NCBI RefSeq assembly: GCF_030913635.1
Contig: NZ_CP133188.1
Coordinates: forward strand, 2,046,001 to 2,110,000
DNA: 64,000 bases
Reading direction: 5' to 3'
From: Sedimentibacter sp. MB35-C1
Lineage (GTDB): Bacteria > Bacillota > Clostridia > Tissierellales > Sedimentibacteraceae
Below are positions 1 through 64,000 of this stretch, one piece after another. Each line of letters starts with the position of its first letter. Within the stretch, counting starts at the first letter, position 1. A program made the translations under genes and the position numbers. The notes under the pieces were generated by a model. The model was given only the letters and a program-made list of their open reading frames with translations, did no database searches and was not told the origin of the DNA.

Positions 1-860
1 ATCCATTCCTTATTTCCTTTGGGTGCAGGGTTTCCTGTCATGAAGTTCAAAGGAATATCATAATACTTTAATTTGTCTACTCCTATTCGTATCCTTTGCT
101 TTTCTCTTAAACCATTTGAAATAGGTACAATATACTTAAGGACATGGTCTCTGAAGTCAGCAACATCATGGGCATTGTAATCAGATCTTCCCATTCTTAG
201 GTATCCCAGCTCTACAAAGTTTTTGAAACCAAGCTTGTGAGCAATTTCATTTCTCACCTTTACCATTTTATCATAAATAATATCAAACTTTGATTCGTTT
301 TCCATAAAAAAGCTGCTCCATTTTTCAGAAGCTTCTTTTCTTGTTGCTCTGTTTGTGGATTCCATGTATGGCTGCAATTGGGACAGGTTAAGCAATTTGC
401 CATCATAGCTTATTTGTGCGGAGGAAACTAATTTAGAGTATTCGCTTACCAGCTTGTTTTCTTCTTGCATTAAAGGAACAACCTCATCTGAAAATGTTCT
501 GATTTCAATTTCAGCTAAAGTAAAAAGCTGGGGCTTAGTTTTTTCCTTTAGATCATCTTTAAATTTTGAATTCAAAAGTGCTTTGTAAAATTCGACTCTT
601 AATCCGTGAAGTTTTGGAGAAATCATATCAATGTATTCATTTTCTCTATCATAGAATTCATCCGAAGTGTTAATGGAGTTTCTTATCATAACCAGTTGAG
701 CCATTGTTTCGACATCTTTCTGAAGCTTATTAATTTTTTGTACATATTCATACTGTTCGTCAGAGCTGTTTGATCTGTTAAACAGTTCTATTAATTCAGT
801 GTATTTGGCCTTAATGCTGTCATAATCAGGTCGTTTGTATTCATATTCGTTGAATTTCAT
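1..860 (-). CDS. M3 family oligoendopeptidase, N-terminal part (cut by window edge)
   Basis: Zinc metallopeptidase of the M3 (PepF-like) family that would cleave short peptides in the cytoplasm. About 286 N-terminal residues lie in the window. The catalytic HExxH motif would be further downstream, beyond coordinate 1. The visible part begins MKFNEYEYKRPDYD and contains the helical N-terminal region typical of M3B oligopeptidases, including the stretches ESTNRATRKEASEKW and NFVELGYLRMGRSDY. The ATG at 858-860 has a GAGGTGA ribosome site just upstream on the minus strand. It is transcribed away from the DUF512 gene. The family call rests on sequence resemblance in the N-terminal half only. Confidence 0.82.
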   Translation of the reverse strand, partial: MKFNEYEYKRPDYDSIKAKYTELIELFNRSNSSDEQYEYVQKINKLQKDVETMAQLVMIRNSINTSDEFYDRENEYIDMISPKLHGLRVEFYKALLNSKFKDDLKEKTKPQLFTLAEIEIRTFSDEVVPLMQEENKLVSEYSKLVSSAQISYDGKLLNLSQLQPYMESTNRATRKEASEKWSSFFMENESKFDIIYDKMVKVRNEIAHKLGFKNFVELGYLRMGRSDYNAHDVADFRDHVLKYIVPISNGLREKQRIRIGVDKLKYYDIPLNFMTGNPAPKGNKEW

Positions 861-1014
861 AGTTCACCTCAACAATTTTTTGATTTCGAAAATTAGTAAA
901 AATTTCCGATATTATTATTATACCAAAAAGCCATAAAAATACAAATAAAGAAAAATTTTAATAAAGGTGTACAAGAGATTTAAATTCAACAAATCTATAT
1001 TGTTAAAAAATAAA

Positions 1015-1044
1015 TTGCAGTTCATAAAACAGATATGTTATAAT
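1015..1044 (+). promoter_or_regulatory. Sigma-A promoter for the DUF512-der run
   Basis: TTGCAG at 1015-1020 and a perfect TATAAT at 1039-1044 are 18 bp apart. The ATG of the DUF512 gene follows 35 bp after the -10 box. Confidence 0.55.
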
Positions 1045-1078
1045 GTCCGTGAAGTAATTGCGTATAAAGGAAAAGCTA

Positions 1079-2374
1079 ATGAAGAACATAATAGTTAAAG
1101 TTTTAAAAAATTCGATTGCTGAGGAAATGGAGCTTGAACCGGGAGATGAGCTTGTTTCGGTGAACAATTGTCCGGTTAAGGATTATATAGATTATAAATA
1201 CCAGATATCAGACGAAAATATATTGTTTGAAATAAAAAAGCCCGATGGGGAGATTTGGGAGCTTGAAATCGAAAAGGAATATGACGAGGATATAGGGATA
1301 GTATTTGAAAATTCTCTTATGGACAACATAAAGGTGTGCTCAAACAAATGCATTTTTTGCTTTATAGATCAGCTGCCCAAAGGAATGCGTAAAACACTCT
1401 ATGTTAAAGATGATGATACAAGGCTGTCATTTCTTTATGGAAATTTTATAACATTGACCAATTTAAAAGACGAAGAGATAGAAAGAATAATAAAGTACAA
1501 AATAAGCCCTATTAAGGTATCGGTGCATACAACCGATCCTGAATTGAGAAAATATATGATGGGCAACAATAAACATATTGATGTTCTGGAATATCTCAAA
1601 AAACTTATAGATGCGGGAATAACCGTGGACTGTCAGATCGTGCTGGTAAGAGGCGTAAATGACGGGAAGCAGCTTGAAAAAACTATCGATGATTTATCAT
1701 CTCTCCACCCGGGGCTAAGAAGTGTTGCAGTTGTACCTGTGGGGCTTACAAGATACAGAGACAGACTGACTGAGATCATTCCTTTTGACAAAGCAAGTGC
1801 AGAAGAAGTGGTAAATCAGGTGTCTCGTATACAAGATAAATTATATCAAAAGCTGGGAACGAGATTTATATTTATCGCAGATGAATTTTATATTACAAGC
1901 GAAAGAGATTTCCCGAAGTATGATGCCTATGAAGAGTTCGATCAACTAGAAAATGGAATAGGCATGAGCAGGCTGTTCAAACATCAGGTAGAGGTATTAT
2001 TAGATGATTATGCAGGTTTTGAGCCTACCGAAAAAGAGATTACTTTTGTGACGGGAGATGCAGCGTACGAGCTTATGGTGGAATTATCCGAAAAGATAAT
2101 GAAAAAAATATCGCTTAAAATTAATGTGGTTAAAGTTATAAACAATTTTTTTGGCGGGAAAATAACTGTATCCGGATTAACAACGGGTACGGATATCATA
2201 AATCAGATGAAGGATAAAAATTATAAGAATCTAATCCTTCCGAGAAATATGATAAACGATAATAATGTCATGTTGGATGACTTAACAATTGAAGATTTGA
2301 AAAAAGAATTAAATACAAATATTTCGGTCTGCGATGTAGATGGTGAAATGCTGTTAAACCTTATTACAAGGTAG
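1079..2374 (+). CDS. DUF512 family protein (PDZ-like plus radical-SAM-like)
   Basis: A 431-residue protein of the DUF512 family, which is conserved in Clostridia and often sits beside der. Function is unknown. Residues 1-60 resemble a PDZ-type domain (ELEPGDELVSVNN). A CX3CX2C cluster at Cys87, Cys91 and Cys94 (CSNKCIFCF) is the usual radical-SAM iron-sulfur motif, and the DUF512 region fills the C-terminal half. I chose ATG 1079 because AAAGG lies about 8 bp upstream; a TTG at 1058 in the same frame has no ribosome site. der follows 46 bp later, so the two are probably co-transcribed. Confidence 0.85.
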   Translation: MKNIIVKVLKNSIAEEMELEPGDELVSVNNCPVKDYIDYKYQISDENILFEIKKPDGEIWELEIEKEYDEDIGIVFENSLMDNIKVCSNKCIFCFIDQLPKGMRKTLYVKDDDTRLSFLYGNFITLTNLKDEEIERIIKYKISPIKVSVHTTDPELRKYMMGNNKHIDVLEYLKKLIDAGITVDCQIVLVRGVNDGKQLEKTIDDLSSLHPGLRSVAVVPVGLTRYRDRLTEIIPFDKASAEEVVNQVSRIQDKLYQKLGTRFIFIADEFYITSERDFPKYDAYEEFDQLENGIGMSRLFKHQVEVLLDDYAGFEPTEKEITFVTGDAAYELMVELSEKIMKKISLKINVVKVINNFFGGKITVSGLTTGTDIINQMKDKNYKNLILPRNMINDNNVMLDDLTIEDLKKELNTNISVCDVDGEMLLNLITR

Positions 2375-2420
2375 CAGCATTATTGACAGCATATCAGAAG
2401 GAGTAAATACGGAGGTAAAA

Positions 2421-3746
2421 ATGGCAAGACCAGTTGTGACAATTGTAGGCAGACCAAATGTGGGAAAGTCTACTTTATTTAACAGAATAGCGGGAAAGAG
2501 AATTTCTATAACAGAGGATACACCGGGAGTAACACGAGACAGAATATATGCCGAATGCGAATGGCTAGATAAGCATTTTACATTGATAGATACAGGCGGT
2601 ATTGAACCCAATACTACTGATACCATATTTTCGCAGATGAGGATACAGGCTGAAATAGCCATAGATATGGCTGATGTTGTTTTATTTATGGTTGACGGCA
2701 AGGAAGGCGTCACGGCTGCAGACATGGAAGTTGCACATATGCTCAGAAGGGCGAAGAAGGAAATAATATTAGTAGTTAACAAGATGGATAAATTCGTTAA
2801 TGATAACAACGTATATGAATTTTACAATCTTGGTATAGGAGAACCGATTTCTGTTTCATCTTCAGAAGCCTTAGGGATTGGAGACTTGTTAGATGAAGTA
2901 ATAAATAAATTTGATGAATCCTTGGATACGGATGATGATGATGACAGCATAAAGATAGCGGTAATAGGAAAACCGAATGCCGGTAAGTCATCGATTATCA
3001 ACCGCATTATCGGAGAAAACAGGGTCATCGTAAGCGATATACCCGGAACCACAAGAGATGCAATAGATACCAGGTTTGAGGCAGACGGGAAGAAGTATAC
3101 TCTGATTGATACGGCAGGAATAAGAAAAAAGAGCAAGGTAAGCGAATCTGTTGAAAAATACAGTGTTCTTAGGGCATTTACGGCTGTCGAAAGAGCTGAT
3201 ATATGCATATTGGTAATAGATGCGGACAAGGGAGTAACCGAGCAAGACGTTAGAATTGCAGGATATTCCCATGACAGCAACAAAGGAATGATTATTGTCA
3301 TAAATAAGTGGGATTTAATTGATAAGGACAACAATACATTCAAGGAATTTCAGGAGGAAGTAAGAAAGAGTCTTGCATATGCAACATATGCGCCTATTAT
3401 GACGGTATCGGCGTTAACCGGACAGAGGGTGAACAAGATACTGGATGAAGTCAACGAAGTATACAGCTTCAGAAATCTGAGAGTATCTACGGGAGTTTTA
3501 AATGATATTATAACAGAAGCGGTTCTCATGAATCAGCCGAGAATGGTTAAAGGAAAGAGACTTAAATTATACTACGGAACTCAGGTTGCAGTTAATCCGC
3601 CAAAGTTTCTCATATTCGTAAACGACAGTTCCATAGTACACTTCTCATATGAGAGATACATGGAAAATAAGATACGAGAATCATTTGAATACAAGGGAAC
3701 TCCAATTGTAATAGAATTCAGAAGTAAAAACGAGAAAAATCTGTAG
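2421..3746 (+). CDS. der: Ribosome biogenesis GTPase Der (EngA)
   Basis: Double-GTPase assembly factor for the 50S ribosomal subunit. The 441 residues match the family length. The first G domain has GRPNVGKS at residues 10-17, DTGG and NKMD. The second has GKPNAGKS, DTAG and NKWD. A C-terminal KH-like domain ends the protein (YERYMENKIRESF). GGAGG lies about 6 bp before the ATG. It follows the DUF512 gene and precedes plsY and gpsA, a common clostridial order. A paired hairpin overlaps and follows its stop codon. Confidence 0.97.
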   Translation: MARPVVTIVGRPNVGKSTLFNRIAGKRISITEDTPGVTRDRIYAECEWLDKHFTLIDTGGIEPNTTDTIFSQMRIQAEIAIDMADVVLFMVDGKEGVTAADMEVAHMLRRAKKEIILVVNKMDKFVNDNNVYEFYNLGIGEPISVSSSEALGIGDLLDEVINKFDESLDTDDDDDSIKIAVIGKPNAGKSSIINRIIGENRVIVSDIPGTTRDAIDTRFEADGKKYTLIDTAGIRKKSKVSESVEKYSVLRAFTAVERADICILVIDADKGVTEQDVRIAGYSHDSNKGMIIVINKWDLIDKDNNTFKEFQEEVRKSLAYATYAPIMTVSALTGQRVNKILDEVNEVYSFRNLRVSTGVLNDIITEAVLMNQPRMVKGKRLKLYYGTQVAVNPPKFLIFVNDSSIVHFSYERYMENKIRESFEYKGTPIVIEFRSKNEKNL

Positions 3747-3814
3747 CGGAGCGGTACTACCGTTCTCAGGCTACAGAAAAAGCCTGTCATTTTGGACGAC
3801 ATCAAAATGACAGG
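3741..3814 (+). terminator. Tandem hairpins after der
   Basis: CTGTAGC (3741-3747) can pair with GCTACAG (3770-3776) across the der stop. A second, perfect 12-bp stem pairs 3783-3794 (CCTGTCATTTTG) with 3803-3814. Only a weak T stretch follows, so this may be a partial terminator or RNA-processing structure within the der-plsY transcript. Confidence 0.5.
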
Positions 3815-3853
3815 TTATTCAATATTTGTTATTAAATATACTAAGGAGCAATC

Positions 3854-4435
3854 ATGAAATTCATAGTTATAGCACTCATAGCTTATTTTTTAGGAAACAT
3901 TTCATTTGCTTACATTCTGGGTAAATTGCTTGCTAAAAAGGATGTAAGAGATTTTGGAAGCGGAAATGCAGGAGCAACCAACGCTCTCAGGACATTTGGC
4001 AAAAAAATTGGCATTATGGTATTTACGGGAGATATACTGAAGGGTGTCCTTGCTGTTATAATAGGAAGAAATTTCGGAGGACAGACCGGTGCATATATTG
4101 CCGGAGCTTTTGTAATAATAGGACATAACTGGCCGGTACTTTTAAATTTTAAAGGCGGTAAGGGAGTAGCAACCACCATAGGGGTCATGGTATTCGTAAA
4201 TCCGTTTTTAACGTTAATATGCGTTATATTCGGAGTGCTTATCATTGTATTCACAAGAACCGTATCCCTAGGTTCAATATGTGGGATGGCATCTGCGCCG
4301 ATTGTTGCGGTTGTATTTGTAAGGCCGTTTGACGCAGGGCTTCTTATATTCTGCCTGTTCATAGCAGGTATGGCCATATACAGGCATAAATCTAACATAC
4401 AAAGATTGCTGGAAGGCAAAGAAAATAAATTATAG
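3854..4435 (+). CDS. plsY: Glycerol-3-phosphate acyltransferase PlsY
   Basis: Integral membrane acyltransferase that moves the acyl group from acyl-phosphate to glycerol-3-phosphate, the first step of phospholipid synthesis. The 193 residues are mostly hydrophobic, with about five membrane segments. The family motifs are visible: GSGNAGATNALR near the N-terminus, GHNWPVLLNFKGGKGVAT in the middle and the C-terminal YRHKSNIQRLLEGKE. AAGGAG precedes the ATG. gpsA, which makes the substrate, starts 11 bp after its stop, so the two form a phospholipid operon. Confidence 0.96.
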   Translation: MKFIVIALIAYFLGNISFAYILGKLLAKKDVRDFGSGNAGATNALRTFGKKIGIMVFTGDILKGVLAVIIGRNFGGQTGAYIAGAFVIIGHNWPVLLNFKGGKGVATTIGVMVFVNPFLTLICVIFGVLIIVFTRTVSLGSICGMASAPIVAVVFVRPFDAGLLIFCLFIAGMAIYRHKSNIQRLLEGKENKL

Positions 4436-4446
4436 GAGATGAGGAA

Positions 4447-5451
4447 TTGAAAAAGAAAATAACGCTGCTGGGAGGCGGAAGCTGGGGAACAGCTCTTGCC
4501 AAACTTCTTTCTGAAAACGGACAGGAAGTTACCGTGTGGCTGAGAGATGAAGAGCAATGCAAGACGCTCAGCACTGACCGGGTAAACAAAAAATACCTGC
4601 CAAAGGTGCAAATTCCGGAGAACATAGTATTTACTTCAAATATAAATGAGGCTGTAAAGGATGCGGAAGCACTCCTTATAGTAACGCCTACGCAGATGAT
4701 ACGAAGCGTCCTGAAACAAATAGACAGTGAAAACAAAACCGGCAAAATAATATTGAATGCTTCAAAGGGAATTGAAAGAGGTACAATGTGTCTCGTTTCA
4801 GACATAGTAAAGGAAGAAACGACAAACTGCATCTTCGCAGTTCTATCAGGCCCGTCCCATGCTGAAGAAGTAGGCCTTTCCATGCCCACAGCCATAACTG
4901 TTGCATGCGAAGACAAGGACACTGCGGAAACAATACAGGATATGTTTATGTCTTCATATTTCAGAGTTTACACAAATGATGATGTAAAAGGAGCTGAAAT
5001 CGGCGGAGCACTGAAAAATATAATAGCCCTGGGCGCAGGAATATCGGATGGAGTCGGATATGGGGACAATGCCAAGGCCGCTCTGATGAATAGAGGAATT
5101 GTAGAAATATCCAAACTTGGAATAGCTATGGGAGCAGACGTACATACATTTTATGGACTTACCGGCATAGGCGACTTAATAGTAACTTGCACAAGCAAAC
5201 ATTCAAGAAACTGGAACGCAGGCTACTTAATAGGGCAGGGATTGACAAAAGACGAGGCAATTAAAAAAATAGGAATGGTAGTTGAGGGAATTCCGACTAC
5301 ATATGCAGCATACGAACTATCAAAAAAACTCAAAGTAGAAATGCCAATAGTAGATGCTATGTACGACGTTCTCGAAAATGACGCGAATGTTAAGGATACT
5401 GTAAATAAGCTTATGCAGAGAGATAAGAAGGAAGAGAAGTACTTTTTCTGA
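4447..5451 (+). CDS. gpsA: NAD(P)+-dependent glycerol-3-phosphate dehydrogenase
   Basis: Converts dihydroxyacetone phosphate to sn-glycerol-3-phosphate for membrane lipids. The 334 residues are the usual length. The Rossmann motif GGGSWGTAL is at residues 7-15. Other family signatures are LSGPSHAEEVG, the lysine-bearing GGALKNIIALGAGISDG and GLTGIGDLIVTCTS. Translation starts at TTG 4447, placed by an AGGAG site 8 bp upstream. The gene is coupled to plsY with 11 bp between them. Confidence 0.97.
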   Translation: MKKKITLLGGGSWGTALAKLLSENGQEVTVWLRDEEQCKTLSTDRVNKKYLPKVQIPENIVFTSNINEAVKDAEALLIVTPTQMIRSVLKQIDSENKTGKIILNASKGIERGTMCLVSDIVKEETTNCIFAVLSGPSHAEEVGLSMPTAITVACEDKDTAETIQDMFMSSYFRVYTNDDVKGAEIGGALKNIIALGAGISDGVGYGDNAKAALMNRGIVEISKLGIAMGADVHTFYGLTGIGDLIVTCTSKHSRNWNAGYLIGQGLTKDEAIKKIGMVVEGIPTTYAAYELSKKLKVEMPIVDAMYDVLENDANVKDTVNKLMQRDKKEEKYFF

Positions 5452-5483
5452 TAAATACAAATGTAATGGCTTAAAATAAATAG

Positions 5484-5518
5484 ACACCTGTATTTTTTGT
5501 TTGAGAAAATGCAGGTGT
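5484..5518 (+). terminator. Hairpin terminator after gpsA
   Basis: ACACCTG at 5484-5490 followed by a T run pairs with an A run and CAGGTGT at 5512-5518. The same ACACCTG/CAGGTGT hairpin design recurs near 6541 and 11860. Confidence 0.7.
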
Positions 5519-5605
5519 TATAATATGTAAAGACAAAATTATTTTAAATAAGTTATATTCATTTATTTGTTCTTTTAAAATATATTTATAGTATGGGAGG
5601 AAAGC

Positions 5606-6121
5606 ATGGAAAAAGGATATGTTCATGTATATACGGGTAACGGAAAAGGAAAAACCACAGCGGCTCTCGGTTTATCAATCAGATCGGTGTGCGCTGGCAA
5701 AAAGGTATACTTTGGACAGTTTGTGAAGGGGATGGAATACAGTGAGCTGAAATGTACAGAAATTATCAGTAATTTGAAGATTGAGCAGTTTGGACGCAGA
5801 TGTTTCATATATGAAGCTCCGGATGAAGAGGATATTAATGCTGCGTTAAAAGGGCTTGAAAAAGCTAAGGAAATATTGAAATCCGGCGAATATGACGTAG
5901 TTGTGCTGGATGAATTAAACATTGCTTTGTTTTTTAAATTGTTCACTGTTGAAGAAGCTCTGGATGCTATCAGGAGCAGAGCGGATAATGTGGAAGTAAT
6001 TATAACCGGAAGGTATGCGCCGGAGGAGATAATTCAAATGGCTGATTTAGTTACTGAAATGAAAGAAATCAAGCACTATTATACTAAAGGATTGGAAGCA
6101 AGAAAAGGTATAGAATTCTGA
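5606..6121 (+). CDS. cobO: Cob(I)alamin adenosyltransferase, CobO/BtuR type
   Basis: Transfers the adenosyl group of ATP to cob(I)alamin or a corrinoid, giving the coenzyme form used by mutases and dehydratases. The 171 residues match the family. The P-loop GNGKGKTTAALG lies at residues 11-22, and VVLDELNIALFF and VIITGRYAPEEI are family signatures. A GGAGG site precedes the ATG. It stands alone between a terminator and a riboswitch transcript. Sensing of cobalamin by the RNA immediately downstream fits a B12-related locus, although that riboswitch starts after this gene. Confidence 0.94.
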   Translation: MEKGYVHVYTGNGKGKTTAALGLSIRSVCAGKKVYFGQFVKGMEYSELKCTEIISNLKIEQFGRRCFIYEAPDEEDINAALKGLEKAKEILKSGEYDVVVLDELNIALFFKLFTVEEALDAIRSRADNVEVIITGRYAPEEIIQMADLVTEMKEIKHYYTKGLEARKGIEF

Positions 6122-6147
6122 TCTGTATAATTTTGACGTCCATATGG

Positions 6148-6176
6148 TTGACATTGCCGTTTCGCAATGATATAAT
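6148..6176 (+). promoter_or_regulatory. Consensus sigma-A promoter of the orphan cobalamin riboswitch
   Basis: TTGACA at 6148-6153 and TATAAT at 6171-6176 are separated by 17 bp, a perfect match to the consensus. Transcription would start near 6183, about 20 nt before the riboswitch. Confidence 0.8.
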
Positions 6177-6202
6177 TTTTTAACAAGAACATTTGCATAA
6201 AT

Positions 6203-6462
6203 AACTGTTTAAATCACGGAATCGGGTGAAAATCCCGGACAATCGGGTTACTGTGTTGCGGAGCGAACTCCAGTATGCCCTAACCCCATTTTTTCAAGCG
6301 ATAGCGCAGAAAAGATGGCGGTAGGTCAACCACAACGAACTTCCGAATTATGCGACCGTCAGGGAGCAAATAATTTGGTGAGTGAGACTGTGATATGCCA
6401 CTGTAGAAAGCGGGAAGGCGGAGCGAGCATTGAGGCTGAGTCAGGATATGTGTTAAAACAGG
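6203..6462 (+). ncRNA. Cobalamin riboswitch (plus strand, no gene downstream)
   Basis: The 5' part has GGTGAAAATCCC followed by GGGTTACTGTG. The 3' part has GCCACTGTAGAAAG, GGGAAGG and the B12-box-like GAGTCAGGATATG at 6438-6450. CTGTTT near 6205 can pair with AAACAG near 6456-6461 as P1. The variable middle is long. A terminator hairpin follows at 6541, and no open reading frame of credible quality follows before 7464. Confidence 0.85.
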
Positions 6463-6540
6463 TGCGTATTATTATTTTCCAACGAAAAATAATGTACAGG
6501 TAGTAAAGAATAATAATTACTTAGTTTATATAGAGTGGTA

Positions 6541-6577
6541 TACCTGTGTTTTTCGTATAGAAAATGCAGGTGTTTTT
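6541..6577 (+). terminator. Intrinsic terminator behind the plus-strand riboswitch
   Basis: ACCTG at 6542-6546 pairs with CAGGT at 6567-6571, with A/T pairs inside, followed by TTTTT. CAGGT also occurs at 6459-6463 and 6497-6501 and could compete for the 5' arm, so this may be the riboswitch-controlled terminator. Confidence 0.65.
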
Positions 6578-6847
6578 GCATTCAAGGGTTGTCGGGCGCA
6601 ATATTCTCCATAAAGTATGAAACCGACAAAGATATTCTTAGTCTGTTTGCTAATTAGTTTTGAACGGTAGCTGTATAAACTGACGTTATAAACGTTGCGA
6701 ATGCGAGCCGCAGCCACCTCCAAGTATTAACGCTCATGTTTAGGTCGAGCTGTTTGCCGGAATGTTACTATTAAAAGTACTATGCTAAATGTTGATTAAC
6801 AAGTAGTGGCCGACACCCCATTTGAATTATTGAATTAAATTATAATA
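6578..6847. other. Gene-free stretch between two convergent riboswitch terminators
   Basis: About 270 bp without a supported gene. A minus-strand frame covering 6526-6723 runs into the terminator and has no ribosome site or family resemblance. Base composition is slightly richer in GC than the flanks (for example around 6690-6720), which could reflect decayed coding DNA. I recognise nothing in it. Confidence 0.4.
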
Positions 6848-6876
6848 AAAAAATACCGGAGAAACCGGTATTTTTT
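6848..6876 (-). terminator. Terminator behind the minus-strand riboswitch
   Basis: A 12-bp stem of AAAAAATACCGG (6848-6859) and its complement (6865-6876) around a 5-nt loop. It has T runs on both strands, so it can act in either direction. It lies about 70 nt after the B12 box of the minus-strand riboswitch. Confidence 0.8.
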
Positions 6877-6943
6877 ATGTGTCTCTTTAGTTGCTGATTT
6901 CCTGAGGCCTTAGTATAAGTTTGTCTTTATAAAATCGTTCTTT

Positions 6944-7092
6944 ATGGCAGGTCTCCTGGCTTCAGATCATCATTCGGGTATTACATTCCCGTTTATAAAA
7001 AACAGTGGCATTAAAATAACAGGACTTCCTGTTACAGTGGCGGGACCGCGCCGGAATTTAACCGGCTTCCCTTTTAACGCTGTATAGCTTAC
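6944..7092 (-). ncRNA. Cobalamin riboswitch (minus strand, no gene downstream)
   Basis: Read on the minus strand it shows GGGAAGCCGGTTAAATTCC, then GCGGTCCCGCCACTGTAA and the canonical B12 box GAAGCCAGGAGACCTGCC at 6946-6963. This is a near-perfect match to the cobalamin riboswitch consensus. A strong terminator follows at 6848-6876, and all genes further left are on the plus strand, so no target gene exists on this strand nearby. Confidence 0.92.
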
Positions 7093-7192
7093 AATTATAA
7101 AATTAAAGAAGCACATGTATCATTAGTATAAATTATCTGATTTAAAGAAATTAAACAAAGCATAAATTTTCAAAAAACGTACATACTTCTTA

Positions 7193-7221
7193 TTGACAAC
7201 TAATTACTTATATGTTAAACT
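7193..7221 (+). promoter_or_regulatory. Promoter of the OPT transporter
   Basis: TTGACA at 7193-7198 and TAAACT at 7216-7221 with a 17-bp spacer. The leader to the ATG is about 235 nt. It contains an inverted repeat, AAAACAAAAAC near 7229 and GTTTTTGTTTT near 7255, of unknown role. Confidence 0.6.
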
Positions 7222-7463
7222 TTAACCGTAAAACAAAAACAAAATAGAGTAAACGTTTTTGTTTTAGATACACGATAATGCATTATTTATTTATGAAGTG
7301 AAAAGGATTTCAAATAAGTATATTACTTGTTTGTGGGGCATAATATTAACATATATTGCCCTAATATTTACAACAAAACATAAAATACGTTTGCATAAAA
7401 AGAACAGCGAATTTGTTAACAAATAAGAAGTGAAGTGTAAGATAAATACTGGAGGAAAAGATA

Positions 7464-9368
7464 ATGAAAAATGACGGTGTTCAGGAATTTAAGCCTTTTA
7501 TTCCTGCGAATAAAATACTTCCTGAGTTTACAAAAACATCAATTATAATGGGAATTTTGCTGTCGATTGTTTTTGGCGGCGCTAATGCATACTTAGGATT
7601 GAGAGTAGGTATGACAGTAAGTGCTTCCATACCTGCTGCTGTAATATCAATGGGACTTATAAGAGGTGTCTTAAAAAGAGATTCGATATTGGAAAATAAT
7701 ATAGTACAGACTATCGGTTCAGCTGGGGAATCACTTGCTGCAGGTACAATATTCACAATGCCTGCACTTTATTTGTGGGCCAAGGAATGGGGAACAGCGG
7801 CTCCTAATATAATGACAATTACAGTTGTTGCATTAATAGGAGGAATTCTCGGAGTAGTGTTTATGGTTCCTTTGAGAAAAGCTTTAATAGTTCAGGAGCA
7901 TGGTGTATTGCCGTATCCTGAAGGAACAGCATGTGCGGAGGTTTTGCTTGCTGGTGAAGAAGGCGGAGAAAAGAGCAAAACTACTTTTCTGGGATTAGGA
8001 TTCGGAGCAGCATACAAGTTTATATGTGAAGGTCTACATTTATTCCCAAATGAAATAGAAACTACGATACCAGGCTATAGCGGTGCTGCCATAGGTGTTG
8101 ATGTGCTTCCTTCACTATTGGGTGTTGGATTTATTATAGGGCCTAAAATTTCAGCTTATATGTTGGGCGGAGCAGTTTTGGGATGGTTTGTGCTTATACC
8201 GCTTATTACATATATAGGAAGTCTTGCTCCTATCATAATGGCACCTGCGCTGGATCCTATAATTGAAATGGATCACTGGGATATATGGGGAAATTATATA
8301 AAATATGTAGGTGCAGGAGCAGTTGCTTTCGGAGGTATCTACAGTCTGGTTACTTCCCTTCCTCTTATAGTCAGAACATTTAGGGATGCAATGAAGGACT
8401 ATTCAAAAGGGGTTGGAGGAAACAGCGCTATCAGAACTGATAGAGATTTATCTATGAAGACAATTATTATAATTGTTTTGGCTATGGTTGCAGCAATGGC
8501 TGTGACGCCGGCTGTACCGGTAGGAATTGGCGGAGCGCTGCTCGTAGCACTGTTTGGTTTCTTCTTTGCAACAGTTTCGTCCAGAATCGTTGGATTAATA
8601 GGAAGCTCTAACAATCCAATATCCGGCATGACCATAGCGACATTGATTATAACAGCATTTATATTTAAAGCAACAGGAAATACAGGACATTCTGGAATGA
8701 TTGCTGCACTGACCGTAGGCTCGATAGTGGCAATTATTGCGGCAATTGCGGGAGATGCTTCACAGGATTTAAAAACAGGATTTCTTGTAGGATCTACTCC
8801 AAAATATCAACAGTACGGTGAATTTATAGGCGCGATAGTTGCGGCTTTTGCAATCGGCGGAATTTTAAATTTGTTAGATTCGGCATGGGGCTTCGGTACT
8901 ACTCAGCTACCGGCGCCGCAGGCAACCTTAATGAAGGTCATCGTAGAAGGTGTTATGGGAGGAAGTCTGCCGTGGACGTTCATATTGGTCGGAATATTCC
9001 TGGGAGTTGGACTACAGATATTTGGACTTCCTGTGCTGCCAATTGCCATAGGTCTGTACCTGCCTATACATCTTAGTGTTGGTATAATGATAGGCGGCAT
9101 AGTTAGAGGAGTTATAGATTCAAGGTTGCAAAAGACTAAAAATGATAGTGAGATTAGTACTATACAATCTAAAATCGATTCGGGAATTTTATTCGGTTCA
9201 GGACTAATTGCCGGAGAAGGTATATTGGGAATATTACTAGCTGTATTTGCTGTATTTAATTTGAATCTTGATATGGGCATAAACCTGGGATCAATAGGGT
9301 CAATTATTGCATTCGGACTGCTGACATATACGCTTGTAAGACATTCTATGTTAAAGAAAGTCAATTAG
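7464..9368 (+). CDS. OPT family oligopeptide transporter
   Basis: Polytopic inner-membrane transporter of the OPT family, which takes up small peptides by ion symport; some bacterial members carry metal chelates or siderophore-like ligands instead. The 634 residues contain about 14-16 hydrophobic segments. The N-terminus carries the typical family stretch GANAYLGLRVGMTVSASIPA and a second conserved region VQEHGVLPYPEGTACAEVL. TGGAGGAAA precedes the ATG. Two small proteins and the dipeptidase PepD follow, which supports a peptide substrate. Confidence 0.92.
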   Translation: MKNDGVQEFKPFIPANKILPEFTKTSIIMGILLSIVFGGANAYLGLRVGMTVSASIPAAVISMGLIRGVLKRDSILENNIVQTIGSAGESLAAGTIFTMPALYLWAKEWGTAAPNIMTITVVALIGGILGVVFMVPLRKALIVQEHGVLPYPEGTACAEVLLAGEEGGEKSKTTFLGLGFGAAYKFICEGLHLFPNEIETTIPGYSGAAIGVDVLPSLLGVGFIIGPKISAYMLGGAVLGWFVLIPLITYIGSLAPIIMAPALDPIIEMDHWDIWGNYIKYVGAGAVAFGGIYSLVTSLPLIVRTFRDAMKDYSKGVGGNSAIRTDRDLSMKTIIIIVLAMVAAMAVTPAVPVGIGGALLVALFGFFFATVSSRIVGLIGSSNNPISGMTIATLIITAFIFKATGNTGHSGMIAALTVGSIVAIIAAIAGDASQDLKTGFLVGSTPKYQQYGEFIGAIVAAFAIGGILNLLDSAWGFGTTQLPAPQATLMKVIVEGVMGGSLPWTFILVGIFLGVGLQIFGLPVLPIAIGLYLPIHLSVGIMIGGIVRGVIDSRLQKTKNDSEISTIQSKIDSGILFGSGLIAGEGILGILLAVFAVFNLNLDMGINLGSIGSIIAFGLLTYTLVRHSMLKKVN

Positions 9369-9378
9369 TATCTCAATT

Positions 9379-9413
9379 ATGAGAGGGTAGTTAATTTTTG
9401 GCTATCCTCTCAT
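9379..9413 (+). terminator. Hairpin after the OPT gene
   Basis: ATGAGAGGGTAG pairs with CTATCCTCTCAT with one wobble pair. The following T stretch is weak, so termination may be partial. Confidence 0.5.
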
Positions 9414-9526
9414 TGTTTGCTTTAATGGTTTAAAAAAGAAAAAATTTTTTCTTTTTTAAAAGTGGTATAATACAGTTATGCAGGAAGGTACATGTAAATT
9501 TCAAATTGCGGAAAGGAGGCAGCTTA

Positions 9527-9886
9527 GTGAGTAAAAAAATAATGAAATCTGATAATTTTTTGGAATATATACCTAAGAAAAATGAAAAGTATCGGTGGGT
9601 TCAAAAAGAAGACGGGCTTATTCAAGTTATAGTGCCCAGAAATAGCATTCTTGATAAAATAGCCAGAAAATTGTTTAAGACGCCGGAGCAATTTAAAATA
9701 GACCTTGATTTAATAGGAAGTTTTATTTGTATGAATATTGACGGATCAAATAATATTATGAATATAGGGGAGCTTTTAAAAGAAAAATTCGGAGAAGAGG
9801 CCGAACCGCTTTATGAAAGACTGGGAACATATATAAATATATTGAGGAACAACAAAATTATTCACTTAGAAAAGGCGGGAAATTAA
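9527..9886 (+). CDS. PqqD family protein
   Basis: A 119-residue PqqD-like protein. PqqD folds bind precursor peptides for radical-SAM enzymes in PQQ and other RiPP pathways, but many stand-alone copies in Firmicutes have no known partner. The sequence shows the expected small beta-rich N-terminus (YRWVQKEDGLIQVIVPR) and helical C-terminus (LLKEKFGEEAEPLYERLGTYINILRNNKII). I placed the start at GTG 9527, with AAAGGAGG about 8 bp upstream. No radical-SAM gene or precursor peptide is adjacent. The next gene starts 1 bp after the stop. Confidence 0.78.
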   Translation: MSKKIMKSDNFLEYIPKKNEKYRWVQKEDGLIQVIVPRNSILDKIARKLFKTPEQFKIDLDLIGSFICMNIDGSNNIMNIGELLKEKFGEEAEPLYERLGTYINILRNNKIIHLEKAGN

Positions 9887-9887
9887 A

Positions 9888-10244
9888 ATGCTTCATATTA
9901 TTTTTGCGATTATTTTGTTCGGTATGGTTACCGCTTTTTTATATGCGTGGGGATATGTGAAAGAACAGAGAAAAAATAATGAACTAATGGATCAGCTTAT
10001 AAGTAAAAGCCGGGAAAAAGTTTTAAAAGAGATGAGGGGCGGTAAGACTTTAACAAATAGAGATATAAGAAAGATAACAGAAGGGAATAAGTCATCTTTG
10101 TTTTGGAGCAAAAGTAAAATGCATGTTACGGATTTGAAACTTTTTGCCGATAGGCTGATTGAAACAATGATATCAGAAGGAACGATTAAAGAAATTAAAG
10201 ACGGAAATACAAAAAAATATAAAATAAATAAGGAGGCTCAATAA
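9888..10244 (+). CDS. Small membrane-anchored protein of unknown function
   Basis: I do not recognise this 118-residue protein. Residues 3-20 form one hydrophobic segment, followed by a basic, mostly helical cytoplasmic part (KEQRKNNELMDQLISKSREKVLKEM). The C-terminal 50 residues (LKLFADRLIETMISEGTIKEIKDGNTKKYKI) resemble a winged-helix-like end, which is only an impression. The last base of its stop overlaps the first base of the pepD ATG (TAATG), so translation is coupled. It is tightly embedded between the PqqD-like gene and pepD. Confidence 0.7.
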   Translation: MLHIIFAIILFGMVTAFLYAWGYVKEQRKNNELMDQLISKSREKVLKEMRGGKTLTNRDIRKITEGNKSSLFWSKSKMHVTDLKLFADRLIETMISEGTIKEIKDGNTKKYKINKEAQ

Positions 10245-11698
10245 TGAAAAAAATATTAAACGGATTGGAGCCGGAATCAGTGTTCAAAAATTTTGAAGAT
10301 TTGACACGTATTCCAAGAGGTTCTGGAAATGAAAAAGAAGTAAGTGATTTTTTGGTTTCATTTGCAAATAAGCATAAACTTGAAGTAATTCAGGACCCTT
10401 CGCTTAATGTAATAATTCAAAAAAATGCCTCACCTGGGTATGAAAATAGCAAAAGGGTAATACTTCAAGGACATATGGATATGGTGGCCCTAAAGGAAGA
10501 AGATATTGAATTCGATTTTTTCAAGGATCCCATTCCGTTGATTGTGGACGGCGACATGATAAGAACTAAAGGGACCACCTTAGGGGCTGATAATGGAATA
10601 GCGGTAGCTATGGCAATGTCAATTTTAGAATCTGAAAACTTGCAGCACCCTCCGATTACAGCACTGTTTACCGTATCGGAAGAAATGGGCATGGACGGTG
10701 TTATGAATTTGGAACCCGGAGTTGTATCAGGGGACATACTTATAAACATGGATTCTGAAGAAGAAGGTAAAATTTGGGCATCATGCGCCGGAGGAGTAGA
10801 CAGCCATATGGCATTGCATGTAGATCGAGAAAACGCCGAAGATGAGGATGTTTTTTATGGAGTTTCTGTAAGGGGACTGCTTGGCGGTCATTCAGGAATG
10901 GAAATCAATAAAAATAGAGGCAGTGCAATTGTTTTACTGGGCAGATTGCTTCAAATTCTTGAAGAGCAAGTTGGAATTGGAATTTCATATGTTCAGGGTG
11001 GAGTTAAGATGAATGCGATACCCAAAAATGCAGCAGCAGTTTTGTCTGTACATAGAGATAAGCAGGATAGATTTAAGGAGATTGTTAAGAATGTACAGGA
11101 TATTTTTAGAAACGAGTATAGTATATCGGATCCTGATATTATTATAAATCTAAATATTGAGGATAATAAGCAAAGCATATTAGATACTGATTCAAAGAAA
11201 AGGCTGATAAATACGTTACGTCTTCTTCCTTTTGGTGTGCAGGCAATGAGTACAGATATTGAAGGATTGGTTGAAACATCAAATAATATAGGAATATTAG
11301 AAACTAAGGATAATTTAATAATTATCCGCAATTCCATAAGAAGTTCTGTGAAAAGCCGTCAAGAAGAAATATGCGGCAGGCTTAAAGCAATAGGCGAAGC
11401 AGCTGGAGCTGAAGTTAAATTTGAGTCTGACTATCCTGCATGGCAGTTTAAGAAGGATTCTCCAATCAGGGATTTAATGATTAAGACGTACAAGGATATG
11501 TTTGGGAAAAATACAGAAATAGAGGCAATTCATGCTGGGTTAGAATGCGGATTCTTAAAAGAAAAAATAGGGGATATAGATATGGTTTCGATGGGACCGG
11601 ATATGTATGATGTCCATACGCCAAATGAACATTTAAGCATTTCTTCTACTAAAAGAGTATTCGAATTTTTATGTGAAGTATTAAAAAGATTAAAATAA
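10244..11698 (+). CDS. pepD: Aminoacyl-histidine dipeptidase PepD (M20 family)
   Basis: Cytoplasmic zinc dipeptidase that hydrolyses Xaa-His and other dipeptides. The 484 residues match PepD. Metal-site motifs are visible: GHMDMVAL, TTLGADNGIAVA and SEEMGMDGV, plus MDSEEEG. The C-terminus has the family stretch HAGLECGFLKEKIGDIDMVSMGPDMYDVHTPNE written here as separate motifs HAGLECG and VHTPNE. AAGGAGG precedes the ATG, which overlaps the upstream stop. With the OPT transporter it makes a peptide uptake and breakdown unit. Confidence 0.94.
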   Translation: MKKILNGLEPESVFKNFEDLTRIPRGSGNEKEVSDFLVSFANKHKLEVIQDPSLNVIIQKNASPGYENSKRVILQGHMDMVALKEEDIEFDFFKDPIPLIVDGDMIRTKGTTLGADNGIAVAMAMSILESENLQHPPITALFTVSEEMGMDGVMNLEPGVVSGDILINMDSEEEGKIWASCAGGVDSHMALHVDRENAEDEDVFYGVSVRGLLGGHSGMEINKNRGSAIVLLGRLLQILEEQVGIGISYVQGGVKMNAIPKNAAAVLSVHRDKQDRFKEIVKNVQDIFRNEYSISDPDIIINLNIEDNKQSILDTDSKKRLINTLRLLPFGVQAMSTDIEGLVETSNNIGILETKDNLIIIRNSIRSSVKSRQEEICGRLKAIGEAAGAEVKFESDYPAWQFKKDSPIRDLMIKTYKDMFGKNTEIEAIHAGLECGFLKEKIGDIDMVSMGPDMYDVHTPNEHLSISSTKRVFEFLCEVLKRLK

Positions 11699-12077
11699 AG
11701 ATGTCTTTAAGAGTAAAATTATTTAGTTAAAATGCCTCAGAGGCTATGCATTACGTAAAGTTTGTGCTGTACTGTGAGGTTTTTTAATATGCGGTATTTT
11801 AGTACCCGTGAAAATAATGTACAGGAATTTGTAATAGCAATTATACAAATTTAATTTTAACACCTGTATTTTCGTAAGGGAAGTACAGGTGTTTTGTTTC
11901 TGATTCTAATTGGAGGAAACAATGCTGGAAAAACTAGACGGGATAAAGGTAAAGTATGGTTTAGCAGAAGATAGCATTGTTAACTAGCAGGAATAATATA
12001 TTTATTATGACAATCATAAATTGAATATACAAAATAATGAATGATATTTTAGATATTAAAATTTAATCTGAATATAA
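11699..12077. other. Intergenic stretch with one terminator and a tiny frame
   Basis: Contains a weak CCTCA/TGAGG pairing with a T run around 11734-11786 and the stronger terminator at 11860-11896. A 21-codon frame at 11922-11987 starts MLEKLDGIKVKYG behind a good TGGAGGAAA site. It matches nothing I recognise and could be a leader peptide or the start of a lost gene. Confidence 0.4.
11860..11896 (+). terminator. Terminator of the ACACCTG hairpin type
   Basis: ACACCTGTA at 11860-11868 pairs with TACAGGTGT at 11884-11892, followed by TTTTG. It is the third copy of this hairpin design in the first 12 kb. Confidence 0.65.
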
Positions 12078-12126
12078 AAGAAATGATGCGGTTATATTAG
12101 CATGTCATTATAACGCATCATTTCTT
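12078..12126 (-). terminator. Terminator of the selenoprotein gene
   Basis: AAGAAATGATGCG at 12078-12090 pairs perfectly with CGCATCATTTCTT at 12114-12126. It lies just beyond the stop codon of the minus-strand gene at 12140. Confidence 0.7.
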
Positions 12127-12139
12127 ATAAATTTAACTT

Positions 12140-12799
12140 CTATGCTAACGCTTCATTCAGAAGTTCAACCATTTTTTTAGTAGTATCTGCTGCAACACCT
12201 GCACAGCGGGCTTTTCTTTCAGGAGAACCGTATTCGTATCCTGATTCTTCCATGAACAGGCCTACAGAGTCTTTGCATAAAAGTGAATTAGCAACTGTTG
12301 TTGGAAGATTAAGGTTTTCAGGCTGATACATTGGCAAAACGGCATCCTTGTACCAATTTTCAAGTTCGACAATAATCTTTTTTGCCATATCAGGTTCACA
12401 TACAGTTCCTATGCAAGCTGCTGCAGCTCCCAGGGAACCGCATAATGATGACTGCTGGAATCCTGCACTGTAATTTACAAATGTCGAAACAGGAATTTGA
12501 TTAAAAGGATATCCTACTTCTTCAGATAATACGCCGAAGAACCCTTCGGCCACACCTGCGCCTCAGCCGCCTTTTTCTTTATATCCCTGATAAGCTCGTG
12601 CTTCTACTACAGAAGGATCAAGTTTTTTGTATGGAAATGGATGCTGAGGAGCTTGTGAAGTATCAACATCTGCTGCCGGTGCGGATGTTGAGCATCCGGT
12701 AAGCAAACCTCCCAACGAACCTGCAGCAACTATGCCTGCAGCAGTATATCCCATTTCTTTAATAAAGTTCTTTCTAGAAATTTTCTTGTTGTCTAGCAT
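12140..12799 (-). CDS. C-GCAxxG-C-C family lipoprotein with in-frame UGA (probable selenoprotein)
   Basis: One reading frame of 219 residues interrupted only by TGA at 12563-12565 (residue 79). The N-terminus has a Tat-like signal (SRKNFIK, residues 8-14) and a lipobox ending at Cys36 (LLTGC). The C-terminal part fits the C-GCAxxG-C-C redox family (GYPFNQIPVSTF, SLCGSLGAAAACIG). The TGA follows GG where the family normally has cysteine in a GGC motif. Twelve nt after it, GCCGAAG pairs with CTTCGGC around a GGTT loop, within the spacing of bacterial SECIS elements. Selenocysteine variants of this family are known. A nonsense mutation is the alternative. Confidence 0.85.
12533..12565 (-). promoter_or_regulatory. 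SECIS-like element after the in-frame UGA
   Basis: The UGA is at 12565-12563. The 7-bp stem is formed by 12550-12544 and 12539-12533 with apical loop GGUU. The loop starts 19 nt after the UGA and begins with GG, as expected for bacterial SECIS hairpins. Confidence 0.75.
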
Positions 12800-12847
12800 A
12801 TAATTCTCTCCTAATGAATAATTTGTTAAATTTATATCTGTATAGAT

Positions 12848-12876
12848 ATTATATAATAATTTGTTATACTTTACAA
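12848..12876 (-). promoter_or_regulatory. Promoter of the selenoprotein gene
   Basis: On the minus strand TTGTAA (12876-12871) and TATAAT (12853-12848) are 17 bp apart. Three AACAAATTATT-like repeats flank it, one of them inside the spacer, and could bind a regulator. Confidence 0.55.
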
Positions 12877-12913
12877 TACTTATATAATAAATTGTTATAA
12901 ATTAGCAAATGTA

Positions 12914-14278
12914 TTACTTCATCAGAGAACGTATCAGTTTATAATTTTTTTCTTTATAAGGATGATATCTTATGGGAATATCCAGCCATGAGTATTTTTT
13001 AACGATGCTTCTGTAATGGGTGAATGTATCAAAGCTGAGCTTTCCGTGATAGCTTCCAATGCCTGAATTACCGACACCTCCGAATCCTAAATAGGTAGAT
13101 GCTGTATGTATTACTGTATCGTTTATACACCCTCCGCCGAAGGAGCAGCTGTTGAGTATTGTTTTCTCCATTTCTTTGCTTTCGGTAAAGAGGTATAAAG
13201 CCAGCGGTTTTGGGCGTGATGATATAACACCTATGCATTCATGTATATTTGAATAAGTAATTACCGGAAGTATGGGTCCGAAAATTTCCTCCTGCATTAT
13301 AGCGGAATCGGGTTTTATATCTGTAAGTACCGTAGGTTCTATAAATAGATTTTTTTCATCTAGGCTTCCTCCCATGTATATTTTTTCTCCATTCACAAGT
13401 TTGGTAAGCCTTTGAAAATGCTTTTGATTAATAATACAAGGCATATTAGAATAATCATTGTTGGGGAAAAATTCATATATTGCTTTTTTATATTCACCCA
13501 GAAATTGTTTTTCAATATTTTTGTGAACTAACAGGTAGTCGGGCGCAACACAGGTTTGACCGGAGTTCAAAACTTTTCCAAATGCAATACGCCTTGCGGC
13601 AATTTTTATATTTGAGTCTTTTGTGACTATAGCCGGGCTTTTACCGCCCAGTTCAAGGGTTATGGGAGTTAGGTTTTCTGCTGCGGCTTTCATTACAATT
13701 TTTCCTACACTTACACTGCCTGTAAAGAATATGTAGTCAAATTTTTCTTTCAGCAGCGATTTGTTTTGTTCTCTGCCTCCCTCTACGACTGTTATATATT
13801 CCGGTGGGAATGTTTCACTTATTATTTTATTAATTACGCTGCTGGTTTCAGGAGCGTATGCCGAAGGCTTAATCACCGCGCAATTTCCTGCGGAGATTGC
13901 TCCGATAAGCGGCTCAAGACATAGCTGAAGCGGGTAATTCCATGGAGACATAATGAGAACTACTCCATAGGGCTCTGGTGATATGAAGCTTTTAGAATGA
14001 AACTGTGCAAGCGGTGTTCGGACTTTTCTGTTTTTCATCCATGAGTTTATATGCTTTAAATGAAAATTGATTTCTTCCATTACAATACCGATTTCTGTCA
14101 TATATGTTTCAAAAGGTGTTTTGTTCAAATCTGATTTTAAGGCTGTTTCAATCAGATGCTCATTTCTTTCTATGGATTTTTTGAGCTCCAACAGTGCATT
14201 TGTTCGGAAATTTACAGGACGTGTAGCACCTGTCATGAAAAACATTTTTTGGTGTTCTACTATGTTTTTAATATTCAT
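12914..14278 (-). CDS. Aldehyde dehydrogenase (class 3-like)
   Basis: NAD(P)-dependent oxidation of aldehydes to acids in the cytoplasm. The 454 residues match the short class-3/YwdH-type enzymes. Motifs include SPWNYPLQL, KPSAYAPETS, the glycine pair in FFTGSVSVGK, the general-base glutamate in ELGGKSP and the catalytic cysteine in SGQTCVAPDY. EEIFGPILPV and a membrane-leaning C-terminal tail are also present. GGAGGA precedes the ATG. The substrate is unknown. It may share direction with the MATE gene upstream, but the 100-bp gap does not prove an operon. Confidence 0.92.
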   Translation of the reverse strand: MNIKNIVEHQKMFFMTGATRPVNFRTNALLELKKSIERNEHLIETALKSDLNKTPFETYMTEIGIVMEEINFHLKHINSWMKNRKVRTPLAQFHSKSFISPEPYGVVLIMSPWNYPLQLCLEPLIGAISAGNCAVIKPSAYAPETSSVINKIISETFPPEYITVVEGGREQNKSLLKEKFDYIFFTGSVSVGKIVMKAAAENLTPITLELGGKSPAIVTKDSNIKIAARRIAFGKVLNSGQTCVAPDYLLVHKNIEKQFLGEYKKAIYEFFPNNDYSNMPCIINQKHFQRLTKLVNGEKIYMGGSLDEKNLFIEPTVLTDIKPDSAIMQEEIFGPILPVITYSNIHECIGVISSRPKPLALYLFTESKEMEKTILNSCSFGGGCINDTVIHTASTYLGFGGVGNSGIGSYHGKLSFDTFTHYRSIVKKYSWLDIPIRYHPYKEKNYKLIRSLMK

Positions 14279-14378
14279 ATGTCCTCCTTAATCAATGGTT
14301 ATTAAAAGCACAAAAAACTTTAACATTATTTGCGCAAAAATATTTAAAACAAGGATGATACTGTCTTATTAACTAATT

Positions 14379-15743
14379 TTACATATCTTTAATTACGTTT
14401 GTCACCCATTTTTTTGATTTTACTCTGAATATTCCTATAGATGCTTTTATAACTTCCTCCATGTTGACCATTAGGGAGACATAATATACTGGAAACTTGA
14501 ATACCAATGCGCCGAGAAAAGCAAGCGGAACGCCTACAAGCCAGACCGAGCACATTTCAAGAATCATTGAAAATTTGGTATCGCCGCCGCCCCTAAGTAC
14601 TCCGACTATCATTGTTCCGTTAAATGATTTTATAAGGAAAAATGCAGCTGAAACAATTAATAGTTTTTTTGAAGCATCATGCAAACTAGGCGTCAGATTC
14701 CTGAAAAAAATAAGTATTACATCTGTTGTGAAAAATAGTAATATTCCCAGAGTAAGACCAAGTACCGCTGACAATATCATAAAGCTGTTTGCATATTCAA
14801 CAGCTTTTTCTTCTTCATCAGCTCCGATTTTATTTCCCACCATAACTGTGCACGAGTTGGCTAAACCTCTGCTCATTACCATAAATATATTCTGAACTGT
14901 ATTTAGAATCTGAACGGCAGCAGCAGCCTCAGTACCTATCTTTGCATAAGCTATAGAATAAAGCACTGTACCTAATGACCAGAATGCTTCGTTTAAAATA
15001 ACAGGATAGGCTGTTTTAAAATATTTTTTGACGAAAATTGCTGTCCAGTCGGTCATATCACTGAAGCTGTGAGCTAGAGGGTTCCTTTTGTTTGAATAAA
15101 TTGAGTATAGTATAAGGATTATCTCCAAAGTCCTGGCTATTAATGTTCCGTATGCTGCACCCTTGATGCCAAGTTGAGGAAAACCAAACTTGCCAAAAAT
15201 AAGTAGGTAGTTAAACAAAGCATTGGTTACAAAGGAAACCATGCTTACTGCCATAGGCATTTTTGCCTGACCTATGCTTCTGGAAGCAACAGCATATGAA
15301 AAGCTGATGCCTGTAATAATGTAACTAAGCGATACGATCCTTAAATAATCCACTCCCAATCTTATAACTTCTTTATCATTGCTGAAAATTTTCATTATAA
15401 ATTCAGGCACAATTAAGGCAGCTAAAGTAAACACAGTTCCCAGAACGATTACTATGGCCAAGGATATTCCTAAAATTCTTGCTATGTTTTTAGTGTCCTT
15501 TTTTCCCCAGAATTGTGCAATAAATATTGAGGAGCCGGTAGCTACGCCGAATATTGTAACGGCATAAAAAAAGAAAACCTGGTTAGCAAGCCCGACAGCG
15601 GCAAGACTTTCCTTACCAAGGCTTGTAATCATAAGTGTATCAAGCATATTTACAGATGAAGCTACTAAATTCTGCAGCGTAATCGGTAATGCTATAGATA
15701 TCATCATTTTAAAAAAATCTTTGTTTCTAAAACTAGTCCGCAT
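14379..15743 (-). CDS. MATE family efflux transporter
   Basis: Multidrug and toxin extrusion protein, a cation-coupled exporter in the inner membrane. The 454 residues show about 12 hydrophobic segments in two similar halves. Typical stretches are PITLQNLVASSVNMLDTLMI at the N-terminus, FWGKKDTKNIARILG after helix 2 and the second-half equivalent GNKIGADEEEKAVEYA. GGAGG lies upstream of the ATG at 15743. Its substrate cannot be told from sequence. Confidence 0.93.
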   Translation of the reverse strand: MRTSFRNKDFFKMMISIALPITLQNLVASSVNMLDTLMITSLGKESLAAVGLANQVFFFYAVTIFGVATGSSIFIAQFWGKKDTKNIARILGISLAIVIVLGTVFTLAALIVPEFIMKIFSNDKEVIRLGVDYLRIVSLSYIITGISFSYAVASRSIGQAKMPMAVSMVSFVTNALFNYLLIFGKFGFPQLGIKGAAYGTLIARTLEIILILYSIYSNKRNPLAHSFSDMTDWTAIFVKKYFKTAYPVILNEAFWSLGTVLYSIAYAKIGTEAAAAVQILNTVQNIFMVMSRGLANSCTVMVGNKIGADEEEKAVEYANSFMILSAVLGLTLGILLFFTTDVILIFFRNLTPSLHDASKKLLIVSAAFFLIKSFNGTMIVGVLRGGGDTKFSMILEMCSVWLVGVPLAFLGALVFKFPVYYVSLMVNMEEVIKASIGIFRVKSKKWVTNVIKDM

Positions 15744-15895
15744 TGCGACCTCCAGAGTTAAATTATAAAATGAACTAAGTGCTTAAACATTAATTTTGTT
15801 TCAAATGTAAAAAAAAACATCCCTTTACAGGTCGCCTTAATTTTTGTATCATATACTAATATTTAGAGTTTTTTATTTGCTGTGTACTTTATGTG

Positions 15896-16912
15896 TTAAG
15901 ATAGTTTCGTTCTATTTTGTTGCTTTTTAAGCTTTTTTTCATACAAAGCATTATCGGCATCAGATAATGCTTGTGATATTTTATCATAATCTCCTATGGA
16001 AACAATGCTTGTGCTTATTCCGGCCGTTTCTTCATAGGAGGATACATACTCTTTGAATAAACTGCTGATTTTTTCGATTTTATCAGAAAGTTCAATTTTA
16101 TCTCCATAATAAATAACAGCAAATTCATCTCCACCCCAGCGGCTTACAATATGTCTGTCATTGCCAAAAGTTTTTTGCAATAGTGATGACAGCTCTTTAA
16201 GTACTTCATCCCCTACATGATGTCCAAAATTATCATTAATCAATTTAAAATTATCTAGATCCATAAAAGCCAAAACTGCAATATTTTTGTTATTTTTAAC
16301 GGTTTCTTCCATTGTAATGTTAAACATTCTTCGGTTGTAAAGACCTGTAAGCTCGTCAAGATTAGCAAACGCCTCAAGACGTTTATTTACCTTTTCATAT
16401 TCCTTGGCAAACCTAAGAATTATAAAATAAGATATCAGCAATAATATAGGAACTTGTATTATGCGATCCACAAACTGGGTGTGTGGATGATAAACAGCTA
16501 TAATGTTAGGGTAATAATATTCTAATACATGCATTATAACAAATATGCAGACAAGTGATATAACTAGAAATGTCCTCCTTAGGTCTTTAAATAAATATGT
16601 AATTGCAATGAGGAGGAAAAAAGTATATCCCAAGGCATTATTATTGCTTCCTCCGGAATCAATAAATGCAAAGGGTAAAAAAATACAAACTGCAAATATA
16701 AATACGCCGAACATTATGTTGTAAGTATATTTTTCATTATAAGAAAAAACAAATGCAAGAACCGTAATAAAAAAAAGAAAAATCCATTTAACACTTATAG
16801 CAAGAGGAAAGGCAGAAATGTAATTACCGACAATACTTATAACAGAAAATGCGGCTCCTGCTGCCAAAATTGCTCGATATAATCGTAAGTGAATATCTGG
16901 ATGCTTCAACAA
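15896..16912 (-). CDS. Membrane-anchored diguanylate cyclase (GGDEF)
   Basis: Makes cyclic di-GMP from two GTP. The first 165 residues hold about six hydrophobic segments and no recognised sensor domain. A short linker leads to a complete GGDEF domain at about residues 180-335. Conserved points are LDELTGLYNRR, FMDLDNFKLIND and the intact active site WGGDEF. No RxxD inhibitory site stands out before it. AGGAGG precedes the ATG. It is a single gene, divergent from the DUF1576 gene. Confidence 0.93.
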   Translation of the reverse strand: MLKHPDIHLRLYRAILAAGAAFSVISIVGNYISAFPLAISVKWIFLFFITVLAFVFSYNEKYTYNIMFGVFIFAVCIFLPFAFIDSGGSNNNALGYTFFLLIAITYLFKDLRRTFLVISLVCIFVIMHVLEYYYPNIIAVYHPHTQFVDRIIQVPILLLISYFIILRFAKEYEKVNKRLEAFANLDELTGLYNRRMFNITMEETVKNNKNIAVLAFMDLDNFKLINDNFGHHVGDEVLKELSSLLQKTFGNDRHIVSRWGGDEFAVIYYGDKIELSDKIEKISSLFKEYVSSYEETAGISTSIVSIGDYDKISQALSDADNALYEKKLKKQQNRTKLS

Positions 16913-17148
16913 TTTATCCTCCTAGCAAATTATCCTATAACACACAATGATACTTATATATAATATCATGAATATTTGCTTATTTGAACAAATTTTTTCT
17001 GTATTGTTTAAAAATTTAAAATATAACAAATATTGGTATAAATTATATTTGAAATACAAGAAGAATAAATTGGAAAAAAGCAGAAAAATTTATTTATCTT
17101 AAAATATTTTTTTGGTATAATACAAAGAAAAAAGGGAGCACTCCAATT

Positions 17149-18408
17149 ATGAATTCACTATGGAATTTTGATTACATTGAAGTCAATGAAAAAACAAAGG
17201 ACAAAATCATTCTTTTTTACTTGGTTTTATTGCTGCTAATAGGACTAATTTTGGATACTCCATCCGCTTTGTACACTGGTATGAAGAATATTTTTTTATC
17301 TACGGGAACCCTTCTTACTGATTATACGGAGGTAGGAGGAGTAGGAGCTGCGTTAATTAACGGATCACTTATAGGTATTTTAGGGTATGTTATCTTAAAA
17401 ATAAATAAAGTATCTTTTTCAGGACCAGCTATAGCTTCAGTATTTACTATGACAGGTTTCGGATTTTTTGGTAAAAATATATGGTCTGTAGTTCCTGTTA
17501 TTTTCGGTGCATATCTGTATAGTAAAGTAAAAAAGCAAAAGTTTAAAAATCATATTTTCCCTGCACTTTTCAGTACTGCTTTGGTTCCACTGGTGACCCA
17601 TGTTGCATTTGAATTCCAATGGGGGTATTTGGCGAGCATAACTATTGGCGTCACTTCAGGATTTATTATATCTCCGATTGCAAGCCATCTGTTAAGAACG
17701 CATGAAGGATATAACTTATATAATGTAGGATTTGCGGCAGGCTTTATTGGATTGCTTTTTGTAAGTATATTTAGAAATTTTGGTTTTGATAGCAGCTCCG
17801 TAATGATATGGGGAACAGAAAATTCGCAGTTGTTAAGAAAGATTTTTATTTCGATATTTATAAGCATGGTAATATGTGGTATAATATTAACAAAGGGCAA
17901 GTTCAAAAACTACATTGAACTGGTAAAACATCCAGGAACTTTGATATCAGATTTTCCATACTCTGCAGGCTTTGGAAGCACAATTTTAAATATGGGACTC
18001 GTAGGCTTAATTGGTGTCATTTATATAGAATTAGTAAATGGACATTACAATGGCCCTACAGTAGGGGCACTTTTAACCATGGCCGGTTTTGCCGCGTTTG
18101 GAAAGCATCCACTGAATATTACCCCTGTAATGTTTGGAGCTTATTTAGCTACATTAACTGATTTTACTGTATATAGTGCCAATAATCCTACGGCATTGCT
18201 TGCAGCGTTATTTGGAACAACTCTGGCACCACTGTCAGGGGCATATGGCCCGTTAGTTGGGATACTTGCCGGGTTTACGCATTTATGCATAGTCAGCAAT
18301 GTTGGTGTGCTTCACGGGTGGCTCAACTTATATAACAATGGATTTTCCGGAGGCATTGTTGCCACAATTTTTATTGCCTTGATCCAGGGCTTAAAAACTG
18401 ATAAATAG
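17149..18408 (+). CDS. DUF1576 integral membrane protein
   Basis: A 419-residue polytopic membrane protein of the DUF1576 family, of unknown function and common in Clostridia. About 11-12 hydrophobic segments are visible. The two halves look like an internal duplication: VGGVGAALINGSLIGILGYV with GPAIASVFTMTGFGFFGKN in the first, and GFGSTILNMGLVGLIGVIY with GPTVGALLTMAGFAAFGKH in the second. A conserved HxxxN region (HGWLNLYNNGFSGG) is near the end. The next gene starts 11 bp after the stop. Confidence 0.85.
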   Translation: MNSLWNFDYIEVNEKTKDKIILFYLVLLLLIGLILDTPSALYTGMKNIFLSTGTLLTDYTEVGGVGAALINGSLIGILGYVILKINKVSFSGPAIASVFTMTGFGFFGKNIWSVVPVIFGAYLYSKVKKQKFKNHIFPALFSTALVPLVTHVAFEFQWGYLASITIGVTSGFIISPIASHLLRTHEGYNLYNVGFAAGFIGLLFVSIFRNFGFDSSSVMIWGTENSQLLRKIFISIFISMVICGIILTKGKFKNYIELVKHPGTLISDFPYSAGFGSTILNMGLVGLIGVIYIELVNGHYNGPTVGALLTMAGFAAFGKHPLNITPVMFGAYLATLTDFTVYSANNPTALLAALFGTTLAPLSGAYGPLVGILAGFTHLCIVSNVGVLHGWLNLYNNGFSGGIVATIFIALIQGLKTDK

Positions 18409-18419
18409 GAGGAAATTAA

Positions 18420-18779
18420 TTGAGCGGAGAAAAAGAAAAAATTGAGGGAATAGTAATGGCACTGTTAGCCAATTCTTTGAATTCCAAAGCATCAAAAATA
18501 GGTGTTAATGTTGAACGCGACGACATAAGCACAACAATTACAGTTGAGGATAATGGTCGCGGAATGAATGATAAGACCCTTAAGATAGTAAAAACCACAT
18601 TAAATCAGCCACGAAGAGATGAGGTTGAGGAATATTACGGCTGCCTTGCCGGTAATTGTAACTGCGGGTCGGGATTAACCATTGTGGGAATGCTGGTAGA
18701 TGAAGCACAGGTTGAAAGCCAAGCAAATGAAGGAACTAAAATTATTGTCAGAAGAAATAATAATTATGATAAAAAATAA
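18420..18779 (+). CDS. Stand-alone HATPase-type ATP-binding domain protein
   Basis: A 119-residue protein that is just a GHKL ATP-binding domain. An N-box-like helix (EGIVMALLANSLNSKAS) is followed by the G1 box VEDNGRGM and a G2-like GSGLTIVGML. A cysteine group, YYGCLAGNCNCGSG, sits in the ATP-lid region, which is unusual. There is no dimerisation or sensor domain, so it could be an anti-sigma-like kinase or a partner of the DUF1576 protein. The TTG start at 18420 has AGGAGG 7 bp upstream. A terminator follows. Confidence 0.78.
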   Translation: MSGEKEKIEGIVMALLANSLNSKASKIGVNVERDDISTTITVEDNGRGMNDKTLKIVKTTLNQPRRDEVEEYYGCLAGNCNCGSGLTIVGMLVDEAQVESQANEGTKIIVRRNNNYDKK

Positions 18780-18783
18780 ATAT

Positions 18784-18825
18784 AAAGGTATTCTGCATTT
18801 ATTTAATAATGCGAATACCTTTTTG
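18784..18825 (+). terminator. Terminator of the DUF1576-ATPase unit
   Basis: AAAGGTATT at 18784-18792 pairs with AATACCTTT at 18814-18822, with additional TGCAT/ATGC pairs inside, followed by T5. Confidence 0.8.
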
Positions 18826-18940
18826 TATTACATAAAATTTTGTTTTGATTACATATCACAACAACCAAACATTTGTTTATTTTCTTTTAATATGGTATTA
18901 TTACATAAATATTATTTGCAAAGGAGAGATTGCGGCTCAT

Positions 18941-19582
18941 ATGGACAATAACGTAAGATGGTATTTAGAAAAGCAAGTTGAAAGATGTATAAATAATTTA
19001 AGAAGACGAAATATGGCGGGCTTTTTCGTAAAAGATAGTGATGAATTAAAAGAACTTCTAAAACAGCTCATAGCTGAAAATTCAACTGTAGGCGTGGGAG
19101 ATTCAATGACACTTTTTGAGACCGGTGTTATAGATTTGCTGCGAAGCGGAAAATATAATTTTCTGGATAAATACAGAGAAGGAATTACCAGCGAAGGAAA
19201 GAAACAGATTTACATACAGAATTTTTCGGCGGATACATTCATGTGCGGCACAAATGCTCTGACAGAGGATGGTGAGCTATACAATATTGACGGAAACGGC
19301 AGCAGAGTGGCTCCAATTATATATGGTCCGAAACAGGTTATTATAGTTGCGGGTATCAATAAAATTGTGAGGACAATTGAAGAAGCAGAAAAACGAACAA
19401 GGAATTATTCAGCACCTATTGATGCAAAAAGATTAGGCAAAAATACTCCCTGCACGTCATTAGGATATTGTGTAGACTGCAAAAGTCCTGAGAGGATATG
19501 CAACGATTTTACAATTATAAGAGGACAGTTTGTCAAGGACAGAATAAAAGTTATAATAGTTGATAGTAAGCTTGGGTATTAG
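18941..19582 (+). CDS. LUD domain protein (lactate-utilisation/DUF162 family)
   Basis: A 213-residue single-domain LUD protein. Family members such as LutC act with iron-sulfur LutA/LutB in lactate oxidation, but many stand-alone copies have no defined role. Visible motifs are GVGDSMTLFETGVIDLL, the glycine-rich IDGNGSRVAPIIYGP and a C-terminal cysteine set (PCTSLGYCVDCKSPERIC) that is common in the stand-alone clostridial form and could bind metal. I used ATG 18941. The AAAGGAGAG site is 13 bp upstream, which is long, and the frame is open further upstream. Confidence 0.85.
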   Translation: MDNNVRWYLEKQVERCINNLRRRNMAGFFVKDSDELKELLKQLIAENSTVGVGDSMTLFETGVIDLLRSGKYNFLDKYREGITSEGKKQIYIQNFSADTFMCGTNALTEDGELYNIDGNGSRVAPIIYGPKQVIIVAGINKIVRTIEEAEKRTRNYSAPIDAKRLGKNTPCTSLGYCVDCKSPERICNDFTIIRGQFVKDRIKVIIVDSKLGY

Positions 19583-19644
19583 TTATATATGTAAGCAGCT
19601 GCTATTTTATATAATATTGCATTTACAAAATAAAGGGTGATAGT

Positions 19645-20538
19645 ATGCAAATAAACAGATTGTTTGAAATTATATATATTCTGCTTCAAAAGCAGACCGT
19701 AACCGCAAAGGAACTGGCCTTAAGATTTGAGGTATCACCCAGAACCATTTATAGAGATGTGGAATCGCTGTCATCTGCGGGAATACCTATTTATATGAGC
19801 AGAGGCAAAGGTGGAGGAATTTCGTTATTGCCAGATTTCGTTCTCGATAAAGCGGTTATGACTGATGAAGAAAAGGAAAAAATTCTATCATCTCTCAGGG
19901 CTGTGGGTGCTGTTGATTTGAGCGAAGAAAATAAAGCACTGCAAAAATTTATCAGCCTGTTCGGCGAAGCGTATGCGGACTGGATAGAGGTTGATTTTTC
20001 GTCATGGTACAACTGTGACGGCGAAACTAAAACTTTCCAAACTCTGAAAACCTGTGTACTTAAAAAGAAAATAGTTTCTTTTCAGTATTCAAATACAAAG
20101 GGAGAACAAATCCTTCGAACTGTAGAACCTCTGAAGCTGTGCTTTAAGGGAGGGGCCTGGTACCTTTTCGGATATTGCAAAACCCGTATGGACTTTCGGT
20201 TTTTTAAACTTCGCAGAATAAAAAACCTTGAAATTAGAGGAGAAGCGGTTGAGCATACGGCTCCGAGGCACGTGAAAGCAGAGACAGATTATAACGAAGA
20301 ATTTGTAAGTTTAAAACTTCATTTGGCCGCAGAGATGGCATTCAGAGTTTATGAAGAATTCAGCCAGTACGAAAAACAGGAGGATGGCAGCTTTATTTGT
20401 AAAATAGACTACCCAAGGGGAGAATGGCTGTTTTACTATATACTAAGCTTCGGAAAAAACTGTGAGGTTTTGGAACCCGAAGATATTCGCGTTGAAATTA
20501 AATTGCTTTTAAAGAAAATGATAAATTTTTATATTTAA
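19645..20538 (+). CDS. YafY-type HTH/WYL transcriptional regulator
   Basis: DNA-binding regulator of 297 residues. Residues 1-60 are a helix-turn-helix of the HTH_11 type (KELALRFEVSPRTIYRDVESLSSAGIPIY). The middle and C-terminal part hold a WYL ligand-sensing domain (LKLCFKGGAWYLFGYCKTRMDFRFFKLRRI seen as WYLFGYC and RFFKLRR). It starts a run of four genes with a GyrI-like protein, a radical-SAM protein and a VOC protein, which it may control. Confidence 0.92.
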   Translation: MQINRLFEIIYILLQKQTVTAKELALRFEVSPRTIYRDVESLSSAGIPIYMSRGKGGGISLLPDFVLDKAVMTDEEKEKILSSLRAVGAVDLSEENKALQKFISLFGEAYADWIEVDFSSWYNCDGETKTFQTLKTCVLKKKIVSFQYSNTKGEQILRTVEPLKLCFKGGAWYLFGYCKTRMDFRFFKLRRIKNLEIRGEAVEHTAPRHVKAETDYNEEFVSLKLHLAAEMAFRVYEEFSQYEKQEDGSFICKIDYPRGEWLFYYILSFGKNCEVLEPEDIRVEIKLLLKKMINFYI

Positions 20539-20600
20539 TATGACATGCAGTTGTCCTATATTGACTGTTATAATTACAGAAAAAATATGGAGGCGAAGCT

Positions 20601-21041
20601 ATGAAATATGAAATAGTAAATCTTGAAGAAAAAATTCTTGTGGGTATAGGTGCATCTACATCAAACAATTCTCCCAAAATGGGAGAAGTTATAGGAGGTC
20701 TGTGGGAAAAGTTTTATCAGGGAGGGATAGCTCAAACAATAAAAAATAAGGTAAATAGCTATGCTATTGGATTGTATTCAGATTATTCCGGCGATGACTA
20801 CACAGTAACGGTGGGTAACGAGGTTTCCGGTGCAGAAAATGAAGGACTGTCTGTGAAAGTTATTCCTGCGGGAAAATATGCTAAGTTTTCGGCTCACGGC
20901 AATATGGTAACGGCAGTGGCACAGGCTTGGAGCGAAATATGGAGCATGAATTTAAATAGAAGTTATACTGGAGATTTTGAGGAATATCTCAATTGCGATA
21001 TGAATAATGCTGATGTTGACATATATATTGCGTTGAAGTAA
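20601..21041 (+). CDS. GyrI-like effector-binding domain protein
   Basis: A 146-residue stand-alone effector-binding domain as found at the end of AraC/MerR-type regulators and in GyrI/SbmC. These bind small aromatic or drug-like ligands. The fold signatures are GLYSDYSGDDYTVTVGNEV, VKVIPAGKYAKFSAHG and SEIWSMNLNRSYTGDFEEY. It lacks a DNA-binding domain. GGAGGC lies before the ATG. It sits 62 bp after a WYL regulator. Confidence 0.88.
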   Translation: MKYEIVNLEEKILVGIGASTSNNSPKMGEVIGGLWEKFYQGGIAQTIKNKVNSYAIGLYSDYSGDDYTVTVGNEVSGAENEGLSVKVIPAGKYAKFSAHGNMVTAVAQAWSEIWSMNLNRSYTGDFEEYLNCDMNNADVDIYIALK

Positions 21042-21072
21042 ATTAACAGCAGGAAAGGCAGGGCGAGCAGCT

Positions 21073-21942
21073 ATGCATTATGCGGAATACAAATCTATAC
21101 TCTCGGCTAAAAACGGAATGAATATATACAGGGGTTGCAGCCACGGCTGTATCTACTGCGACAGCAGAAGTACATGTTATCAGATGAAGCATGATTTTAC
21201 CGATATAGAAATAAAGAAAAATGCTCCGGAGATGCTTGAGGAGGCGTTGAAGCATAAACGCAAAAAATGCATGATTGCTACAGGCTCCATGTGTGATCCG
21301 TACATTCACATTGAAGAGGAAATAATGTATACACGCAAATGTCTTCAAGTTATAGAGAGGTATGGCTTTGGACTTTCTATACTGACAAAGTCGAGCAGAA
21401 TTCTGAGGGATATAGATATTCTAAAAAGAATAAATGAGAAATCTAAGTGTGTAGCTCAGATGACGCTTACCACTGCTGACGAAAATCTATGTCGCATTCT
21501 GGAACCCGAAGTCTCAACTACCAAGGAACGTTTTGAGGCGTTGAAGATACTCGGTAAAAATTGTATACCTACGGTGGTATGGTTGGGACCTTTTCTGCCG
21601 TTTATAAATGATACAGAGGAGAATTTCAGAGCAATTCTCAAATATTGCATAGAAGCAAAGGTACATGCAATAATGTGCTTTGGCATAGGCGTAACTATGC
21701 GTGAGGGAAACAGAGAATATTTCTATAAAAAGCTGGATGAGAATTTTCCTGGAATGAAACAAAAATATATCCGAATGTTCGGTAGTTCCTATGAATGTCA
21801 CAGTCTAAATCATAAAAGACTTATGAGTATTCTTCATTCAGTATGCAAAAAGAATAATATTATGGTTGGAATGGATAAGATATTTTCGTACCTTGGTGAA
21901 TATGAGGATAAAAGAGTAAACGAACAAATTAGTTTGTTTTAA
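21073..21942 (+). CDS. Radical SAM protein of the SPL/Rv2578c-like group
   Basis: A 289-residue radical-SAM protein. The CX3CX2C cluster lies at about residues 22-29 (RGCSHGCIYCD). Family features include an aromatic start (YKSILSAKNGMNIY), a GSMCDPY motif and SILTKSSRILRDIDIL, all usual for the spore-photoproduct-lyase-like group of unknown substrate. RBS GGCAGGG is weak. The preceding gene ends 31 bp before. No DNA-repair neighbour supports a lyase role, so the substrate is undefined. Confidence 0.88.
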   Translation: MHYAEYKSILSAKNGMNIYRGCSHGCIYCDSRSTCYQMKHDFTDIEIKKNAPEMLEEALKHKRKKCMIATGSMCDPYIHIEEEIMYTRKCLQVIERYGFGLSILTKSSRILRDIDILKRINEKSKCVAQMTLTTADENLCRILEPEVSTTKERFEALKILGKNCIPTVVWLGPFLPFINDTEENFRAILKYCIEAKVHAIMCFGIGVTMREGNREYFYKKLDENFPGMKQKYIRMFGSSYECHSLNHKRLMSILHSVCKKNNIMVGMDKIFSYLGEYEDKRVNEQISLF

Positions 21943-21963
21943 ATATTAAGAAGGGAGCAAAGT

Positions 21964-22395
21964 ATGAACAGAATGAATATTATATGCCTGGGGGTCAGAG
22001 ATATGGAAAAATCCATCAGGTTCTACAGAGACGGACTGGGCTTCAGCACAGAAGAAAAGAGTAATAATCCGGAAATTGTTTTTTTCAGCACATCAGGAAC
22101 AAAGCTGGAATTGTATCCCATTGATCTACTGGCGGAGGATATTGACAAGGATAATCCGCCGGAGATATGTTCCGGATTCGGAGGTATTACACTGGCATAC
22201 AATGCTAAATCGAAGGAAGAGGTTAAAGCGGTTATTGAACTGGCGCGCAGGGCTGGAGCTAAAATTGTAAAGGAGCCTCAAAATGTATTTTGGGGAGGAT
22301 ATCATGCGTATTTTTCAGATCCAGACGGTTATTACTGGGAGGTTGCATGGGGACCTAATTTTAAATTTGATGACAATGACATGCTGATATTTTAA
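21964..22395 (+). CDS. VOC family (glyoxalase-like) protein
   Basis: A 143-residue protein of the vicinal oxygen chelate superfamily, small metal-binding enzymes or drug-binding proteins. The two beta-alpha-beta repeats are recognisable: ICLGVRDMEKSIRFYRDGLGF and GGYHAYFSDPDGYYWEVAWGP. The glutamates and histidines usual for metal binding are partly present (E in ELYPID, H in YHAYF, E in WEVAW). It ends a four-gene run and is followed by a strong terminator. Substrate unknown. Confidence 0.9.
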   Translation: MNRMNIICLGVRDMEKSIRFYRDGLGFSTEEKSNNPEIVFFSTSGTKLELYPIDLLAEDIDKDNPPEICSGFGGITLAYNAKSKEEVKAVIELARRAGAKIVKEPQNVFWGGYHAYFSDPDGYYWEVAWGPNFKFDDNDMLIF

Positions 22396-22403
22396 ATATA
22401 TTT

Positions 22404-22438
22404 AACCGCACCACTGCTACATCCAGTGCGGTTTTTTT
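22404..22438 (+). terminator. Terminator after the VOC gene
   Basis: AACCGCAC at 22404-22411 pairs with GTGCGGTT at 22426-22433 and is followed by T7. Confidence 0.9.
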
Positions 22439-22572
22439 ATTGAAAATATCTATGAAGGTTGATAAAATTAACTTTGATTTGTTATTTTTCAGCAAGTCGA
22501 TATAATAAAATCTATAATATATATTGCAACCTTTTCTGGATTGTATCGTCTAAATAAATGGGAGGGTAAAAG

Positions 22573-23106
22573 GTGGCAGAAAAGTTATTGATAAAGGGAC
22601 TGAAAAAAGGAAAAGAAGATGCATACAGCCAAATAGTACGGGACTACGGAAATAAGCTCCTGAGAACCTGCTTCCTTATGCTTGGTAACAGAGAAGAGGC
22701 AGAAGACGTTGTCCAGGAAACTTTTGAAAAGGTTTTTGAAAAGGTTGGAAATTTCAGGGAGGATTCTGGACTGTATACATGGATTTATACTATAGCACTC
22801 AACCTGTCCAGAGATAGGCTGAGAAAGAAAAGAGATGTTCTTGCCCTCGAAGATGAATGGCTTGGCAACGATGATGTTGAATCTCATGTTGAGGAAAGCA
22901 TTGACAGAGAGGTTTTGAAAAAGGAACTTTTCAAGTTGCATCCTATGTATATGGAAGTTATGGTGCTGTTTTATTTTGAAGAGCTTTCCATAAAAGAAAT
23001 TTCAGTTCTGCTTAATGAAAAAGAAGGAACCATAAAAAGCAGGCTGTCAAGAGGAAGAAACATATTGAAGGAAAGTTTGTTGAAAGGAGGACGACTCAAT
23101 GGATAA
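22573..23106 (+). CDS. ECF-type RNA polymerase sigma factor
   Basis: A 177-residue alternative sigma factor. Region 2 is at about residues 20-90 (REEAEDVVQETFEKVFEKVGNFR and LYTWIYTIALNLSRDRLRKK) and region 4 at about 115-170 (YFEELSIKEISVLLNEKEGTIKSRLSRGRNILKE). The start is GTG 22573 after GGAGGG. Its last 8 bases overlap the next gene, a typical sigma/anti-sigma arrangement. The three-gene unit probably controls itself. Confidence 0.94.
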   Translation: MAEKLLIKGLKKGKEDAYSQIVRDYGNKLLRTCFLMLGNREEAEDVVQETFEKVFEKVGNFREDSGLYTWIYTIALNLSRDRLRKKRDVLALEDEWLGNDDVESHVEESIDREVLKKELFKLHPMYMEVMVLFYFEELSIKEISVLLNEKEGTIKSRLSRGRNILKESLLKGGRLNG

Positions 23107-23410
23107 CAGAGACAATATTGGATTAGAAATAAAAAAAATAATGGAAGAAGAAACAAAAGATATAGTCCTGTCGCAGGCGGCATTGAATAATATACTTAAT
23201 CACAGAAAGAAAACACTTAAAGAAAAAATAAATGAGTTTTTAAACAGAGAAATAGAAATTCCTTTAGCGCCTGTCCTAATAGGATTTGCAGCTTTGTTTG
23301 CTGTTACATTGATTCCGAGAAGCGCTTTTAAATTACAAAATGAAAAAATAATTGACATAGGCGGTTCGCAGGTTATTGTCAGAGAAAGCTGTGAGGTGAG
23401 CTTGAAATGA
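23099..23410 (+). CDS. Small single-pass membrane protein, putative anti-sigma factor
   Basis: A 103-residue protein with a charged, helical cytoplasmic N-terminus (about residues 1-55), one hydrophobic segment at about 57-75 (PLAPVLIGFAALFAVTLIP) and a short outer part. I find no zinc-binding anti-sigma motif. The 8-bp overlap with the sigma gene and 4-bp overlap with the next gene make a regulatory partnership likely, but this is inference from context. AAAGGAGG lies before the ATG. Confidence 0.75.
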   Translation: MDNRDNIGLEIKKIMEEETKDIVLSQAALNNILNHRKKTLKEKINEFLNREIEIPLAPVLIGFAALFAVTLIPRSAFKLQNEKIIDIGGSQVIVRESCEVSLK

Positions 23411-25569
23411 AAATAAAAATTAAAGTAAAAACATTGATTTTTATAGTTTGTATTTTTACTGCAATATTTATGTGGGTAGTACCATCTTCAATTTTAGGAA
23501 TAGCTGATTATCTTGATAGGAAGAACTCTGACAAAGCAGTTTTGTTTTATGAAAAATATGCTTCCTATCCAACAACATCAAGTGTAGAGGGATGGTATGT
23601 CTATGCAGATAAGCTGGTAGAAGGTTTTGATAAGTACACTATTTTTTTAAACGGTTGGGGCGGAGCAAATCAGGAACTTGGAGATATGGAAAAAGCAAAG
23701 GAATTATTTTCTCGTATAGTTAATTCAACTTCCTACAAAAAATCAGAAAAACACTATGTTATCAAGTCCTATAAAATGCTTATGGATATTGCAATTTCTA
23801 CGGGAGATTCAGAGACTCTCCGTGAATGGATTTCGTTTGGGCAGAAGAATGATGACCAGGATATAAAATACATTTCAGACATATATAATGGATTTTTAAT
23901 GCACGTAAACGGAAATAATGAGCGAGCCGAAGAAATAATTTCTGAGTATGAGGGTACAGAATACGCGGATGTTAAGCTTGATATATTAAAAATGGAGACA
24001 GCTCTTTTCAATGAAAATTATGATGAAGCTGTATTAATCTCAGAAAAAATAACGAACATAGATTGGAAAACGCGTGATGAAATAGTATTTGGATCATCAA
24101 GATACTACGACAGAAACTACTGGCTGGATGAATTCAGCAAAAATATGAAAGGAAGCAATGTTGTTAAAGGAACCGTAACCTATAAGGGGCAACCTATGCC
24201 CTTTGTTGAAATATATGTACAGGAAGCAGGAGGTCTCAGAGGAGGCGGTGACAGTTATATTGGAATAACAAATGAAAAAGGAGAATTTAAGACCATCGGT
24301 TTAAAAGACGGAATATACAGTATAGGAATGGGATTGAATACTTCGCTTTTGGAGGATAAGGTTATTAGCCGCGCGGGCTATGAATATGTCACTATTGGTG
24401 GTGCAGATAAAGAAATGAATTTTGTTTTTAACAGCACCATAAATGTTAGTTCACCAAAGCCAAGAGAAAAAATATCAGGTAATGAATTTACCGTTTCTTG
24501 GGAAAAAGTAGAAGGAGCGGATCACTATACTGTTCAAGTGGTAGTGTTTTCTAATCCCTATGAAAAAGGCGGGAGCAGTGTAACAACACCAATCTCTGAC
24601 AAGAACGGAAATGTTGAATTTAACGAAAACTATGCTGTGTTTGATGTGGATAAACTTAAGGAAAAATCAATAGGAATCTCATATGAAGGGGAAGAAATGC
24701 TTCTTGGTTATGAAGGAGTATTAGGAAGCTTTTTACATGGAATAGAATATCCAATTACAGTAAACGCATGTGACGAAAACGGCAAAATTATTACCGGAAG
24801 CCTGCCTATGCGAACATATTATGACCAAATACCAAGTATTACAATAGAAGGCAGTGTTACCGACGGAGAAAAAATGATTATAGATAAAAAATATCCGGAG
24901 GCAATAGAGTATTACGAAAATATTCTCTTGGAAGAACCTGACAATACAGATGCATTGATGTATTTGATCAAAATTTACGGCATTGGATGGAAAAAAGGTG
25001 AGAGAAATATTGAGAGGGCAGTTGAGCTTGGCAAGAAATATGCCGGCTTAACTGGAGATACACAGCTGATTTTCAGAACGTTGGACACAATGGACAGAGA
25101 TGAAATAAAGGAAAATAAGGACTTAATTTATTCAGCTATAAAAAAAAGTGATAAAAATCTTGGAACAGAAGGTAACAGGCTGTTGAGCAGGTGTTATATC
25201 GCTTACGAAAATTGGGAGAAAGCAAGAGAGACATTATTAAAAATAGATGATTATGTACCCGACAATCTCTTTTATCTAAATTTGTATTTCGGAGACTATA
25301 AAGAGGCAGCAGAAAATCTGAAAAAATTATATACATCCGAATTAACTACCGATAAAATCTCAGAATCGGTGATGGCCCTCGAGGATATTCCTCCTGACGA
25401 TTCAGATAAAGAGGTTTTTAAAAGCTTTTTGCTAAAACTCGTTAAAGGTGTGGAACACAACGATGGAAAGAAGCTATACAATCAAACAACAAACCAAATC
25501 GAAAACATAAATATAAAAAATATTCTGTACGGAATTTATTTAGAAAGAAACTGGGAGTCAAGGTATTAA
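23407..25569 (+). CDS. Large exported TPR protein with a carboxypeptidase-regulatory-like domain
   Basis: A 720-residue protein with one N-terminal membrane segment (about residues 8-28), so most of it is outside. Residues 60-230 and 490-700 are helical repeats of TPR type (AREYYEN- and DYKEAAENLKKLY-like units). Between them, about residues 250-330, lies a beta domain resembling a carboxypeptidase regulatory or Cna-B-like fold (VKGTVTYKGQPMPFVEIYV, GEFKTIGLKDGIYSIGM), then a region like a fibronectin-type fold. No catalytic motif is visible. It overlaps the putative anti-sigma gene by 4 bp and may be the sensor or effector of that signalling unit. Confidence 0.8.
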   Translation: MKIKIKVKTLIFIVCIFTAIFMWVVPSSILGIADYLDRKNSDKAVLFYEKYASYPTTSSVEGWYVYADKLVEGFDKYTIFLNGWGGANQELGDMEKAKELFSRIVNSTSYKKSEKHYVIKSYKMLMDIAISTGDSETLREWISFGQKNDDQDIKYISDIYNGFLMHVNGNNERAEEIISEYEGTEYADVKLDILKMETALFNENYDEAVLISEKITNIDWKTRDEIVFGSSRYYDRNYWLDEFSKNMKGSNVVKGTVTYKGQPMPFVEIYVQEAGGLRGGGDSYIGITNEKGEFKTIGLKDGIYSIGMGLNTSLLEDKVISRAGYEYVTIGGADKEMNFVFNSTINVSSPKPREKISGNEFTVSWEKVEGADHYTVQVVVFSNPYEKGGSSVTTPISDKNGNVEFNENYAVFDVDKLKEKSIGISYEGEEMLLGYEGVLGSFLHGIEYPITVNACDENGKIITGSLPMRTYYDQIPSITIEGSVTDGEKMIIDKKYPEAIEYYENILLEEPDNTDALMYLIKIYGIGWKKGERNIERAVELGKKYAGLTGDTQLIFRTLDTMDRDEIKENKDLIYSAIKKSDKNLGTEGNRLLSRCYIAYENWEKARETLLKIDDYVPDNLFYLNLYFGDYKEAAENLKKLYTSELTTDKISESVMALEDIPPDDSDKEVFKSFLLKLVKGVEHNDGKKLYNQTTNQIENINIKNILYGIYLERNWESRY

Positions 25570-25768
25570 TTTCGGCGAAGAGCAATATAGTGAAATTTAA
25601 GCAATTTTAACGTTTAATCTTCGCCTTGGGGACTAGGTTTTTGCCATATGTATCTGGTTAATTAATAGGTAGAATTGGGGCGAATATTATAATTACCTAT
25701 ATTTTTCATTTTAGTACCAAGTCCAGCTAAGAATTGTTATTATAATACATTTCGGAGGAAATAGATCT

Positions 25769-26737
25769 ATGATACAATATTTTACTTTTAGCTTGCTTTT
25801 TACAGCTTTATTTTTAAAGGTATTTATTGACAAGCTATCTAAAACAAGCTTTTTTAAAAGAACAGAAAATATAGACAGCAATAAGAAGTCTTGCATACAG
25901 GAATTGCATAAGCATAAAGCTGCAACTCCAACAATGGGAGGTGTTGCTATTAATTTGACATTATTTATTTCCACTGTAGCTTACAGTGCTTCAACGAGTA
26001 GAATAATATGGAGTAACTTTTTCTTATTGTTATTCGGTCTGATGGGGTTTGTTGATGATTATATAAAAGTTAAAAAGAAGAGGGATGGCATAACTCCAAA
26101 AGAAAAGTTAGCCGGTCTTATTATTATAGGTGTAATTATAACTATATATTTAATTCTCTCCGGACAGATAAATACACAAATTATGTTTCCGCTCATAAGT
26201 AACTCGATAGAAATTAACACATATCTGTACGGTGTTTTTACGGTGTTTCTGATTGTTTTAGCAAGTAATAGTGTCAACATTACAGACGGAGTAGACGGGC
26301 TTGCGTTGGGTATATGTTCTATAGTCTTTGTTTTCATTGGAATATGTGCATACCAATTGAGGGACGATAAAGTACTGTTTGGAGCCATAATCATGGAGGG
26401 AGCCTGTCTTGGTACTCTGTTTTTTAACAGATATCCTGCTAAAATTTTTATGGGAGACACAGGCTCTCTTTTTTTAGGAGGGTCAATTGCTGTATTTTTG
26501 ATTGAATTGAACATACCCCTATGGATATTTATTGTACTTTGCGTTTGTATTTTTGAAACAATCAGCGTGATAATACAGTTGTTTTCATTAAAATATTTTA
26601 ATAAAAGAGTTTTCAAGATAGCGCCTTTCCATCATCACCTGGAGAAGAGTGGCTGGAAAGAAAGTACTATTACATTGACATTTTGCATTATAACTTTTGC
26701 GGCATGTTTTATTGCATATCTGGGTTTTGGAGCATAA
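25769..26737 (+). CDS. mraY: Phospho-N-acetylmuramoyl-pentapeptide transferase (MraY)
   Basis: Membrane enzyme that makes lipid I from UDP-MurNAc-pentapeptide and undecaprenyl phosphate. The 322 residues contain about 10 hydrophobic segments. Catalytic and nucleotide motifs are visible: FVDDYIK (aspartate pair), NSVNITDGVDGLA, MGDTGSL and the MraY-specific histidine motif FHHHLEKSGW. The last separates it from WecA-type enzymes. CGGAGG precedes the ATG. It is outside a division and cell-wall cluster, so it may be a second copy. Confidence 0.92.
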   Translation: MIQYFTFSLLFTALFLKVFIDKLSKTSFFKRTENIDSNKKSCIQELHKHKAATPTMGGVAINLTLFISTVAYSASTSRIIWSNFFLLLFGLMGFVDDYIKVKKKRDGITPKEKLAGLIIIGVIITIYLILSGQINTQIMFPLISNSIEINTYLYGVFTVFLIVLASNSVNITDGVDGLALGICSIVFVFIGICAYQLRDDKVLFGAIIMEGACLGTLFFNRYPAKIFMGDTGSLFLGGSIAVFLIELNIPLWIFIVLCVCIFETISVIIQLFSLKYFNKRVFKIAPFHHHLEKSGWKESTITLTFCIITFAACFIAYLGFGA

Positions 26738-26821
26738 TACGATGAATAGTATTTTTAAAATATGGAGGTACGGCGTGTAACAAGAGGAAAACAATGAAAT
26801 CATGTGCATGGGAGGTATATT

Positions 26822-27859
26822 ATGATAAAAGTAGGAATTATAGGCTCCACCGGATATGCCGGACAGGAATTAGTAAGGCTGCTATACGGCCATCCGGAAG
26901 TAAAAATAATTAAAACTATTTCGGAAACCTATATGGATAACAAGTATTCTTACGTATACCGGAATTTTACCGGGTTTAGCCAGAATGTCTGTTCTGCTCT
27001 TGATTATGAAACTATTGCAGACGGTATTGATGTGCTTTTCACATCTCTGCCATATGGTGCTTTGATGGAAAGGCTTAATGACGATATATTAAATAATGTA
27101 ACAGTTATTGATCTGGGAGTGGATTATCGTTTATTGAACAGTATGGAGTATAAACAGTATTATAGCAAGGAGCATAAATCTATTCATCTTTCGCCTAGGT
27201 TTACCTATGGCCTTTGTGAGTGGAATGAAAATGAGATACAAGAAGCCGAAAACATTGCTAATCCCGGATGCTTTGCAACGGCAATCCAGCTTGCACTGCT
27301 ACCGCTTATCAAAGAAAAAATAATTTTGACCGACGTGATAGTTGACGGAAAATGTGCGCTGTCAGGTTCAGGTAGAACTCTTACACTTGGAACCCACTTT
27401 GTTGAGGCGAACGAATCAGTTAAGCCTTACAAAATTATAAATCACCCCCACAAAGTAGAAGCTCGGAAAGCGATTGAGCATTTTACCCATGAACAAGTAA
27501 AATTAACCTTTGTACCTCACATTGTCCCTATGCAGAGAGGTATGCTTGTTACCTGCTATACTAGGACTGCAATGAAAGTTGACTATGATTTTATCAGAAG
27601 CATATACGAAAAGTATTATCATTGCAAGGAGTTCGTTCAAATACTGGATCGCGGCATGTATGTGGAAACAAAATGGGTTAGAAATTCAAACATGTGCCAT
27701 ATAAATTTCGAAGTGGATGAACAGGACAATTCATTAATCATATTTGCCGCAATTGATAATCTAATAAAAGGGGCGGCGGGACAGGCTATACAAAACCTGA
27801 ATATAATGAATGGATTCCCTCAAAATACGGCGATTAATTATGTACCGACATGTATTTAA
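26822..27859 (+). CDS. argC: N-acetyl-gamma-glutamyl-phosphate reductase (ArgC)
   Basis: NADPH-dependent reductase of arginine synthesis. The nucleotide motif GIIGSTGYAGQELVRLL begins at about residue 5 from ATG 26822, and the catalytic cysteine is in NPGCFATA. Further markers are SGSGRTLTLGTHFVE, VPHIVPMQRGML and the GAAGQAIQNLNIM end. I chose ATG 26822, with GGGAGG about 8 bp upstream, over an in-frame ATG 18 bp earlier, giving 345 residues. No other arg gene is in the window. It follows mraY by 84 bp. Confidence 0.94.
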   Translation: MIKVGIIGSTGYAGQELVRLLYGHPEVKIIKTISETYMDNKYSYVYRNFTGFSQNVCSALDYETIADGIDVLFTSLPYGALMERLNDDILNNVTVIDLGVDYRLLNSMEYKQYYSKEHKSIHLSPRFTYGLCEWNENEIQEAENIANPGCFATAIQLALLPLIKEKIILTDVIVDGKCALSGSGRTLTLGTHFVEANESVKPYKIINHPHKVEARKAIEHFTHEQVKLTFVPHIVPMQRGMLVTCYTRTAMKVDYDFIRSIYEKYYHCKEFVQILDRGMYVETKWVRNSNMCHINFEVDEQDNSLIIFAAIDNLIKGAAGQAIQNLNIMNGFPQNTAINYVPTCI

Positions 27860-27930
27860 ATACTATTCAATTAGATGGATGACCTTTCAACTTATAACAT
27901 TTATATCTTAAAAAACCAAAAAAATTTACT

Positions 27931-28065
27931 AATGGTAAGAGAAGTGCAGCAGGTGAAGTTGTCGGAGGAGTAATGGGTGATGATTCACCTTCAGGCGCTA
28001 ACAATGCATGGGCTTTGACTGCAGGAAAATTATCAGCAGAAGCAGTTGCAGAGGAATTAAAATAA
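27931..28065 (+). pseudogene. C-terminal remnant of an FAD-dependent fumarate-reductase-like flavoprotein
   Basis: The frame ending at TAA 28063-28065 reads AAGEVVGGVMGDDSPSGA, then NNAWALTAGKLSAEAVAEEL. This fits the conserved end of flavoprotein reductases (AAGEV-GG, then a GxxAGxxAAE helix). Only about 45 residues remain, with no start or FAD-binding part. It is not a piece of the full-length flavoprotein at 34233, whose end differs. Confidence 0.65.
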
Positions 28066-28087
28066 CTTTGAATATATAGAATATTAT

Positions 28088-28131
28088 GGACGTTTCAAAT
28101 GTCATGGATGATGTTGAAACGTCCTTTTTTT
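28088..28131 (+). terminator. Terminator after the flavoprotein remnant
   Basis: GGACGTTTCAA at 28088-28098 pairs perfectly with TTGAAACGTCC at 28114-28124, followed by T7. A terminator left behind the remnant supports a once complete gene here. Confidence 0.9.
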
Positions 28132-28241
28132 ATTTCTTGTTTGCTAAAAGAATATTTAATTATTTTGCTTATTGTGATATGTTTTTCTTATAACAAAATA
28201 TTTATTGTAGCTTTTATATAAAATGTTCATAATTCAAACTG

Positions 28242-28270
28242 TTGACTCTCAAATTAAATCAAAATATAAT
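28242..28270 (+). promoter_or_regulatory. Promoter of alr
   Basis: TTGACT at 28242-28247 and TATAAT at 28265-28270 with a 17-bp spacer. The leader to the ATG is about 90 nt. Confidence 0.65.
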
Positions 28271-28366
28271 GGTGTTATGCAATAAATATTTTTGGAAGTG
28301 TTGGGAGCTCTTAAATTGCTTTCTATGAATAAAAAATAATAATTTAAATGAAAAAAAGGTGGTAAA

Positions 28367-29473
28367 ATGATTTTAAGAGATACAGTTGTAGAAGTAAATT
28401 TGGATAAAATTAAATACAATATGAAGCTGATTAAGGAAATGTGCGGAAATGATGTAGCTGTTATGCCTGTAATAAAAGCTGACGGTTACGGGCACGGTGC
28501 AGTTGGAATAGCTAAAACGTTAATGGAATCAGGGGCGTCTCATCTTGCGGTGGCAACACTTGTAGAAGCTATAGAATTAAGAAAAGCTTATGAATATTAT
28601 CCCATAATGATTCTTGGTCATACACCTAACAGGCTTCTTGGAGAAATAGTAAAATATAATTTAATACCGACAATTTTCAGCTCAGAACAGGCAAAAATTC
28701 TTTCAGACATAGCAGCAAGTTCACATAAAAAAGTAAAAATACACATTAAAGTAGATACGGGATTTCACAGACTTGGAATTTATGATGAAGATGAAATAGC
28801 TTCAATTTGTTCATATCCAAACATAGAAGCTGAAGGAATTTTTTCACACTTAGCTCTTGTAAATGATGAAGAGAATAAAATGCAGTTTGGCAAGTTTACA
28901 GATATGATAAATAAACTTGAAAAAAGAGGAATTACATTTAGATATAAACATATTTCTGACAGCATAAGTCTTGTGGATTATCCTGAGTATAGGATGAATA
29001 TGGTGCGCCCCGGCGCATTAATATATGGGCTGAGAGGTTTTCATAAAGGTTTTATAGGAGTAGAAACATGCATATGCTTTAAAACACGTATTTCTCAAAT
29101 TCATGACATTAAAAAAGGTGAAGGCGTAGGATACGATTATTTGTGGAGAGCAACAAAGGATACAAAAATTGGAACTCTTCCATTTGGGTATGCAGACGGT
29201 TATCCAAGAAATATGAGAGATAAAGGATATGTTACTATAAAAGGTATAAAGTGTCCCATACTAGGAGTTATTTGCATGGATCAATGCATGGTTGATCTTG
29301 CAGGTGTTTCAGATCCTCAAGTAGGAGATGAGGCAATAATATATGGGGACGGTAAAAATAACACAATGAGCATACAGGAGGCAAGTGAACTTGCCGGTAC
29401 AAATAAAAATGAAATAGTTGCAAGAATTCTTCCAAGACCTCCGCGTGTATATGTGTCATCTGAAAAAAAATAG
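28367..29473 (+). CDS. alr: Alanine racemase
   Basis: PLP enzyme that interconverts L- and D-alanine for peptidoglycan. The 368 residues match. The PLP lysine is in VIKADGYGHGA at about residues 38-48. RMNMVRPGALIYG and the second-domain catalytic tyrosine region GVGYDYLWRA are present, as are LPFGYADGYPR and GVICMDQCMVDL. AAAGGTGG lies before the ATG. It has its own promoter and terminator, so it is a single-gene unit. Confidence 0.96.
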   Translation: MILRDTVVEVNLDKIKYNMKLIKEMCGNDVAVMPVIKADGYGHGAVGIAKTLMESGASHLAVATLVEAIELRKAYEYYPIMILGHTPNRLLGEIVKYNLIPTIFSSEQAKILSDIAASSHKKVKIHIKVDTGFHRLGIYDEDEIASICSYPNIEAEGIFSHLALVNDEENKMQFGKFTDMINKLEKRGITFRYKHISDSISLVDYPEYRMNMVRPGALIYGLRGFHKGFIGVETCICFKTRISQIHDIKKGEGVGYDYLWRATKDTKIGTLPFGYADGYPRNMRDKGYVTIKGIKCPILGVICMDQCMVDLAGVSDPQVGDEAIIYGDGKNNTMSIQEASELAGTNKNEIVARILPRPPRVYVSSEKK

Positions 29474-29475
29474 CA

Positions 29476-29520
29476 TATAGAAACCTCCGAGTAAATATTA
29501 ATTACTCGGAGGTTTCTATA
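29476..29520 (+). terminator. Strong bidirectional terminator between alr and the UvrA-like gene
   Basis: A perfect 19-bp stem pairs 29476-29494 with 29502-29520 around a 7-nt loop. The stem includes AAACCTCCGAGTAA. It separates two convergent genes. Confidence 0.85.
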
Positions 29521-29594
29521 TATAATGATTATAAGTTAAACAAGCAGTGGTATATAAATTATAAGTTTGTTATTTTCCATCTTATAATTTTTAA

Positions 29595-31856
29595 TTACGG
29601 CAGACTGTCAATCAAGTACGGCCTTGTTACTGAAGTGTCGGAATTAAGTAAGTTTTTAACAGTCCCGGAAAACAGAATATTGCCTCCGGAAATTCCACCT
29701 CCAGGGCCCAGTTCGATTATGTAATCGGCATCCTTCATAACCTCGAGACTATGTTCAACGAGAAACAGGCTGTTGCCCTCATCAACTAATTTGTTAAAAA
29801 GCTTCATAAGCTTTCTTACATCCTCTAGATGAAGCCCGTCTGTAGGTTCGTCAAGTATAAAAACAGCCCCCTTTTGATTAAGCTGGCTTGCAAGCTTAAC
29901 TCTTTGAAGTTCTCCGCCGGACAGTGTAGTCATGGACTGATTAAGGTGAAGATATCCTAAGCCTACCTTTTCAAGTGACTCAAGCTTTTTCGTGAAGTTT
30001 TCTACCTTGAAAAAGTCGATTGCTTCTTCTACAGTGAAATCCATTACCTCCGCAATGTTTTTGCCGTGATACGTATATTTGAGTACGTCCTTGGAAAATC
30101 TTTTGCCATGACACACATCGCATACAGTTTCTATGGTGTCCATAAATGCCATTTCCGAAATAATAATACCCTTGCCGCCGCATGCCGGGCATGCTCCCTT
30201 TGAATTAAAGCTGAATAAATTTGGCTTCAGTTTATTTTCATGAGCAAATATTTTCCTTATGTTGTCTGATATGTCAAGATATGTCGCAGGTGTTGAACGC
30301 AAGTTTACACCGATATTTTTTTGACTTATTGAAATCACATTTTCATGAAACACATTTTGAAAATATTCCATCAGGGAGCTTTTACCTGATCCTGCAACTC
30401 CTGCAATAACCGTCAGCACTCCAAGAGGAAAATCTACAGAAACATTTTTTAAATTGTGAATTTGAGCATTTTTGACAGAGAACCACTTTTTCGGTTTTCT
30501 TATAACTTCTTTCAGAGGAGCTTTCTGTCCTAAGAGTTTTCCGGTTAAGTTATCGGATTCTATGAGTTCAGAATACTTACCCTGAAATATTATCATCCCG
30601 CCGTTAGTTCCTGCTTTGGGACCCATATCAATTACATAGTCAGCCATTTTTATAATTTCTCTGTGATGTTCAACAATCAAGATTGTATTTCCATGATTTT
30701 TCAGCTTAATCAGAGAATTCTTAAGCAGTTCTATATCTTTGGGATGAAGGCCGACACTCGGTTCGTCCAGTACATACACCATATCAGTCAAAGAAGAATT
30801 TATATATTTTGCAATTTTAATTCTTTGAGCCTCTCCGCCTGATAGGGTTCCGGAGCCTCTGCTTAATGAAATATAGCCCAATCCTATTTCAACCAAAGCA
30901 GTCAGACGTTTTATAAGCTCTCTTTTTATATCTTGTGCCAATGGATTATCAATACTTTTGATAAATTCTATAGCTTCTGGAATCGGCATATCATCTACAT
31001 CTGCTATACTCTTGCCATTTATTTTACAGCTTCTTATCTTATGGTTTATCCTTGATCCGCCGCATTCAGGGCATGCTGCGGTTGTTACCATTTCATCCAA
31101 AATCTTTTGATGGCGTTTGCCTTCTTTAGTGCTTATTATACTTCTGTACATCCTGGGATATATACCTTCAAATTTTGCTGTTTTTGGCCAATTAGACGGA
31201 GGGTTTTTCACCTTTACTTGAGGAGAATAAAGAAATAAGTTCAGCTCTTCATTTGAATAATCCTTAATTTTTTTATTAAGGTCAAACAACCCGCTGTATG
31301 CATATCTTTTCCATCTCCATGCTCTTGTTGTAAAAGTGGGAAAGTTTATTACACCTTCGTCATTTAAGCATTTATTAAAATCTACAAGTTTATGTATATC
31401 TAAATCTGTAATATCACCCAGACCATCACATCGAGGGCATTTCCCCAATGGGTGATTAAACGAAAAGCTGTCCGAATATCCTACAAAGGGTTTTCCAACT
31501 CTTGAGAATAAAAGTCTTAAAAAAGGTTGAATGTCCGTGTACGTTCCAACAGTGGATCGTGTATTTGGTGCTGGTTTTTTTTGATTGATGATAATTGTTA
31601 CAGGAAGGTTCTCTACCTTTTCAACGTCAGGCCTTCCGTATTTTGGAAGATATTGCTGAACAAAGCTGGGAAAGGTTTCATTCAGTTCTCTTCTTGACTC
31701 TGCTGCTATAGTGTCAATACAAAGTGATGATTTCCCGGAGCCGGACACTCCGGTAAAAATTGTTATTTGTTTTTTGGGTATCTTCACTGAAATGTTTTTT
31801 AAATTGTTTTCACAAGCATTTACTATATTTATAGTGTTGTTTTCATCAAAATTCAT
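29595..31856 (-). CDS. Short UvrA paralogue lacking the UvrB-binding domain
   Basis: A 753-residue double ABC ATPase of the UvrA family. Both Walker A motifs (GVSGSGKSSL and GVAGSGKSSL) and both signatures (LSGGEAQRIKIA and LSGGELQRVKLA) are intact. Zinc-finger cysteines appear as CPRCDGLG, CPECGGSR, CPACGGKG and CDVCHGKR. Normal UvrA is about 940 residues. Here NTRSTVGTYTDIQPFLRLLFSRVG runs almost directly into FSFNHPLGKCPRC, so the UvrB-binding insertion is missing. This is the UvrA2/DrrC-like class, linked to drug tolerance rather than standard excision repair. A genuine uvrA is expected elsewhere. Confidence 0.92.
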   Translation of the reverse strand: MNFDENNTINIVNACENNLKNISVKIPKKQITIFTGVSGSGKSSLCIDTIAAESRRELNETFPSFVQQYLPKYGRPDVEKVENLPVTIIINQKKPAPNTRSTVGTYTDIQPFLRLLFSRVGKPFVGYSDSFSFNHPLGKCPRCDGLGDITDLDIHKLVDFNKCLNDEGVINFPTFTTRAWRWKRYAYSGLFDLNKKIKDYSNEELNLFLYSPQVKVKNPPSNWPKTAKFEGIYPRMYRSIISTKEGKRHQKILDEMVTTAACPECGGSRINHKIRSCKINGKSIADVDDMPIPEAIEFIKSIDNPLAQDIKRELIKRLTALVEIGLGYISLSRGSGTLSGGEAQRIKIAKYINSSLTDMVYVLDEPSVGLHPKDIELLKNSLIKLKNHGNTILIVEHHREIIKMADYVIDMGPKAGTNGGMIIFQGKYSELIESDNLTGKLLGQKAPLKEVIRKPKKWFSVKNAQIHNLKNVSVDFPLGVLTVIAGVAGSGKSSLMEYFQNVFHENVISISQKNIGVNLRSTPATYLDISDNIRKIFAHENKLKPNLFSFNSKGACPACGGKGIIISEMAFMDTIETVCDVCHGKRFSKDVLKYTYHGKNIAEVMDFTVEEAIDFFKVENFTKKLESLEKVGLGYLHLNQSMTTLSGGELQRVKLASQLNQKGAVFILDEPTDGLHLEDVRKLMKLFNKLVDEGNSLFLVEHSLEVMKDADYIIELGPGGGISGGNILFSGTVKNLLNSDTSVTRPYLIDSLP

Positions 31857-32231
31857 TTGCTTTTGTTACTCCTGCTAAAAATTTTGCTCTATTGTTCCTC
31901 AGTACACATCCGGCTGATAATTCCCATTTCCAGCCGACATATTGTCAGTATATAGCCAGATTTAAAATAAATCAACAGTAAATAAAAAGTAGTGACAAGG
32001 GGATGGTAGTGTTGTCACTATTTTAATAGCACAACAATCAAATTGAAATAGATAAAATAATAGTATATAATGTAGAAGTTATAAGATAAATTTAAAATAT
32101 TTTTGGGTAGAAACATCCGGATAATTATATTATACCTAAAATATGACGACATACGGTTATTAAGAGATAATGGATATATAAGAGTTTTTAAGTCAAGGAA
32201 TATATCAAAAAATAGTTTAGGGGTGAAGGTA

Positions 32232-33758
32232 TTGAATGAACATGATTTTAATTCCATGAATGAACAAGAAGTTGATAAATTATTGAAAAACGGGGAATCT
32301 GAATTACAGCCTCAAAGTGACGTTGTTAATGAAATAACTCCTTGGAGTAAGGCTATAAATCGTGTGCTTGTGGGTTTGGCATTGAGCACATTGACGCTGA
32401 ATTTTCTTTGCCTTAATTATATTTTACCTGCAATTGGTATTGTGCTTATGTTGCTTGGATTTCGTTCTTTGCGTAATGAAAATTTTGGGTTTAGAGTATG
32501 TTGGATAATTTCAATTATCAGAATTTTTTATTTCTTTCCAGGGTTGATACTGAATGCAACCATTTGGCAGAAATATATTTATCAACTTCCTGTCATTACT
32601 GCTTTGAACTATGTCAATATTGCTTTAATTATTGTTCTCATGTTTTGCCTGCGCAGCGGTTTTCGCTCGGTGCAGATAAAATCGAAATCACCTGAAAATA
32701 TAAGCGGAATTTCTGCACTTATTGTTTGGTATGTTATTTTATGTGTACTTGGTTTGATTCAGTATAATGGGTGGATTATTGCAATTATAATTCTCATTGC
32801 CTATGTGTATATTATCCGAAGTCTTTATGGCTTGTCATCTGAACTTAATAAGGCAGGATATGCAATTCAAGACGCTCCCATTAAAATATCAGACAAAAAT
32901 TTAACCAGGATTATTTTAGGGGTTCTTGTTTTGGGTATTGCCTCAGGCTATTTGTTCTTTGGCAAATATCCTATGTCTTGGGAAAAAATTAACGTGGCTG
33001 AGCAAAATAAATACGAAGATTTAAGATTACATTTGTTGGATATGGGATTTCCGGAAACTGTTTTAAATGATCTTACTGAAAATGATGTTTCAGATTGTGA
33101 TGGAGCAATTCGGGTAGTAACTGATAGGGAAGATCATGCTGTAAATGATGGCCGGGAAGTAACTGAAAAAAACGGAAATGCTACCTATATTTCAACGGTT
33201 TATGATGTTATGGAGCTGCGAATCACAAGTGTAGCAGTCGAGCTTTCAGGTGAACGAGAACAATGGAAAATATTTCACCACTTTGATTGGGTTGTAGATC
33301 CGGGGTTTTACGGAACAGAAGTCATTCAGCTATGGCCAACTTACAGGGGTGACCGTGGCTGGTCAAAGAATGGAAATTTTTCAGGTCATGTTCTATACGA
33401 TGATGATGAACAAACTTATGCGGCACCATACTACAGTCTAGAGTATGCAACTTATCAAAACGAAAATATTTTTTTTGGAAAACAGGTTTCCACTGATGCT
33501 TTTGCTTCATTTTCTTTTCCCACCGGTAAGGAACACTACAGAGGATATGTTTCTTATGAAATTCTTGAAAATGTAGACGGTTATATTATTGACTCGTGGA
33601 TAAACTATGTTCATCAACGAAGCCGATTGCAGTATCCAGTGCAGACAGCGCTAGATTCTCGAACAACATCATCGATGTTTTCTTCTAACAGGGTTTTTTT
33701 TATGATTCAAGATGCACTGCAATTCGATCCTAACGACAAAGATGCAAAACCATTTTAG
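32232..33758 (+). CDS. Uncharacterised polytopic membrane protein with a large soluble C-terminal part
   Basis: I do not recognise this protein of about 508 residues. After a charged N-terminus (MNEQEVDKLLKNGESELQPQS) come about seven hydrophobic segments in the first 260 residues. The C-terminal 230 residues are soluble and rich in aromatic residues, including WKIFHHFDWVVDPGFYG and LWPTYRGDRGWSK. Since the part ends near one membrane side it may face outside. I chose TTG 32232 with GGGGTG 6 bp upstream. GTG 32223 is an alternative, and the frame is open further upstream. No neighbours suggest a role. Confidence 0.65.
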   Translation: MNEHDFNSMNEQEVDKLLKNGESELQPQSDVVNEITPWSKAINRVLVGLALSTLTLNFLCLNYILPAIGIVLMLLGFRSLRNENFGFRVCWIISIIRIFYFFPGLILNATIWQKYIYQLPVITALNYVNIALIIVLMFCLRSGFRSVQIKSKSPENISGISALIVWYVILCVLGLIQYNGWIIAIIILIAYVYIIRSLYGLSSELNKAGYAIQDAPIKISDKNLTRIILGVLVLGIASGYLFFGKYPMSWEKINVAEQNKYEDLRLHLLDMGFPETVLNDLTENDVSDCDGAIRVVTDREDHAVNDGREVTEKNGNATYISTVYDVMELRITSVAVELSGEREQWKIFHHFDWVVDPGFYGTEVIQLWPTYRGDRGWSKNGNFSGHVLYDDDEQTYAAPYYSLEYATYQNENIFFGKQVSTDAFASFSFPTGKEHYRGYVSYEILENVDGYIIDSWINYVHQRSRLQYPVQTALDSRTTSSMFSSNRVFFMIQDALQFDPNDKDAKPF

Positions 33759-34167
33759 TTGGTATAGCTAAATAACCTGGAAAGTTCATTAAATCTTTGA
33801 ATTTAGAAGCTGACAAGTGGACGTTGTTGTCATCTGGTATTTGATTAATTATCAAACGAAATCTGGGAAGAGGATAACAAATAGAGTTGACACAATTGTT
33901 CATGTTAAAAAAATTAAGACTAATAAAAGCGAAAAGGAATGACAAGGTGTTTGGTTTGTTTTCATCTTAGATTAATTTATTAGGAATAATGCTCCCATTA
34001 CGGCATCATATTACAAGTGTGTTGTTGTGATGGGATTTTTGTTGCAAATTTAATATAATGACATATTTGCAAAGCGTATTTTTTTCATAGGATATAATTG
34101 TTAAAAAACATACAAACATAATTTTATTAACTTTATATTTTTTAAATTAAGTAAAATAATATTAGTA
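33759..34167. other. Intergenic stretch before the exported flavoprotein
   Basis: Contains a possible weak terminator, with CCCATTAC at 33994-34001 pairing with GTGATGGG at 34027-34034 before a T5 run. The rest is AT-rich with no supported gene. Confidence 0.45.
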
Positions 34168-34196
34168 TTGACAACATTTATCATTAAGTCTATAAT
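34168..34196 (+). promoter_or_regulatory. Consensus promoter of the exported flavoprotein
   Basis: TTGACA at 34168-34173 and TATAAT at 34191-34196 with exactly 17 bp between. A short leader of about 30 nt precedes the ATG, with AAAGGAG at the end. Confidence 0.85.
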
Positions 34197-34232
34197 ACGT
34201 TAAGTTAAAAAAATATCAAAAAAGGAGCTTTT

Positions 34233-35993
34233 ATGAAATTGAAAAAAATGTTATCACTACTGCTGGCAGTAATGCTTGTTTTCTCAATGACTGCATGCCA
34301 GCAAAAAGAAGTTGAACAGCCAGCTGAAGCGAATAAATCGGAAGAGCTTGTAAGCACTTCTGTTCAGGGAGAGGGAACTGGAAAATACGGCCCATTTAAG
34401 GTTGAAGTTACTTTGGAAAATTCCGAAATTAAAGATATTAATGTTACAGAAAGCTCAGAGTCAGGGTTCACTGAACCTGTAATTGCTCAGTTAACTAAAC
34501 AGATGATTGATTCAAATTCTGTTGATGTTGATGCTGTTACAGGAGCAACTTTAACAAGTTTTGCATTTATCAATGCTGTTAAAGATGCTGTAGAACAGTC
34601 GGGTGCGGCGCTTACTGCAAAAGAAGTTAAAGCAGTAGAGGAAAAGGTTGAAGATGCTTCAACTGACATAGTAATTGTAGGAGCCGGTGGAGCAGGACTT
34701 ACAGCAGCAATCGAGGCTACTAACAAAGGAGCAAACGTAATAGTTGTTGAAAAAAATGCATTTATGGGTGGAAATACTAACTACGCAACAGGTGGTATGA
34801 ATGCAGCCGGAACAAAATATCAAGAAGAAAAAGGAATAGAAGATAGTCCGGAACTTTTCTATGAAGATACTATGAAGGGTGGAAAAAATCTTAATAATCC
34901 GGAACTTTTAAAGGTATTTACAGAAAATTCTGCTGATACAATTTATTGGCTTGAAAGCATTGGTGCTAGCCTGTCTGAAGTTGGAAGATCAGGAGGACAA
35001 AGCGTAGATAGATTACATAAAGCACCTGGTGGAATGCCAATAGGAACTCATTTAATGGATGTTTTTAGCAATCAGGTTAAGGAACTTGGAATTGAAGTTA
35101 GATTAAACACTAAGGCAGTTGAGATATTGTCAGAAGGAAATACTGTAACTGGAATTAAAGTTGAAAATGAAGATGGAAACAGCTACACTATTAATGCAAA
35201 AGCTGTAATATTAGCTACAGGTGGATTTGGAGCAAACCCTGAAATGGTTGAAAAATATAATCCAGCGCTTAAAGGATTCGGAACTACAAACTCACCGGGA
35301 GCAACAGGTGATGCATTGGCAATGGTCGAAAATCTCAATGTTTCATTGACTGATATTGATCAGATACAAACACATCCTACAGTTGTTCCAAAAATCAACG
35401 AAATGATTACCGAAGGTATAAGAGGTGACGGTGCTATACTTGTTAATCATGAAGCTCAGAGATTTATAAATGAACTTGAAACAAGAGATGTTGTATCAAA
35501 GGCTATACTTGAGCAAAACGGAGCTACTGCATTCTTGGTTCTTGATAATCAAACATATAAAGATGCATCTACTTATGAAAAATATAAAAATCAAGGTCTT
35601 TTAAAGGAAGCTCAGACGCTTGCAGAACTTGCTGATATTATGAAAGTTGACGCAGCTACTTTAGAAGCAACAGTTGCAAAATACAATGAAGCTGTTAAGG
35701 CGAAATCAGACCCTGATTTCGGCAGAACATCATTGGAAGTTGAACTTGTTGAAGGACCTTTCTACGCAGTTGAAATATCCCCTGCAGTTCACCACACAAT
35801 GGGCGGTGTTACTATCAATACAAGCACACAGGTTATGAACGAATCCGGCGAACCGGTTGTAGGATTGTATGCTGCAGGTGAAGTTACTGGAGGAATTCAC
35901 GGCGGAAACAGAATCGGTGGAAACGCAGTTGCTGACATAACTGTATTCGGAAGAATAGCTGGAGATAATGCAGCAGCTTTTGTAGGAAAATAA
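34233..35993 (+). CDS. Exported FMN/FAD flavoprotein reductase (fumarate/urocanate reductase-like lipoprotein)
   Basis: A 586-residue lipoprotein (lipobox ending at Cys22) of the FMN_bind plus FAD_binding_2 architecture. Such proteins reduce fumarate, urocanate, cinnamates or similar enoates outside the membrane with electrons from the quinone pool or flavin-based export. Residues 45-120 are the FMN-binding domain, with the covalent attachment motif TGATLT at 103-108. The FAD domain starts near 147 (DIVIVGAGGAGLTAAIEA) and ends with GLYAAGEVTGGIHGGNRIGG. The substrate-binding arginine region (RNSV/HTMGG-like) is present as HHTMGGV. The acceptor is unknown. It has its own consensus promoter and terminator. 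Confidence 0.92.
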   Translation: MKLKKMLSLLLAVMLVFSMTACQQKEVEQPAEANKSEELVSTSVQGEGTGKYGPFKVEVTLENSEIKDINVTESSESGFTEPVIAQLTKQMIDSNSVDVDAVTGATLTSFAFINAVKDAVEQSGAALTAKEVKAVEEKVEDASTDIVIVGAGGAGLTAAIEATNKGANVIVVEKNAFMGGNTNYATGGMNAAGTKYQEEKGIEDSPELFYEDTMKGGKNLNNPELLKVFTENSADTIYWLESIGASLSEVGRSGGQSVDRLHKAPGGMPIGTHLMDVFSNQVKELGIEVRLNTKAVEILSEGNTVTGIKVENEDGNSYTINAKAVILATGGFGANPEMVEKYNPALKGFGTTNSPGATGDALAMVENLNVSLTDIDQIQTHPTVVPKINEMITEGIRGDGAILVNHEAQRFINELETRDVVSKAILEQNGATAFLVLDNQTYKDASTYEKYKNQGLLKEAQTLAELADIMKVDAATLEATVAKYNEAVKAKSDPDFGRTSLEVELVEGPFYAVEISPAVHHTMGGVTINTSTQVMNESGEPVVGLYAAGEVTGGIHGGNRIGGNAVADITVFGRIAGDNAAAFVGK

Positions 35994-36050
35994 TTAAAAA
36001 GTTCCGGATATAGGCGGGGCGTAATAGGGAAGTTTGTACTTTCTTACGGT

Positions 36051-36084
36051 AAGGCACAGGATATTTCGGTATCCTGTGCCTTTT
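36051..36084 (+). terminator. Terminator of the exported flavoprotein
   Basis: AAGGCACAGGAT at 36051-36062 pairs perfectly with ATCCTGTGCCTT at 36071-36082 around an 8-nt loop, then TTTT. Confidence 0.88.
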
Positions 36085-36095
36085 CCGTTTTCACC

Positions 36096-36151
36096 ACCAG
36101 CTGTTTGTATTGGCGGTGGGCGAAAGCCCGCTGTCAATACAAACAGCTGGT
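36096..36151. repeat. Long perfect inverted repeat at an island edge
   Basis: A 17-bp arm, ACCAGCTGTTTGTATTG (36096-36112), pairs with 36135-36151. The inner sequence continues the pairing with G-T wobbles and closes on a GAAA loop. It has no T run, so it is more likely an RNA structure or the edge of a mobile element than a simple terminator. Confidence 0.6.
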
Positions 36152-36434
36152 CTACCTTAAAGAGTAGTAAACGTATCCTCACGCCCCACATTTTCCTGTT
36201 GCTTTTTCGCTCTCTGTCCGTTACAAATGAGAGCAACCAATTTTTTTGAAACCGTAGGGTTTCGTGAGACGTCATTCCATTACCGTGGAGTGGCGGCTTT
36301 TGCTATTTCACAATCATAGGCATCGCTCCTTTCATAGTCTAATTATTATATATAATAGCAATTAGACTATAGCCATATATTCAAGACTAATGTATAATTT
36401 AACAAGGAATAAGTCTTTGATGAGGTGACAAAGG
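36152..36434. other. Gene-free stretch before the DUF6076 gene
   Basis: Contains an 11-bp inverted repeat, ATAGTCTAATT at 36334-36344 and AATTAGACTAT at 36360-36370, that may be an operator. I see no gene here. Confidence 0.5.
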
Positions 36435-37387
36435 ATGGCACAAAAATATAAGGTCTGGATTGCAGATGACAAAGAGCATTTTGAATTTGGGAATGAACAG
36501 AAAAAGAAAAAAGACTTTCCCTTTGGGGAAAGTCTGATGGATTTGCTGTATTTGGATGTGTGGTCTGACAGCAGTTTTTTGAGGGAATGGGTAACGCTCT
36601 CATGGAACTGTATTCTTCCAAGGAACAGCGGTATGCAGATGAATTCTTAACTGTATTGGACACGATAGCGCCCAAACATATCTACTTTGAACTGCTTCGT
36701 TTGGAATGGCGGGAACGTTTGGAACAGGCGAATCGACAAAATTATGAGGATATTGTGAACCTGCTGCCTCGCAAGGTATTGACGCACATTCCATCCAATA
36801 TTCACACCATGCAGGAACAGATTAAAACAATCTTTGCCTATGTACTGGATTTGGACACCAGCTCCAAGGAGCCAGTACGGAAGAAGATGGTTCGGTATTA
36901 TAATCACCGTGGCAGTGACCAGCTAAATACTTTTCAATTCCAGCCCCAGCCCATGAGTTTTGAGGTTATAGATAAGAGGACATTTACGGAGGTGTTGTAT
37001 CCCAATGATATTTATGACATCATTGACTACTTTGTCCGTGAGTTTGTAAAGCGTGGACAGCCTGTACGTATCTGCAAAAACTGCAAGCGGTATTTTGCCA
37101 TTGTTGAGCGTACTGATGCGGAATACTGCAATCGTCCCATAGACGATAAGGGTCGTACCTGCAAAAATATGGGAGCTATTACCCTTTGGAATGAAAAGCG
37201 AAAAGATGATGAAATCTTTAAAGTTTACCGCAGAGAGTACAAAAAACGCTTTGGGTGGATTAAGGCAAGGAAAATCGAGCACGATGCTTTCTATGCTTGG
37301 AGTCAAAAGGCCAGAGAACAGAAGGCAAGATGTGAAGCTGGGGAAATCCGCTTGCAAGAGTTTACTGAGTGGCTAATGAATTCATAA
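36435..37387 (+). pseudogene. DUF6076 family gene broken by a one-base frameshift
   Basis: Two overlapping frames give one protein of about 317 residues. The first starts MAQKYKVWIADDKEHF at 36435 and reads through REW. The second continues GNALMELYSSKEQRY and runs to 37387. One missing G in the GGG run at 36589-36591 restores the join (REW-GNALMELY). The C-terminal half has a zinc-finger-like cysteine set (RICKNCKRYF, AEYCN, RTCKN), typical of DUF6076 proteins of unknown function, often on mobile elements. A sequencing error or real mutation cannot be told apart here. Confidence 0.75.
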
Positions 37388-37424
37388 TGGTTTCTGGATT
37401 TTGGTAACACAGGGAGGGATATAA

Positions 37425-37949
37425 ATGCTGATATTTTTACTTGCACTTATTGATGATGAAGGTGACCGTCAAAAATTCACAATGATTTTTAATCAGTATC
37501 ATATCCAAATGGAGAAGGTTGCCATGCGTATATTGTCGGAACAAAGGGATGCAGAAGATGCAGTTCAGAATGCCTTTATGCAAGTTATAAAGCACTTTGA
37601 AAAAGTTACAGAGATTCCCTGTGAGGAATTATTGTTTTGGCTCATTTCTATAACGAAGAACGAAGCTCTCATGATTTGGCGAAAAAATAAAAAAACAGTA
37701 CCTCTGGAGGATTGGAACGTATTCACGTCAGCATCCGATAGCGACATGGATTATAAGGCATTAGTGGCTCTTTTTATGCGTATGCCGGAAACATATCGTG
37801 CGGTACTTGAAATGAAACTGTTGTTGAATTATACAGATCGTGAGATTGCTCAGCATTTAGGCATCACCGAAACCGCAGTCAGCACTCGTGCCAGCCGAGG
37901 TCGTCTGTTACTGCAAAAGCTTGTGAGAAAAGAGGGATTTCACATATGA
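37425..37949 (+). CDS. ECF-type RNA polymerase sigma factor
   Basis: A 174-residue sigma factor. Region 2 is at about residues 20-85 (SEQRDAEDAVQNAFMQVIKHFEKV and LLFWLISITKNEALMIWRK). Region 4 is at about 110-165 (YRAVLEMKLLLNYTDREIAQHLGITETAVSTRASRGRLLLQK). AGGGAGG precedes the ATG. Its end overlaps the next gene by 4 bp. It lies in the island-like block and probably drives that block. Confidence 0.93.
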   Translation: MLIFLLALIDDEGDRQKFTMIFNQYHIQMEKVAMRILSEQRDAEDAVQNAFMQVIKHFEKVTEIPCEELLFWLISITKNEALMIWRKNKKTVPLEDWNVFTSASDSDMDYKALVALFMRMPETYRAVLEMKLLLNYTDREIAQHLGITETAVSTRASRGRLLLQKLVRKEGFHI

Positions 37950-38650
37950 CTGATGAAGAAGTTGATAAACTTATGCGCAGAATTTTACTGGATGCATTGC
38001 AGTTGGAGTGGGCTGATTACTTAAAAAATACTTCTCCTGTGGAAACATCAAAACAATACCGTTATGCAATGCAAAAAATGCTTGCTGATCCTCTGGCGTG
38101 GTATCGTAAAGAGACTCGTCCAATATGGAAAAAATCACTTCAGGTCGTGGCATCCATTGTAATGGCTTTCACTATTGCTCTTGGATCGCTTATGGCTGCA
38201 AGCCCTACTGTTCGGGCTGCAGTTCTGCAATGGGTCAGAGAGTGGTATGATACACATATTGTTTATCAATATTCAGGGGAAGCAACACAGGCAGAAATGC
38301 CTCAATATCAAATTGCAGATTTGCCAGAAGGTTATGTGGAGATTGACAGGAGTGAATTACCGGGCTATGTAAGCGTGACTTATCAAAATGCAGACGAAGA
38401 AATTTTATATCTGGATTACTCATTTATCCAGCAGGGTGCGGCATCTGATTTTGTGACAGATAGCATGGAGGTATCTGAAATTACAGTAAACGGATGTCAC
38501 GGACAACTATTTCTATCGAAAACACCAGAGCAAACAAGCGCTATCACTTGGATTGACGTGGATAAAAATCTACAATTCACTGTGGATGGTTTCTTGAATG
38601 AAACAGAAATTTTGAATGTAGCTGAGAGCGTTTTTTGGAATAAAAAATAA
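37946..38650 (+). CDS. Putative anti-sigma factor with DUF4367 domain
   Basis: A 234-residue protein with a helical cytoplasmic N-terminus of about 70 residues, one membrane segment at about 73-93 (QVVASIVMAFTIALGSLMAAS) and an outer DUF4367 domain (YQIADLPEGYVEIDRSELPG, FVTDSMEVSEITVNGCHGQL). This layout with an overlapping ECF sigma gene is standard for anti-sigma factors in Firmicutes. The outer domain would sense a wall or surface signal, which is inference. Confidence 0.85.
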   Translation: MTDEEVDKLMRRILLDALQLEWADYLKNTSPVETSKQYRYAMQKMLADPLAWYRKETRPIWKKSLQVVASIVMAFTIALGSLMAASPTVRAAVLQWVREWYDTHIVYQYSGEATQAEMPQYQIADLPEGYVEIDRSELPGYVSVTYQNADEEILYLDYSFIQQGAASDFVTDSMEVSEITVNGCHGQLFLSKTPEQTSAITWIDVDKNLQFTVDGFLNETEILNVAESVFWNKK

Positions 38651-38756
38651 AATAAAAAAATATATAAAAATTTGTGAGAAATTTACCTTCTGCTGCATTT
38701 ACATAATAGAAACACACAAAGTATTCTCTGTTAAAATGTAGAAGGAGGTGATTTTT

Positions 38757-39110
38757 ATGAAAAAGAGTATTTTTGCTATTGTGTTACTGCTTGTGCTGAC
38801 ACTTTCAATGTCAGCTGAGGCGGCGGAAACCCGAGCGATTCGCAGTCGACCCAGTTTATCATTTAGCGGAACTACCGCAACCTGCTCGGTTGACTGCAAA
38901 AGCGGAAACTCCAAAGATGATTTATCCGTAACCCTGACCCTTTGGCGAGGGAAAACGTTGGTTGATTCTTGGAGTGACTCAGGAACTGGGCGAGTTATTC
39001 TATCTGAACAATGCACAGTTAAAAAAGGTCAGAACTACAAGCTAACCTTGTCCTATTCGGTGAATGGACAAGCACAATCTTCTGTATCTGTTACCGGTAC
39101 GTGCCCATAG
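38757..39110 (+). CDS. Small exported protein of unknown function
   Basis: A 117-residue protein with a clear signal peptide (KKSIFAIVLLLVLTLSMSAEA, cleavage near residue 24). The rest is a small beta-rich domain containing three cysteines (TCSVDCKSG, LSEQC) and a fourth in the C-terminal TGTCP, so disulfides are possible. AAGGAGGTGA with a good spacing sets the ATG at 38757. It follows the sigma/anti-sigma pair, so it is a candidate regulon member. Confidence 0.75.
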   Translation: MKKSIFAIVLLLVLTLSMSAEAAETRAIRSRPSLSFSGTTATCSVDCKSGNSKDDLSVTLTLWRGKTLVDSWSDSGTGRVILSEQCTVKKGQNYKLTLSYSVNGQAQSSVSVTGTCP

Positions 39111-39275
39111 CCATAGAACTATACCCTCCTAATCCGTATGATAAGAGCCATGCACTCTACCTGGTTTGATTAATCTTAGATTGGGATACGATGGGTAATT
39201 TGAAAGTTTATAATAAGGAATAAATATGGTGTCATACAAAGAAACTTAAATTTAAAAAGGAAAGAAGGTTTATTT

Positions 39276-40187
39276 ATGAACAAAGTTTTTTCGTCCCTAT
39301 TAGCATTGTGTGTTGCTGTATCAATGCTTGCATCATCAGCTATTACGGCAATGGCTGCCCCAGTGTATGAGGGTAACGACTCCACCACTACTATAACAAC
39401 TGAATATGAGGCAGTATTAGAACAGTCAAAGATTTACAATCAACAAAGGAGTGCAAGAGGCATTGATCCTTTGGTAGAATTTGAAAAGGGATTTACCAAG
39501 AGAGCCGCTTTATCGGAAGCGGAATTAAAAGGAATGGGGTATTCCAAAGAAGAAATAACTGCACTAAAGGAGTATTTGAAAGGCAATATCTCGTTTGAAG
39601 CTGCAGCAACTAGAGCCTCGGCCGATCTTACAGCAACACTGACTAACTCTAAGCATACCACAACACGATATACCTGTAAATATAGTTGGTCATGGGACAA
39701 AACACCAATAGGTCTGGGTGAAGATGCATTTGCTTTGGCAATGTCTGGAATTGACTCGAAGAGCAAAGCCTTTGAAACAAAAAAAATGAGTAGCTCAGCA
39801 TCAGTAAGCTTTCATTATACAGATGGTACCTTCTACAAAACCGAAACTCCATCGACATCCACAAGTGGAAATTCTGTAAAATGCACCTTTGACTCATATA
39901 AAATGAATAGTTTGGGAGATCGCTGGGTCTGGGCCAAGAGCGGATATATTACATTGTCTATTGCACCAGCCGTTTCTAACAGCACAACCTTTGAATGCGC
40001 ACGAGCATATGGTGAATATGCTCACTCCACTACATCTTCAGGAACGATAGATATTTCTGTAACCGTTGATGCCGCGGGTTCAATTACTGTTTCTTTCACC
40101 CACAGTAAGGGTAACACCAAAAGAACGCTTTGGGGGTATAAACAAATCATTTTTTACAATGACGGCACATCTCATGAAGAATCCTAA
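39276..40187 (+). CDS. Exported protein of unknown function
   Basis: I do not recognise this 303-residue protein. It has a signal peptide of about 28 residues (ALCVAVSMLASSAITAMA). Residues 30-110 are charged and helical (EYEAVLEQSKIYNQQRSARG, YSKEEITALKEYLKGN). The remainder is rich in Ser, Thr and aromatic residues with beta character, like a surface-exposed domain. GGAAAGAAGG lies before the ATG. It is in the second ECF sigma unit. Confidence 0.7.
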   Translation: MNKVFSSLLALCVAVSMLASSAITAMAAPVYEGNDSTTTITTEYEAVLEQSKIYNQQRSARGIDPLVEFEKGFTKRAALSEAELKGMGYSKEEITALKEYLKGNISFEAAATRASADLTATLTNSKHTTTRYTCKYSWSWDKTPIGLGEDAFALAMSGIDSKSKAFETKKMSSSASVSFHYTDGTFYKTETPSTSTSGNSVKCTFDSYKMNSLGDRWVWAKSGYITLSIAPAVSNSTTFECARAYGEYAHSTTSSGTIDISVTVDAAGSITVSFTHSKGNTKRTLWGYKQIIFYNDGTSHEES

Positions 40188-40278
40188 TTTGGCGCTAACT
40201 AAATAATATAATACTACCAGTGCAGGTCCTCGTTAACGGGGGCCTGCAAATTGAAATCTTTGAGAGAGGAGTATGTCC

Positions 40279-40794
40279 ATGGGTAAGGTGTTTTGGAAAT
40301 CCGGTTTTTTGATTTGCTTATTATTTTGTTTAGTTTCTTGTCAAACAAATACTAATAAAGGTTCAATAGACCCTGCTACATACACGTGGCCAGTTACCGA
40401 CTCATTATCAACTGAAATAGAGTATAGAGAAGGGGGGAAAATTAAATATGTACATGCTCAAACTGGTTATGCGGATGCAAGCGGTATATATGAAGATGTA
40501 AATTACTGGACTGTCTATATTGAAAATGTAGAGCTTGGGGATATTGAAAACTATATTGCCCAGTTGAAATCATATGGTTTTTCATACTTTAGTTTTGATG
40601 AATCTGAGGAAGAACCTAATGTTGAATTTGTCTGGCCAGGTTATTTTATGTGGGATGGCACGACCGAAAAATATATCATCAAAATTTATTTAAACGAAGA
40701 AAAACAAGAAATGAAAAACGCGGAAACTAACGAAACGTTCTATTATAATTTGCGTCTGGAATTATTAGATAACAATATATGGAAACCGCATTAA
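40279..40794 (+). CDS. Small lipoprotein of unknown function
   Basis: A 171-residue lipoprotein with lipobox at FCLVSCQTN (Cys at about residue 22). The remainder is a soluble domain with acidic and aromatic residues (YAQTGYADASGIY-like, VEFVWPGYFMWDGTTEKYIIKIYL). I set the ATG at 40279, 9 bp after AGAGGAG; an ATG at 40273 is too close to it. It resembles the small lipoproteins of the DUF6591 type only loosely. It closes the island-like block. Confidence 0.7.
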   Translation: MGKVFWKSGFLICLLFCLVSCQTNTNKGSIDPATYTWPVTDSLSTEIEYREGGKIKYVHAQTGYADASGIYEDVNYWTVYIENVELGDIENYIAQLKSYGFSYFSFDESEEEPNVEFVWPGYFMWDGTTEKYIIKIYLNEEKQEMKNAETNETFYYNLRLELLDNNIWKPH

Positions 40795-41410
40795 TTGACA
40801 GGCAACAAAGTTAATTAATTTTATCCCTTAAGTACTGAATTAATGAATATGCGTACCTCTGATGAATATATTTGTAGTTATTGTCATAAGCCCTATATAC
40901 TATTATATAGATGAGGTCGTACAAAATAGTAAGGCTTACTAGTTTTGCTCCGCATCACCCTAATTACTATGGAGCTTTTCACGTGATTATGCTGAATGAT
41001 GTAATGCGGCAAGCAGGACAAGCATAGCCCAAAATAGAAGCAACCAACAAGGAGACATATCTCTGTCGGTTGCTTCTATTTTGGCCAATGGTTATTGACT
41101 ACGAAATAATACAAACTCTCAACCGATTTGCTTGACAGCCTTTTCTCTAACTTCCCTATGAAGCCCGCCTTTTCCGGAACTTTTTATATAACAGCCATTG
41201 CAGGGAAATAATTTATAATTAACAGGAAGCTTCCCCAATAACATGGTGAGCTTCTTTGTATTGCAAAGAAAATGCTGTTAAAGATACAAATATACAATGC
41301 AAATATGCACAGAGTTTTTAGTAAACTAATTGTTGTGGAAATTAATTATGAATTAGTTTATAATAAAAGCCATTACGACGTGAAACTATAGAAATAGGGA
41401 AGGATAATAA
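40795..41410. other. Long intergenic stretch at the right end of the island-like block
   Basis: Holds the hairpin at 41029-41084. On the minus strand a 41-codon frame, 41119-41244, reads LFPCNGCYIKSSGKGG and ends EVREKAVKQIG. It looks like the end of a broken gene, perhaps a transposase, but I cannot assign it. The rest shows nothing. Confidence 0.4.
41029..41084. terminator. Strong hairpin right of the island-like block
   Basis: A perfect 17-bp stem pairs CCAAAATAGAAGCAACC at 41029-41045 with its complement at 41068-41084. The loop of 22 nt can form a smaller GAGA/TCTC stem. It lacks a long T run. Confidence 0.55.
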
Positions 41411-42124
41411 ATGAAATTTATATTAGATACACATACACACACATTGGCCAGCGGCCACGCTTACAGTACCATACGTGAAATGGCTGCTGCAGCAAAAGAA
41501 AAAGGATTAGAGCTTCTGTCCATAACAGAGCACGGACCTAAAATGCCAGGTTCAGCTACAGATTTCTATTTTGCAAATTTGGGTGCAGTTGACAGAAACA
41601 TGTACGGTGTTGAATTGCTTATGGGTTCTGAAGTGAACATAATGGATTACGAAGGAAATGTGGATTTGAAAGATAGCTTGCTAAAAAATTTAGATATTGT
41701 TATTGCAAGTATGCATTTGCCGTGCATTGCACCGGGAACAAAAGAAGAAAATACGAAAGCCTATTTAAATGTTATGAAAAATCCATATGTAAACATAATA
41801 GGTCATCCTGATGACAGTAACTTTTTAGCGGATTTTAAAGCTCTTGTTTTAGGAGCAAAAGAACATAATGTTTTGCTTGAATTAAATAACTCTTCTCTTG
41901 ATCCTAATAATTACAGAAGAGATACAAAGAAAAATGATATTGAAATGCTTAAATTGTGCAAGGAATATGGTGTTCCTATAGTAATTGGCAGTGACGCTCA
42001 TACAGATACTGCAGTGGGAAGTCATGATTTGGCAATGGAAGTAATAAAAGAAGCAGAATTTCCCATTGAACTTGTTATAAATCGTTCTGTTGAAGAATTA
42101 AAAAAATTTATAAAAAAATATTAA
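41411..42124 (+). CDS. PHP domain phosphatase (YcdX-like)
   Basis: A 237-residue metal-dependent phosphoesterase of the PHP superfamily, YcdX group. The trinuclear metal-site residues are visible: HTHT at residues 8-11, EHG at about 41, a glutamate in MGSEVN, SMHLP, GHPDD and SDAHTD near the C-terminus. GGGAAGGA lies before the ATG. It forms a single-gene unit. The substrate is not known. Confidence 0.92.
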   Translation: MKFILDTHTHTLASGHAYSTIREMAAAAKEKGLELLSITEHGPKMPGSATDFYFANLGAVDRNMYGVELLMGSEVNIMDYEGNVDLKDSLLKNLDIVIASMHLPCIAPGTKEENTKAYLNVMKNPYVNIIGHPDDSNFLADFKALVLGAKEHNVLLELNNSSLDPNNYRRDTKKNDIEMLKLCKEYGVPIVIGSDAHTDTAVGSHDLAMEVIKEAEFPIELVINRSVEELKKFIKKY

Positions 42125-42259
42125 TTTAATGGTTTGTAACGAGCATAAAAACGTGTTTGAATTTTTTGAGAAATAGTAAAAAAATTTCAAAAATAATTTC
42201 GCATTACTTCATTAATAAAAACATATGCTGAGGGAACTATATAATCGGAGGTGTTTTTA

Positions 42260-42685
42260 TTGAAATTAAGAGATATAATGTCCAGAGAAATTGCCAGCTT
42301 AAAACAAGATGACTCAATAGAAGCTGCAGCTCAATTAATGAAACAACATGATGTAGGCTCAATTCCTATTACTAATCAAGGAAAAGTTATTGGTATCGTC
42401 ACAGACAGAGATATTACTCTAAGATCTGTTGCATCAAATAATCAATCTAAGTCGCTAAAGGAAGTTATGACTTCAAATCCATCAGTAGGCTCTCCTGAAA
42501 TGGATGTGCATGAAGCTGCAAGAATAATGGGTGAAAAGCAGATACGAAGACTGCCGGTTGTAGAAAATAACTGTCTCGTAGGAATGGTCTCATTAGGGGA
42601 TATTTCTGTGGAGTCAAAGCTTCAGGACAATGCAGAAGTTGCTCTGAAAAACATATCAAAACCTTCATCTAACGCTTTTAAATAG
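42260..42685 (+). CDS. CBS domain pair protein
   Basis: A 141-residue protein made of two CBS domains, which bind adenosine nucleotides or related ligands and usually regulate a partner. The two repeats are MSREIASLKQDDSIEAAAQLM with GIVTDRDITLR, and MTSNPSVGSPEMDVHEAARIM with GMVSLGDISVE. I chose TTG 42260, 8 bp after GGAGG, over GTG 42251. No partner gene is adjacent. A terminator follows. Confidence 0.93.
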   Translation: MKLRDIMSREIASLKQDDSIEAAAQLMKQHDVGSIPITNQGKVIGIVTDRDITLRSVASNNQSKSLKEVMTSNPSVGSPEMDVHEAARIMGEKQIRRLPVVENNCLVGMVSLGDISVESKLQDNAEVALKNISKPSSNAFK

Positions 42686-42694
42686 CGGATTATT

Positions 42695-42730
42695 AAAAGC
42701 AAAACAGGATAGCTCCTGTTTTGCTTTTTG
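42695..42730 (+). terminator. Terminator after the CBS gene
   Basis: AAAAGCAAAACAGGA at 42695-42709 pairs with TCCTGTTTTGCTTTT at 42714-42728 around a 4-nt loop, with T tail. Confidence 0.9.
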
Positions 42731-42993
42731 CTTGTCATTGAAATGAAATTGCTCTTGCAGTATATGCTCATTGTAGTTTTCTAATTATAAAAAATTTCTT
42801 TGTTAAATAAGTAATTTAGTCAAAATGCTGCAGCTAAGTATGAATACAGAATGAAAAGCCTTGGAAAATCAACATTCCACAAGAGTTTCTATTGCTGGAT
42901 GTTTGACTTTATGATATAATGTCGAAATATAAAGTTTAAAGAACGTTAAAATGTGATTATTAGAAGAATAAGAAAAGGTTTGGATATAAAGAT
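42731..42993. other. Intergenic stretch before an unknown membrane gene
   Basis: AT-rich with no supported gene. ATGATATAATG near 42910-42920 provides a -10-like box for the next gene. Confidence 0.4.
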
Positions 42994-43827
42994 ATGTTCA
43001 AGAAAAGTAACCATAAATATAAAATAATATATAATAATTATCAGTTTTATGAAAGTTCTGCACTGATTGGATTTATAAGAAATCAAATGACAGAAGGCTA
43101 TTATCTTTGTGGAATGATAGGAGAATTTTGCAACATATTAAAATTTTGTTATGCAAAGACTAAGTCTCCAAAATCATGCGCAATTTTCCGTAAACGTTTA
43201 GACGAACAGATAGATGCAGAGATAGAAAATATGAAAAACGAGGGTGCGAAAATTATATGCCAGAATAATTTGTACATAATATTTGAAGTTGATTCTTATG
43301 AAGTTGTTGAGACGAAGTTAGAAATAGCGGAAAAAAAGCAAAACAATTTACTTAGTGTTCCTATAAAAAAATCTATAGTTTTTATTTCGGTGCTACTTGT
43401 GCTTTCTGTAATCGGCTTGATTTTGAAAATATTATTGATAGAAAACGGGAACTTACATATTAACATTTTGAGTTTAGTGATTTGCTTAGCTCTAATTATA
43501 AATTTTCTTTTTTATTTTACAGGTGATATGCACGATATTATTTTCGGTATGGGGACATGCACAGATGGTAAAATATATTTTTCTACCCGCACAAAATTCA
43601 AAGATATGTTGTTTCATGTTGGAGATATATTTAAGTTCGGAATATTATTGGGAAGTATTTGCATTAGTGTAGCAATTTTATTAATTGCAAATGATGAAGT
43701 AATAGCTATTGATGTTTTAAAAATGTGGTTGATATGCTGTATTGGTGGTTATGCATCCAGGTTGCGCTACCAACGATCATATATATACCTGCTGCTAATT
43801 GAAGTGCTATTGGTGACATTAGGTTAA
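42994..43827 (+). CDS. Membrane protein of unknown function
   Basis: A 277-residue protein. The first 120 residues are soluble and resemble the DUF2812 type (YNNYQFYESSALIGFIRNQMTEGYYLCGM, FCYAKTKSPKSCAIFRKRLDEQ), a domain found near PadR regulators. The remainder has about five hydrophobic segments (from residue 127). No PadR gene is near. The ribosome site is weak. It is likely genuine because codon use and hydropathy are regular. Assignment to DUF2812 is tentative. Confidence 0.65.
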   Translation: MFKKSNHKYKIIYNNYQFYESSALIGFIRNQMTEGYYLCGMIGEFCNILKFCYAKTKSPKSCAIFRKRLDEQIDAEIENMKNEGAKIICQNNLYIIFEVDSYEVVETKLEIAEKKQNNLLSVPIKKSIVFISVLLVLSVIGLILKILLIENGNLHINILSLVICLALIINFLFYFTGDMHDIIFGMGTCTDGKIYFSTRTKFKDMLFHVGDIFKFGILLGSICISVAILLIANDEVIAIDVLKMWLICCIGGYASRLRYQRSYIYLLLIEVLLVTLG

Positions 43828-44011
43828 TAGTATCAAGATTGTCAATGAGATAATTCAAAATGTGCAAGATGACAATGACAGCGTCCATGTACACACGAGT
43901 GTTTATAATTAACATAGACGGAATTTTACATCTTGTGTTATACTGTTCATAGCGAAAAGCTCATTTTGTTGTTTGTTATGAATAAAACATGCAATATTTG
44001 AAGAGGATTTT

Positions 44012-44494
44012 ATGGATGTTAAGAGAGTTAAGAATGTTATTAAAAAGGTTGTTTTTATTATAGGTATATGTTTGCTATTAAACAGTCTAAGTAAAGATGT
44101 TGTTTATAATGAATATATTGATGAGTCCGCAGAAACTCTGACTTCTGAGTTAGACAATATATATTATTCATGGTTTTATAATATAATGGAGGTTAGCAAG
44201 AATGAAGCTGTTGTTCGATATTGCATGATGGGTGGTAATGTCCGATTGGGAACGCTGTCTGTTATTAATAATACAACATTGAACATTCAAGCAGAAAAAA
44301 GAAATGGAGATATTAAGCTTCTATTAATTGATGATGCCTCAGAAGAAGTTGTTTTTTTTGATAACATTATTAATAATTATAATGATTTTTCGTTAGAAAA
44401 AGGAGTATATCAAGTTTATTTAGTTGGCAGCTGGTTCTCTGGAAAGTTTAGTATGACTTTTTCTGATGCATTATTTGAAGATTACAATTCTTAA
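44012..44494 (+). CDS. Small membrane-anchored protein of unknown function
   Basis: A 160-residue protein with one N-terminal hydrophobic segment (about residues 12-26, VVFIIGICLLLNSL) and a soluble outer domain rich in beta pattern (TTLNIQAEKRNGDIKLLLIDD, VYQVYLVGSWFSGKFSMTF). It resembles small secreted sandwich-like domains of Firmicutes but I cannot name it. AGAGGA precedes the ATG. Confidence 0.65.
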   Translation: MDVKRVKNVIKKVVFIIGICLLLNSLSKDVVYNEYIDESAETLTSELDNIYYSWFYNIMEVSKNEAVVRYCMMGGNVRLGTLSVINNTTLNIQAEKRNGDIKLLLIDDASEEVVFFDNIINNYNDFSLEKGVYQVYLVGSWFSGKFSMTFSDALFEDYNS

Positions 44495-44719
44495 ATTTCT
44501 ATAATATTAAGTGTAGCGTAGATTTAACAGTAAATTGATAGCTTTTTTAAGCTATATAAGCTCACAATATATTAAGCACTTATCAAAAAGAAGGTGAATA
44601 AAAAGTTCTCCTTCTTTTTATTATTGACAATAAAGTAACAGTTTTATCAACAAATGCTTTTAAATTGCTGGATGTATTGCTATCCTGCAAAATTAATTAA
44701 TTTGTCTCTAGATTTAACA
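44495..44719. other. Intergenic stretch before the FMN-binding lipoprotein
   Basis: A hairpin-forming AAGAAGG/CCTTCTT pair with T run near 44589-44620 probably terminates the upstream gene. Nothing else is seen. Confidence 0.45.
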
Positions 44720-44750
44720 TTGACCTTTGTGCAGCACAAAGTGTTATGAT
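44720..44750 (+). promoter_or_regulatory. MerR-type promoter with palindrome in a 19-bp spacer
   Basis: TTGACC at 44720-44725 and TATGAT at 44745-44750 are 19 bp apart. The perfect palindrome CTTTGTGCAGCACAAAG (44725-44741) fills the spacer. Over-long spacers with a central palindrome are the hallmark of MerR-activated promoters, and a MerR gene closes this operon. Confidence 0.75.
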
Positions 44751-44813
44751 AAAAAAAAGATACAATTATTGACTTAAATTGTAGACTATAGTATTATAAT
44801 TAGGAGAGAAAAG

Positions 44814-45716
44814 ATGAAAAAAATTATTAAAAATTTAACAATCGTTACAGTGTTAGCATTAATGCTTACTGCTTGCGCAGCACCAGCAGAAGAAACACAG
44901 GAGACACAAAAACCAGTTGAAGAAGCAAAGTATACAGCAGGAGTATATACAGGTGGAGGTAAAGGGTTTGAGGGAAGTATGACTGCAGAAGTTACACTTT
45001 CTGAAACAAAAATAGAAGATATAAAAGTTACTTCAAACGAAACACCAGATATTGGCGGCAAAGCAATGCCTCAAATAATTGATAAAATTTTGGAAACACA
45101 AAGACTTGATGTAGATACAATTTCGGGAGCAACAAAATCATCTGAGGGACTTTTAACAGCAGTTACAAAAGCTCTTCAAGAAGCTGATGTAGATGTAGAA
45201 GCATTAGGCGGTACTTTTATAGAGGAAGAAGCTGTTCTTCCTGCATCTGAACGTTTAAAAGAAATTACCAAAGAAGGTGCAGAAGAAGGAGTTAGAAAAT
45301 TTGAATTCGAAGCTGACGGATCAACATGTACTACAAGCTTTGTAATTGGAACTAATGGTACTAAAGTTACTAATGTTGAATTTTTAGGCGATCCATGTGT
45401 TGGAAATACAACAGGTATAATACATTTGATAGACGGAATGGAAATGACTGATGTTATAGAAGATTTTGAAGGTATTAAGTGTCCAGGAGCTAACGATGTT
45501 TCATCATGTCCAGATCAGCTTGCAAAAGGTCTTAAAGAAATTTTAAATCTTTATGCAATTGAAAGCGGAGACAATTCAAAAGATACAGATGAAATGTTAA
45601 ATGCCGATAATGGTGATAATGATGACAATGTTGACGGAGAAGAAGATTCAAAGAAATTTAGTGGTTGCGGAGGCAACTGTCTTGCATGTGGAGGAGCATG
45701 CTTCCCAAGATCATAA
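44814..45716 (+). CDS. FMN-binding lipoprotein fused to a TSCPD domain and a cysteine tail
   Basis: A 300-residue lipoprotein (lipobox at Cys21). Residues 38-125 are an FMN_bind domain with the attachment motif SGATKS at 104-109. Residues 160-250 are a TSCPD domain (FVIGTNGTKVTNVEFLGDP, EGIKCPGANDVSSCPDQLAKGL), a fold otherwise found in class II ribonucleotide reductases and in small stand-alone proteins. After an Asp-rich linker the end carries CX3CX2CX3C at Cys285, 289, 292 and 296. The mix suggests an exported redox protein. Its partner is unknown. A MerR regulator follows after 27 bp. Confidence 0.88.
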   Translation: MKKIIKNLTIVTVLALMLTACAAPAEETQETQKPVEEAKYTAGVYTGGGKGFEGSMTAEVTLSETKIEDIKVTSNETPDIGGKAMPQIIDKILETQRLDVDTISGATKSSEGLLTAVTKALQEADVDVEALGGTFIEEEAVLPASERLKEITKEGAEEGVRKFEFEADGSTCTTSFVIGTNGTKVTNVEFLGDPCVGNTTGIIHLIDGMEMTDVIEDFEGIKCPGANDVSSCPDQLAKGLKEILNLYAIESGDNSKDTDEMLNADNGDNDDNVDGEEDSKKFSGCGGNCLACGGACFPRS

Positions 45717-45743
45717 TAAAAATTAACATAAGAAGGTAATTAT

Positions 45744-46601
45744 ATGAATGTTTGTAAAGATGGTTTATTAAGTGTTTCAAAGTTTGCAGAAATTTGCAAC
45801 ATAACAGCTGAAACATTAAGATATTATGATAGGGAGGGATTGCTTACTCCGGATTATATAGACCCGCAAACATTATATAGATACTATTCGGTTGAAAGAT
45901 ACAGATGTGTAAAGGTTATTTGTGAGCTTAGAAAACAAAATTTTTCAATTTCGCAGATTAAAGATTTGTTTGATAACGCGGACAGGGATTTTGCGAAGGA
46001 CATCCTTGAGAAAAATTTAAAAACAATAGATATACAGATTCAGCAGCTTCAGAACAAAAAAGAAAATTTGGAACTGAAGATTAGATATCTAAACGGTGAA
46101 AACTTATTGGATAGATGTAATATTATCGAGGAAAAATTATTTGATGATCGATATTCCTTAGTTAAAGAAACAAACAGGGAAATAACAAATTACAACGATT
46201 TTTTCTATACAATGTCTGCTGTTGAAAAAAATCTGAGCCAAAACGAAGATTTTTTTATACAAATTTTTTCCAATACTTGTTATATGGCTTTAGTTAGGGA
46301 AAACCCTGAATGGAGTTCTTACAAGGATTCGCCTGTAAGTATTGCAATTCAATTAAACAATAAGTGTGATATAGTTCCTGAGGGCTTCTATTTGCATAAG
46401 AGTAAGTCGGGAAAATATGTGTGCATGATTAGTAAATGCAGAATTTTTGATCGAAAAAATCAAATTGAAAAAATGTTGAATTATATAGCAGATAAGGGAT
46501 ATAAAATCAGCGGTGATATAAGAGTAATATTCTTGGCAGGGCAGGTTCTTATAAGTCCTTGTATTAATATGTATTGTGAGTTCCAAATACCAGTAGAATA
46601 A
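45744..46601 (+). CDS. MerR family transcriptional regulator
   Basis: A 285-residue activator. The winged-helix DNA-binding domain at about residues 9-80 (LLSVSKFAEICNITAETLRYYDREGLLTP, LYRYYSVERYRCVKVICELR) is followed by the dimerising coiled coil (about 85-125, KTIDIQIQQLQNKKENLELKIRYL). The C-terminal 150 residues resemble a GyrI-like or BmrR-like effector-binding domain. It is co-transcribed with the FMN-binding lipoprotein, whose promoter has MerR-type geometry, so autoregulation is likely. Confidence 0.93.
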   Translation: MNVCKDGLLSVSKFAEICNITAETLRYYDREGLLTPDYIDPQTLYRYYSVERYRCVKVICELRKQNFSISQIKDLFDNADRDFAKDILEKNLKTIDIQIQQLQNKKENLELKIRYLNGENLLDRCNIIEEKLFDDRYSLVKETNREITNYNDFFYTMSAVEKNLSQNEDFFIQIFSNTCYMALVRENPEWSSYKDSPVSIAIQLNNKCDIVPEGFYLHKSKSGKYVCMISKCRIFDRKNQIEKMLNYIADKGYKISGDIRVIFLAGQVLISPCINMYCEFQIPVE

Positions 46602-46651
46602 CAGAAGAAAGCCTGAATAACCTTTGTATAGATAAAGGTTGCAAGATGTAT

Positions 46652-46690
46652 AAAAGTCGTAAGATTAAAATGAGATCTTACGACTTTTTA
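46652..46690 (+). terminator. Terminator after the MerR gene
   Basis: AAAAGTCGTAAGAT at 46652-46665 pairs perfectly with ATCTTACGACTTTT at 46675-46688, followed by T. Confidence 0.9.
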
Positions 46691-46802
46691 TGTTTGAAAA
46701 TTGTATAAACAGTTGTATTGTGGTAAAATATAAGCAAGAAAATTTGTGCTGTGCTTGTATGCGATGTATCTTATTTCAGAAGTTCATCTATTTGCAATGT
46801 TA

Positions 46803-46830
46803 TTGACACGAATTTTTTTGCTGATATAAT
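46803..46830 (+). promoter_or_regulatory. Promoter of the GntR regulator
   Basis: TTGACA at 46803-46808 and TATAAT at 46825-46830, 16 bp apart. It lacks the GGTAATACC box found at the two downstream promoters. Confidence 0.65.
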
Positions 46831-46862
46831 AATTAATATATTCTTTACGAAAGGGGAAAAAT

Positions 46863-47552
46863 ATGGGATCAACACAACAATCACTTTCCAGAAACGTTGC
46901 AGAGCATCTTCGCAATATGATTTTAGTTGAAAAAAAATATGAACCTAGCGAAAAACTTCCAAATGAAAGAGCTCTGGCAGAACAAATGGGGGTAAGCCGC
47001 CCATGCATAAGAGAAGCTATAAAATATTTAGTTGCAAGTGGTGTTCTAACTATCAGAAGAGGTGTTGGGACATTTGTAAGTGAAAACCCAGACGTTATTC
47101 CGGATCCATTCGGTTTTAATACGGTTGGAAATCAAAAAAAATTATTATCTGATTGGTACAATGTCCGAATGATTCTCGAAGGAGAGGCTATGAAAATGGT
47201 TGTTGAAAATGCTACTGATCAAGAAATTGATAACATAAGGTATTTGGCGGAAGAAGAAAAGAAATTAATTATAGAAGATAACAAGGCTTTTGTTGAGGCT
47301 GATCAAAAATTTCATAAAGCGCTGGCGGATGCTACACATAATGATATAATGAAAAAAATACTACCATCTTTACATGAATGGATGTATTTTGGTATCATAT
47401 CAAACAATTATGAAATGCTTGGACCAGATTTGAAAACTAATGCATTTGAAAACCATGATAATATTCTGAAATTTATAATGGCACGTGATGGTGAAGGTGC
47501 TAAACTAGCAATGCGGTATCATATGATTAAAGGATTGAAAGATTTAATATAA
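46863..47552 (+). CDS. FadR-type GntR regulator of the TRAP/PanB module
   Basis: A 229-residue regulator. The GntR winged helix is at about residues 5-75 (LRNMILVEKKYEPSEKLPNERALAEQMGVSRPCIREAIKYLVASGVLTIRRGVGTFV seen as separate motifs PNERALAEQMGVSR and REAIKYLVASGVL). The FCD ligand domain follows, with the metal-binding histidines in FHKALADATHN and the region near the C-terminus. Regulators of this class answer to carboxylates. GAAAGGGG precedes the ATG. Two promoters downstream carry the matching GGTAATACC site at the start point, so it is probably their repressor. Confidence 0.93.
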   Translation: MGSTQQSLSRNVAEHLRNMILVEKKYEPSEKLPNERALAEQMGVSRPCIREAIKYLVASGVLTIRRGVGTFVSENPDVIPDPFGFNTVGNQKKLLSDWYNVRMILEGEAMKMVVENATDQEIDNIRYLAEEEKKLIIEDNKAFVEADQKFHKALADATHNDIMKKILPSLHEWMYFGIISNNYEMLGPDLKTNAFENHDNILKFIMARDGEGAKLAMRYHMIKGLKDLI

Positions 47553-47566
47553 AAGATTAGAAAAAT

Positions 47567-47602
47567 AAAAATCTGCTAACATGTTGTCAGCAGATTTTTT
47601 GA
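47567..47602 (+). terminator. Terminator after the GntR gene
   Basis: AAAAATCTGCT at 47567-47577 pairs with AGCAGATTTTT at 47589-47599, then T. Confidence 0.88.
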
Positions 47603-47658
47603 CGCTTAAATAATTATTTGTAAAATATATAATTTAGATATTATGAAAATACAGAGTA

Positions 47659-47668
47659 GTAATACCAC
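47659..47668 (+). promoter_or_regulatory. Upstream copy of the GTAATACCAC box (unit A)
   Basis: GTAATACCAC is an exact copy of the core operator sequence found 141 bp downstream. It may be an auxiliary operator. Confidence 0.4.
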
Positions 47669-47759
47669 CTCTTTAAGATGTTAGATTAAAAGTTTGATAA
47701 TAAAATATCAAAATCGTTGATAAATGAACAAATAATAATTATAATTTTTGTATTTAATA

Positions 47760-47788
47760 TTGACAATTAATAATGCATTGTGTATAAT
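47760..47788 (+). promoter_or_regulatory. Promoter of the TRAP/PanE unit (unit A)
   Basis: TTGACA at 47760-47765 and TATAAT at 47783-47788 with a 17-bp spacer, a consensus sigma-A promoter. Leader length to dctP is about 365 nt. Confidence 0.85.
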
Positions 47789-47798
47789 ACCTTCAAGA

Positions 47799-47807
47799 GG
47801 TAATACC
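47799..47807 (+). promoter_or_regulatory. FadR-type operator GGTAATACC at the start point (unit A)
   Basis: The palindrome GGTAATACC begins 11 bp after the -10 box. GT-A-N-T-AC fits the FadR-subfamily operator consensus. The same site stands at the same distance in unit B. Binding here would block transcription. Confidence 0.7.
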
Positions 47808-48160
47808 ACGAATTTGTTAATTATATAAGCTATGTGTAGTGCGAGAGTTTATGTCTTGAATATTAACGAGGAAAACGATTATGTTTTTGCTACTAATTTT
47901 AAACTATAAAGATAGAATTATAATTAGAAAAATAAGTAAAGTAATTTTTGTTTAATAATAGGATTTGGAGTGCGCTAGTTGTAATTCGTTAAATAGTAAT
48001 AAAATGTTTTTTATGTTTTGACAATAATTTGGGTGCTGTATTTGTCGGTGGAAGGAATAAGAATCAGCAAATATGATGGACATGCTTGTTATATGAATGT
48101 TCAGGGCCTGATGTTGTGGAAAACGTATTATAAATATATATATTAGGAGGAAGTAATAAA
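47808..48160. other. Long leader of the TRAP transporter unit
   Basis: About 350 nt of untranslated leader with a cre-like site, GGAAAACGATTA at 47870-47881. The same 12-mer lies in the leader of unit B. No riboswitch class is recognisable and I see no real gene. Confidence 0.5.
47870..47881 (+). promoter_or_regulatory. cre-like box (unit A leader)
   Basis: GGAAAACGATTA shares GAAAACGATT with the catabolite-response consensus TGWNANCGNTNWCA. The identical 12-mer recurs at 52279-52290, which argues for function. Confidence 0.35.
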
Positions 48161-49180
48161 ATGAAAAAGGTTATATCAATATTATTAGTGTTGTCTCTTG
48201 TGTTTTCACTTTCTGCATGTAGCGGAGGAGACAAAGATAGTTCTTCATCCGAACCGGCGGCTTCGTCTCCGTCTGATGAGAAAATAGTAATAAGGGTTGG
48301 AACTGCAACAGAACTTGATAGCCATTATGCATTGGGAGCTCAAGAGTTTGAAAAAAAAGTAGAAGAATATACTGATGGCAAAGTAGATGTTCAGATATTC
48401 CCTAGCGGTCAATTGGGGAATGAAAGAGATATGATAGAAGGTTTAAGTTTGGGAACGTTGGAAATGGTAGTTAGTTCAACTGGACCTCTCCCTAATTTTT
48501 CAAAAGATTTTCAGGTTTTTGACCTTCCGTTTTTAATTACAGACAGAGAAAAGGCATATGAGGTAATGGACGGAGAAATAGGGCAACAAATTTTAGCTAC
48601 TCTTGAGCCTCTAGGAATTAAGGCGTTGGGATTTTGGGAAAATGGATTTAGAAATGTCTCAAATAATAAACAAGAAATAGTTACGCCGGATGACATTGCA
48701 GGAAAGAAAATAAGAACTATGGAAAATCCAATACACATATCAACATTTCAACAGCTAGAAGCGATACCAACACCGATGGCTTGGTCTGAAGTTTTTACAG
48801 CCTTGCAGCAAGGTACTATAGATGGTCAAGAAAATCCTCTTGTTGTATTTAACTCGAACAAGCTGTATGAAGCTCAAAAATATCTGTCTTTGACTGGACA
48901 TGTATACTCTCCGGCGGTAATGCTTATAAGCCAATCTGCTTTTGATAGTTATCCTAAAGAAGTGCAGGATGCTATTGTAAAAGCTGAAAAAGAAGCAAGA
49001 ACTTGGGAAAGAGAGTATTGTATAAAAATGGACAATGAGCTAGTAGATACAATAAAATCATATGGTGTTACAGTAACTGAGGTTGATAAATCTTTATGGC
49101 AGGAAGCATGCCAACCGGTGTATGATCAATATGCTGATGAAATCAATCAAGATTATGTAAATGCTTTAAAAGGCAATTAA
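48161..49180 (+). CDS. dctP: TRAP transporter substrate-binding protein DctP
   Basis: Extracytoplasmic solute receptor for a tripartite TRAP carboxylate transporter. The 339 residues are the usual length. It is a lipoprotein (lipobox at Cys20). The DctP fold is clear: GTATELDSHYALGAQEFEKKVEEYTDGKVDVQIFPSGQLGNERDMIEGL is present as motifs, and the conserved carboxylate-binding arginine region is GKKIRTMENPIH. The middle has PTPMAWSEVFTALQQGTIDGQENPL. The ligand is not evident from sequence; pathway genes suggest pantoate or a similar hydroxy acid. It starts unit A. Confidence 0.95.
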   Translation: MKKVISILLVLSLVFSLSACSGGDKDSSSSEPAASSPSDEKIVIRVGTATELDSHYALGAQEFEKKVEEYTDGKVDVQIFPSGQLGNERDMIEGLSLGTLEMVVSSTGPLPNFSKDFQVFDLPFLITDREKAYEVMDGEIGQQILATLEPLGIKALGFWENGFRNVSNNKQEIVTPDDIAGKKIRTMENPIHISTFQQLEAIPTPMAWSEVFTALQQGTIDGQENPLVVFNSNKLYEAQKYLSLTGHVYSPAVMLISQSAFDSYPKEVQDAIVKAEKEARTWEREYCIKMDNELVDTIKSYGVTVTEVDKSLWQEACQPVYDQYADEINQDYVNALKGN

Positions 49181-49261
49181 ATAGAGAAAAATGGGGGGGA
49201 TGGAGAACATAAGTACTCCATCCTTTACCATGAATGATGCAAGGTGTTTAATGGAGGTACA

Positions 49262-49750
49262 ATGAAAAAAATATTAAAATTTCTAGATAATTTTGAGGAG
49301 AATGCTATAACTGTACTGCTCCCGTGTATGGTTATCATAATTTTTGTAGCAACATTTTTTAGATTTACTAAAATAATGATTATTCCTTGGTCTGAAGAAG
49401 CGGCTAGATATATGATGATTTGGATTGTATTTCTAGGAATTGGTGTTGGTGCTAAGAATAACGCACATTTTACAGTTGACAATTTTGTTAATGCATTACC
49501 TGAATCAACTAAGAAATATACATTTATGCTAAGAACTTTAATTATCTTAGGGTTTTGCGGATTTATGACATATGTTTCTGTCGGGCTTGTATCTAAGCTG
49601 TTTAAAATGGGACAAGTTACGCCTGCTATGCAGCTGCCTACATGGATAGTATATTCAGCTATGCCTGTTGGGCTAACTCTTATGCTCGTGCGTACTTTGC
49701 AGTATGCAATAAGAAAATTTGTAGATGAAAATGCACAGGAGGTGGAATAA
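49262..49750 (+). CDS. dctQ: TRAP transporter small membrane subunit DctQ
   Basis: A 162-residue protein with four hydrophobic segments, the small membrane subunit that joins the receptor to DctM. Family marks include the tryptophan and glutamate in IIPWSEEAARYMMIWIVFLGIGVG and HFTVDNFVNALP. I set ATG 49262, 7 bp after GGAGG. It precedes dctM with no gap (stop TAA then ATG), so the two are coupled. Confidence 0.93.
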   Translation: MKKILKFLDNFEENAITVLLPCMVIIIFVATFFRFTKIMIIPWSEEAARYMMIWIVFLGIGVGAKNNAHFTVDNFVNALPESTKKYTFMLRTLIILGFCGFMTYVSVGLVSKLFKMGQVTPAMQLPTWIVYSAMPVGLTLMLVRTLQYAIRKFVDENAQEVE

Positions 49751-51037
49751 ATGGCCATTACTTTATTCGGTACTTTGGGACTTATGCTGCTGCTAAATGT
49801 TCCTATTTCCATTTCTTTGGGGATAGCAGCTATTATAGCTCTTACAACTGGAACGATGAATACAAACATAGTAATAATAGCACAAAGGTTGTTCACATCT
49901 CTCGATAGCTTTCCATTAATGGCTGTGCCTTTTTTTATCCTTTCAGGAGATTTGATGGAAAAAGGAGGAATATCCAAAAGGCTAATTGAATTTGCAAGAG
50001 TTTTGCTCGGGAGGCTCCCGTCTAGTTTGTCTATTATTACAACTATAGCTTCCGCATTTTTTGGTGCAATATCCGGATCAAATGCGGCAACAGTAGCGGC
50101 AATAGGAGGAATCATGATTCCAAATATGGAAAAAGCCGGTTATCCTAAGGACAGAGCTGCAGCTGTAGCGGCTTCATCTGGAACTTTAGGGGTTGTCATT
50201 CCGCCTAGCATATCAATGGTTACATATGCTATTATCGCAAATGTTTCAATTGGAACTATGTTTATGGCTGGATTTGTTCCTGGACTTATGTTAGCATCTG
50301 TAATTATTCTCGTAGCAATTATTACTTGCGGAAAATATGAAATAAAGCAAAATGAAAATTTGACTGTAGATAAATTTTTAAGATCATTTATAGATGCCAT
50401 ATGGGCATTACTAATGCCAATAATAATTCTTGGCGGAATATACGGAGGTATTTTTACTCCTACTGAAGCTTCTGCTGTAGCTGTTGTATATTCGTTTATT
50501 GTGGCGATGTTTGTTTATAAGGAACTTAAGTGGAGAGATTTACCAGCAATATTATCCAAATCTGCTTCATCAACTGCTGCTATATTGTTTGTTGTATGTT
50601 TATCAGCGCCATTTTCTTGGCTTATGACCAGTGCTAATATTCCTACTACAATTGCAGGGGCAGTTTTAAATGCTTTTAGCAGTAAATATATAATATTATT
50701 TTTAGTTAACTTTGTTTTACTTTTCCTTGGATGTTTCTTAGAAACCCAATCAATAATACTATTGATTACGCCAATGCTTTTGCCGTTGGTTACAGGGCTT
50801 GGAGTGCATCCGGTTGCGCTTGGTATAATCATGGTAATTAATACGTCAATAGGGATGATAACACCTCCTATGGCTGTTAATTTATTTGTTGCTAGCGGGA
50901 TTGCAAAAATATCCATAGGAGATATCAGCAAAAGGATAATGCCTTTCTTGCTGTCAGAAATAGCTGTATTGTTATTAATTACTTATTTCCCTGATATAAT
51001 AACATGGCTTCCAAAGATTACGGGGCTTATGAACTAA
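49751..51037 (+). CDS. dctM: TRAP transporter large permease DctM
   Basis: A 428-residue permease of the ion transporter superfamily with about 12 hydrophobic segments, coupling carboxylate uptake to sodium or protons. Signatures are FPLMAVPFFILSGDLMEKGGIS, the SAFFGAISGSNAATVAAIGGIMIPNM loop, GTLGVVIPPSISMVTYAI and TPPMAVNLFVASGIA. It begins immediately after dctQ and precedes the PanE-like gene by 30 bp. Confidence 0.96.
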   Translation: MAITLFGTLGLMLLLNVPISISLGIAAIIALTTGTMNTNIVIIAQRLFTSLDSFPLMAVPFFILSGDLMEKGGISKRLIEFARVLLGRLPSSLSIITTIASAFFGAISGSNAATVAAIGGIMIPNMEKAGYPKDRAAAVAASSGTLGVVIPPSISMVTYAIIANVSIGTMFMAGFVPGLMLASVIILVAIITCGKYEIKQNENLTVDKFLRSFIDAIWALLMPIIILGGIYGGIFTPTEASAVAVVYSFIVAMFVYKELKWRDLPAILSKSASSTAAILFVVCLSAPFSWLMTSANIPTTIAGAVLNAFSSKYIILFLVNFVLLFLGCFLETQSIILLITPMLLPLVTGLGVHPVALGIIMVINTSIGMITPPMAVNLFVASGIAKISIGDISKRIMPFLLSEIAVLLLITYFPDIITWLPKITGLMN

Positions 51038-51067
51038 AGTAAAAAAATAATGGTAAGGAGATAAAAA

Positions 51068-51997
51068 ATGAAAGTTGCAATTATAGGCGCAGGTGCTATG
51101 GGGAGTATATATGGAGGATTTCTTGCGGAAGCAGGGAATGAAGTATATTTCCTAGATGTTTATAAGGAACATGTAGATAATATTAATCGAGATGGTCTAT
51201 GGATGGAAGGAACCAGCGGAGACAGATATATAAAAGGTATTAAGGCTACATCTGATCCAAATGAAGTTGGAGTAGTTGAGCTGGCTATAGTTTTTGTTAA
51301 GTCCACTATTACTGATATAGCAATAGCGCAAAACAAAGCTGTAATAGGAGAAGATACAATTGTTCTTACTTTGCAAAATGGGTTAGGTAATATTGAAAAA
51401 CTGGAAACTATTGTTAAGAAAGAACAAATAATAACGGGAACAACTTCTCATGGTGCTAATTTATTGGGGCCCGGAAGAGTAAAACATGCAGGTCATGGAG
51501 CTACTGTTATTGGAGAATTGGACGGTAAAGTTACAGAAAAAATAAAAGGCATTGCAAAAGTGCTTGAAGATGCAGGGCTGAAACCTGTAAAAGTATCTAC
51601 TAATGTTATGGGAATTATATGGGACAAGGTGCTTGTAAATGTTGGAATTAATGCTCTTACAGCTCTTACGGGATTAAAGAATGGACAGCTTCTTGAAAAT
51701 CCCGAAACAGAAAATATTTTAGGAGAGGCTGTAAAGGAAGCTGAAATGGTTGCAAAAGCTGCAGGAATAAATTTAGCTACTCCAAATCCGGCAGATCACT
51801 GTAAGGAAGTTGCAAGAGTTACAAAAGACAATATTTCGTCCATGCTTGCGGATGTAAACAACAAAAGAAAAACAGAAATAAGCAACATAAACGGAGCTAT
51901 TGTTAGAGAAGGGGAAAAATATAATATAGATACTCCTGTAAATAAGGTGCTTACTAATCTTGTTCTTATGAAAGAGAAAATGTATCAGATAAAGTAA
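51068..51997 (+). CDS. panE: Ketopantoate-reductase family dehydrogenase (PanE-like)
   Basis: NAD(P)-dependent interconversion of 2-hydroxy and 2-oxo acids; the classic reaction is ketopantoate to pantoate. The 309 residues match. GAGAMGSIYGG is at residues 7-17, LQNGLGNIE and the catalytic lysine in IWDKVLVNVGINALTAL follow, with the substrate-binding SSMLADVNNKRKTEISNINGA. Placement behind a TRAP importer and before PanB with one-carbon genes suggests it works as a pantoate dehydrogenase in a breakdown route. GGTAAGGAG precedes the ATG. Confidence 0.9.
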   Translation: MKVAIIGAGAMGSIYGGFLAEAGNEVYFLDVYKEHVDNINRDGLWMEGTSGDRYIKGIKATSDPNEVGVVELAIVFVKSTITDIAIAQNKAVIGEDTIVLTLQNGLGNIEKLETIVKKEQIITGTTSHGANLLGPGRVKHAGHGATVIGELDGKVTEKIKGIAKVLEDAGLKPVKVSTNVMGIIWDKVLVNVGINALTALTGLKNGQLLENPETENILGEAVKEAEMVAKAAGINLATPNPADHCKEVARVTKDNISSMLADVNNKRKTEISNINGAIVREGEKYNIDTPVNKVLTNLVLMKEKMYQIK

Positions 51998-52166
51998 ATG
52001 AGTTTTTGGGAGCTGGATAGGCTCCTCTTATTTTGCAAAATAAAAAGGAAGATGTATTACCACCAAGAAAGCATTTTGTATAATGAAATTTAGATATTGA
52101 CAATATAATATCAAACAAACCATTGATAAATAAGCAAAAAATAAAATATAAACAACTATATAACTG
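51998..52166. other. Regulatory stretch between unit A and unit B
   Basis: Holds an upstream half-match of the operator at 52054-52063 and AT-rich DNA that resembles the region before the unit A promoter, including the shared ATATCAAA and GTTGATAAAT/ATTGATAAAT stretches. It has no gene. Confidence 0.5.
52054..52063 (+). promoter_or_regulatory. Upstream operator-like box (unit B)
   Basis: GTATTACCAC differs by one base from the core GTAATACCAC located 153 bp downstream. Confidence 0.35.
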
Positions 52167-52195
52167 TTGACATTTTTATAAAGAGTATATATAAT
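52167..52195 (+). promoter_or_regulatory. Promoter of the PanB unit (unit B)
   Basis: TTGACA at 52167-52172 and TATAAT at 52190-52195 with a 17-bp spacer. Same geometry as unit A. Confidence 0.85.
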
Positions 52196-52205
52196 AATTG
52201 TCAGA

Positions 52206-52214
52206 GGTAATACC
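52206..52214 (+). promoter_or_regulatory. FadR-type operator GGTAATACC at the start point (unit B)
   Basis: The palindrome lies exactly as far from its -10 box as in unit A. AGAGGTAATACCACG is shared by both sites. Confidence 0.7.
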
Positions 52215-52278
52215 ACGTAAGAAAAACAAATTTTGCGTTTTCAAAATATTTTATGTAGAAAAGCAGTTTAACGGCAAA

Positions 52279-52290
52279 GGAAAACGATTA
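52279..52290 (+). promoter_or_regulatory. cre-like box (unit B leader)
   Basis: Identical 12-mer to 47870-47881, again preceded by TTAACG. Confidence 0.35.
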
Positions 52291-52326
52291 ATTTCGTTTA
52301 AATAAAATATAAAAGGAGATATTAAA

Positions 52327-53187
52327 ATGAAAAAGAAAATGACAATCATGGACTTCAAGAAATTTAAAGAAGAAGGTAGAAAATTTTCATATGTAACGGC
52401 TTATGATTATACAACTGCTTCTATTGTTAATGAAAGCAATTGTGAAATAATACTTGTCGGAGATTCATTGGGTATGATAATGCTTGGATATAGCGGAACA
52501 ACACCTGTTACGATGGATGATATGGTTCACCACATCAGACCTGTTGTTAAAGGAGCACCGGAAACATTTATAGTTGGAGACATGCCTTTTGGATCATACA
52601 ATGTTAGCAAAGAACAGGCGATCATGAGTGCGAACAGGTTAATAAAAGAGACAGGCTGCGATTGTGTTAAGCTTGAAGGTGGAGTTGAAATGGCTGATAC
52701 AATAGCTGCAATGGTTAAAGCAGGAATTCCTGTTATGGGACACATAGGACTTACTCCTCAGACAGCAACTTCTTTGGGCGGTTTTAGAGTTCAGGGCGGA
52801 ACACCGGAGTCAGCTGCAAAATTAATCGAAGACGCTAAAGCCCTTGAAAAAGCAGGCTGTTTTTCAATGGTATTGGAATGTGTGCCAAAAGGAGTAGCTA
52901 AAACATTGACAGAAGCTATAAAAATTCCTGTACTTGGTATTGGAGCTGGACCTTATGTTGACTGCCAGGTACTTGTTACTCAGGACTTGCTGGGAATGTA
53001 CGGCGATTTCAAACCAAAATTCGTAAAATTATTTAAAAACATAAGAAAAGAAATGGTAGAAGGATTAAATGAATTCCACAAAGAAACATTGGAAGGAACT
53101 TTCCCATCAGCTGAATATAGCTTCAATGCAAAAGTTGAAGGCTATGAGCTTGATACATTATACGGCGGAGGTAATTCCAAAAAATAA
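52327..53187 (+). CDS. panB: Ketopantoate hydroxymethyltransferase (PanB), probably run in reverse
   Basis: Transfers a hydroxymethyl group between 5,10-methylene-THF and 2-oxoisovalerate, with ketopantoate as the other partner. The reaction is reversible. The 286 residues hold the metal-binding aspartates in LVGDSLGM and VGDMPFGSY, the lysine in CVKLEGG, the histidine in GHIGLTPQ and the catalytic glutamate in LECVPK, plus IGIGAGPYVDCQVLV. All are intact, so the enzyme should work. panC and panD are absent, while fhs, folD and a formate channel follow, which points to breakdown. GGAGAT precedes the ATG. Confidence 0.92.
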   Translation: MKKKMTIMDFKKFKEEGRKFSYVTAYDYTTASIVNESNCEIILVGDSLGMIMLGYSGTTPVTMDDMVHHIRPVVKGAPETFIVGDMPFGSYNVSKEQAIMSANRLIKETGCDCVKLEGGVEMADTIAAMVKAGIPVMGHIGLTPQTATSLGGFRVQGGTPESAAKLIEDAKALEKAGCFSMVLECVPKGVAKTLTEAIKIPVLGIGAGPYVDCQVLVTQDLLGMYGDFKPKFVKLFKNIRKEMVEGLNEFHKETLEGTFPSAEYSFNAKVEGYELDTLYGGGNSKK

Positions 53188-53229
53188 TAAAGTACCTAAA
53201 CAATAAAAATCTATAGTAATGGAGGATTT

Positions 53230-54915
53230 ATGGCTCAAAAATATTTAAGTGATATAGAAATAGCACAGCAAGCAGTGCCAGAAATAATTAACAACATATC
53301 TGATAAAATGGGAATACCAGATAAGTATGTTGAAAATTATGGTAAATACAAAGCTAAAATTGATTACAGATACTTGTTGAACGATTTGAAAGATAAAAAA
53401 AATTCGAAACTGATTTTAGTAACTGCAATTAATCCTACACCTGCTGGAGAAGGAAAAACAACAACAACCATTGGATTGGGAGATGCTCTTTCAAAACTTG
53501 GTAAAAAAACGATAATTGCCCTTCGGGAGCCTTCATTAGGTCCGGTTTTCGGAGTTAAGGGAGGAGCTGCAGGAGGAGGTTATGCACAGGTTATTCCAAT
53601 GGAAGACATAAACCTGCATTTTACCGGAGATTTTCATGCTATAGGAGCTGCAAATAATCTGTTGGCTGCTATGATTGACAACCATATACATCAGGGAAAT
53701 AAATTAAATATTGACACAAGAAGAATAGTATGGAGAAGAGCTGTTGACATGAATGATAGGCAGTTGCGCCACATAGTCGATGGTTTAGGTGGAAAAAGTG
53801 AAGGTGTTACAAGAGAAGACGGGTTTGATATTACAGTGGCTTCTGAAGTAATGGCTGTATTCTGTCTTTCAAACGACATCTCTGAGTTAAAGAAAAACCT
53901 TTCTAATATAATTGTTGCTTATACAAGAGATGGACAACCTATTACGGCAGGACAGCTTAAAGCTCAAGGTGCAATGGCTGCATTGTTAAAGGATGCGCTA
54001 AAACCCAATCTTGTACAAACTTTGGAAGGAACTCCGGCATTCATTCACGGCGGACCATTTGCAAATATTGCTCACGGATGTAATTCAGTTATTGCGACAA
54101 AAATGGCAAGTAAAATCGCAGACTATACTATAACGGAAGCAGGATTCGGAGCAGATCTTGGTGCTGAGAAATTCATTGACATTAAATGTCGCAAGACAGG
54201 TTTAAAACCAAACGCTGTTGTAATAGTTGCAACAGTAAAAGCGTTAAAATATAACGGTGGGGTTCCTAAGACAGAGTTAGGAGAAGAAAACCTTGATGCT
54301 CTCGAAAAGGGACTTCCAAATCTTCTTAAGCATGTTGAAAACATTACTCAGGTGTTCAAACTTCCTGCGGTGGTTGCAATAAATAAGTTTCCTACAGATA
54401 CAGAAGCTGAACTTAATCTTATAAAAGAAAAATGTAAAGAGCTTGGTGTAAATGTGGCACTTTCCGAAGTCTGGGGAAAAGGGAGCCAAGGCGGAATAGA
54501 GCTTGCTCAGGAAGTGTTAAGACTTTCCGATAAAGAAGGCTCAATGGAATTTGCATATGAATCAAATGCTTCCATAAAAGAAAAAATAAGAGAAATATCA
54601 AAAAAATTATACGGAGCAGATGATGTTGAGTTCTCTTCTAAAGCAAATAAGGAAATAGCAAATTTTGAAAAACTTGGTTTTGGAAATCTTCCGATATGCA
54701 TGGCAAAGAATCAATATTCATTGACAGATGATCCTAAGGTTCTTGGGAGGCCAAAAGGATTTAAGATTACAATAAGAGACATTACAATTTCTGCAGGAGC
54801 AGGATTCTTAGTTGCTTTAACAGGCGATATTATGAAAATGCCAGGACTTCCAAAGGTCCCTGCTGCAGAAAGCATAGACGTAGACATGGAAGGAAAAATA
54901 ATAGGATTGTTTTAA
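53230..54915 (+). CDS. fhs: Formate-tetrahydrofolate ligase
   Basis: Links formate, ATP and THF to give 10-formyl-THF, or makes ATP in the reverse direction in purine and amino-acid fermenters. The 561 residues are the usual length. The P-loop is [18 protein letters not shown] at about residues 75-92. Other marks are [23 protein letters not shown] (in two motifs), the HFTGDFHAI folate region and the [19 protein letters not shown] end. GGAGG precedes the ATG, 42 bp after panB. In this setting it would be the ATP-yielding step. Confidence 0.97.
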
Positions 54916-54919
54916 TGCT

Positions 54920-54942
54920 AAAAGGCTGCAATGCAGCCTTTT
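54920..54942 (+). terminator. Hairpin between fhs and the formate channel
   Basis: AAAAGGCTGC pairs with GCAGCCTTTT around AAT. No long T run follows, so it may be a partial terminator or mRNA processing site that lowers expression of later genes. Confidence 0.55.
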
Positions 54943-54971
54943 AACAAAATTTCAGCAAAGGAGTTGTTGTT

Positions 54972-55715
54972 TTGAGCAATGCTTGTTTTACGCCAAAAGA
55001 AACTTCTGAAGTTCTGATTACATCAGCACAGAATAAAGTAGCTATGACTACTCGAAAAAGATTGATTATGAGTATAATGGCAGGACTTTATATTTCCTTG
55101 GGAGCGCAAGGGTTTATGGCTTCATATGACAATCCATTTATAAGAGCAGCCGTTTTTCCGGTTGGATTGATGCTCATTGTGCTTGTAGGAGGAGAACTTT
55201 TTACCGGGAACTGCCTTATGACATTTGCTTATCTTCAGAAAAAAATTACGCTTAAAGATTATATGTCAAGTCTAATGCAGGTGCTTATTGGTAATTTCTT
55301 GGGAGCACTATTAGCGGTGGCGCTTTTGTATGCAGGAGGAGTGTACAATAACACTTTTCTTTCGGAAACCATAGTAAAAATAGCTAATTCAAAGTTATCG
55401 CTTACATTTATGGAGGCAATGTACAAGGGAATTTTGTGTAATATTTTGGTTGCACTGGGTGTGTGGTTTGCCACAACTGCAAAAGATACTACAGGTAAAA
55501 TATTGGGATGCTGGTTTCCTATAATGCTTTTTGTACTTAGCGGATATGAGCATGTTGTTGCTAACATGTTTTATCTTCCAATGGCTGCAATTTTTGACCA
55601 TTCTATAACATTGTCGAAAATATTTGCTGCTAATTTTATTCCTGTAGCAATAGGCAACTTTATTGGAGGAGGAATTTTTGTTCCAGTCATGTACTTCAGA
55701 GTTTACCATAAGTAA
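54972..55715 (+). CDS. Formate/nitrite transporter family channel (FocA-like)
   Basis: A 247-residue membrane channel of the FNT family, six hydrophobic segments, moving formate, nitrite or hydrosulfide. Family marks are QGFMASYDNPFIRAAVFPVGLMLIVLVGGELFTGNCL (seen as AAVFPVGLML and GGELFTGNC) and GYEHVVANMFYLPMA. The TTG start at 54972 has AAAGGAG 8 bp upstream. Between fhs and folD it most likely exports formate. Confidence 0.92.
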   Translation: MSNACFTPKETSEVLITSAQNKVAMTTRKRLIMSIMAGLYISLGAQGFMASYDNPFIRAAVFPVGLMLIVLVGGELFTGNCLMTFAYLQKKITLKDYMSSLMQVLIGNFLGALLAVALLYAGGVYNNTFLSETIVKIANSKLSLTFMEAMYKGILCNILVALGVWFATTAKDTTGKILGCWFPIMLFVLSGYEHVVANMFYLPMAAIFDHSITLSKIFAANFIPVAIGNFIGGGIFVPVMYFRVYHK

Positions 55716-55793
55716 TATGAGGGAAATGCGCTAGAAAAATTATATTACTTAAATTAACTTAAAAAATATTTTGTTATTTAACAGGAGGGTGAA

Positions 55794-56657
55794 ATGTCTG
55801 TAGAAACAATAAGGATGGTAGGAAAACCCGTTGCGGATTTTTTAAAAGAAAATATAAAAGAAAGAGTTTCAAATTTAAAGGAAAAAGGGATTGTTCCAAG
55901 AATGATTATTATAAGAGTTGGAGCAAGGGAAGATGATGTATTTTATGAAAGAAGTATTTTAAAGAACTGCAAAAATCTCGGTATTGATGGCATTGTAAGT
56001 GAACTTCCAGCGGATGTTTCAACAGAGGTGCTTAAAAATACTATAGAGGATGCAAACAACAACAGTGAAATTCACGGCATAATGCTTTTCAGACCTCTTC
56101 CAAGCCATTTGGATCAAGAATATATATCAAACATCATAGATCCAAGAAAAGATGTTGACTGCATGTCGCCATTAAATATGGAAAAGATTTTTGAAGGTCA
56201 CAGCAAAAGATTTGCACCATGTACTCCAAAGGCAGTTGTAGAAATGCTTAAATACTATAAAGTTCCTCTTAAGGGAGCAAACATAGCTGTTGCTGGTAGA
56301 AGTCTTGTTGTAGGAAAACCACTTTCAATGCTTCTTTTAGATGAAAATGCAACAGTAACTATTTGTCACTCAAGAACAGGCAACATGAAAGATGTGACAA
56401 AAAATGCAGATATTGTTGTTGCTGCAATTGGTAAGGCAAAGTTTATGAATGAAGATTACTTTACAGAAAATACAGTTGTTATAGATGTGGGAATAAACGA
56501 TGACGGCACAGGGAGCATATGTGGTGACGTTGACTACAGCAGCACATTTGGTAAAGTCAAAGCAATAAACCCTGCAGCAGGTGGCGTAGGAACTATAACT
56601 ACTACAATTCTTCTCGATCAAGCGGTTAAAGCCTGTGAAATGTTAACAGTGAAATAA
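55794..56657 (+). CDS. folD: Methylene-THF dehydrogenase/cyclohydrolase FolD
   Basis: Bifunctional enzyme converting 5,10-methylene-THF to 10-formyl-THF with NAD(P)H. The 287 residues match. The conserved motifs are present with changes in places: the IIRVGAREDD stretch, MLFRPLPSHL, KDVDCMSPLN, FAPCTPKAVVEMLKYY and VAGRSLVVGKPLSMLLL. The catalytic lysine-bearing segment usually written YxxxK appears as FYERSILKNCKNLGI. AACAGGAGG lies before the ATG. It links PanB to Fhs. Confidence 0.95.
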   Translation: MSVETIRMVGKPVADFLKENIKERVSNLKEKGIVPRMIIIRVGAREDDVFYERSILKNCKNLGIDGIVSELPADVSTEVLKNTIEDANNNSEIHGIMLFRPLPSHLDQEYISNIIDPRKDVDCMSPLNMEKIFEGHSKRFAPCTPKAVVEMLKYYKVPLKGANIAVAGRSLVVGKPLSMLLLDENATVTICHSRTGNMKDVTKNADIVVAAIGKAKFMNEDYFTENTVVIDVGINDDGTGSICGDVDYSSTFGKVKAINPAAGGVGTITTTILLDQAVKACEMLTVK

Positions 56658-56711
56658 AGCATCAAAATATACAAGTGTAAATTAGGTATAAAAATATATT
56701 AAATATAAATT

Positions 56712-56803
56712 AGAGTAGAAACCAGTGCGTTAAGTACCGAAGGATGGGAGGTTGCCTTCGGGCGAGAAGCTATTAAGCTTGCGGTACAGTTTCGCATCCG
56801 CTA
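56712..56803 (+). ncRNA. Tetrahydrofolate riboswitch upstream of folT
   Basis: GAGTAGAAACCAGTGCGTTAAGT opens the P1/P2 side. GGATGGGAGGTTGCC and GGGCGAGAAGC follow, then TTGCGGTAC and the closing CGCATCCGCT at 56793-56802. These fit the THF-I riboswitch consensus, including the GCGTTAAGT and GCATCCGC blocks. It precedes a folate-transporter gene and ends before its ribosome site, so it probably works on translation or termination. Confidence 0.88.
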
Positions 56804-56844
56804 TTTATTTGCTTCTTTCGTAGTTGGAACATGAAAGGAGATTT

Positions 56845-57375
56845 ATGAACAAAATATCATTAAAAGAATTAAAATTCGATTCAAATTCCGTTGCAATGGC
56901 AGGTATGTTTGTTGCTATGGAAATAGTTTTATCAAGATTTTTTTCAATTTCAGCTTGGAATATCAAAATAGGCTTTGGCTTTGTTCCTGTTGTAATAGCT
57001 GCAATGTTATTGGGACCTGTTAAGGGTGGAATAGTTGCGGCTTTAGGGGATTTTTTTGGAGCTATTTTATTTCCCATTGGAGCATATTTTCCTGGATTTA
57101 CCTTAACGGCATTTGTTACGGGAATTGTATACGGTGTTTTCTTGCATGAGAAGCAGTCTATCGCAAGAATTTCAGTTGCAATTGGAATTAATCAGCTCGT
57201 ACTGAGTTTGCTTTTAAACACATTTTGGATATCCATATTGTATGGAGCTCCTTACAAGCCTTTGCTTCTTACCAGGATGATGCAGTGTGTTTTTTTAATA
57301 CCGGTGCAGCTTGTTACAATATTTGTGATTTCGAAATCTGCAATAAGAAAATTGGCTTTTCAAGTTAATAGATAA
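56845..57375 (+). CDS. folT: Folate ECF transporter S component FolT
   Basis: A 176-residue membrane protein of about five or six hydrophobic segments, the substrate-binding subunit for folate that plugs into the shared ECF transport module. The start region (NSVAMAGMFVAMEIVLSRFFSISAWNIKIGFGFVPVVIAAMLLGPVKGG as motifs LSRFFSISAWN and KIGFGFVPVV) and NTFWISILYG match FolT. ATG 56845 has AAAGGAG at 56833-56839. The THF riboswitch just upstream supports the substrate. It brings in the cofactor of the neighbouring one-carbon route. Confidence 0.93.
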   Translation: MNKISLKELKFDSNSVAMAGMFVAMEIVLSRFFSISAWNIKIGFGFVPVVIAAMLLGPVKGGIVAALGDFFGAILFPIGAYFPGFTLTAFVTGIVYGVFLHEKQSIARISVAIGINQLVLSLLLNTFWISILYGAPYKPLLLTRMMQCVFLIPVQLVTIFVISKSAIRKLAFQVNR

Positions 57376-57426
57376 ATTTGTGATATTATGATTGCAGCAC
57401 AAATTTCTTAATATATTTAATTTATG

Positions 57427-57451
57427 ACTTACCTATAAGGTAAGTTTTTTA
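57427..57451 (+). terminator. Terminator after folT
   Basis: ACTTACCT at 57427-57434 pairs with AGGTAAGT at 57438-57445, followed by T6. Confidence 0.88.
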
Positions 57452-57586
57452 TTTTTTGTATTTTCTTTAAGATTTTTAATGGTTATAAATATTGCGGGTC
57501 AGAATCATTCTTGACCTGAGTAACCATATGAGTTAATATATAAAAGATTTGAGTTATCTAATAAATCTAGACTCTGGGGAGGAAAC

Positions 57587-59902
57587 ATGGCGCTTGAAAA
57601 TCATAAGGATTACAGTTTAGAAAAAAAGAGACTTAAGGAAACGGTAGAATATATAGAAAATATTATTGGTGCATCCCAGCAGAATAAGGATTTGTACAAA
57701 AACGAAATTAAAGATGCTTATGCTAATTTGGATCCAACTGACAGCAGTTTAAGTTATGTATCAATAATGCTTCACACAAGACTTCTTGACGAGCTTGAAT
57801 TGAATTTTGACAGATTGGAAAAATCAAAGGAAAAGCCCTACTTTGCCAGAATAGATTTTAGGGAGGACGGCAAAGAAAACATAGAAAAATTTTATGTAGG
57901 AAAGCTGTCGCTTTTAAGACCTGATTGGGATATTCCCATGATACTTGACTGGCGTTCACCTTTGGCCAGCGTATACTATGATGGACGATTAGGAAATGTA
58001 ACCTATGTCAATGACCTAGGTGAAGATATGAAAGGTGAGCTTCTGTTAAAAAGGCAGTATGAAATAGAAAATTGTCACCTTAAAGGTATAATGGATGTGG
58101 ATATAACAGCCACAGATACTTTTTTGCAGGCATCTTTAGGTGAAAACAAAGATAATAGACTAAAAGATATTGTTTCTACAATTCAATCTGAGCAAAATGC
58201 CATAATAAGAGCAGACATAAATAAACCGCTAATTGTTCAGGGGGTGGCAGGAAGCGGTAAGACTACTATTGCTCTTCACAGAATTGCTTACTTAATTTAC
58301 ACTTATGAAAGATCATTTCATCCTGAAGAGTTCATGATTATTGCACCAAACAGGTTATTCCTTAACTATATTTCAGGCGTTTTGCCGGAACTTGGGGCGG
58401 ATAGCGTAAAGCAGACTACATATGCAGATTATGTTTTTGAACTTATTGGAAATAAATATAAACTTACGGATTCAGAAGAAAAACTTCTTTTTCTGATTAA
58501 CAAAAAACAAGAAGATGCAAATGAAGGACGAGAAAAAGGGCTTGCTGTAAAAACTTCAGCGTTTAAGGGATCACTTGCATTTAAAAACATTATTGCAAGG
58601 TATGTTAATGAAATAGAATTAAGTTGTATTCCTCAGGAAGATTTTATGCTTGAAGGTCACAGGCTTATGAGTGTTAAAGAAATTAAGAGCGTTATTTTAA
58701 GAGATTATAGGCATCTTCCTTTGTACAAAAGATTTCAACAGCTGGAAAAACATCTAAGGTTCAGATTGGATAATGAAAAAGATTCAATATATGATGAAGA
58801 AAAGCTTTCCTACGACAGGAAGATTGAAATCATAAGGCACAATGAACCGGAAGGCGAGGAGAGAAGGCTTGTTATAGTTGATCTTCTTAACTTAAGAGAT
58901 GCTGCACTTGAAAAAGTCAAAAAAGAAATAAAAATTGCCGTAAAAAGCTATATGAGCAGATTTATTGAAAAAGATTTGTTTGATTGTTATAAGGGGATTG
59001 TAACAGAAGGAGAAAAACTTATAGAGTTAAGTTTGGGAAAACTTAGTGAAGAGCTTGCGTTTTTTACAGCAGACTATTCCAAAAAAATTCTTGATAGTGG
59101 ATGTATAGAACTTGAAGACCTGGCGCCGCTTCTGTATTTGAAACATAGATTGATGGGATTTGATGAAAAAGCTGATATAAAATATGTTGTAATAGATGAA
59201 GCTCAAGACTTCAGCCTCTTTCAGTTTTATGCCCTTAGAAAGATTTTTAACACTGAATTTTTTACAATTCTTGGAGATTTGTCTCAGGGAATTCATTCAT
59301 ATAGGAGCCTTAAAAATTGGAAATCAGTGCAGAGCAAAATATTTGAACAGAATGGACAATATCTCACACTTGAGCAAAGCTACAGAACTACCATAGAAAT
59401 TATGGATTTGGCTAATGAAGTAATAAAACTTGTTCCTAATGATGAACTTATAACTGCAAAGCCTGTAGTTCGACATGGGGATATTCCAAGTATTATGAAG
59501 TTTAAAACAAAAAAAGAACTTTTAAAAGAAACATGCCAAAAAGTTCTTGAGCTTATTTCTCAAGGTTATAAATCAGTAGCAATTATAGGAAAAACTCCGA
59601 AGGAGTGCAGTGCAATTCACAAAGAGCTTAAGAAGAATGAGGAGCTTGATATAAAGCTGATTGTAGGGAAGGAAGAGGAATATGACAACACAATTGTAGT
59701 TCTTCCTTCATATTTGTCAAAGGGCTTAGAATTCGATGCAGTAATAATTGTAAATGTTGATGACGAATACAGCGAAGATGAGCTGGACCTGAAGCTTTTA
59801 TATGTTGCAATGACAAGAGCTCAACATAAGCTATATGTATACTTTAAGGAAGGTAACAACAGTCTTTTGGAAAGACTAGGCAGCAACCAACAGTCACAAT
59901 AG
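57587..59902 (+). CDS. helD: RNA polymerase recycling motor HelD (UvrD-like)
   Basis: A 771-residue superfamily-1 ATPase that frees stalled RNA polymerase. A helical N-terminal arm (residues 1-110) and a beta-rich region (about 115-160, RIDFREDGKENIEKFYVG, DWRSPLASVYYD) precede the motor. Walker A is VQGVAGSGKTTIALHRIAYL at about 217. VVIDEAQDFS is Walker B, and LEQSYRT and ATMTRAQHKLY are helicase motifs. The length matches the Firmicute HelD class. GGGGAGG precedes the ATG. It is a single-gene unit. Confidence 0.92.
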   Translation: MALENHKDYSLEKKRLKETVEYIENIIGASQQNKDLYKNEIKDAYANLDPTDSSLSYVSIMLHTRLLDELELNFDRLEKSKEKPYFARIDFREDGKENIEKFYVGKLSLLRPDWDIPMILDWRSPLASVYYDGRLGNVTYVNDLGEDMKGELLLKRQYEIENCHLKGIMDVDITATDTFLQASLGENKDNRLKDIVSTIQSEQNAIIRADINKPLIVQGVAGSGKTTIALHRIAYLIYTYERSFHPEEFMIIAPNRLFLNYISGVLPELGADSVKQTTYADYVFELIGNKYKLTDSEEKLLFLINKKQEDANEGREKGLAVKTSAFKGSLAFKNIIARYVNEIELSCIPQEDFMLEGHRLMSVKEIKSVILRDYRHLPLYKRFQQLEKHLRFRLDNEKDSIYDEEKLSYDRKIEIIRHNEPEGEERRLVIVDLLNLRDAALEKVKKEIKIAVKSYMSRFIEKDLFDCYKGIVTEGEKLIELSLGKLSEELAFFTADYSKKILDSGCIELEDLAPLLYLKHRLMGFDEKADIKYVVIDEAQDFSLFQFYALRKIFNTEFFTILGDLSQGIHSYRSLKNWKSVQSKIFEQNGQYLTLEQSYRTTIEIMDLANEVIKLVPNDELITAKPVVRHGDIPSIMKFKTKKELLKETCQKVLELISQGYKSVAIIGKTPKECSAIHKELKKNEELDIKLIVGKEEEYDNTIVVLPSYLSKGLEFDAVIIVNVDDEYSEDELDLKLLYVAMTRAQHKLYVYFKEGNNSLLERLGSNQQSQ

Positions 59903-59982
59903 GATGTCAGGTTGTGTTAAGATAAAAAGCTGCAGCTTTATGTCTTATGCTGCACCTAATAACGCAGGTGAAGAGCGGTCGA

Positions 59983-61734
59983 TTACCTGTTTGCAATACT
60001 TTTGTTGTAGTCATTTAATTTACGGTATAAAGTCCTTAGACCCATTCCCAGCTCTTCTGAAGCAAGAGTTTTTCCTTTAACATCCCAGCCGTACCTGTCT
60101 ATTGTTTCGATTATTATTTTATGCTCGTTTTCTTTTATAGGATTTACGGCGGCAGATGTATCTGCTTGTTTATCCTCGTAGAAGTCAAGCGGCAAATCCG
60201 CCGGTGTGATTACTTCTTTTTCGGTTATGTTTACACAATATTCAACTACGTTTTCAAGCTGTCTTATATTGCCGGGCCAATATGAATTGTTCAGTATATC
60301 ATATACTTTGTTGTCAAAACCCAATATTTGTTTTTTTAATTTTCTATTATAAAATTTCAAAAAATCGTTAGCTAATATGCTTATATCTTCACGTCTTTGC
60401 CTTAGAGGAATTAGTTTCATAGGTATTACATTCAGTCTGTAAAACAAATCTGAACGGAAGCTTTTTTTTTTTATCATTTCTTCAAGGTTTCGATTTGATG
60501 CTGCAATTATTCTCACATCTACATTTATAGGAGTGATACCTCCTACTTTTTCAAAAGTTGATTCCTGTAAAACGTTTAAAAGTTTAGCTTGCATGTTTAT
60601 GGGAATTTCACTTATTTCGTCAAGAAAAAGCGTTCCTTCATTTGCAAGTTCGAACTTACCGGGTTTTCCGTACTTGCTTGCACCGGTGAAAGCTCCGGCT
60701 TCATATCCGAAAAGTTCACTTTCAAAAAGATTTTCTGGTATGCTCGTACAGTTTACAATAATAAAAGGTTTATTTTTTCTTTTGCTTTCATAGTGAATGG
60801 CCTTGGCAAGAAGCCCTTTTCCGGTTCCTGTTTCGCCGGATATAAAGACGGTTGAAGGGCTGTTTGCTATTTTTTTAATAGTTTTTTTTATGAGCTTAAC
60901 ATGTTCGCTTTTACCTTTAATGCTGTCAATGTTATAAGGCTGGTCATTTTTAATGTTTAAATTAACGCTATCTGAGAGAATGGCTTTGTTGTAGTTTATT
61001 CTTATAGCAGTTCCGACAGATACATCATTGTTTCTTAGAGGAGTTGAAAAAACTCTGACAGGAGAATCGTTAATTTTAACTTTATAATTTGATATTGACC
61101 TTCCGCTTAAGATGACCGAGACTACATTGTTTGGAAAAAGCTGATGAATATTTTTGGTGTTCATACCGCAGGATGCAAAAAAATCAAGTGCTGCGGCATT
61201 TATTATTTCAATGTTTCCCTCTGCGTCTGTAGTTATAAACCCATCTTCTGACAAATCAAGTATTGTGGTTAGAGATGATTTTGAGGCTGTAGAATCAAAT
61301 GCTTTGTATTGCTGCATTATAAAAAGCGACAGAAGGTGTGCGAATTGCTCGATAATATTTGTGTAGTAGTCGATATTGTTGACAATTCTGTCATGGCTTT
61401 CCTTGGAAAATGAAGTGAAAGAAAGTACTCCAAGGGGTTCTGTGTTAACTGTAATGCTTTTTAGTATTTCAATTGTTGAAGGACAATTATCTTTAAATCT
61501 GCATCCCAAGCAAGCTGCCATATGACCGGGATTATTTACTGTCACATTTCCTTTCATTATTACTTCCTGAATGGAAGGAGAATGAACAACGCGCCCTTTG
61601 ATTCTCAAATAGGATTCGGTGCTTATAACTAAATTGCTTTCGGTATCAAAAACAGCATAGTCAATATTAAAGATACTTTTAATTATGTTTAAAATATTTT
61701 TTATTTCATTTTCGTAATTATATAAGTTTATCAT
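59983..61734 (-). CDS. Sigma-54-dependent activator with a cysteine-bearing sensor domain
   Basis: A 583-residue enhancer-binding protein. Residues 1-140 form an N-terminal sensor with CX2CX5C at Cys75, Cys78 and Cys84 (CLGCRFKDNC), possibly metal- or redox-responsive. A PAS domain lies at about 150-260. The AAA+ domain (about 280-510) has Walker A GETGTGKGLLAK, the GAFTGA loop intact and Walker B GTLFLDEI. A Fis-like helix-turn-helix ends it (RYGWDVKGKTLASEELGMGLRTLYRKL). It diverges from the SDR gene, which has a -24/-12 promoter, and is surely its activator. Confidence 0.95.
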   Translation of the reverse strand: MINLYNYENEIKNILNIIKSIFNIDYAVFDTESNLVISTESYLRIKGRVVHSPSIQEVIMKGNVTVNNPGHMAACLGCRFKDNCPSTIEILKSITVNTEPLGVLSFTSFSKESHDRIVNNIDYYTNIIEQFAHLLSLFIMQQYKAFDSTASKSSLTTILDLSEDGFITTDAEGNIEIINAAALDFFASCGMNTKNIHQLFPNNVVSVILSGRSISNYKVKINDSPVRVFSTPLRNNDVSVGTAIRINYNKAILSDSVNLNIKNDQPYNIDSIKGKSEHVKLIKKTIKKIANSPSTVFISGETGTGKGLLAKAIHYESKRKNKPFIIVNCTSIPENLFESELFGYEAGAFTGASKYGKPGKFELANEGTLFLDEISEIPINMQAKLLNVLQESTFEKVGGITPINVDVRIIAASNRNLEEMIKKKSFRSDLFYRLNVIPMKLIPLRQRREDISILANDFLKFYNRKLKKQILGFDNKVYDILNNSYWPGNIRQLENVVEYCVNITEKEVITPADLPLDFYEDKQADTSAAVNPIKENEHKIIIETIDRYGWDVKGKTLASEELGMGLRTLYRKLNDYNKSIANR

Positions 61735-61769
61735 AAGTCCTCCTATATATTTAATTAATTATATAACTA

Positions 61770-61787
61770 ATTGACATATGAATCAAT
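61770..61787. promoter_or_regulatory. Candidate enhancer site for the sigma-54 activator
   Basis: ATTGA at 61770-61774 and TCAAT at 61783-61787 form a palindrome, about 115 bp before the -24 box. A second ATTGACA follows near 61790. The distance fits an upstream activating sequence. Confidence 0.4.
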
Positions 61788-61902
61788 AAAATTGACAAAA
61801 ATGGCAAGAAAACATTATCTTAAGAATAATTTTTATAATAATAAATTTAAAGCAGTTGTGTAATTAGAGTAGTTTTATTTTTTTTATTTATAATGTCAAT
61901 AT

Positions 61903-61918
61903 TGGCACAATAAATGCT
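61903..61918 (+). promoter_or_regulatory. Sigma-54 promoter of the SDR/GcvPA-like unit
   Basis: TGGCAC at 61903-61908 and TGCT at 61915-61918 give the -24/-12 elements with GG and GC at the correct 10-bp spacing. Thirteen of the consensus positions that matter are kept, differing only at the base after TGGCAC and one T of TTGC. The ATG is 35 bp downstream. Confidence 0.85.
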
Positions 61919-61952
61919 ATTATTATAGTAAATAAAAATAGGGGGGTCAAAA

Positions 61953-62747
61953 ATGTTGGTAAAAAAAGATTTGCTGTCATTAGAAGGTAAAGTTGCAATA
62001 ATAACAGGTGCGGCATCAGGAATTGGACTTGGCTCAGTTGAACTTCTTTCAGCTTACGGCGCTACAGTTGCAATGGTCGACATAAGTGCGAACGGCGAAA
62101 AAGAGGCTAAAAGGTTAATGGATGCAGGAAGAAAAGTAGAGTTTTTTAAATGTAATGTAACAAAATCCGATGAAGTCAAGAATACAGTTGAATCTATACT
62201 TAATCAATTCGGACATATTGATATATTATTCAATAATGCAGGTGTTACCGTAAGGAAAACAGTTGTTGATCTGGAAGAGAAAGAATGGGATTTTGTTCTT
62301 GGCGTAGGACTTAAGGGAACGTTTCTATTTTCTAAATATGTAATTCCGCACATGGCTGCAAACGGAGGCGGAAGCATTATTAACACAGGATCAGGTTGGG
62401 GTTTGAAAGGTGGAGATTTGGCAGCAGCATATTGTGCAGTTAAAGGGGGAATTGTTAACTTAACTCGCGCAATGGCTATTGATCATGGACATCAAAATAT
62501 AAGAGTTAACAGTGTTAATCCAGGTGATACTGATACAGCGATGCTTAGAGATGAGGGAGTTCAAACAGGAGTAGTTAAAGATTCTGCTTCTCAGGAAACT
62601 TATCTTAGAGATTGTGGTATAGAAAGGCCTCTTCAAAGAATAGGTATGCCTGAAGATATAGCAAATACAGTGCTGTACCTTGCAAGTGATTTATCGAGCT
62701 GGGTAACCGGAGCGGCAATTGTTGTAGACGGAGGAGGATTAGCTTAA
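61953..62747 (+). CDS. Short-chain dehydrogenase/reductase (SDR)
   Basis: A 264-residue classical SDR, NAD(P)-dependent oxidation of an alcohol or reduction of a ketone. The cofactor motif TGAASGIG is at about residues 19-26, with the aspartate in VDIS favouring NAD. NNAG, the serine in INTGSGWG and YCAVK complete the active site, and the end has VDGGGLA. A G-rich ribosome site (AGGGGGG) precedes the ATG. It is the first gene behind the sigma-54 promoter. The substrate is unknown. Confidence 0.93.
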   Translation: MLVKKDLLSLEGKVAIITGAASGIGLGSVELLSAYGATVAMVDISANGEKEAKRLMDAGRKVEFFKCNVTKSDEVKNTVESILNQFGHIDILFNNAGVTVRKTVVDLEEKEWDFVLGVGLKGTFLFSKYVIPHMAANGGGSIINTGSGWGLKGGDLAAAYCAVKGGIVNLTRAMAIDHGHQNIRVNSVNPGDTDTAMLRDEGVQTGVVKDSASQETYLRDCGIERPLQRIGMPEDIANTVLYLASDLSSWVTGAAIVVDGGGLA

Positions 62748-62776
62748 TTTAACATAATAATAATTTGGAGGTTAAA

Positions 62777-64000
62777 ATGACAATAAGAGGATTTAAAAAC
62801 CATCCCTATATTCCTAATTCAGTTCCTGAAATAGAAGATGAAATGTTAAAGGAAATAGGACTAAATTCAATTGAAGAACTTCATGAGGATGTTCCTGATG
62901 AAATTAAGTTAAAAGAAAATTTGAATTTTCCTGAAGCTTTAGGTTCTGAGTATGAACTAAAAAGACATATTGAAGGTATTTTAAATAAAAATAAAAACTG
63001 CTTGGAAAATTTGAACTTTCTCGGCGCTGGCTGCTGGCAACATTATGTACCGGCAATATGCGATGAAATAAACGGAAGAGGAGAATTTCTAACAGCTTAC
63101 GGTGGTGAGCCCTATAACGATTTTGGAAGATTTCAGGCGCTGTTTGAATATCAAAGCCTTGTAGCCGAGCTTGTGGACATGGAAGTCGTTAATGTTCCAA
63201 CTATGGACTGGACTCAGGCTGCAGCTACTGCAATAAGCATGGCTTCAAGAGTTGTGGGAAAAAAACAGGTCCTTGTTCCGAGGTTAATGGATAGAGAAAA
63301 ACTAATGGCTATTAAAAATTACTGTGAACCTGTTCTTGAAATAGTTGAAGTTGATTATGACAAAAAAACAGGATGCATGTGTATGGATGATTTAAAAAAG
63401 AAAATCTCCGACAAAACTGCTGCAGTATATTTTGAGAATCCTTCTTACCTTGGATTTATTGAAGTAAACGGACATAAAATTTCAGATATAGCTCATGAAT
63501 TAGGAGCATTAAGTGTCGTTGGTGTTGATCCAATATCCTTGGGAGTTATTGCCCCGCCTCCGTCTTATGGTGCAAATATAGTTTGCGGTGATTTACAGCC
63601 TTTAGGAGTACATATGAATTATGGCGGAGGACAATCAGGATTTATGGCTACAATGGACGAAGAAAAATACGTTATGGAATTTCCTTCTAGGTTATTCGGA
63701 ATCGCTTCAACTAATGTTGAAGGTGAGTATGGGTTCGGAGACGTTGCATATGACAGAACATCATTTGGTAATTACAGAGAAAATGGCAAGGAATATGTGG
63801 GAACTCAATCAGCTCTTTGGGGAATTACAGCAGGTGTATATCTTGCAACAATGGGTCCAAAAGGCATGGAAGAAGTAGGACAGACAATTATGCAGAAATC
63901 TCAGTATGCTGTACGAAGATTAAATGAACTTGATAATATTAATGGAAGTTATTTTGATTCGGTATTCTTTAAAGAGTTTGTAGTTGACTTCAGTAAAACA
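62777..64000 (+). CDS. Diverged GcvPA-like glycine dehydrogenase subunit (3' end beyond window)
   Basis: At least 408 residues of a protein like subunit 1 of the glycine cleavage P-protein, in fold type I PLP-enzyme style, running off the right edge. The alignment is good in NFLGAGCWQHYVPAICDEI, FQALFEYQSLVAEL and GGGQSGFMAT. However, the usual TPYQPEISQG motif is replaced by TAYGGEPYNDFGRFQ, and the NASMYDG-like stretch by NVPTMDWTQ. True GcvPA also ends with a TSNICTNQ motif, here replaced by EYVGTQS. This suggests a paralogue acting on a different amino acid. GGAGG lies before ATG 62777. Confidence 0.85.
   Translation, partial: MTIRGFKNHPYIPNSVPEIEDEMLKEIGLNSIEELHEDVPDEIKLKENLNFPEALGSEYELKRHIEGILNKNKNCLENLNFLGAGCWQHYVPAICDEINGRGEFLTAYGGEPYNDFGRFQALFEYQSLVAELVDMEVVNVPTMDWTQAAATAISMASRVVGKKQVLVPRLMDREKLMAIKNYCEPVLEIVEVDYDKKTGCMCMDDLKKKISDKTAAVYFENPSYLGFIEVNGHKISDIAHELGALSVVGVDPISLGVIAPPPSYGANIVCGDLQPLGVHMNYGGGQSGFMATMDEEKYVMEFPSRLFGIASTNVEGEYGFGDVAYDRTSFGNYRENGKEYVGTQSALWGITAGVYLATMGPKGMEEVGQTIMQKSQYAVRRLNELDNINGSYFDSVFFKEFVVDFSKT

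Follow-up and report, generated by a model that had tools for sequence, protein, structure and literature searches.

A predicted pantoate-catabolic module in Sedimentibacter that may reverse enzymes of vitamin B5 synthesis

We identified in Sedimentibacter sp. MB35-C1 a ten-gene module that we read, with a probability of roughly 80%, as a substrate-induced catabolic set for pantoate, probably D-pantoate. It occupies positions 46863-57375 of the window, the whole 64,000-nucleotide stretch of contig NZ_CP133188.1 that was analysed (2,046,001 to 2,110,000, forward strand). The substrate, the direction of the reactions and the products are what we infer from sequence. The TRAP transporter would import pantoate; in organisms that have both PanF and an amidohydrolase, pantothenate would be taken up and then split to beta-alanine and pantoate. 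PanE with NAD+ would convert pantoate to ketopantoate, and PanB, acting opposite to its textbook direction, would yield 2-oxoisovalerate and methylene-THF. FolD, together with FchA in some relatives, would oxidise the C1 unit to formyl-THF, from which Fhs would free formate with ATP, and the channel would export the formate. VOR would turn 2-oxoisovalerate into isobutyryl-CoA, and Ptb-Buk (encoded in the same genome) or a CoA transferase (in the sister locus L085) would release isobutyrate with a second energy gain. By arithmetic, the net reaction would be pantoate + 2 H2O -> isobutyrate + CO2 + formate + 3 H2 equivalents, with about 2 ATP. Oxidation of pantoate with NAD+ is uphill and must be pulled. 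The first-pass annotation had proposed a catabolic chain of this kind, and it fits a distinct PanB clade that has no panCD close by, the PanF, amidohydrolase and VOR genes next to some of its members, a PanE of the Asp type, a common promoter-operator array and a near-complete run of genes in L085.

Gene content of the module

All ten genes lie on the + strand in the order first stated, and profile searches match each to a named family, which bears out the initial gene set. A FadR-type (GntR/FCD) regulator (46863..47552; PF00392 70 bits, PF07729 83.7 bits) is followed by a TRAP importer consisting of the solute-binding protein DctP, a predicted pantoate binder (48161..49180; TIGR00787 275 bits, cut-off 175), the small permease DctQ (49262..49750; PF04290 110 bits, cut-off 28) and the large permease DctM (49751..51037; TIGR00786 443 bits, cut-off 268). 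Judged by the ribosome-binding site, dctQ probably starts at 49262 and not at the listed GTG at 49244. Next come a PanE-family dehydrogenase, probably of the NAD type (51068..51997; TIGR00745 275 bits, cut-off 141), and PanB, ketopantoate hydroxymethyltransferase (EC 2.1.2.11), for which we predict ketopantoate cleavage (52327..53187; TIGR00222 304 bits, cut-off 207.6). The remaining genes encode the formate-tetrahydrofolate ligase Fhs (53230..54915; NF010030 929 bits, cut-off 652), a formate/nitrite-family (FNT) channel and predicted formate exporter (54972..55715; 235 bits to PF01226, over the cut-off, and 214 bits to TIGR00790, below its cut-off of 232), the methylene-THF dehydrogenase/cyclohydrolase FolD (55794..56657; PF02882 182 and PF00763 111 bits, both above cut-off) and the folate-family ECF S component FolT (56845..57375; TIGR04518 143.9 bits, cut-off 60). 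Here too, the ribosome-binding site indicates that folT probably starts at 56845 and not at the listed TTG at 56824.

The claimed absence of panC and panD holds for the stretch and extends to the whole single-contig 3.62 Mb host genome, in which neither gene was found; the window PanB thus has no biosynthetic context there, and no panCD set controlled together with the module exists. Plain CoA biosynthesis was rejected on this genome-wide absence and on the absence of both genes within 8 kb in the PanB clade described below.

A PanB clade apart from panC-associated PanBs

The residues D45, D84, K112, E114 and E181 (E. coli numbering, checked against 1m3u), which we take to be the Mg- and substrate-binding active-site residues of E. 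coli PanB, are kept in 96/96 compared sequences, in agreement with the intact motifs reported at first pass. The window PanB falls inside a clade (SH-aLRT 97) separate from the panC-associated PanBs. This clade comprises 75 sampled relatives (rows), mostly from Clostridia and also from Synergistota and Sporomusa; the window itself stands outside the 75, and L060 supplies two of them.

Neighbours within 8 kb of PanB were counted with phmmer over all ORFs of >= 70 aa. PanC was found in 0/75 clade rows versus 16/17 canonical loci, and PanD in 0/75 versus 12/17. PanE, by comparison, adjoins 48/75 clade rows and 0/17 canonical loci, at least one of Fhs, FolD, FchA and FNT adjoins 22/75 versus 1/17, PanF 16/75 (15 loci) versus 0/17 and VorB 11/75 versus 0/17. 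The first-pass annotation had suggested searching for genomes with panB next to fhs, folD and DctPQM and without panC or panD, and these counts bear on that proposal. The module of locus L058 has the layout seen in the window. Fhs occurs in 16 and FNT in 10 of the 75 rows (15 and 9 in the first counts), and neither PanE nor a C1 gene was found in 19/75. Since seven of these 19 have full flanks (L063, L064, L067, L081, L103, L109 and L113), contig ends do not explain such rows. In 30 rows the sequence extends 8 kb to either side of PanB; PanE is present in 22 of these, PanF in eight and a C1 gene in only seven.

These figures are a recount, the first counts having come from blastp groups and a greedily picked ORF set without overlaps. 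For those first counts, Fisher tests against only 17 controls gave p values of 2e-15 for PanC, 5e-7 for PanE, 0.036 for PanF, 0.063 for the C1 genes and 0.21 for VorB. The recount moved PanC from 15 to 16 and PanD from 10 to 12 of the 17 controls; in the clade, rows with any C1 gene rose from 21 to 22, those with neither PanE nor a C1 gene fell from 20 to 19, M20 fell from 14 to 11 under a higher threshold, Amidohydro_3 rose from 14 to 19 and S58 from 7 to 8. PanF stayed at 16 rows with changed membership, L081 and L082 replacing L059 and L061. Of 88 confirmed stretches, the contig scan for relatives covered the best 80. We dropped L038, L039 and L040 (on the same contigs as L065, L066 and L064), the unplaced L052, PanB matches below 200 bits and PanB ORFs of <= 240 or >= 420 residues. 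Because PanBs were placed for only 15 of the 85 class genomes that gave a PanB match, divergent members are under-sampled.

Clade PanBs were placed in nine sampled genomes, six of which also carry panC, never beside that PanB; five of these six hold a second, less similar PanB, and the PanB copies in such genomes look specialised. This bears on a biosynthetic reading, in which Fhs and FolD would convert imported formate to methylene-THF, PanB and PanE would make pantoate and the TRAP transporter would import a precursor acid. The enzymes are reversible in principle, PanB and PanE are named for that direction, and FNT channels can run both ways. We nevertheless consider this reading highly improbable: the host has no panC or panD to use the pantoate and owns a PanF that could import the vitamin, panC lies elsewhere in six of the nine genomes, and the cofactor residue of PanE and the PanF, amidohydrolase, VOR and CoA transferase genes that adjoin sister genes, both described below, also speak against it.

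Cofactor type of PanE

Arg31 of E. coli PanE (reference position checked) presumably sits at the end of strand 2 and binds the NADP phosphate. The window PanE has Asp at this position and so lacks the Arg of NADPH-type enzymes, which suggests that it is probably NAD-type. Asp or Glu occupies the position in 48/48 readable PanE sequences, a figure that has no biosynthetic PanE control from these bacteria, since the 17 canonical loci are without PanE.

Sister loci and the host genome

The cultured species Sinanaerobacter chloroacetimidivorans (L085) carries one run of Fhs-FchA-FolD-FNT-PanB-PanE-VOR-YhdT-PanF-amidohydrolase-CoA transferase, which would represent a near-complete, collinear version of the proposed route; its PanF (612 bits), VorB (494) and CoA transferase (TIGR03948, 867) all score above cut-off. 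In L058, an amidohydrolase-YhdT-PanF set begins 3.2 kb downstream of folT, its PanF lying beyond 8 kb and cut by the locus end. The host genome itself encodes YhdT-PanF-amidohydrolase (PanF 378 bits, equivalog cut-off 328) and Ptb-Buk-VOR, both outside the window; the combination of VOR and Ptb-Buk also belongs to the usual enzyme set for fermenting amino acids. With the PanF equivalog model, 14/16 scanned proteins from this genome and the sister loci reach E 1e-96. The symporters of L059 and L061, first grouped as PanF, were rejected as such at 21% identity to the host PanF and are probably the two of the 16 that fall short.

Three protein groups that occur within 8 kb in the clade rows (recounted as Amidohydro_3 in 19, M20 in 11 and S58 in 8) are candidates for pantothenase (EC 3.5.1.22). 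As the host genome holds no orthologue of the relatives' Amidohydro_3 group (best match 28% identity), the local candidate is the amidohydrolase next to PanF in L161.

A further alternative is carbon salvage with no energy gain, in which pantoate would supply 2-oxoisovalerate for valine and leucine and C1 units for purines; up to the PanB step it is the same as the catabolic reading. An IlvE-like aminotransferase, named from its sequence, lies within 8 kb in 4/75 rows, and FolT would support folate supply. PanB is reported to damage folate in E. coli (PMC4814558), which is a point for salvage. Against these stand Fhs beside the formate channel, which points to formate release, and VOR with the CoA transferase, which point to acid production, and we think salvage improbable.

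Catabolism extending beyond single loci is reasonably likely: vitamin B5 fermentation, with PanF import, amidohydrolase splitting and reversed PanE and PanB giving isobutyrate, formate and CO2, may be widespread among anaerobes of gut, rumen, digesters and sediments.

Substrate of the transporter

The closest solved relatives of DctP are four distinct sequences (4nq8, 4pdh, 4p9k/4pak and 4pdd; 245-265 bits), which we take to be pantoate or erythronate complexes; they come from Proteobacteria. DctP residues R164, R185, N225, W208 and E88 align with R152, R173, N213 and positions 196 and 76 of 4p47, whose ligand-binding positions are taken from PMC11668362; the matching residues are general to this TRAP branch and do not prove pantoate binding. 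According to that paper, pantoate or erythronate is the ligand in TRAP homologues other than the open, sugar and orotate structures that it names, most such ligands having co-purified, which it states as a warning; its main text leaves 4nq8, 4pak and 4p9k unnamed (PMC11668362). Pantoate/D-erythronate also appears in a list of TRAP ligands (PMC5812351). The structure model of DctP is middling (mean pLDDT 73), and its Foldseek ranking merely repeats the sequence ranking.

The same chemistry might serve another 2,4-dihydroxy acid, for example 2,4-dihydroxybutyrate, which would be oxidised and then cleaved by PanB, giving pyruvate (or a different 2-oxo acid) and methylene-THF. Engineered pathways make use of PanB activity on 4-hydroxy-2-oxobutanoate, and the window stretch contains no PanF. 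Such TRAP proteins, moreover, bind erythronate as well as pantoate (PMC5812351, PMC11668362). We find this alternative unlikely, given that PanF-like symporters lie within 8 kb of clade PanB at 15 loci (13/15 scanned reach E 1e-96), that PanF follows the same TRAP module in L058, and that VorB is by model name a branched 2-oxo acid enzyme. With PanF encoded both in sister loci and elsewhere in the host genome, pantoate or pantothenate is the most likely substrate, although the caution of the first-pass annotation about the exact acid still holds for TRAP-only loci such as the window.

Relation to known systems

Canonical pantothenate synthesis (PanB, PanE or PanG, PanC, PanD) shares the PanB and PanE families and the PanB catalytic residues with the module. 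The clade differs in having no PanC or PanD within 8 kb (75 rows) and an Asp-type PanE, and the module in its association with uptake, oxidation of the C1 unit, release of formate and, in some relatives, VOR. Serine breakdown by SHMT and Fhs passes a hydroxymethyl group to THF, and the group ends as formate with ATP. The module resembles it in this sequence from hydroxymethyl group to formate, and an SHMT-Fhs-FNT run in the host genome has the same layout as PanB-Fhs-FNT; here, however, PanB replaces SHMT, and the carbon left would be 2-oxoisovalerate, not glycine. Oxidation of branched 2-oxo acids by VOR and Ptb-Buk is present in the host, where it would receive carbon from pantoate in addition to valine. 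The aerobic pantothenase route of Pseudomonas fluorescens likewise splits pantothenate and consumes pantoate, but it proceeds via pantoate 4-dehydrogenase and aldopantoate, not PanB. The protein identity of pantothenase was still not known in 2023 (PMC10393543).

Among the matches listed from open-licence PMC papers, we found no earlier description of pantoate or pantothenate breakdown via reversed PanB, consistent with the initial remark that none was established. If our reading is correct, anaerobes have a dedicated way to eat a vitamin by reversing the enzymes of its synthesis, linked to the C1 chemistry of folate and to the release of formate, and testable gene candidates for pantothenase would be at hand. 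The presence of panB alone would then be an unreliable sign of vitamin B5 synthesis in a microbiome survey, some PanB entries labelled as vitamin synthesis would instead represent vitamin destruction, and competition for vitamin B5 in gut and rumen communities would be suggested. As a cultured species holds nearly the whole run in one stretch, the proposal is directly testable.

Regulation

Two half-operons, dctPQM-panE and panB-fhs-fnt-folD, are each preceded by a promoter of TTGACA, a 17-base spacer and TATAAT on the + strand (47760..47788 and 52167..52195), both kept in L057 and L058. The same operator-like sequence, GGTAATACCAC, stands 10 bases past the -10 box before dctP (47799..47809, + strand) and before panB (52206..52216, + strand), and each site has an imperfect upstream copy with one mismatch to GGTAWTACCWC on either strand (47656..47668 and 52051..52063). 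The full array TTGACA-17-TATAAT-10-GGTAATACCAC recurs at both promoters in three genomes (6/6). The 3.62 Mb genome contains exactly two copies of TATAAT-N10-GGTAWTACC, both at the half-operons of the module, so that their sharing of the array goes beyond chance. The GntR/FCD regulator probably represses both half-operons via GGTAATACCAC until an acid inducer is present; the pairing of regulator with operator and the inducer are both predictions.

We also considered whether the C1 genes are a Wood-Ljungdahl fragment and set this aside on the evidence of Fhs: the host genome has four full-length Fhs copies, and the one in the window sits with PanB under a common operator-like site. No sigma-54 site was found in the 600 bases ahead of the host panF; in L058, such a site precedes amidohydrolase-YhdT-PanF.

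Results and discussion

We confirmed ten genes at 46863-57375 on the forward strand of the window, all matching named families by profile score and standing in the order given by the first-pass annotation: a GntR/FCD regulator, DctPQM, PanE, PanB, Fhs, the formate/nitrite channel FNT, FolD and FolT. FolD scores above its Pfam cut-offs, and FNT above the Pfam cut-off and below that of TIGR00790. The claimed absence of panC and panD now extends genome-wide, as searches of the entire 3.62 Mb genome, a single contig, found neither panC nor panD; panB is present once and full-length fhs four times. The catabolic interpretation of these genes, in which pantoate would be oxidised by PanE and cleaved by PanB working backward, appears well supported. 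What began as one odd operon now looks like a recurrent but variable module across loci with this type of PanB, part of whose members likely add uptake and hydrolysis of vitamin B5.

Scanning 84,980 species genomes yielded at least 79 PanB loci (from the best 80 of 88 confirmed stretches), and 291 sampled genomes of the class contributed further loci. In a 95-row PanB tree, 76 rows (75 sampled loci and the window) form one clade (SH-aLRT 97), with 17 canonical PanBs and one further locus (L052) outside it; the tree was built by a quick method without bootstrap, and the tool flags long branches, among them L045 and L044. Active-site residues are kept in PanB. Among the changes particular to the clade, 70 of 72 close members replace Gly with Cys at E. 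coli position 210 and 72 of 72 replace Tyr with Phe at position 247; 16 of 16 controls keep Gly and Tyr at these positions. The nearest named relative among the matches listed is a Sedimentibacter MAG (L057), whose PanB is 99% identical to the window's.

Neighbours within 8 kb were recounted over all ORFs for the 75 clade and 17 canonical rows. Near canonical PanB we found panC in 16/17 rows and panD in 12/17, versus 0/75 for each in the clade. PanE accompanies 48/75 clade and 0/17 canonical PanBs, and Fhs 16/75 and 1/17; four fhs per 3.6 Mb would place one within 8 kb of about 2% of sites by chance, or about 1.5 of 75. The remaining families, each at 0/17 in the canonical rows, are Amidohydro_3 (19/75), PanF (16/75), FolD (15/75), DctP (12/75), VorB and M20 (11/75 each), FNT (10/75), FchA (9/75), S58 and cyclase (8/75 each) and FolT (5/75). 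Fisher tests on the earlier, pre-recount counts gave p values of 2e-15 for panC, 5e-7 for PanE, 0.036 for PanF, 0.063 for C1 genes (Fhs, FolD, FchA or FNT) and 0.21 for VorB. Complete 8 kb flanks are available for 30 clade rows; PanE occurs in 22 of them, PanF in 8, a C1 gene in 7 and panC in none. Counting against the reading, 19/75 clade rows, 7 of them with full flanks, have neither PanE nor a C1 gene nearby. The module is therefore recurrent but variable, and some clade PanBs are located elsewhere.

A DUF2520/Rossmann protein lies near panB in 17/17 canonical loci (L046-L051, L056, L125-L132, L134, L135), where PanE is absent, versus 0/75 clade rows. This protein is a possible ketopantoate reductase for the canonical operons; PanG, a second ketopantoate reductase, is described in sections of PMC4207893.

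PanBs were placed in the tree for 15 genomes of the class, of which nine carry clade PanBs. Three of these have no panC (G000, the window's own genome, with G141 and G244). The other six (G111, G157, G155, G022, G134 and G269) have panC, never beside the clade PanB: it lies on another contig or, in G155, 340 kb off. All of the six except G111 encode another PanB besides, which shares 46-48% identity with that of the window.

The window PanE has Asp at the E. coli Arg31 position, with Asp or Glu in 48/48 readable sequences; among the matches listed, the closest two types of solved homologue have Arg at that place or one off. We read clade PanE as probably using NAD, which would suit oxidation, in a comparison from which the biosynthetic PanE of the same bacteria is absent. 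The best solved matches of DctP are four sequences (4nq8, 4pdh, 4p9k/4pak and 4pdd), which we take to be pantoate or erythronate complexes. A TRAP protein with ten solved homologues is discussed in PMC11668362 (Biochem J 2024), where 4nq8, 4pak and 4p9k go unmentioned in the main text; that paper reports pantoate or erythronate in those homologues to which it gives no other name, with the caution that most such ligands co-purified. Pantoate and D-erythronate also figure among TRAP ligands in part of a review (PMC5812351).

The module likely forms two transcription units: dctPQM-panE, and panB-fhs-fnt-folD, to which folT may also belong. Both start with TTGACA, 17 bases, TATAAT, 10 bases and GGTAATACCAC, and a second, imperfect operator-like site accompanies each promoter, about 140-155 bases upstream. 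TATAAT-N10-GGTAWTACC occurs exactly twice in the whole genome, at the two module promoters; with up to one mismatch it occurs at eight places, that pair included, and with up to two at 47, no commoner than the reversed control (49). The three promoter/operator elements are kept at both promoters of L057 and of L058, a locus with the window's layout (6/6 promoters with the window's), and in L058 the sequence between them is altered. By itself the core site is too common to convince, since among 100 shuffled versions of the window 2 also carried two copies; the whole array and its conservation are convincing. The GntR/FCD protein directly upstream is the likely, predicted repressor of both units.

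The window's genome also holds YhdT-PanF-amidohydrolase-PucR at about 1,262,900-1,268,200 of contig C1 (PanF 378 bits) and Ptb-Buk-VOR at about 2,556,200-2,561,500 (Buk 558 bits, VorB 540, Ptb 425). The proposed route could thus be closed inside this genome. Since VOR and Ptb-Buk take part in the fermentation of amino acids as well, they alone are no proof of a pantoate route. A third locus, SHMT-Fhs-FNT (L053:7699-11614), parallels the PanB-Fhs-FNT layout with a different hydroxymethyl donor.

The route is nearly complete in a single-strand run of Sinanaerobacter chloroacetimidivorans (L085:5914-20124, gaps of at most 105 bases): Fhs, FchA, FolD, FNT, PanB, PanE, a group c23 protein, ferredoxin, VorB, VorA, VorC, YhdT, PanF, Amidohydro_3 and a CoA transferase. 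PanF (612 bits, cut-off 328), VorB (494, cut-off 399) and the butyryl-CoA:acetate CoA transferase (867, cut-off 675) score above threshold; the VOR beta subunit (128 of 262) and FchA (195 of 275) fall below their NCBIfam cut-offs, FchA passing Pfam's. Here pantothenate would be imported and split, pantoate oxidised, ketopantoate cleaved with release of formate, and 2-oxoisovalerate oxidised with release of isobutyrate. Hydrolysis by the candidate Amidohydro_3 amidohydrolase is the least certain step, because no tested relative of it was found. In L058, Amidohydro_3-YhdT-PanF begins 3.2 kb downstream of folT, preceded by a sigma-54-type site.

Among the matches listed from the open-access PMC literature, none described anaerobic fermentation of pantoate or pantothenate, and none reported PanB working in reverse in nature. 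Pantothenase is known in Pseudomonas fluorescens, its protein not (PMC10393543, in part); the parts examined of a review on how gut bacteria metabolise CoA, published in 2025 (PMC12570885), contain no pantothenate breakdown route. Sections of PMC6505512 report panBCD introduced into acetogens, and sections of PMC4814558 link panB to folK through folate damage. Such damage may be the reason for the folate importer in the module.

Several further genes recur or adjoin. A cyclase-family (PF04199) hydrolase near PanB (L104:10885-11583 and seven other loci; median identity 62% among the eight) is, as one guess, a lactonase for pantolactone. An S58 peptidase and an OPT transporter recur near clade PanB (L119:15595-18407 and other loci); pantothenate or similar amides are conceivable substrates of the peptidase. 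L041, L045, L060 and L069 encode a class III aminotransferase within 8 kb of clade PanB, to which L041 and L069 add an aldehyde dehydrogenase. Such enzymes could consume the beta-alanine half of the vitamin. An FchA gene between FNT and folD encodes 209 aa in L057 but no more than 106 aa in L058; the window lacks it (55715-55794), as if the gene were being lost once FolD handles both steps. The window encodes a sigma-54 activator at 59983-61734 on the minus strand; L058 has an ORF with such motifs, judged by eye, downstream of folT, and L057 an ORF of the same group. At 44814-45716, adjoining a MerR regulator, one protein joins a lipoprotein-like start with FMN-binding and TSCPD domains.
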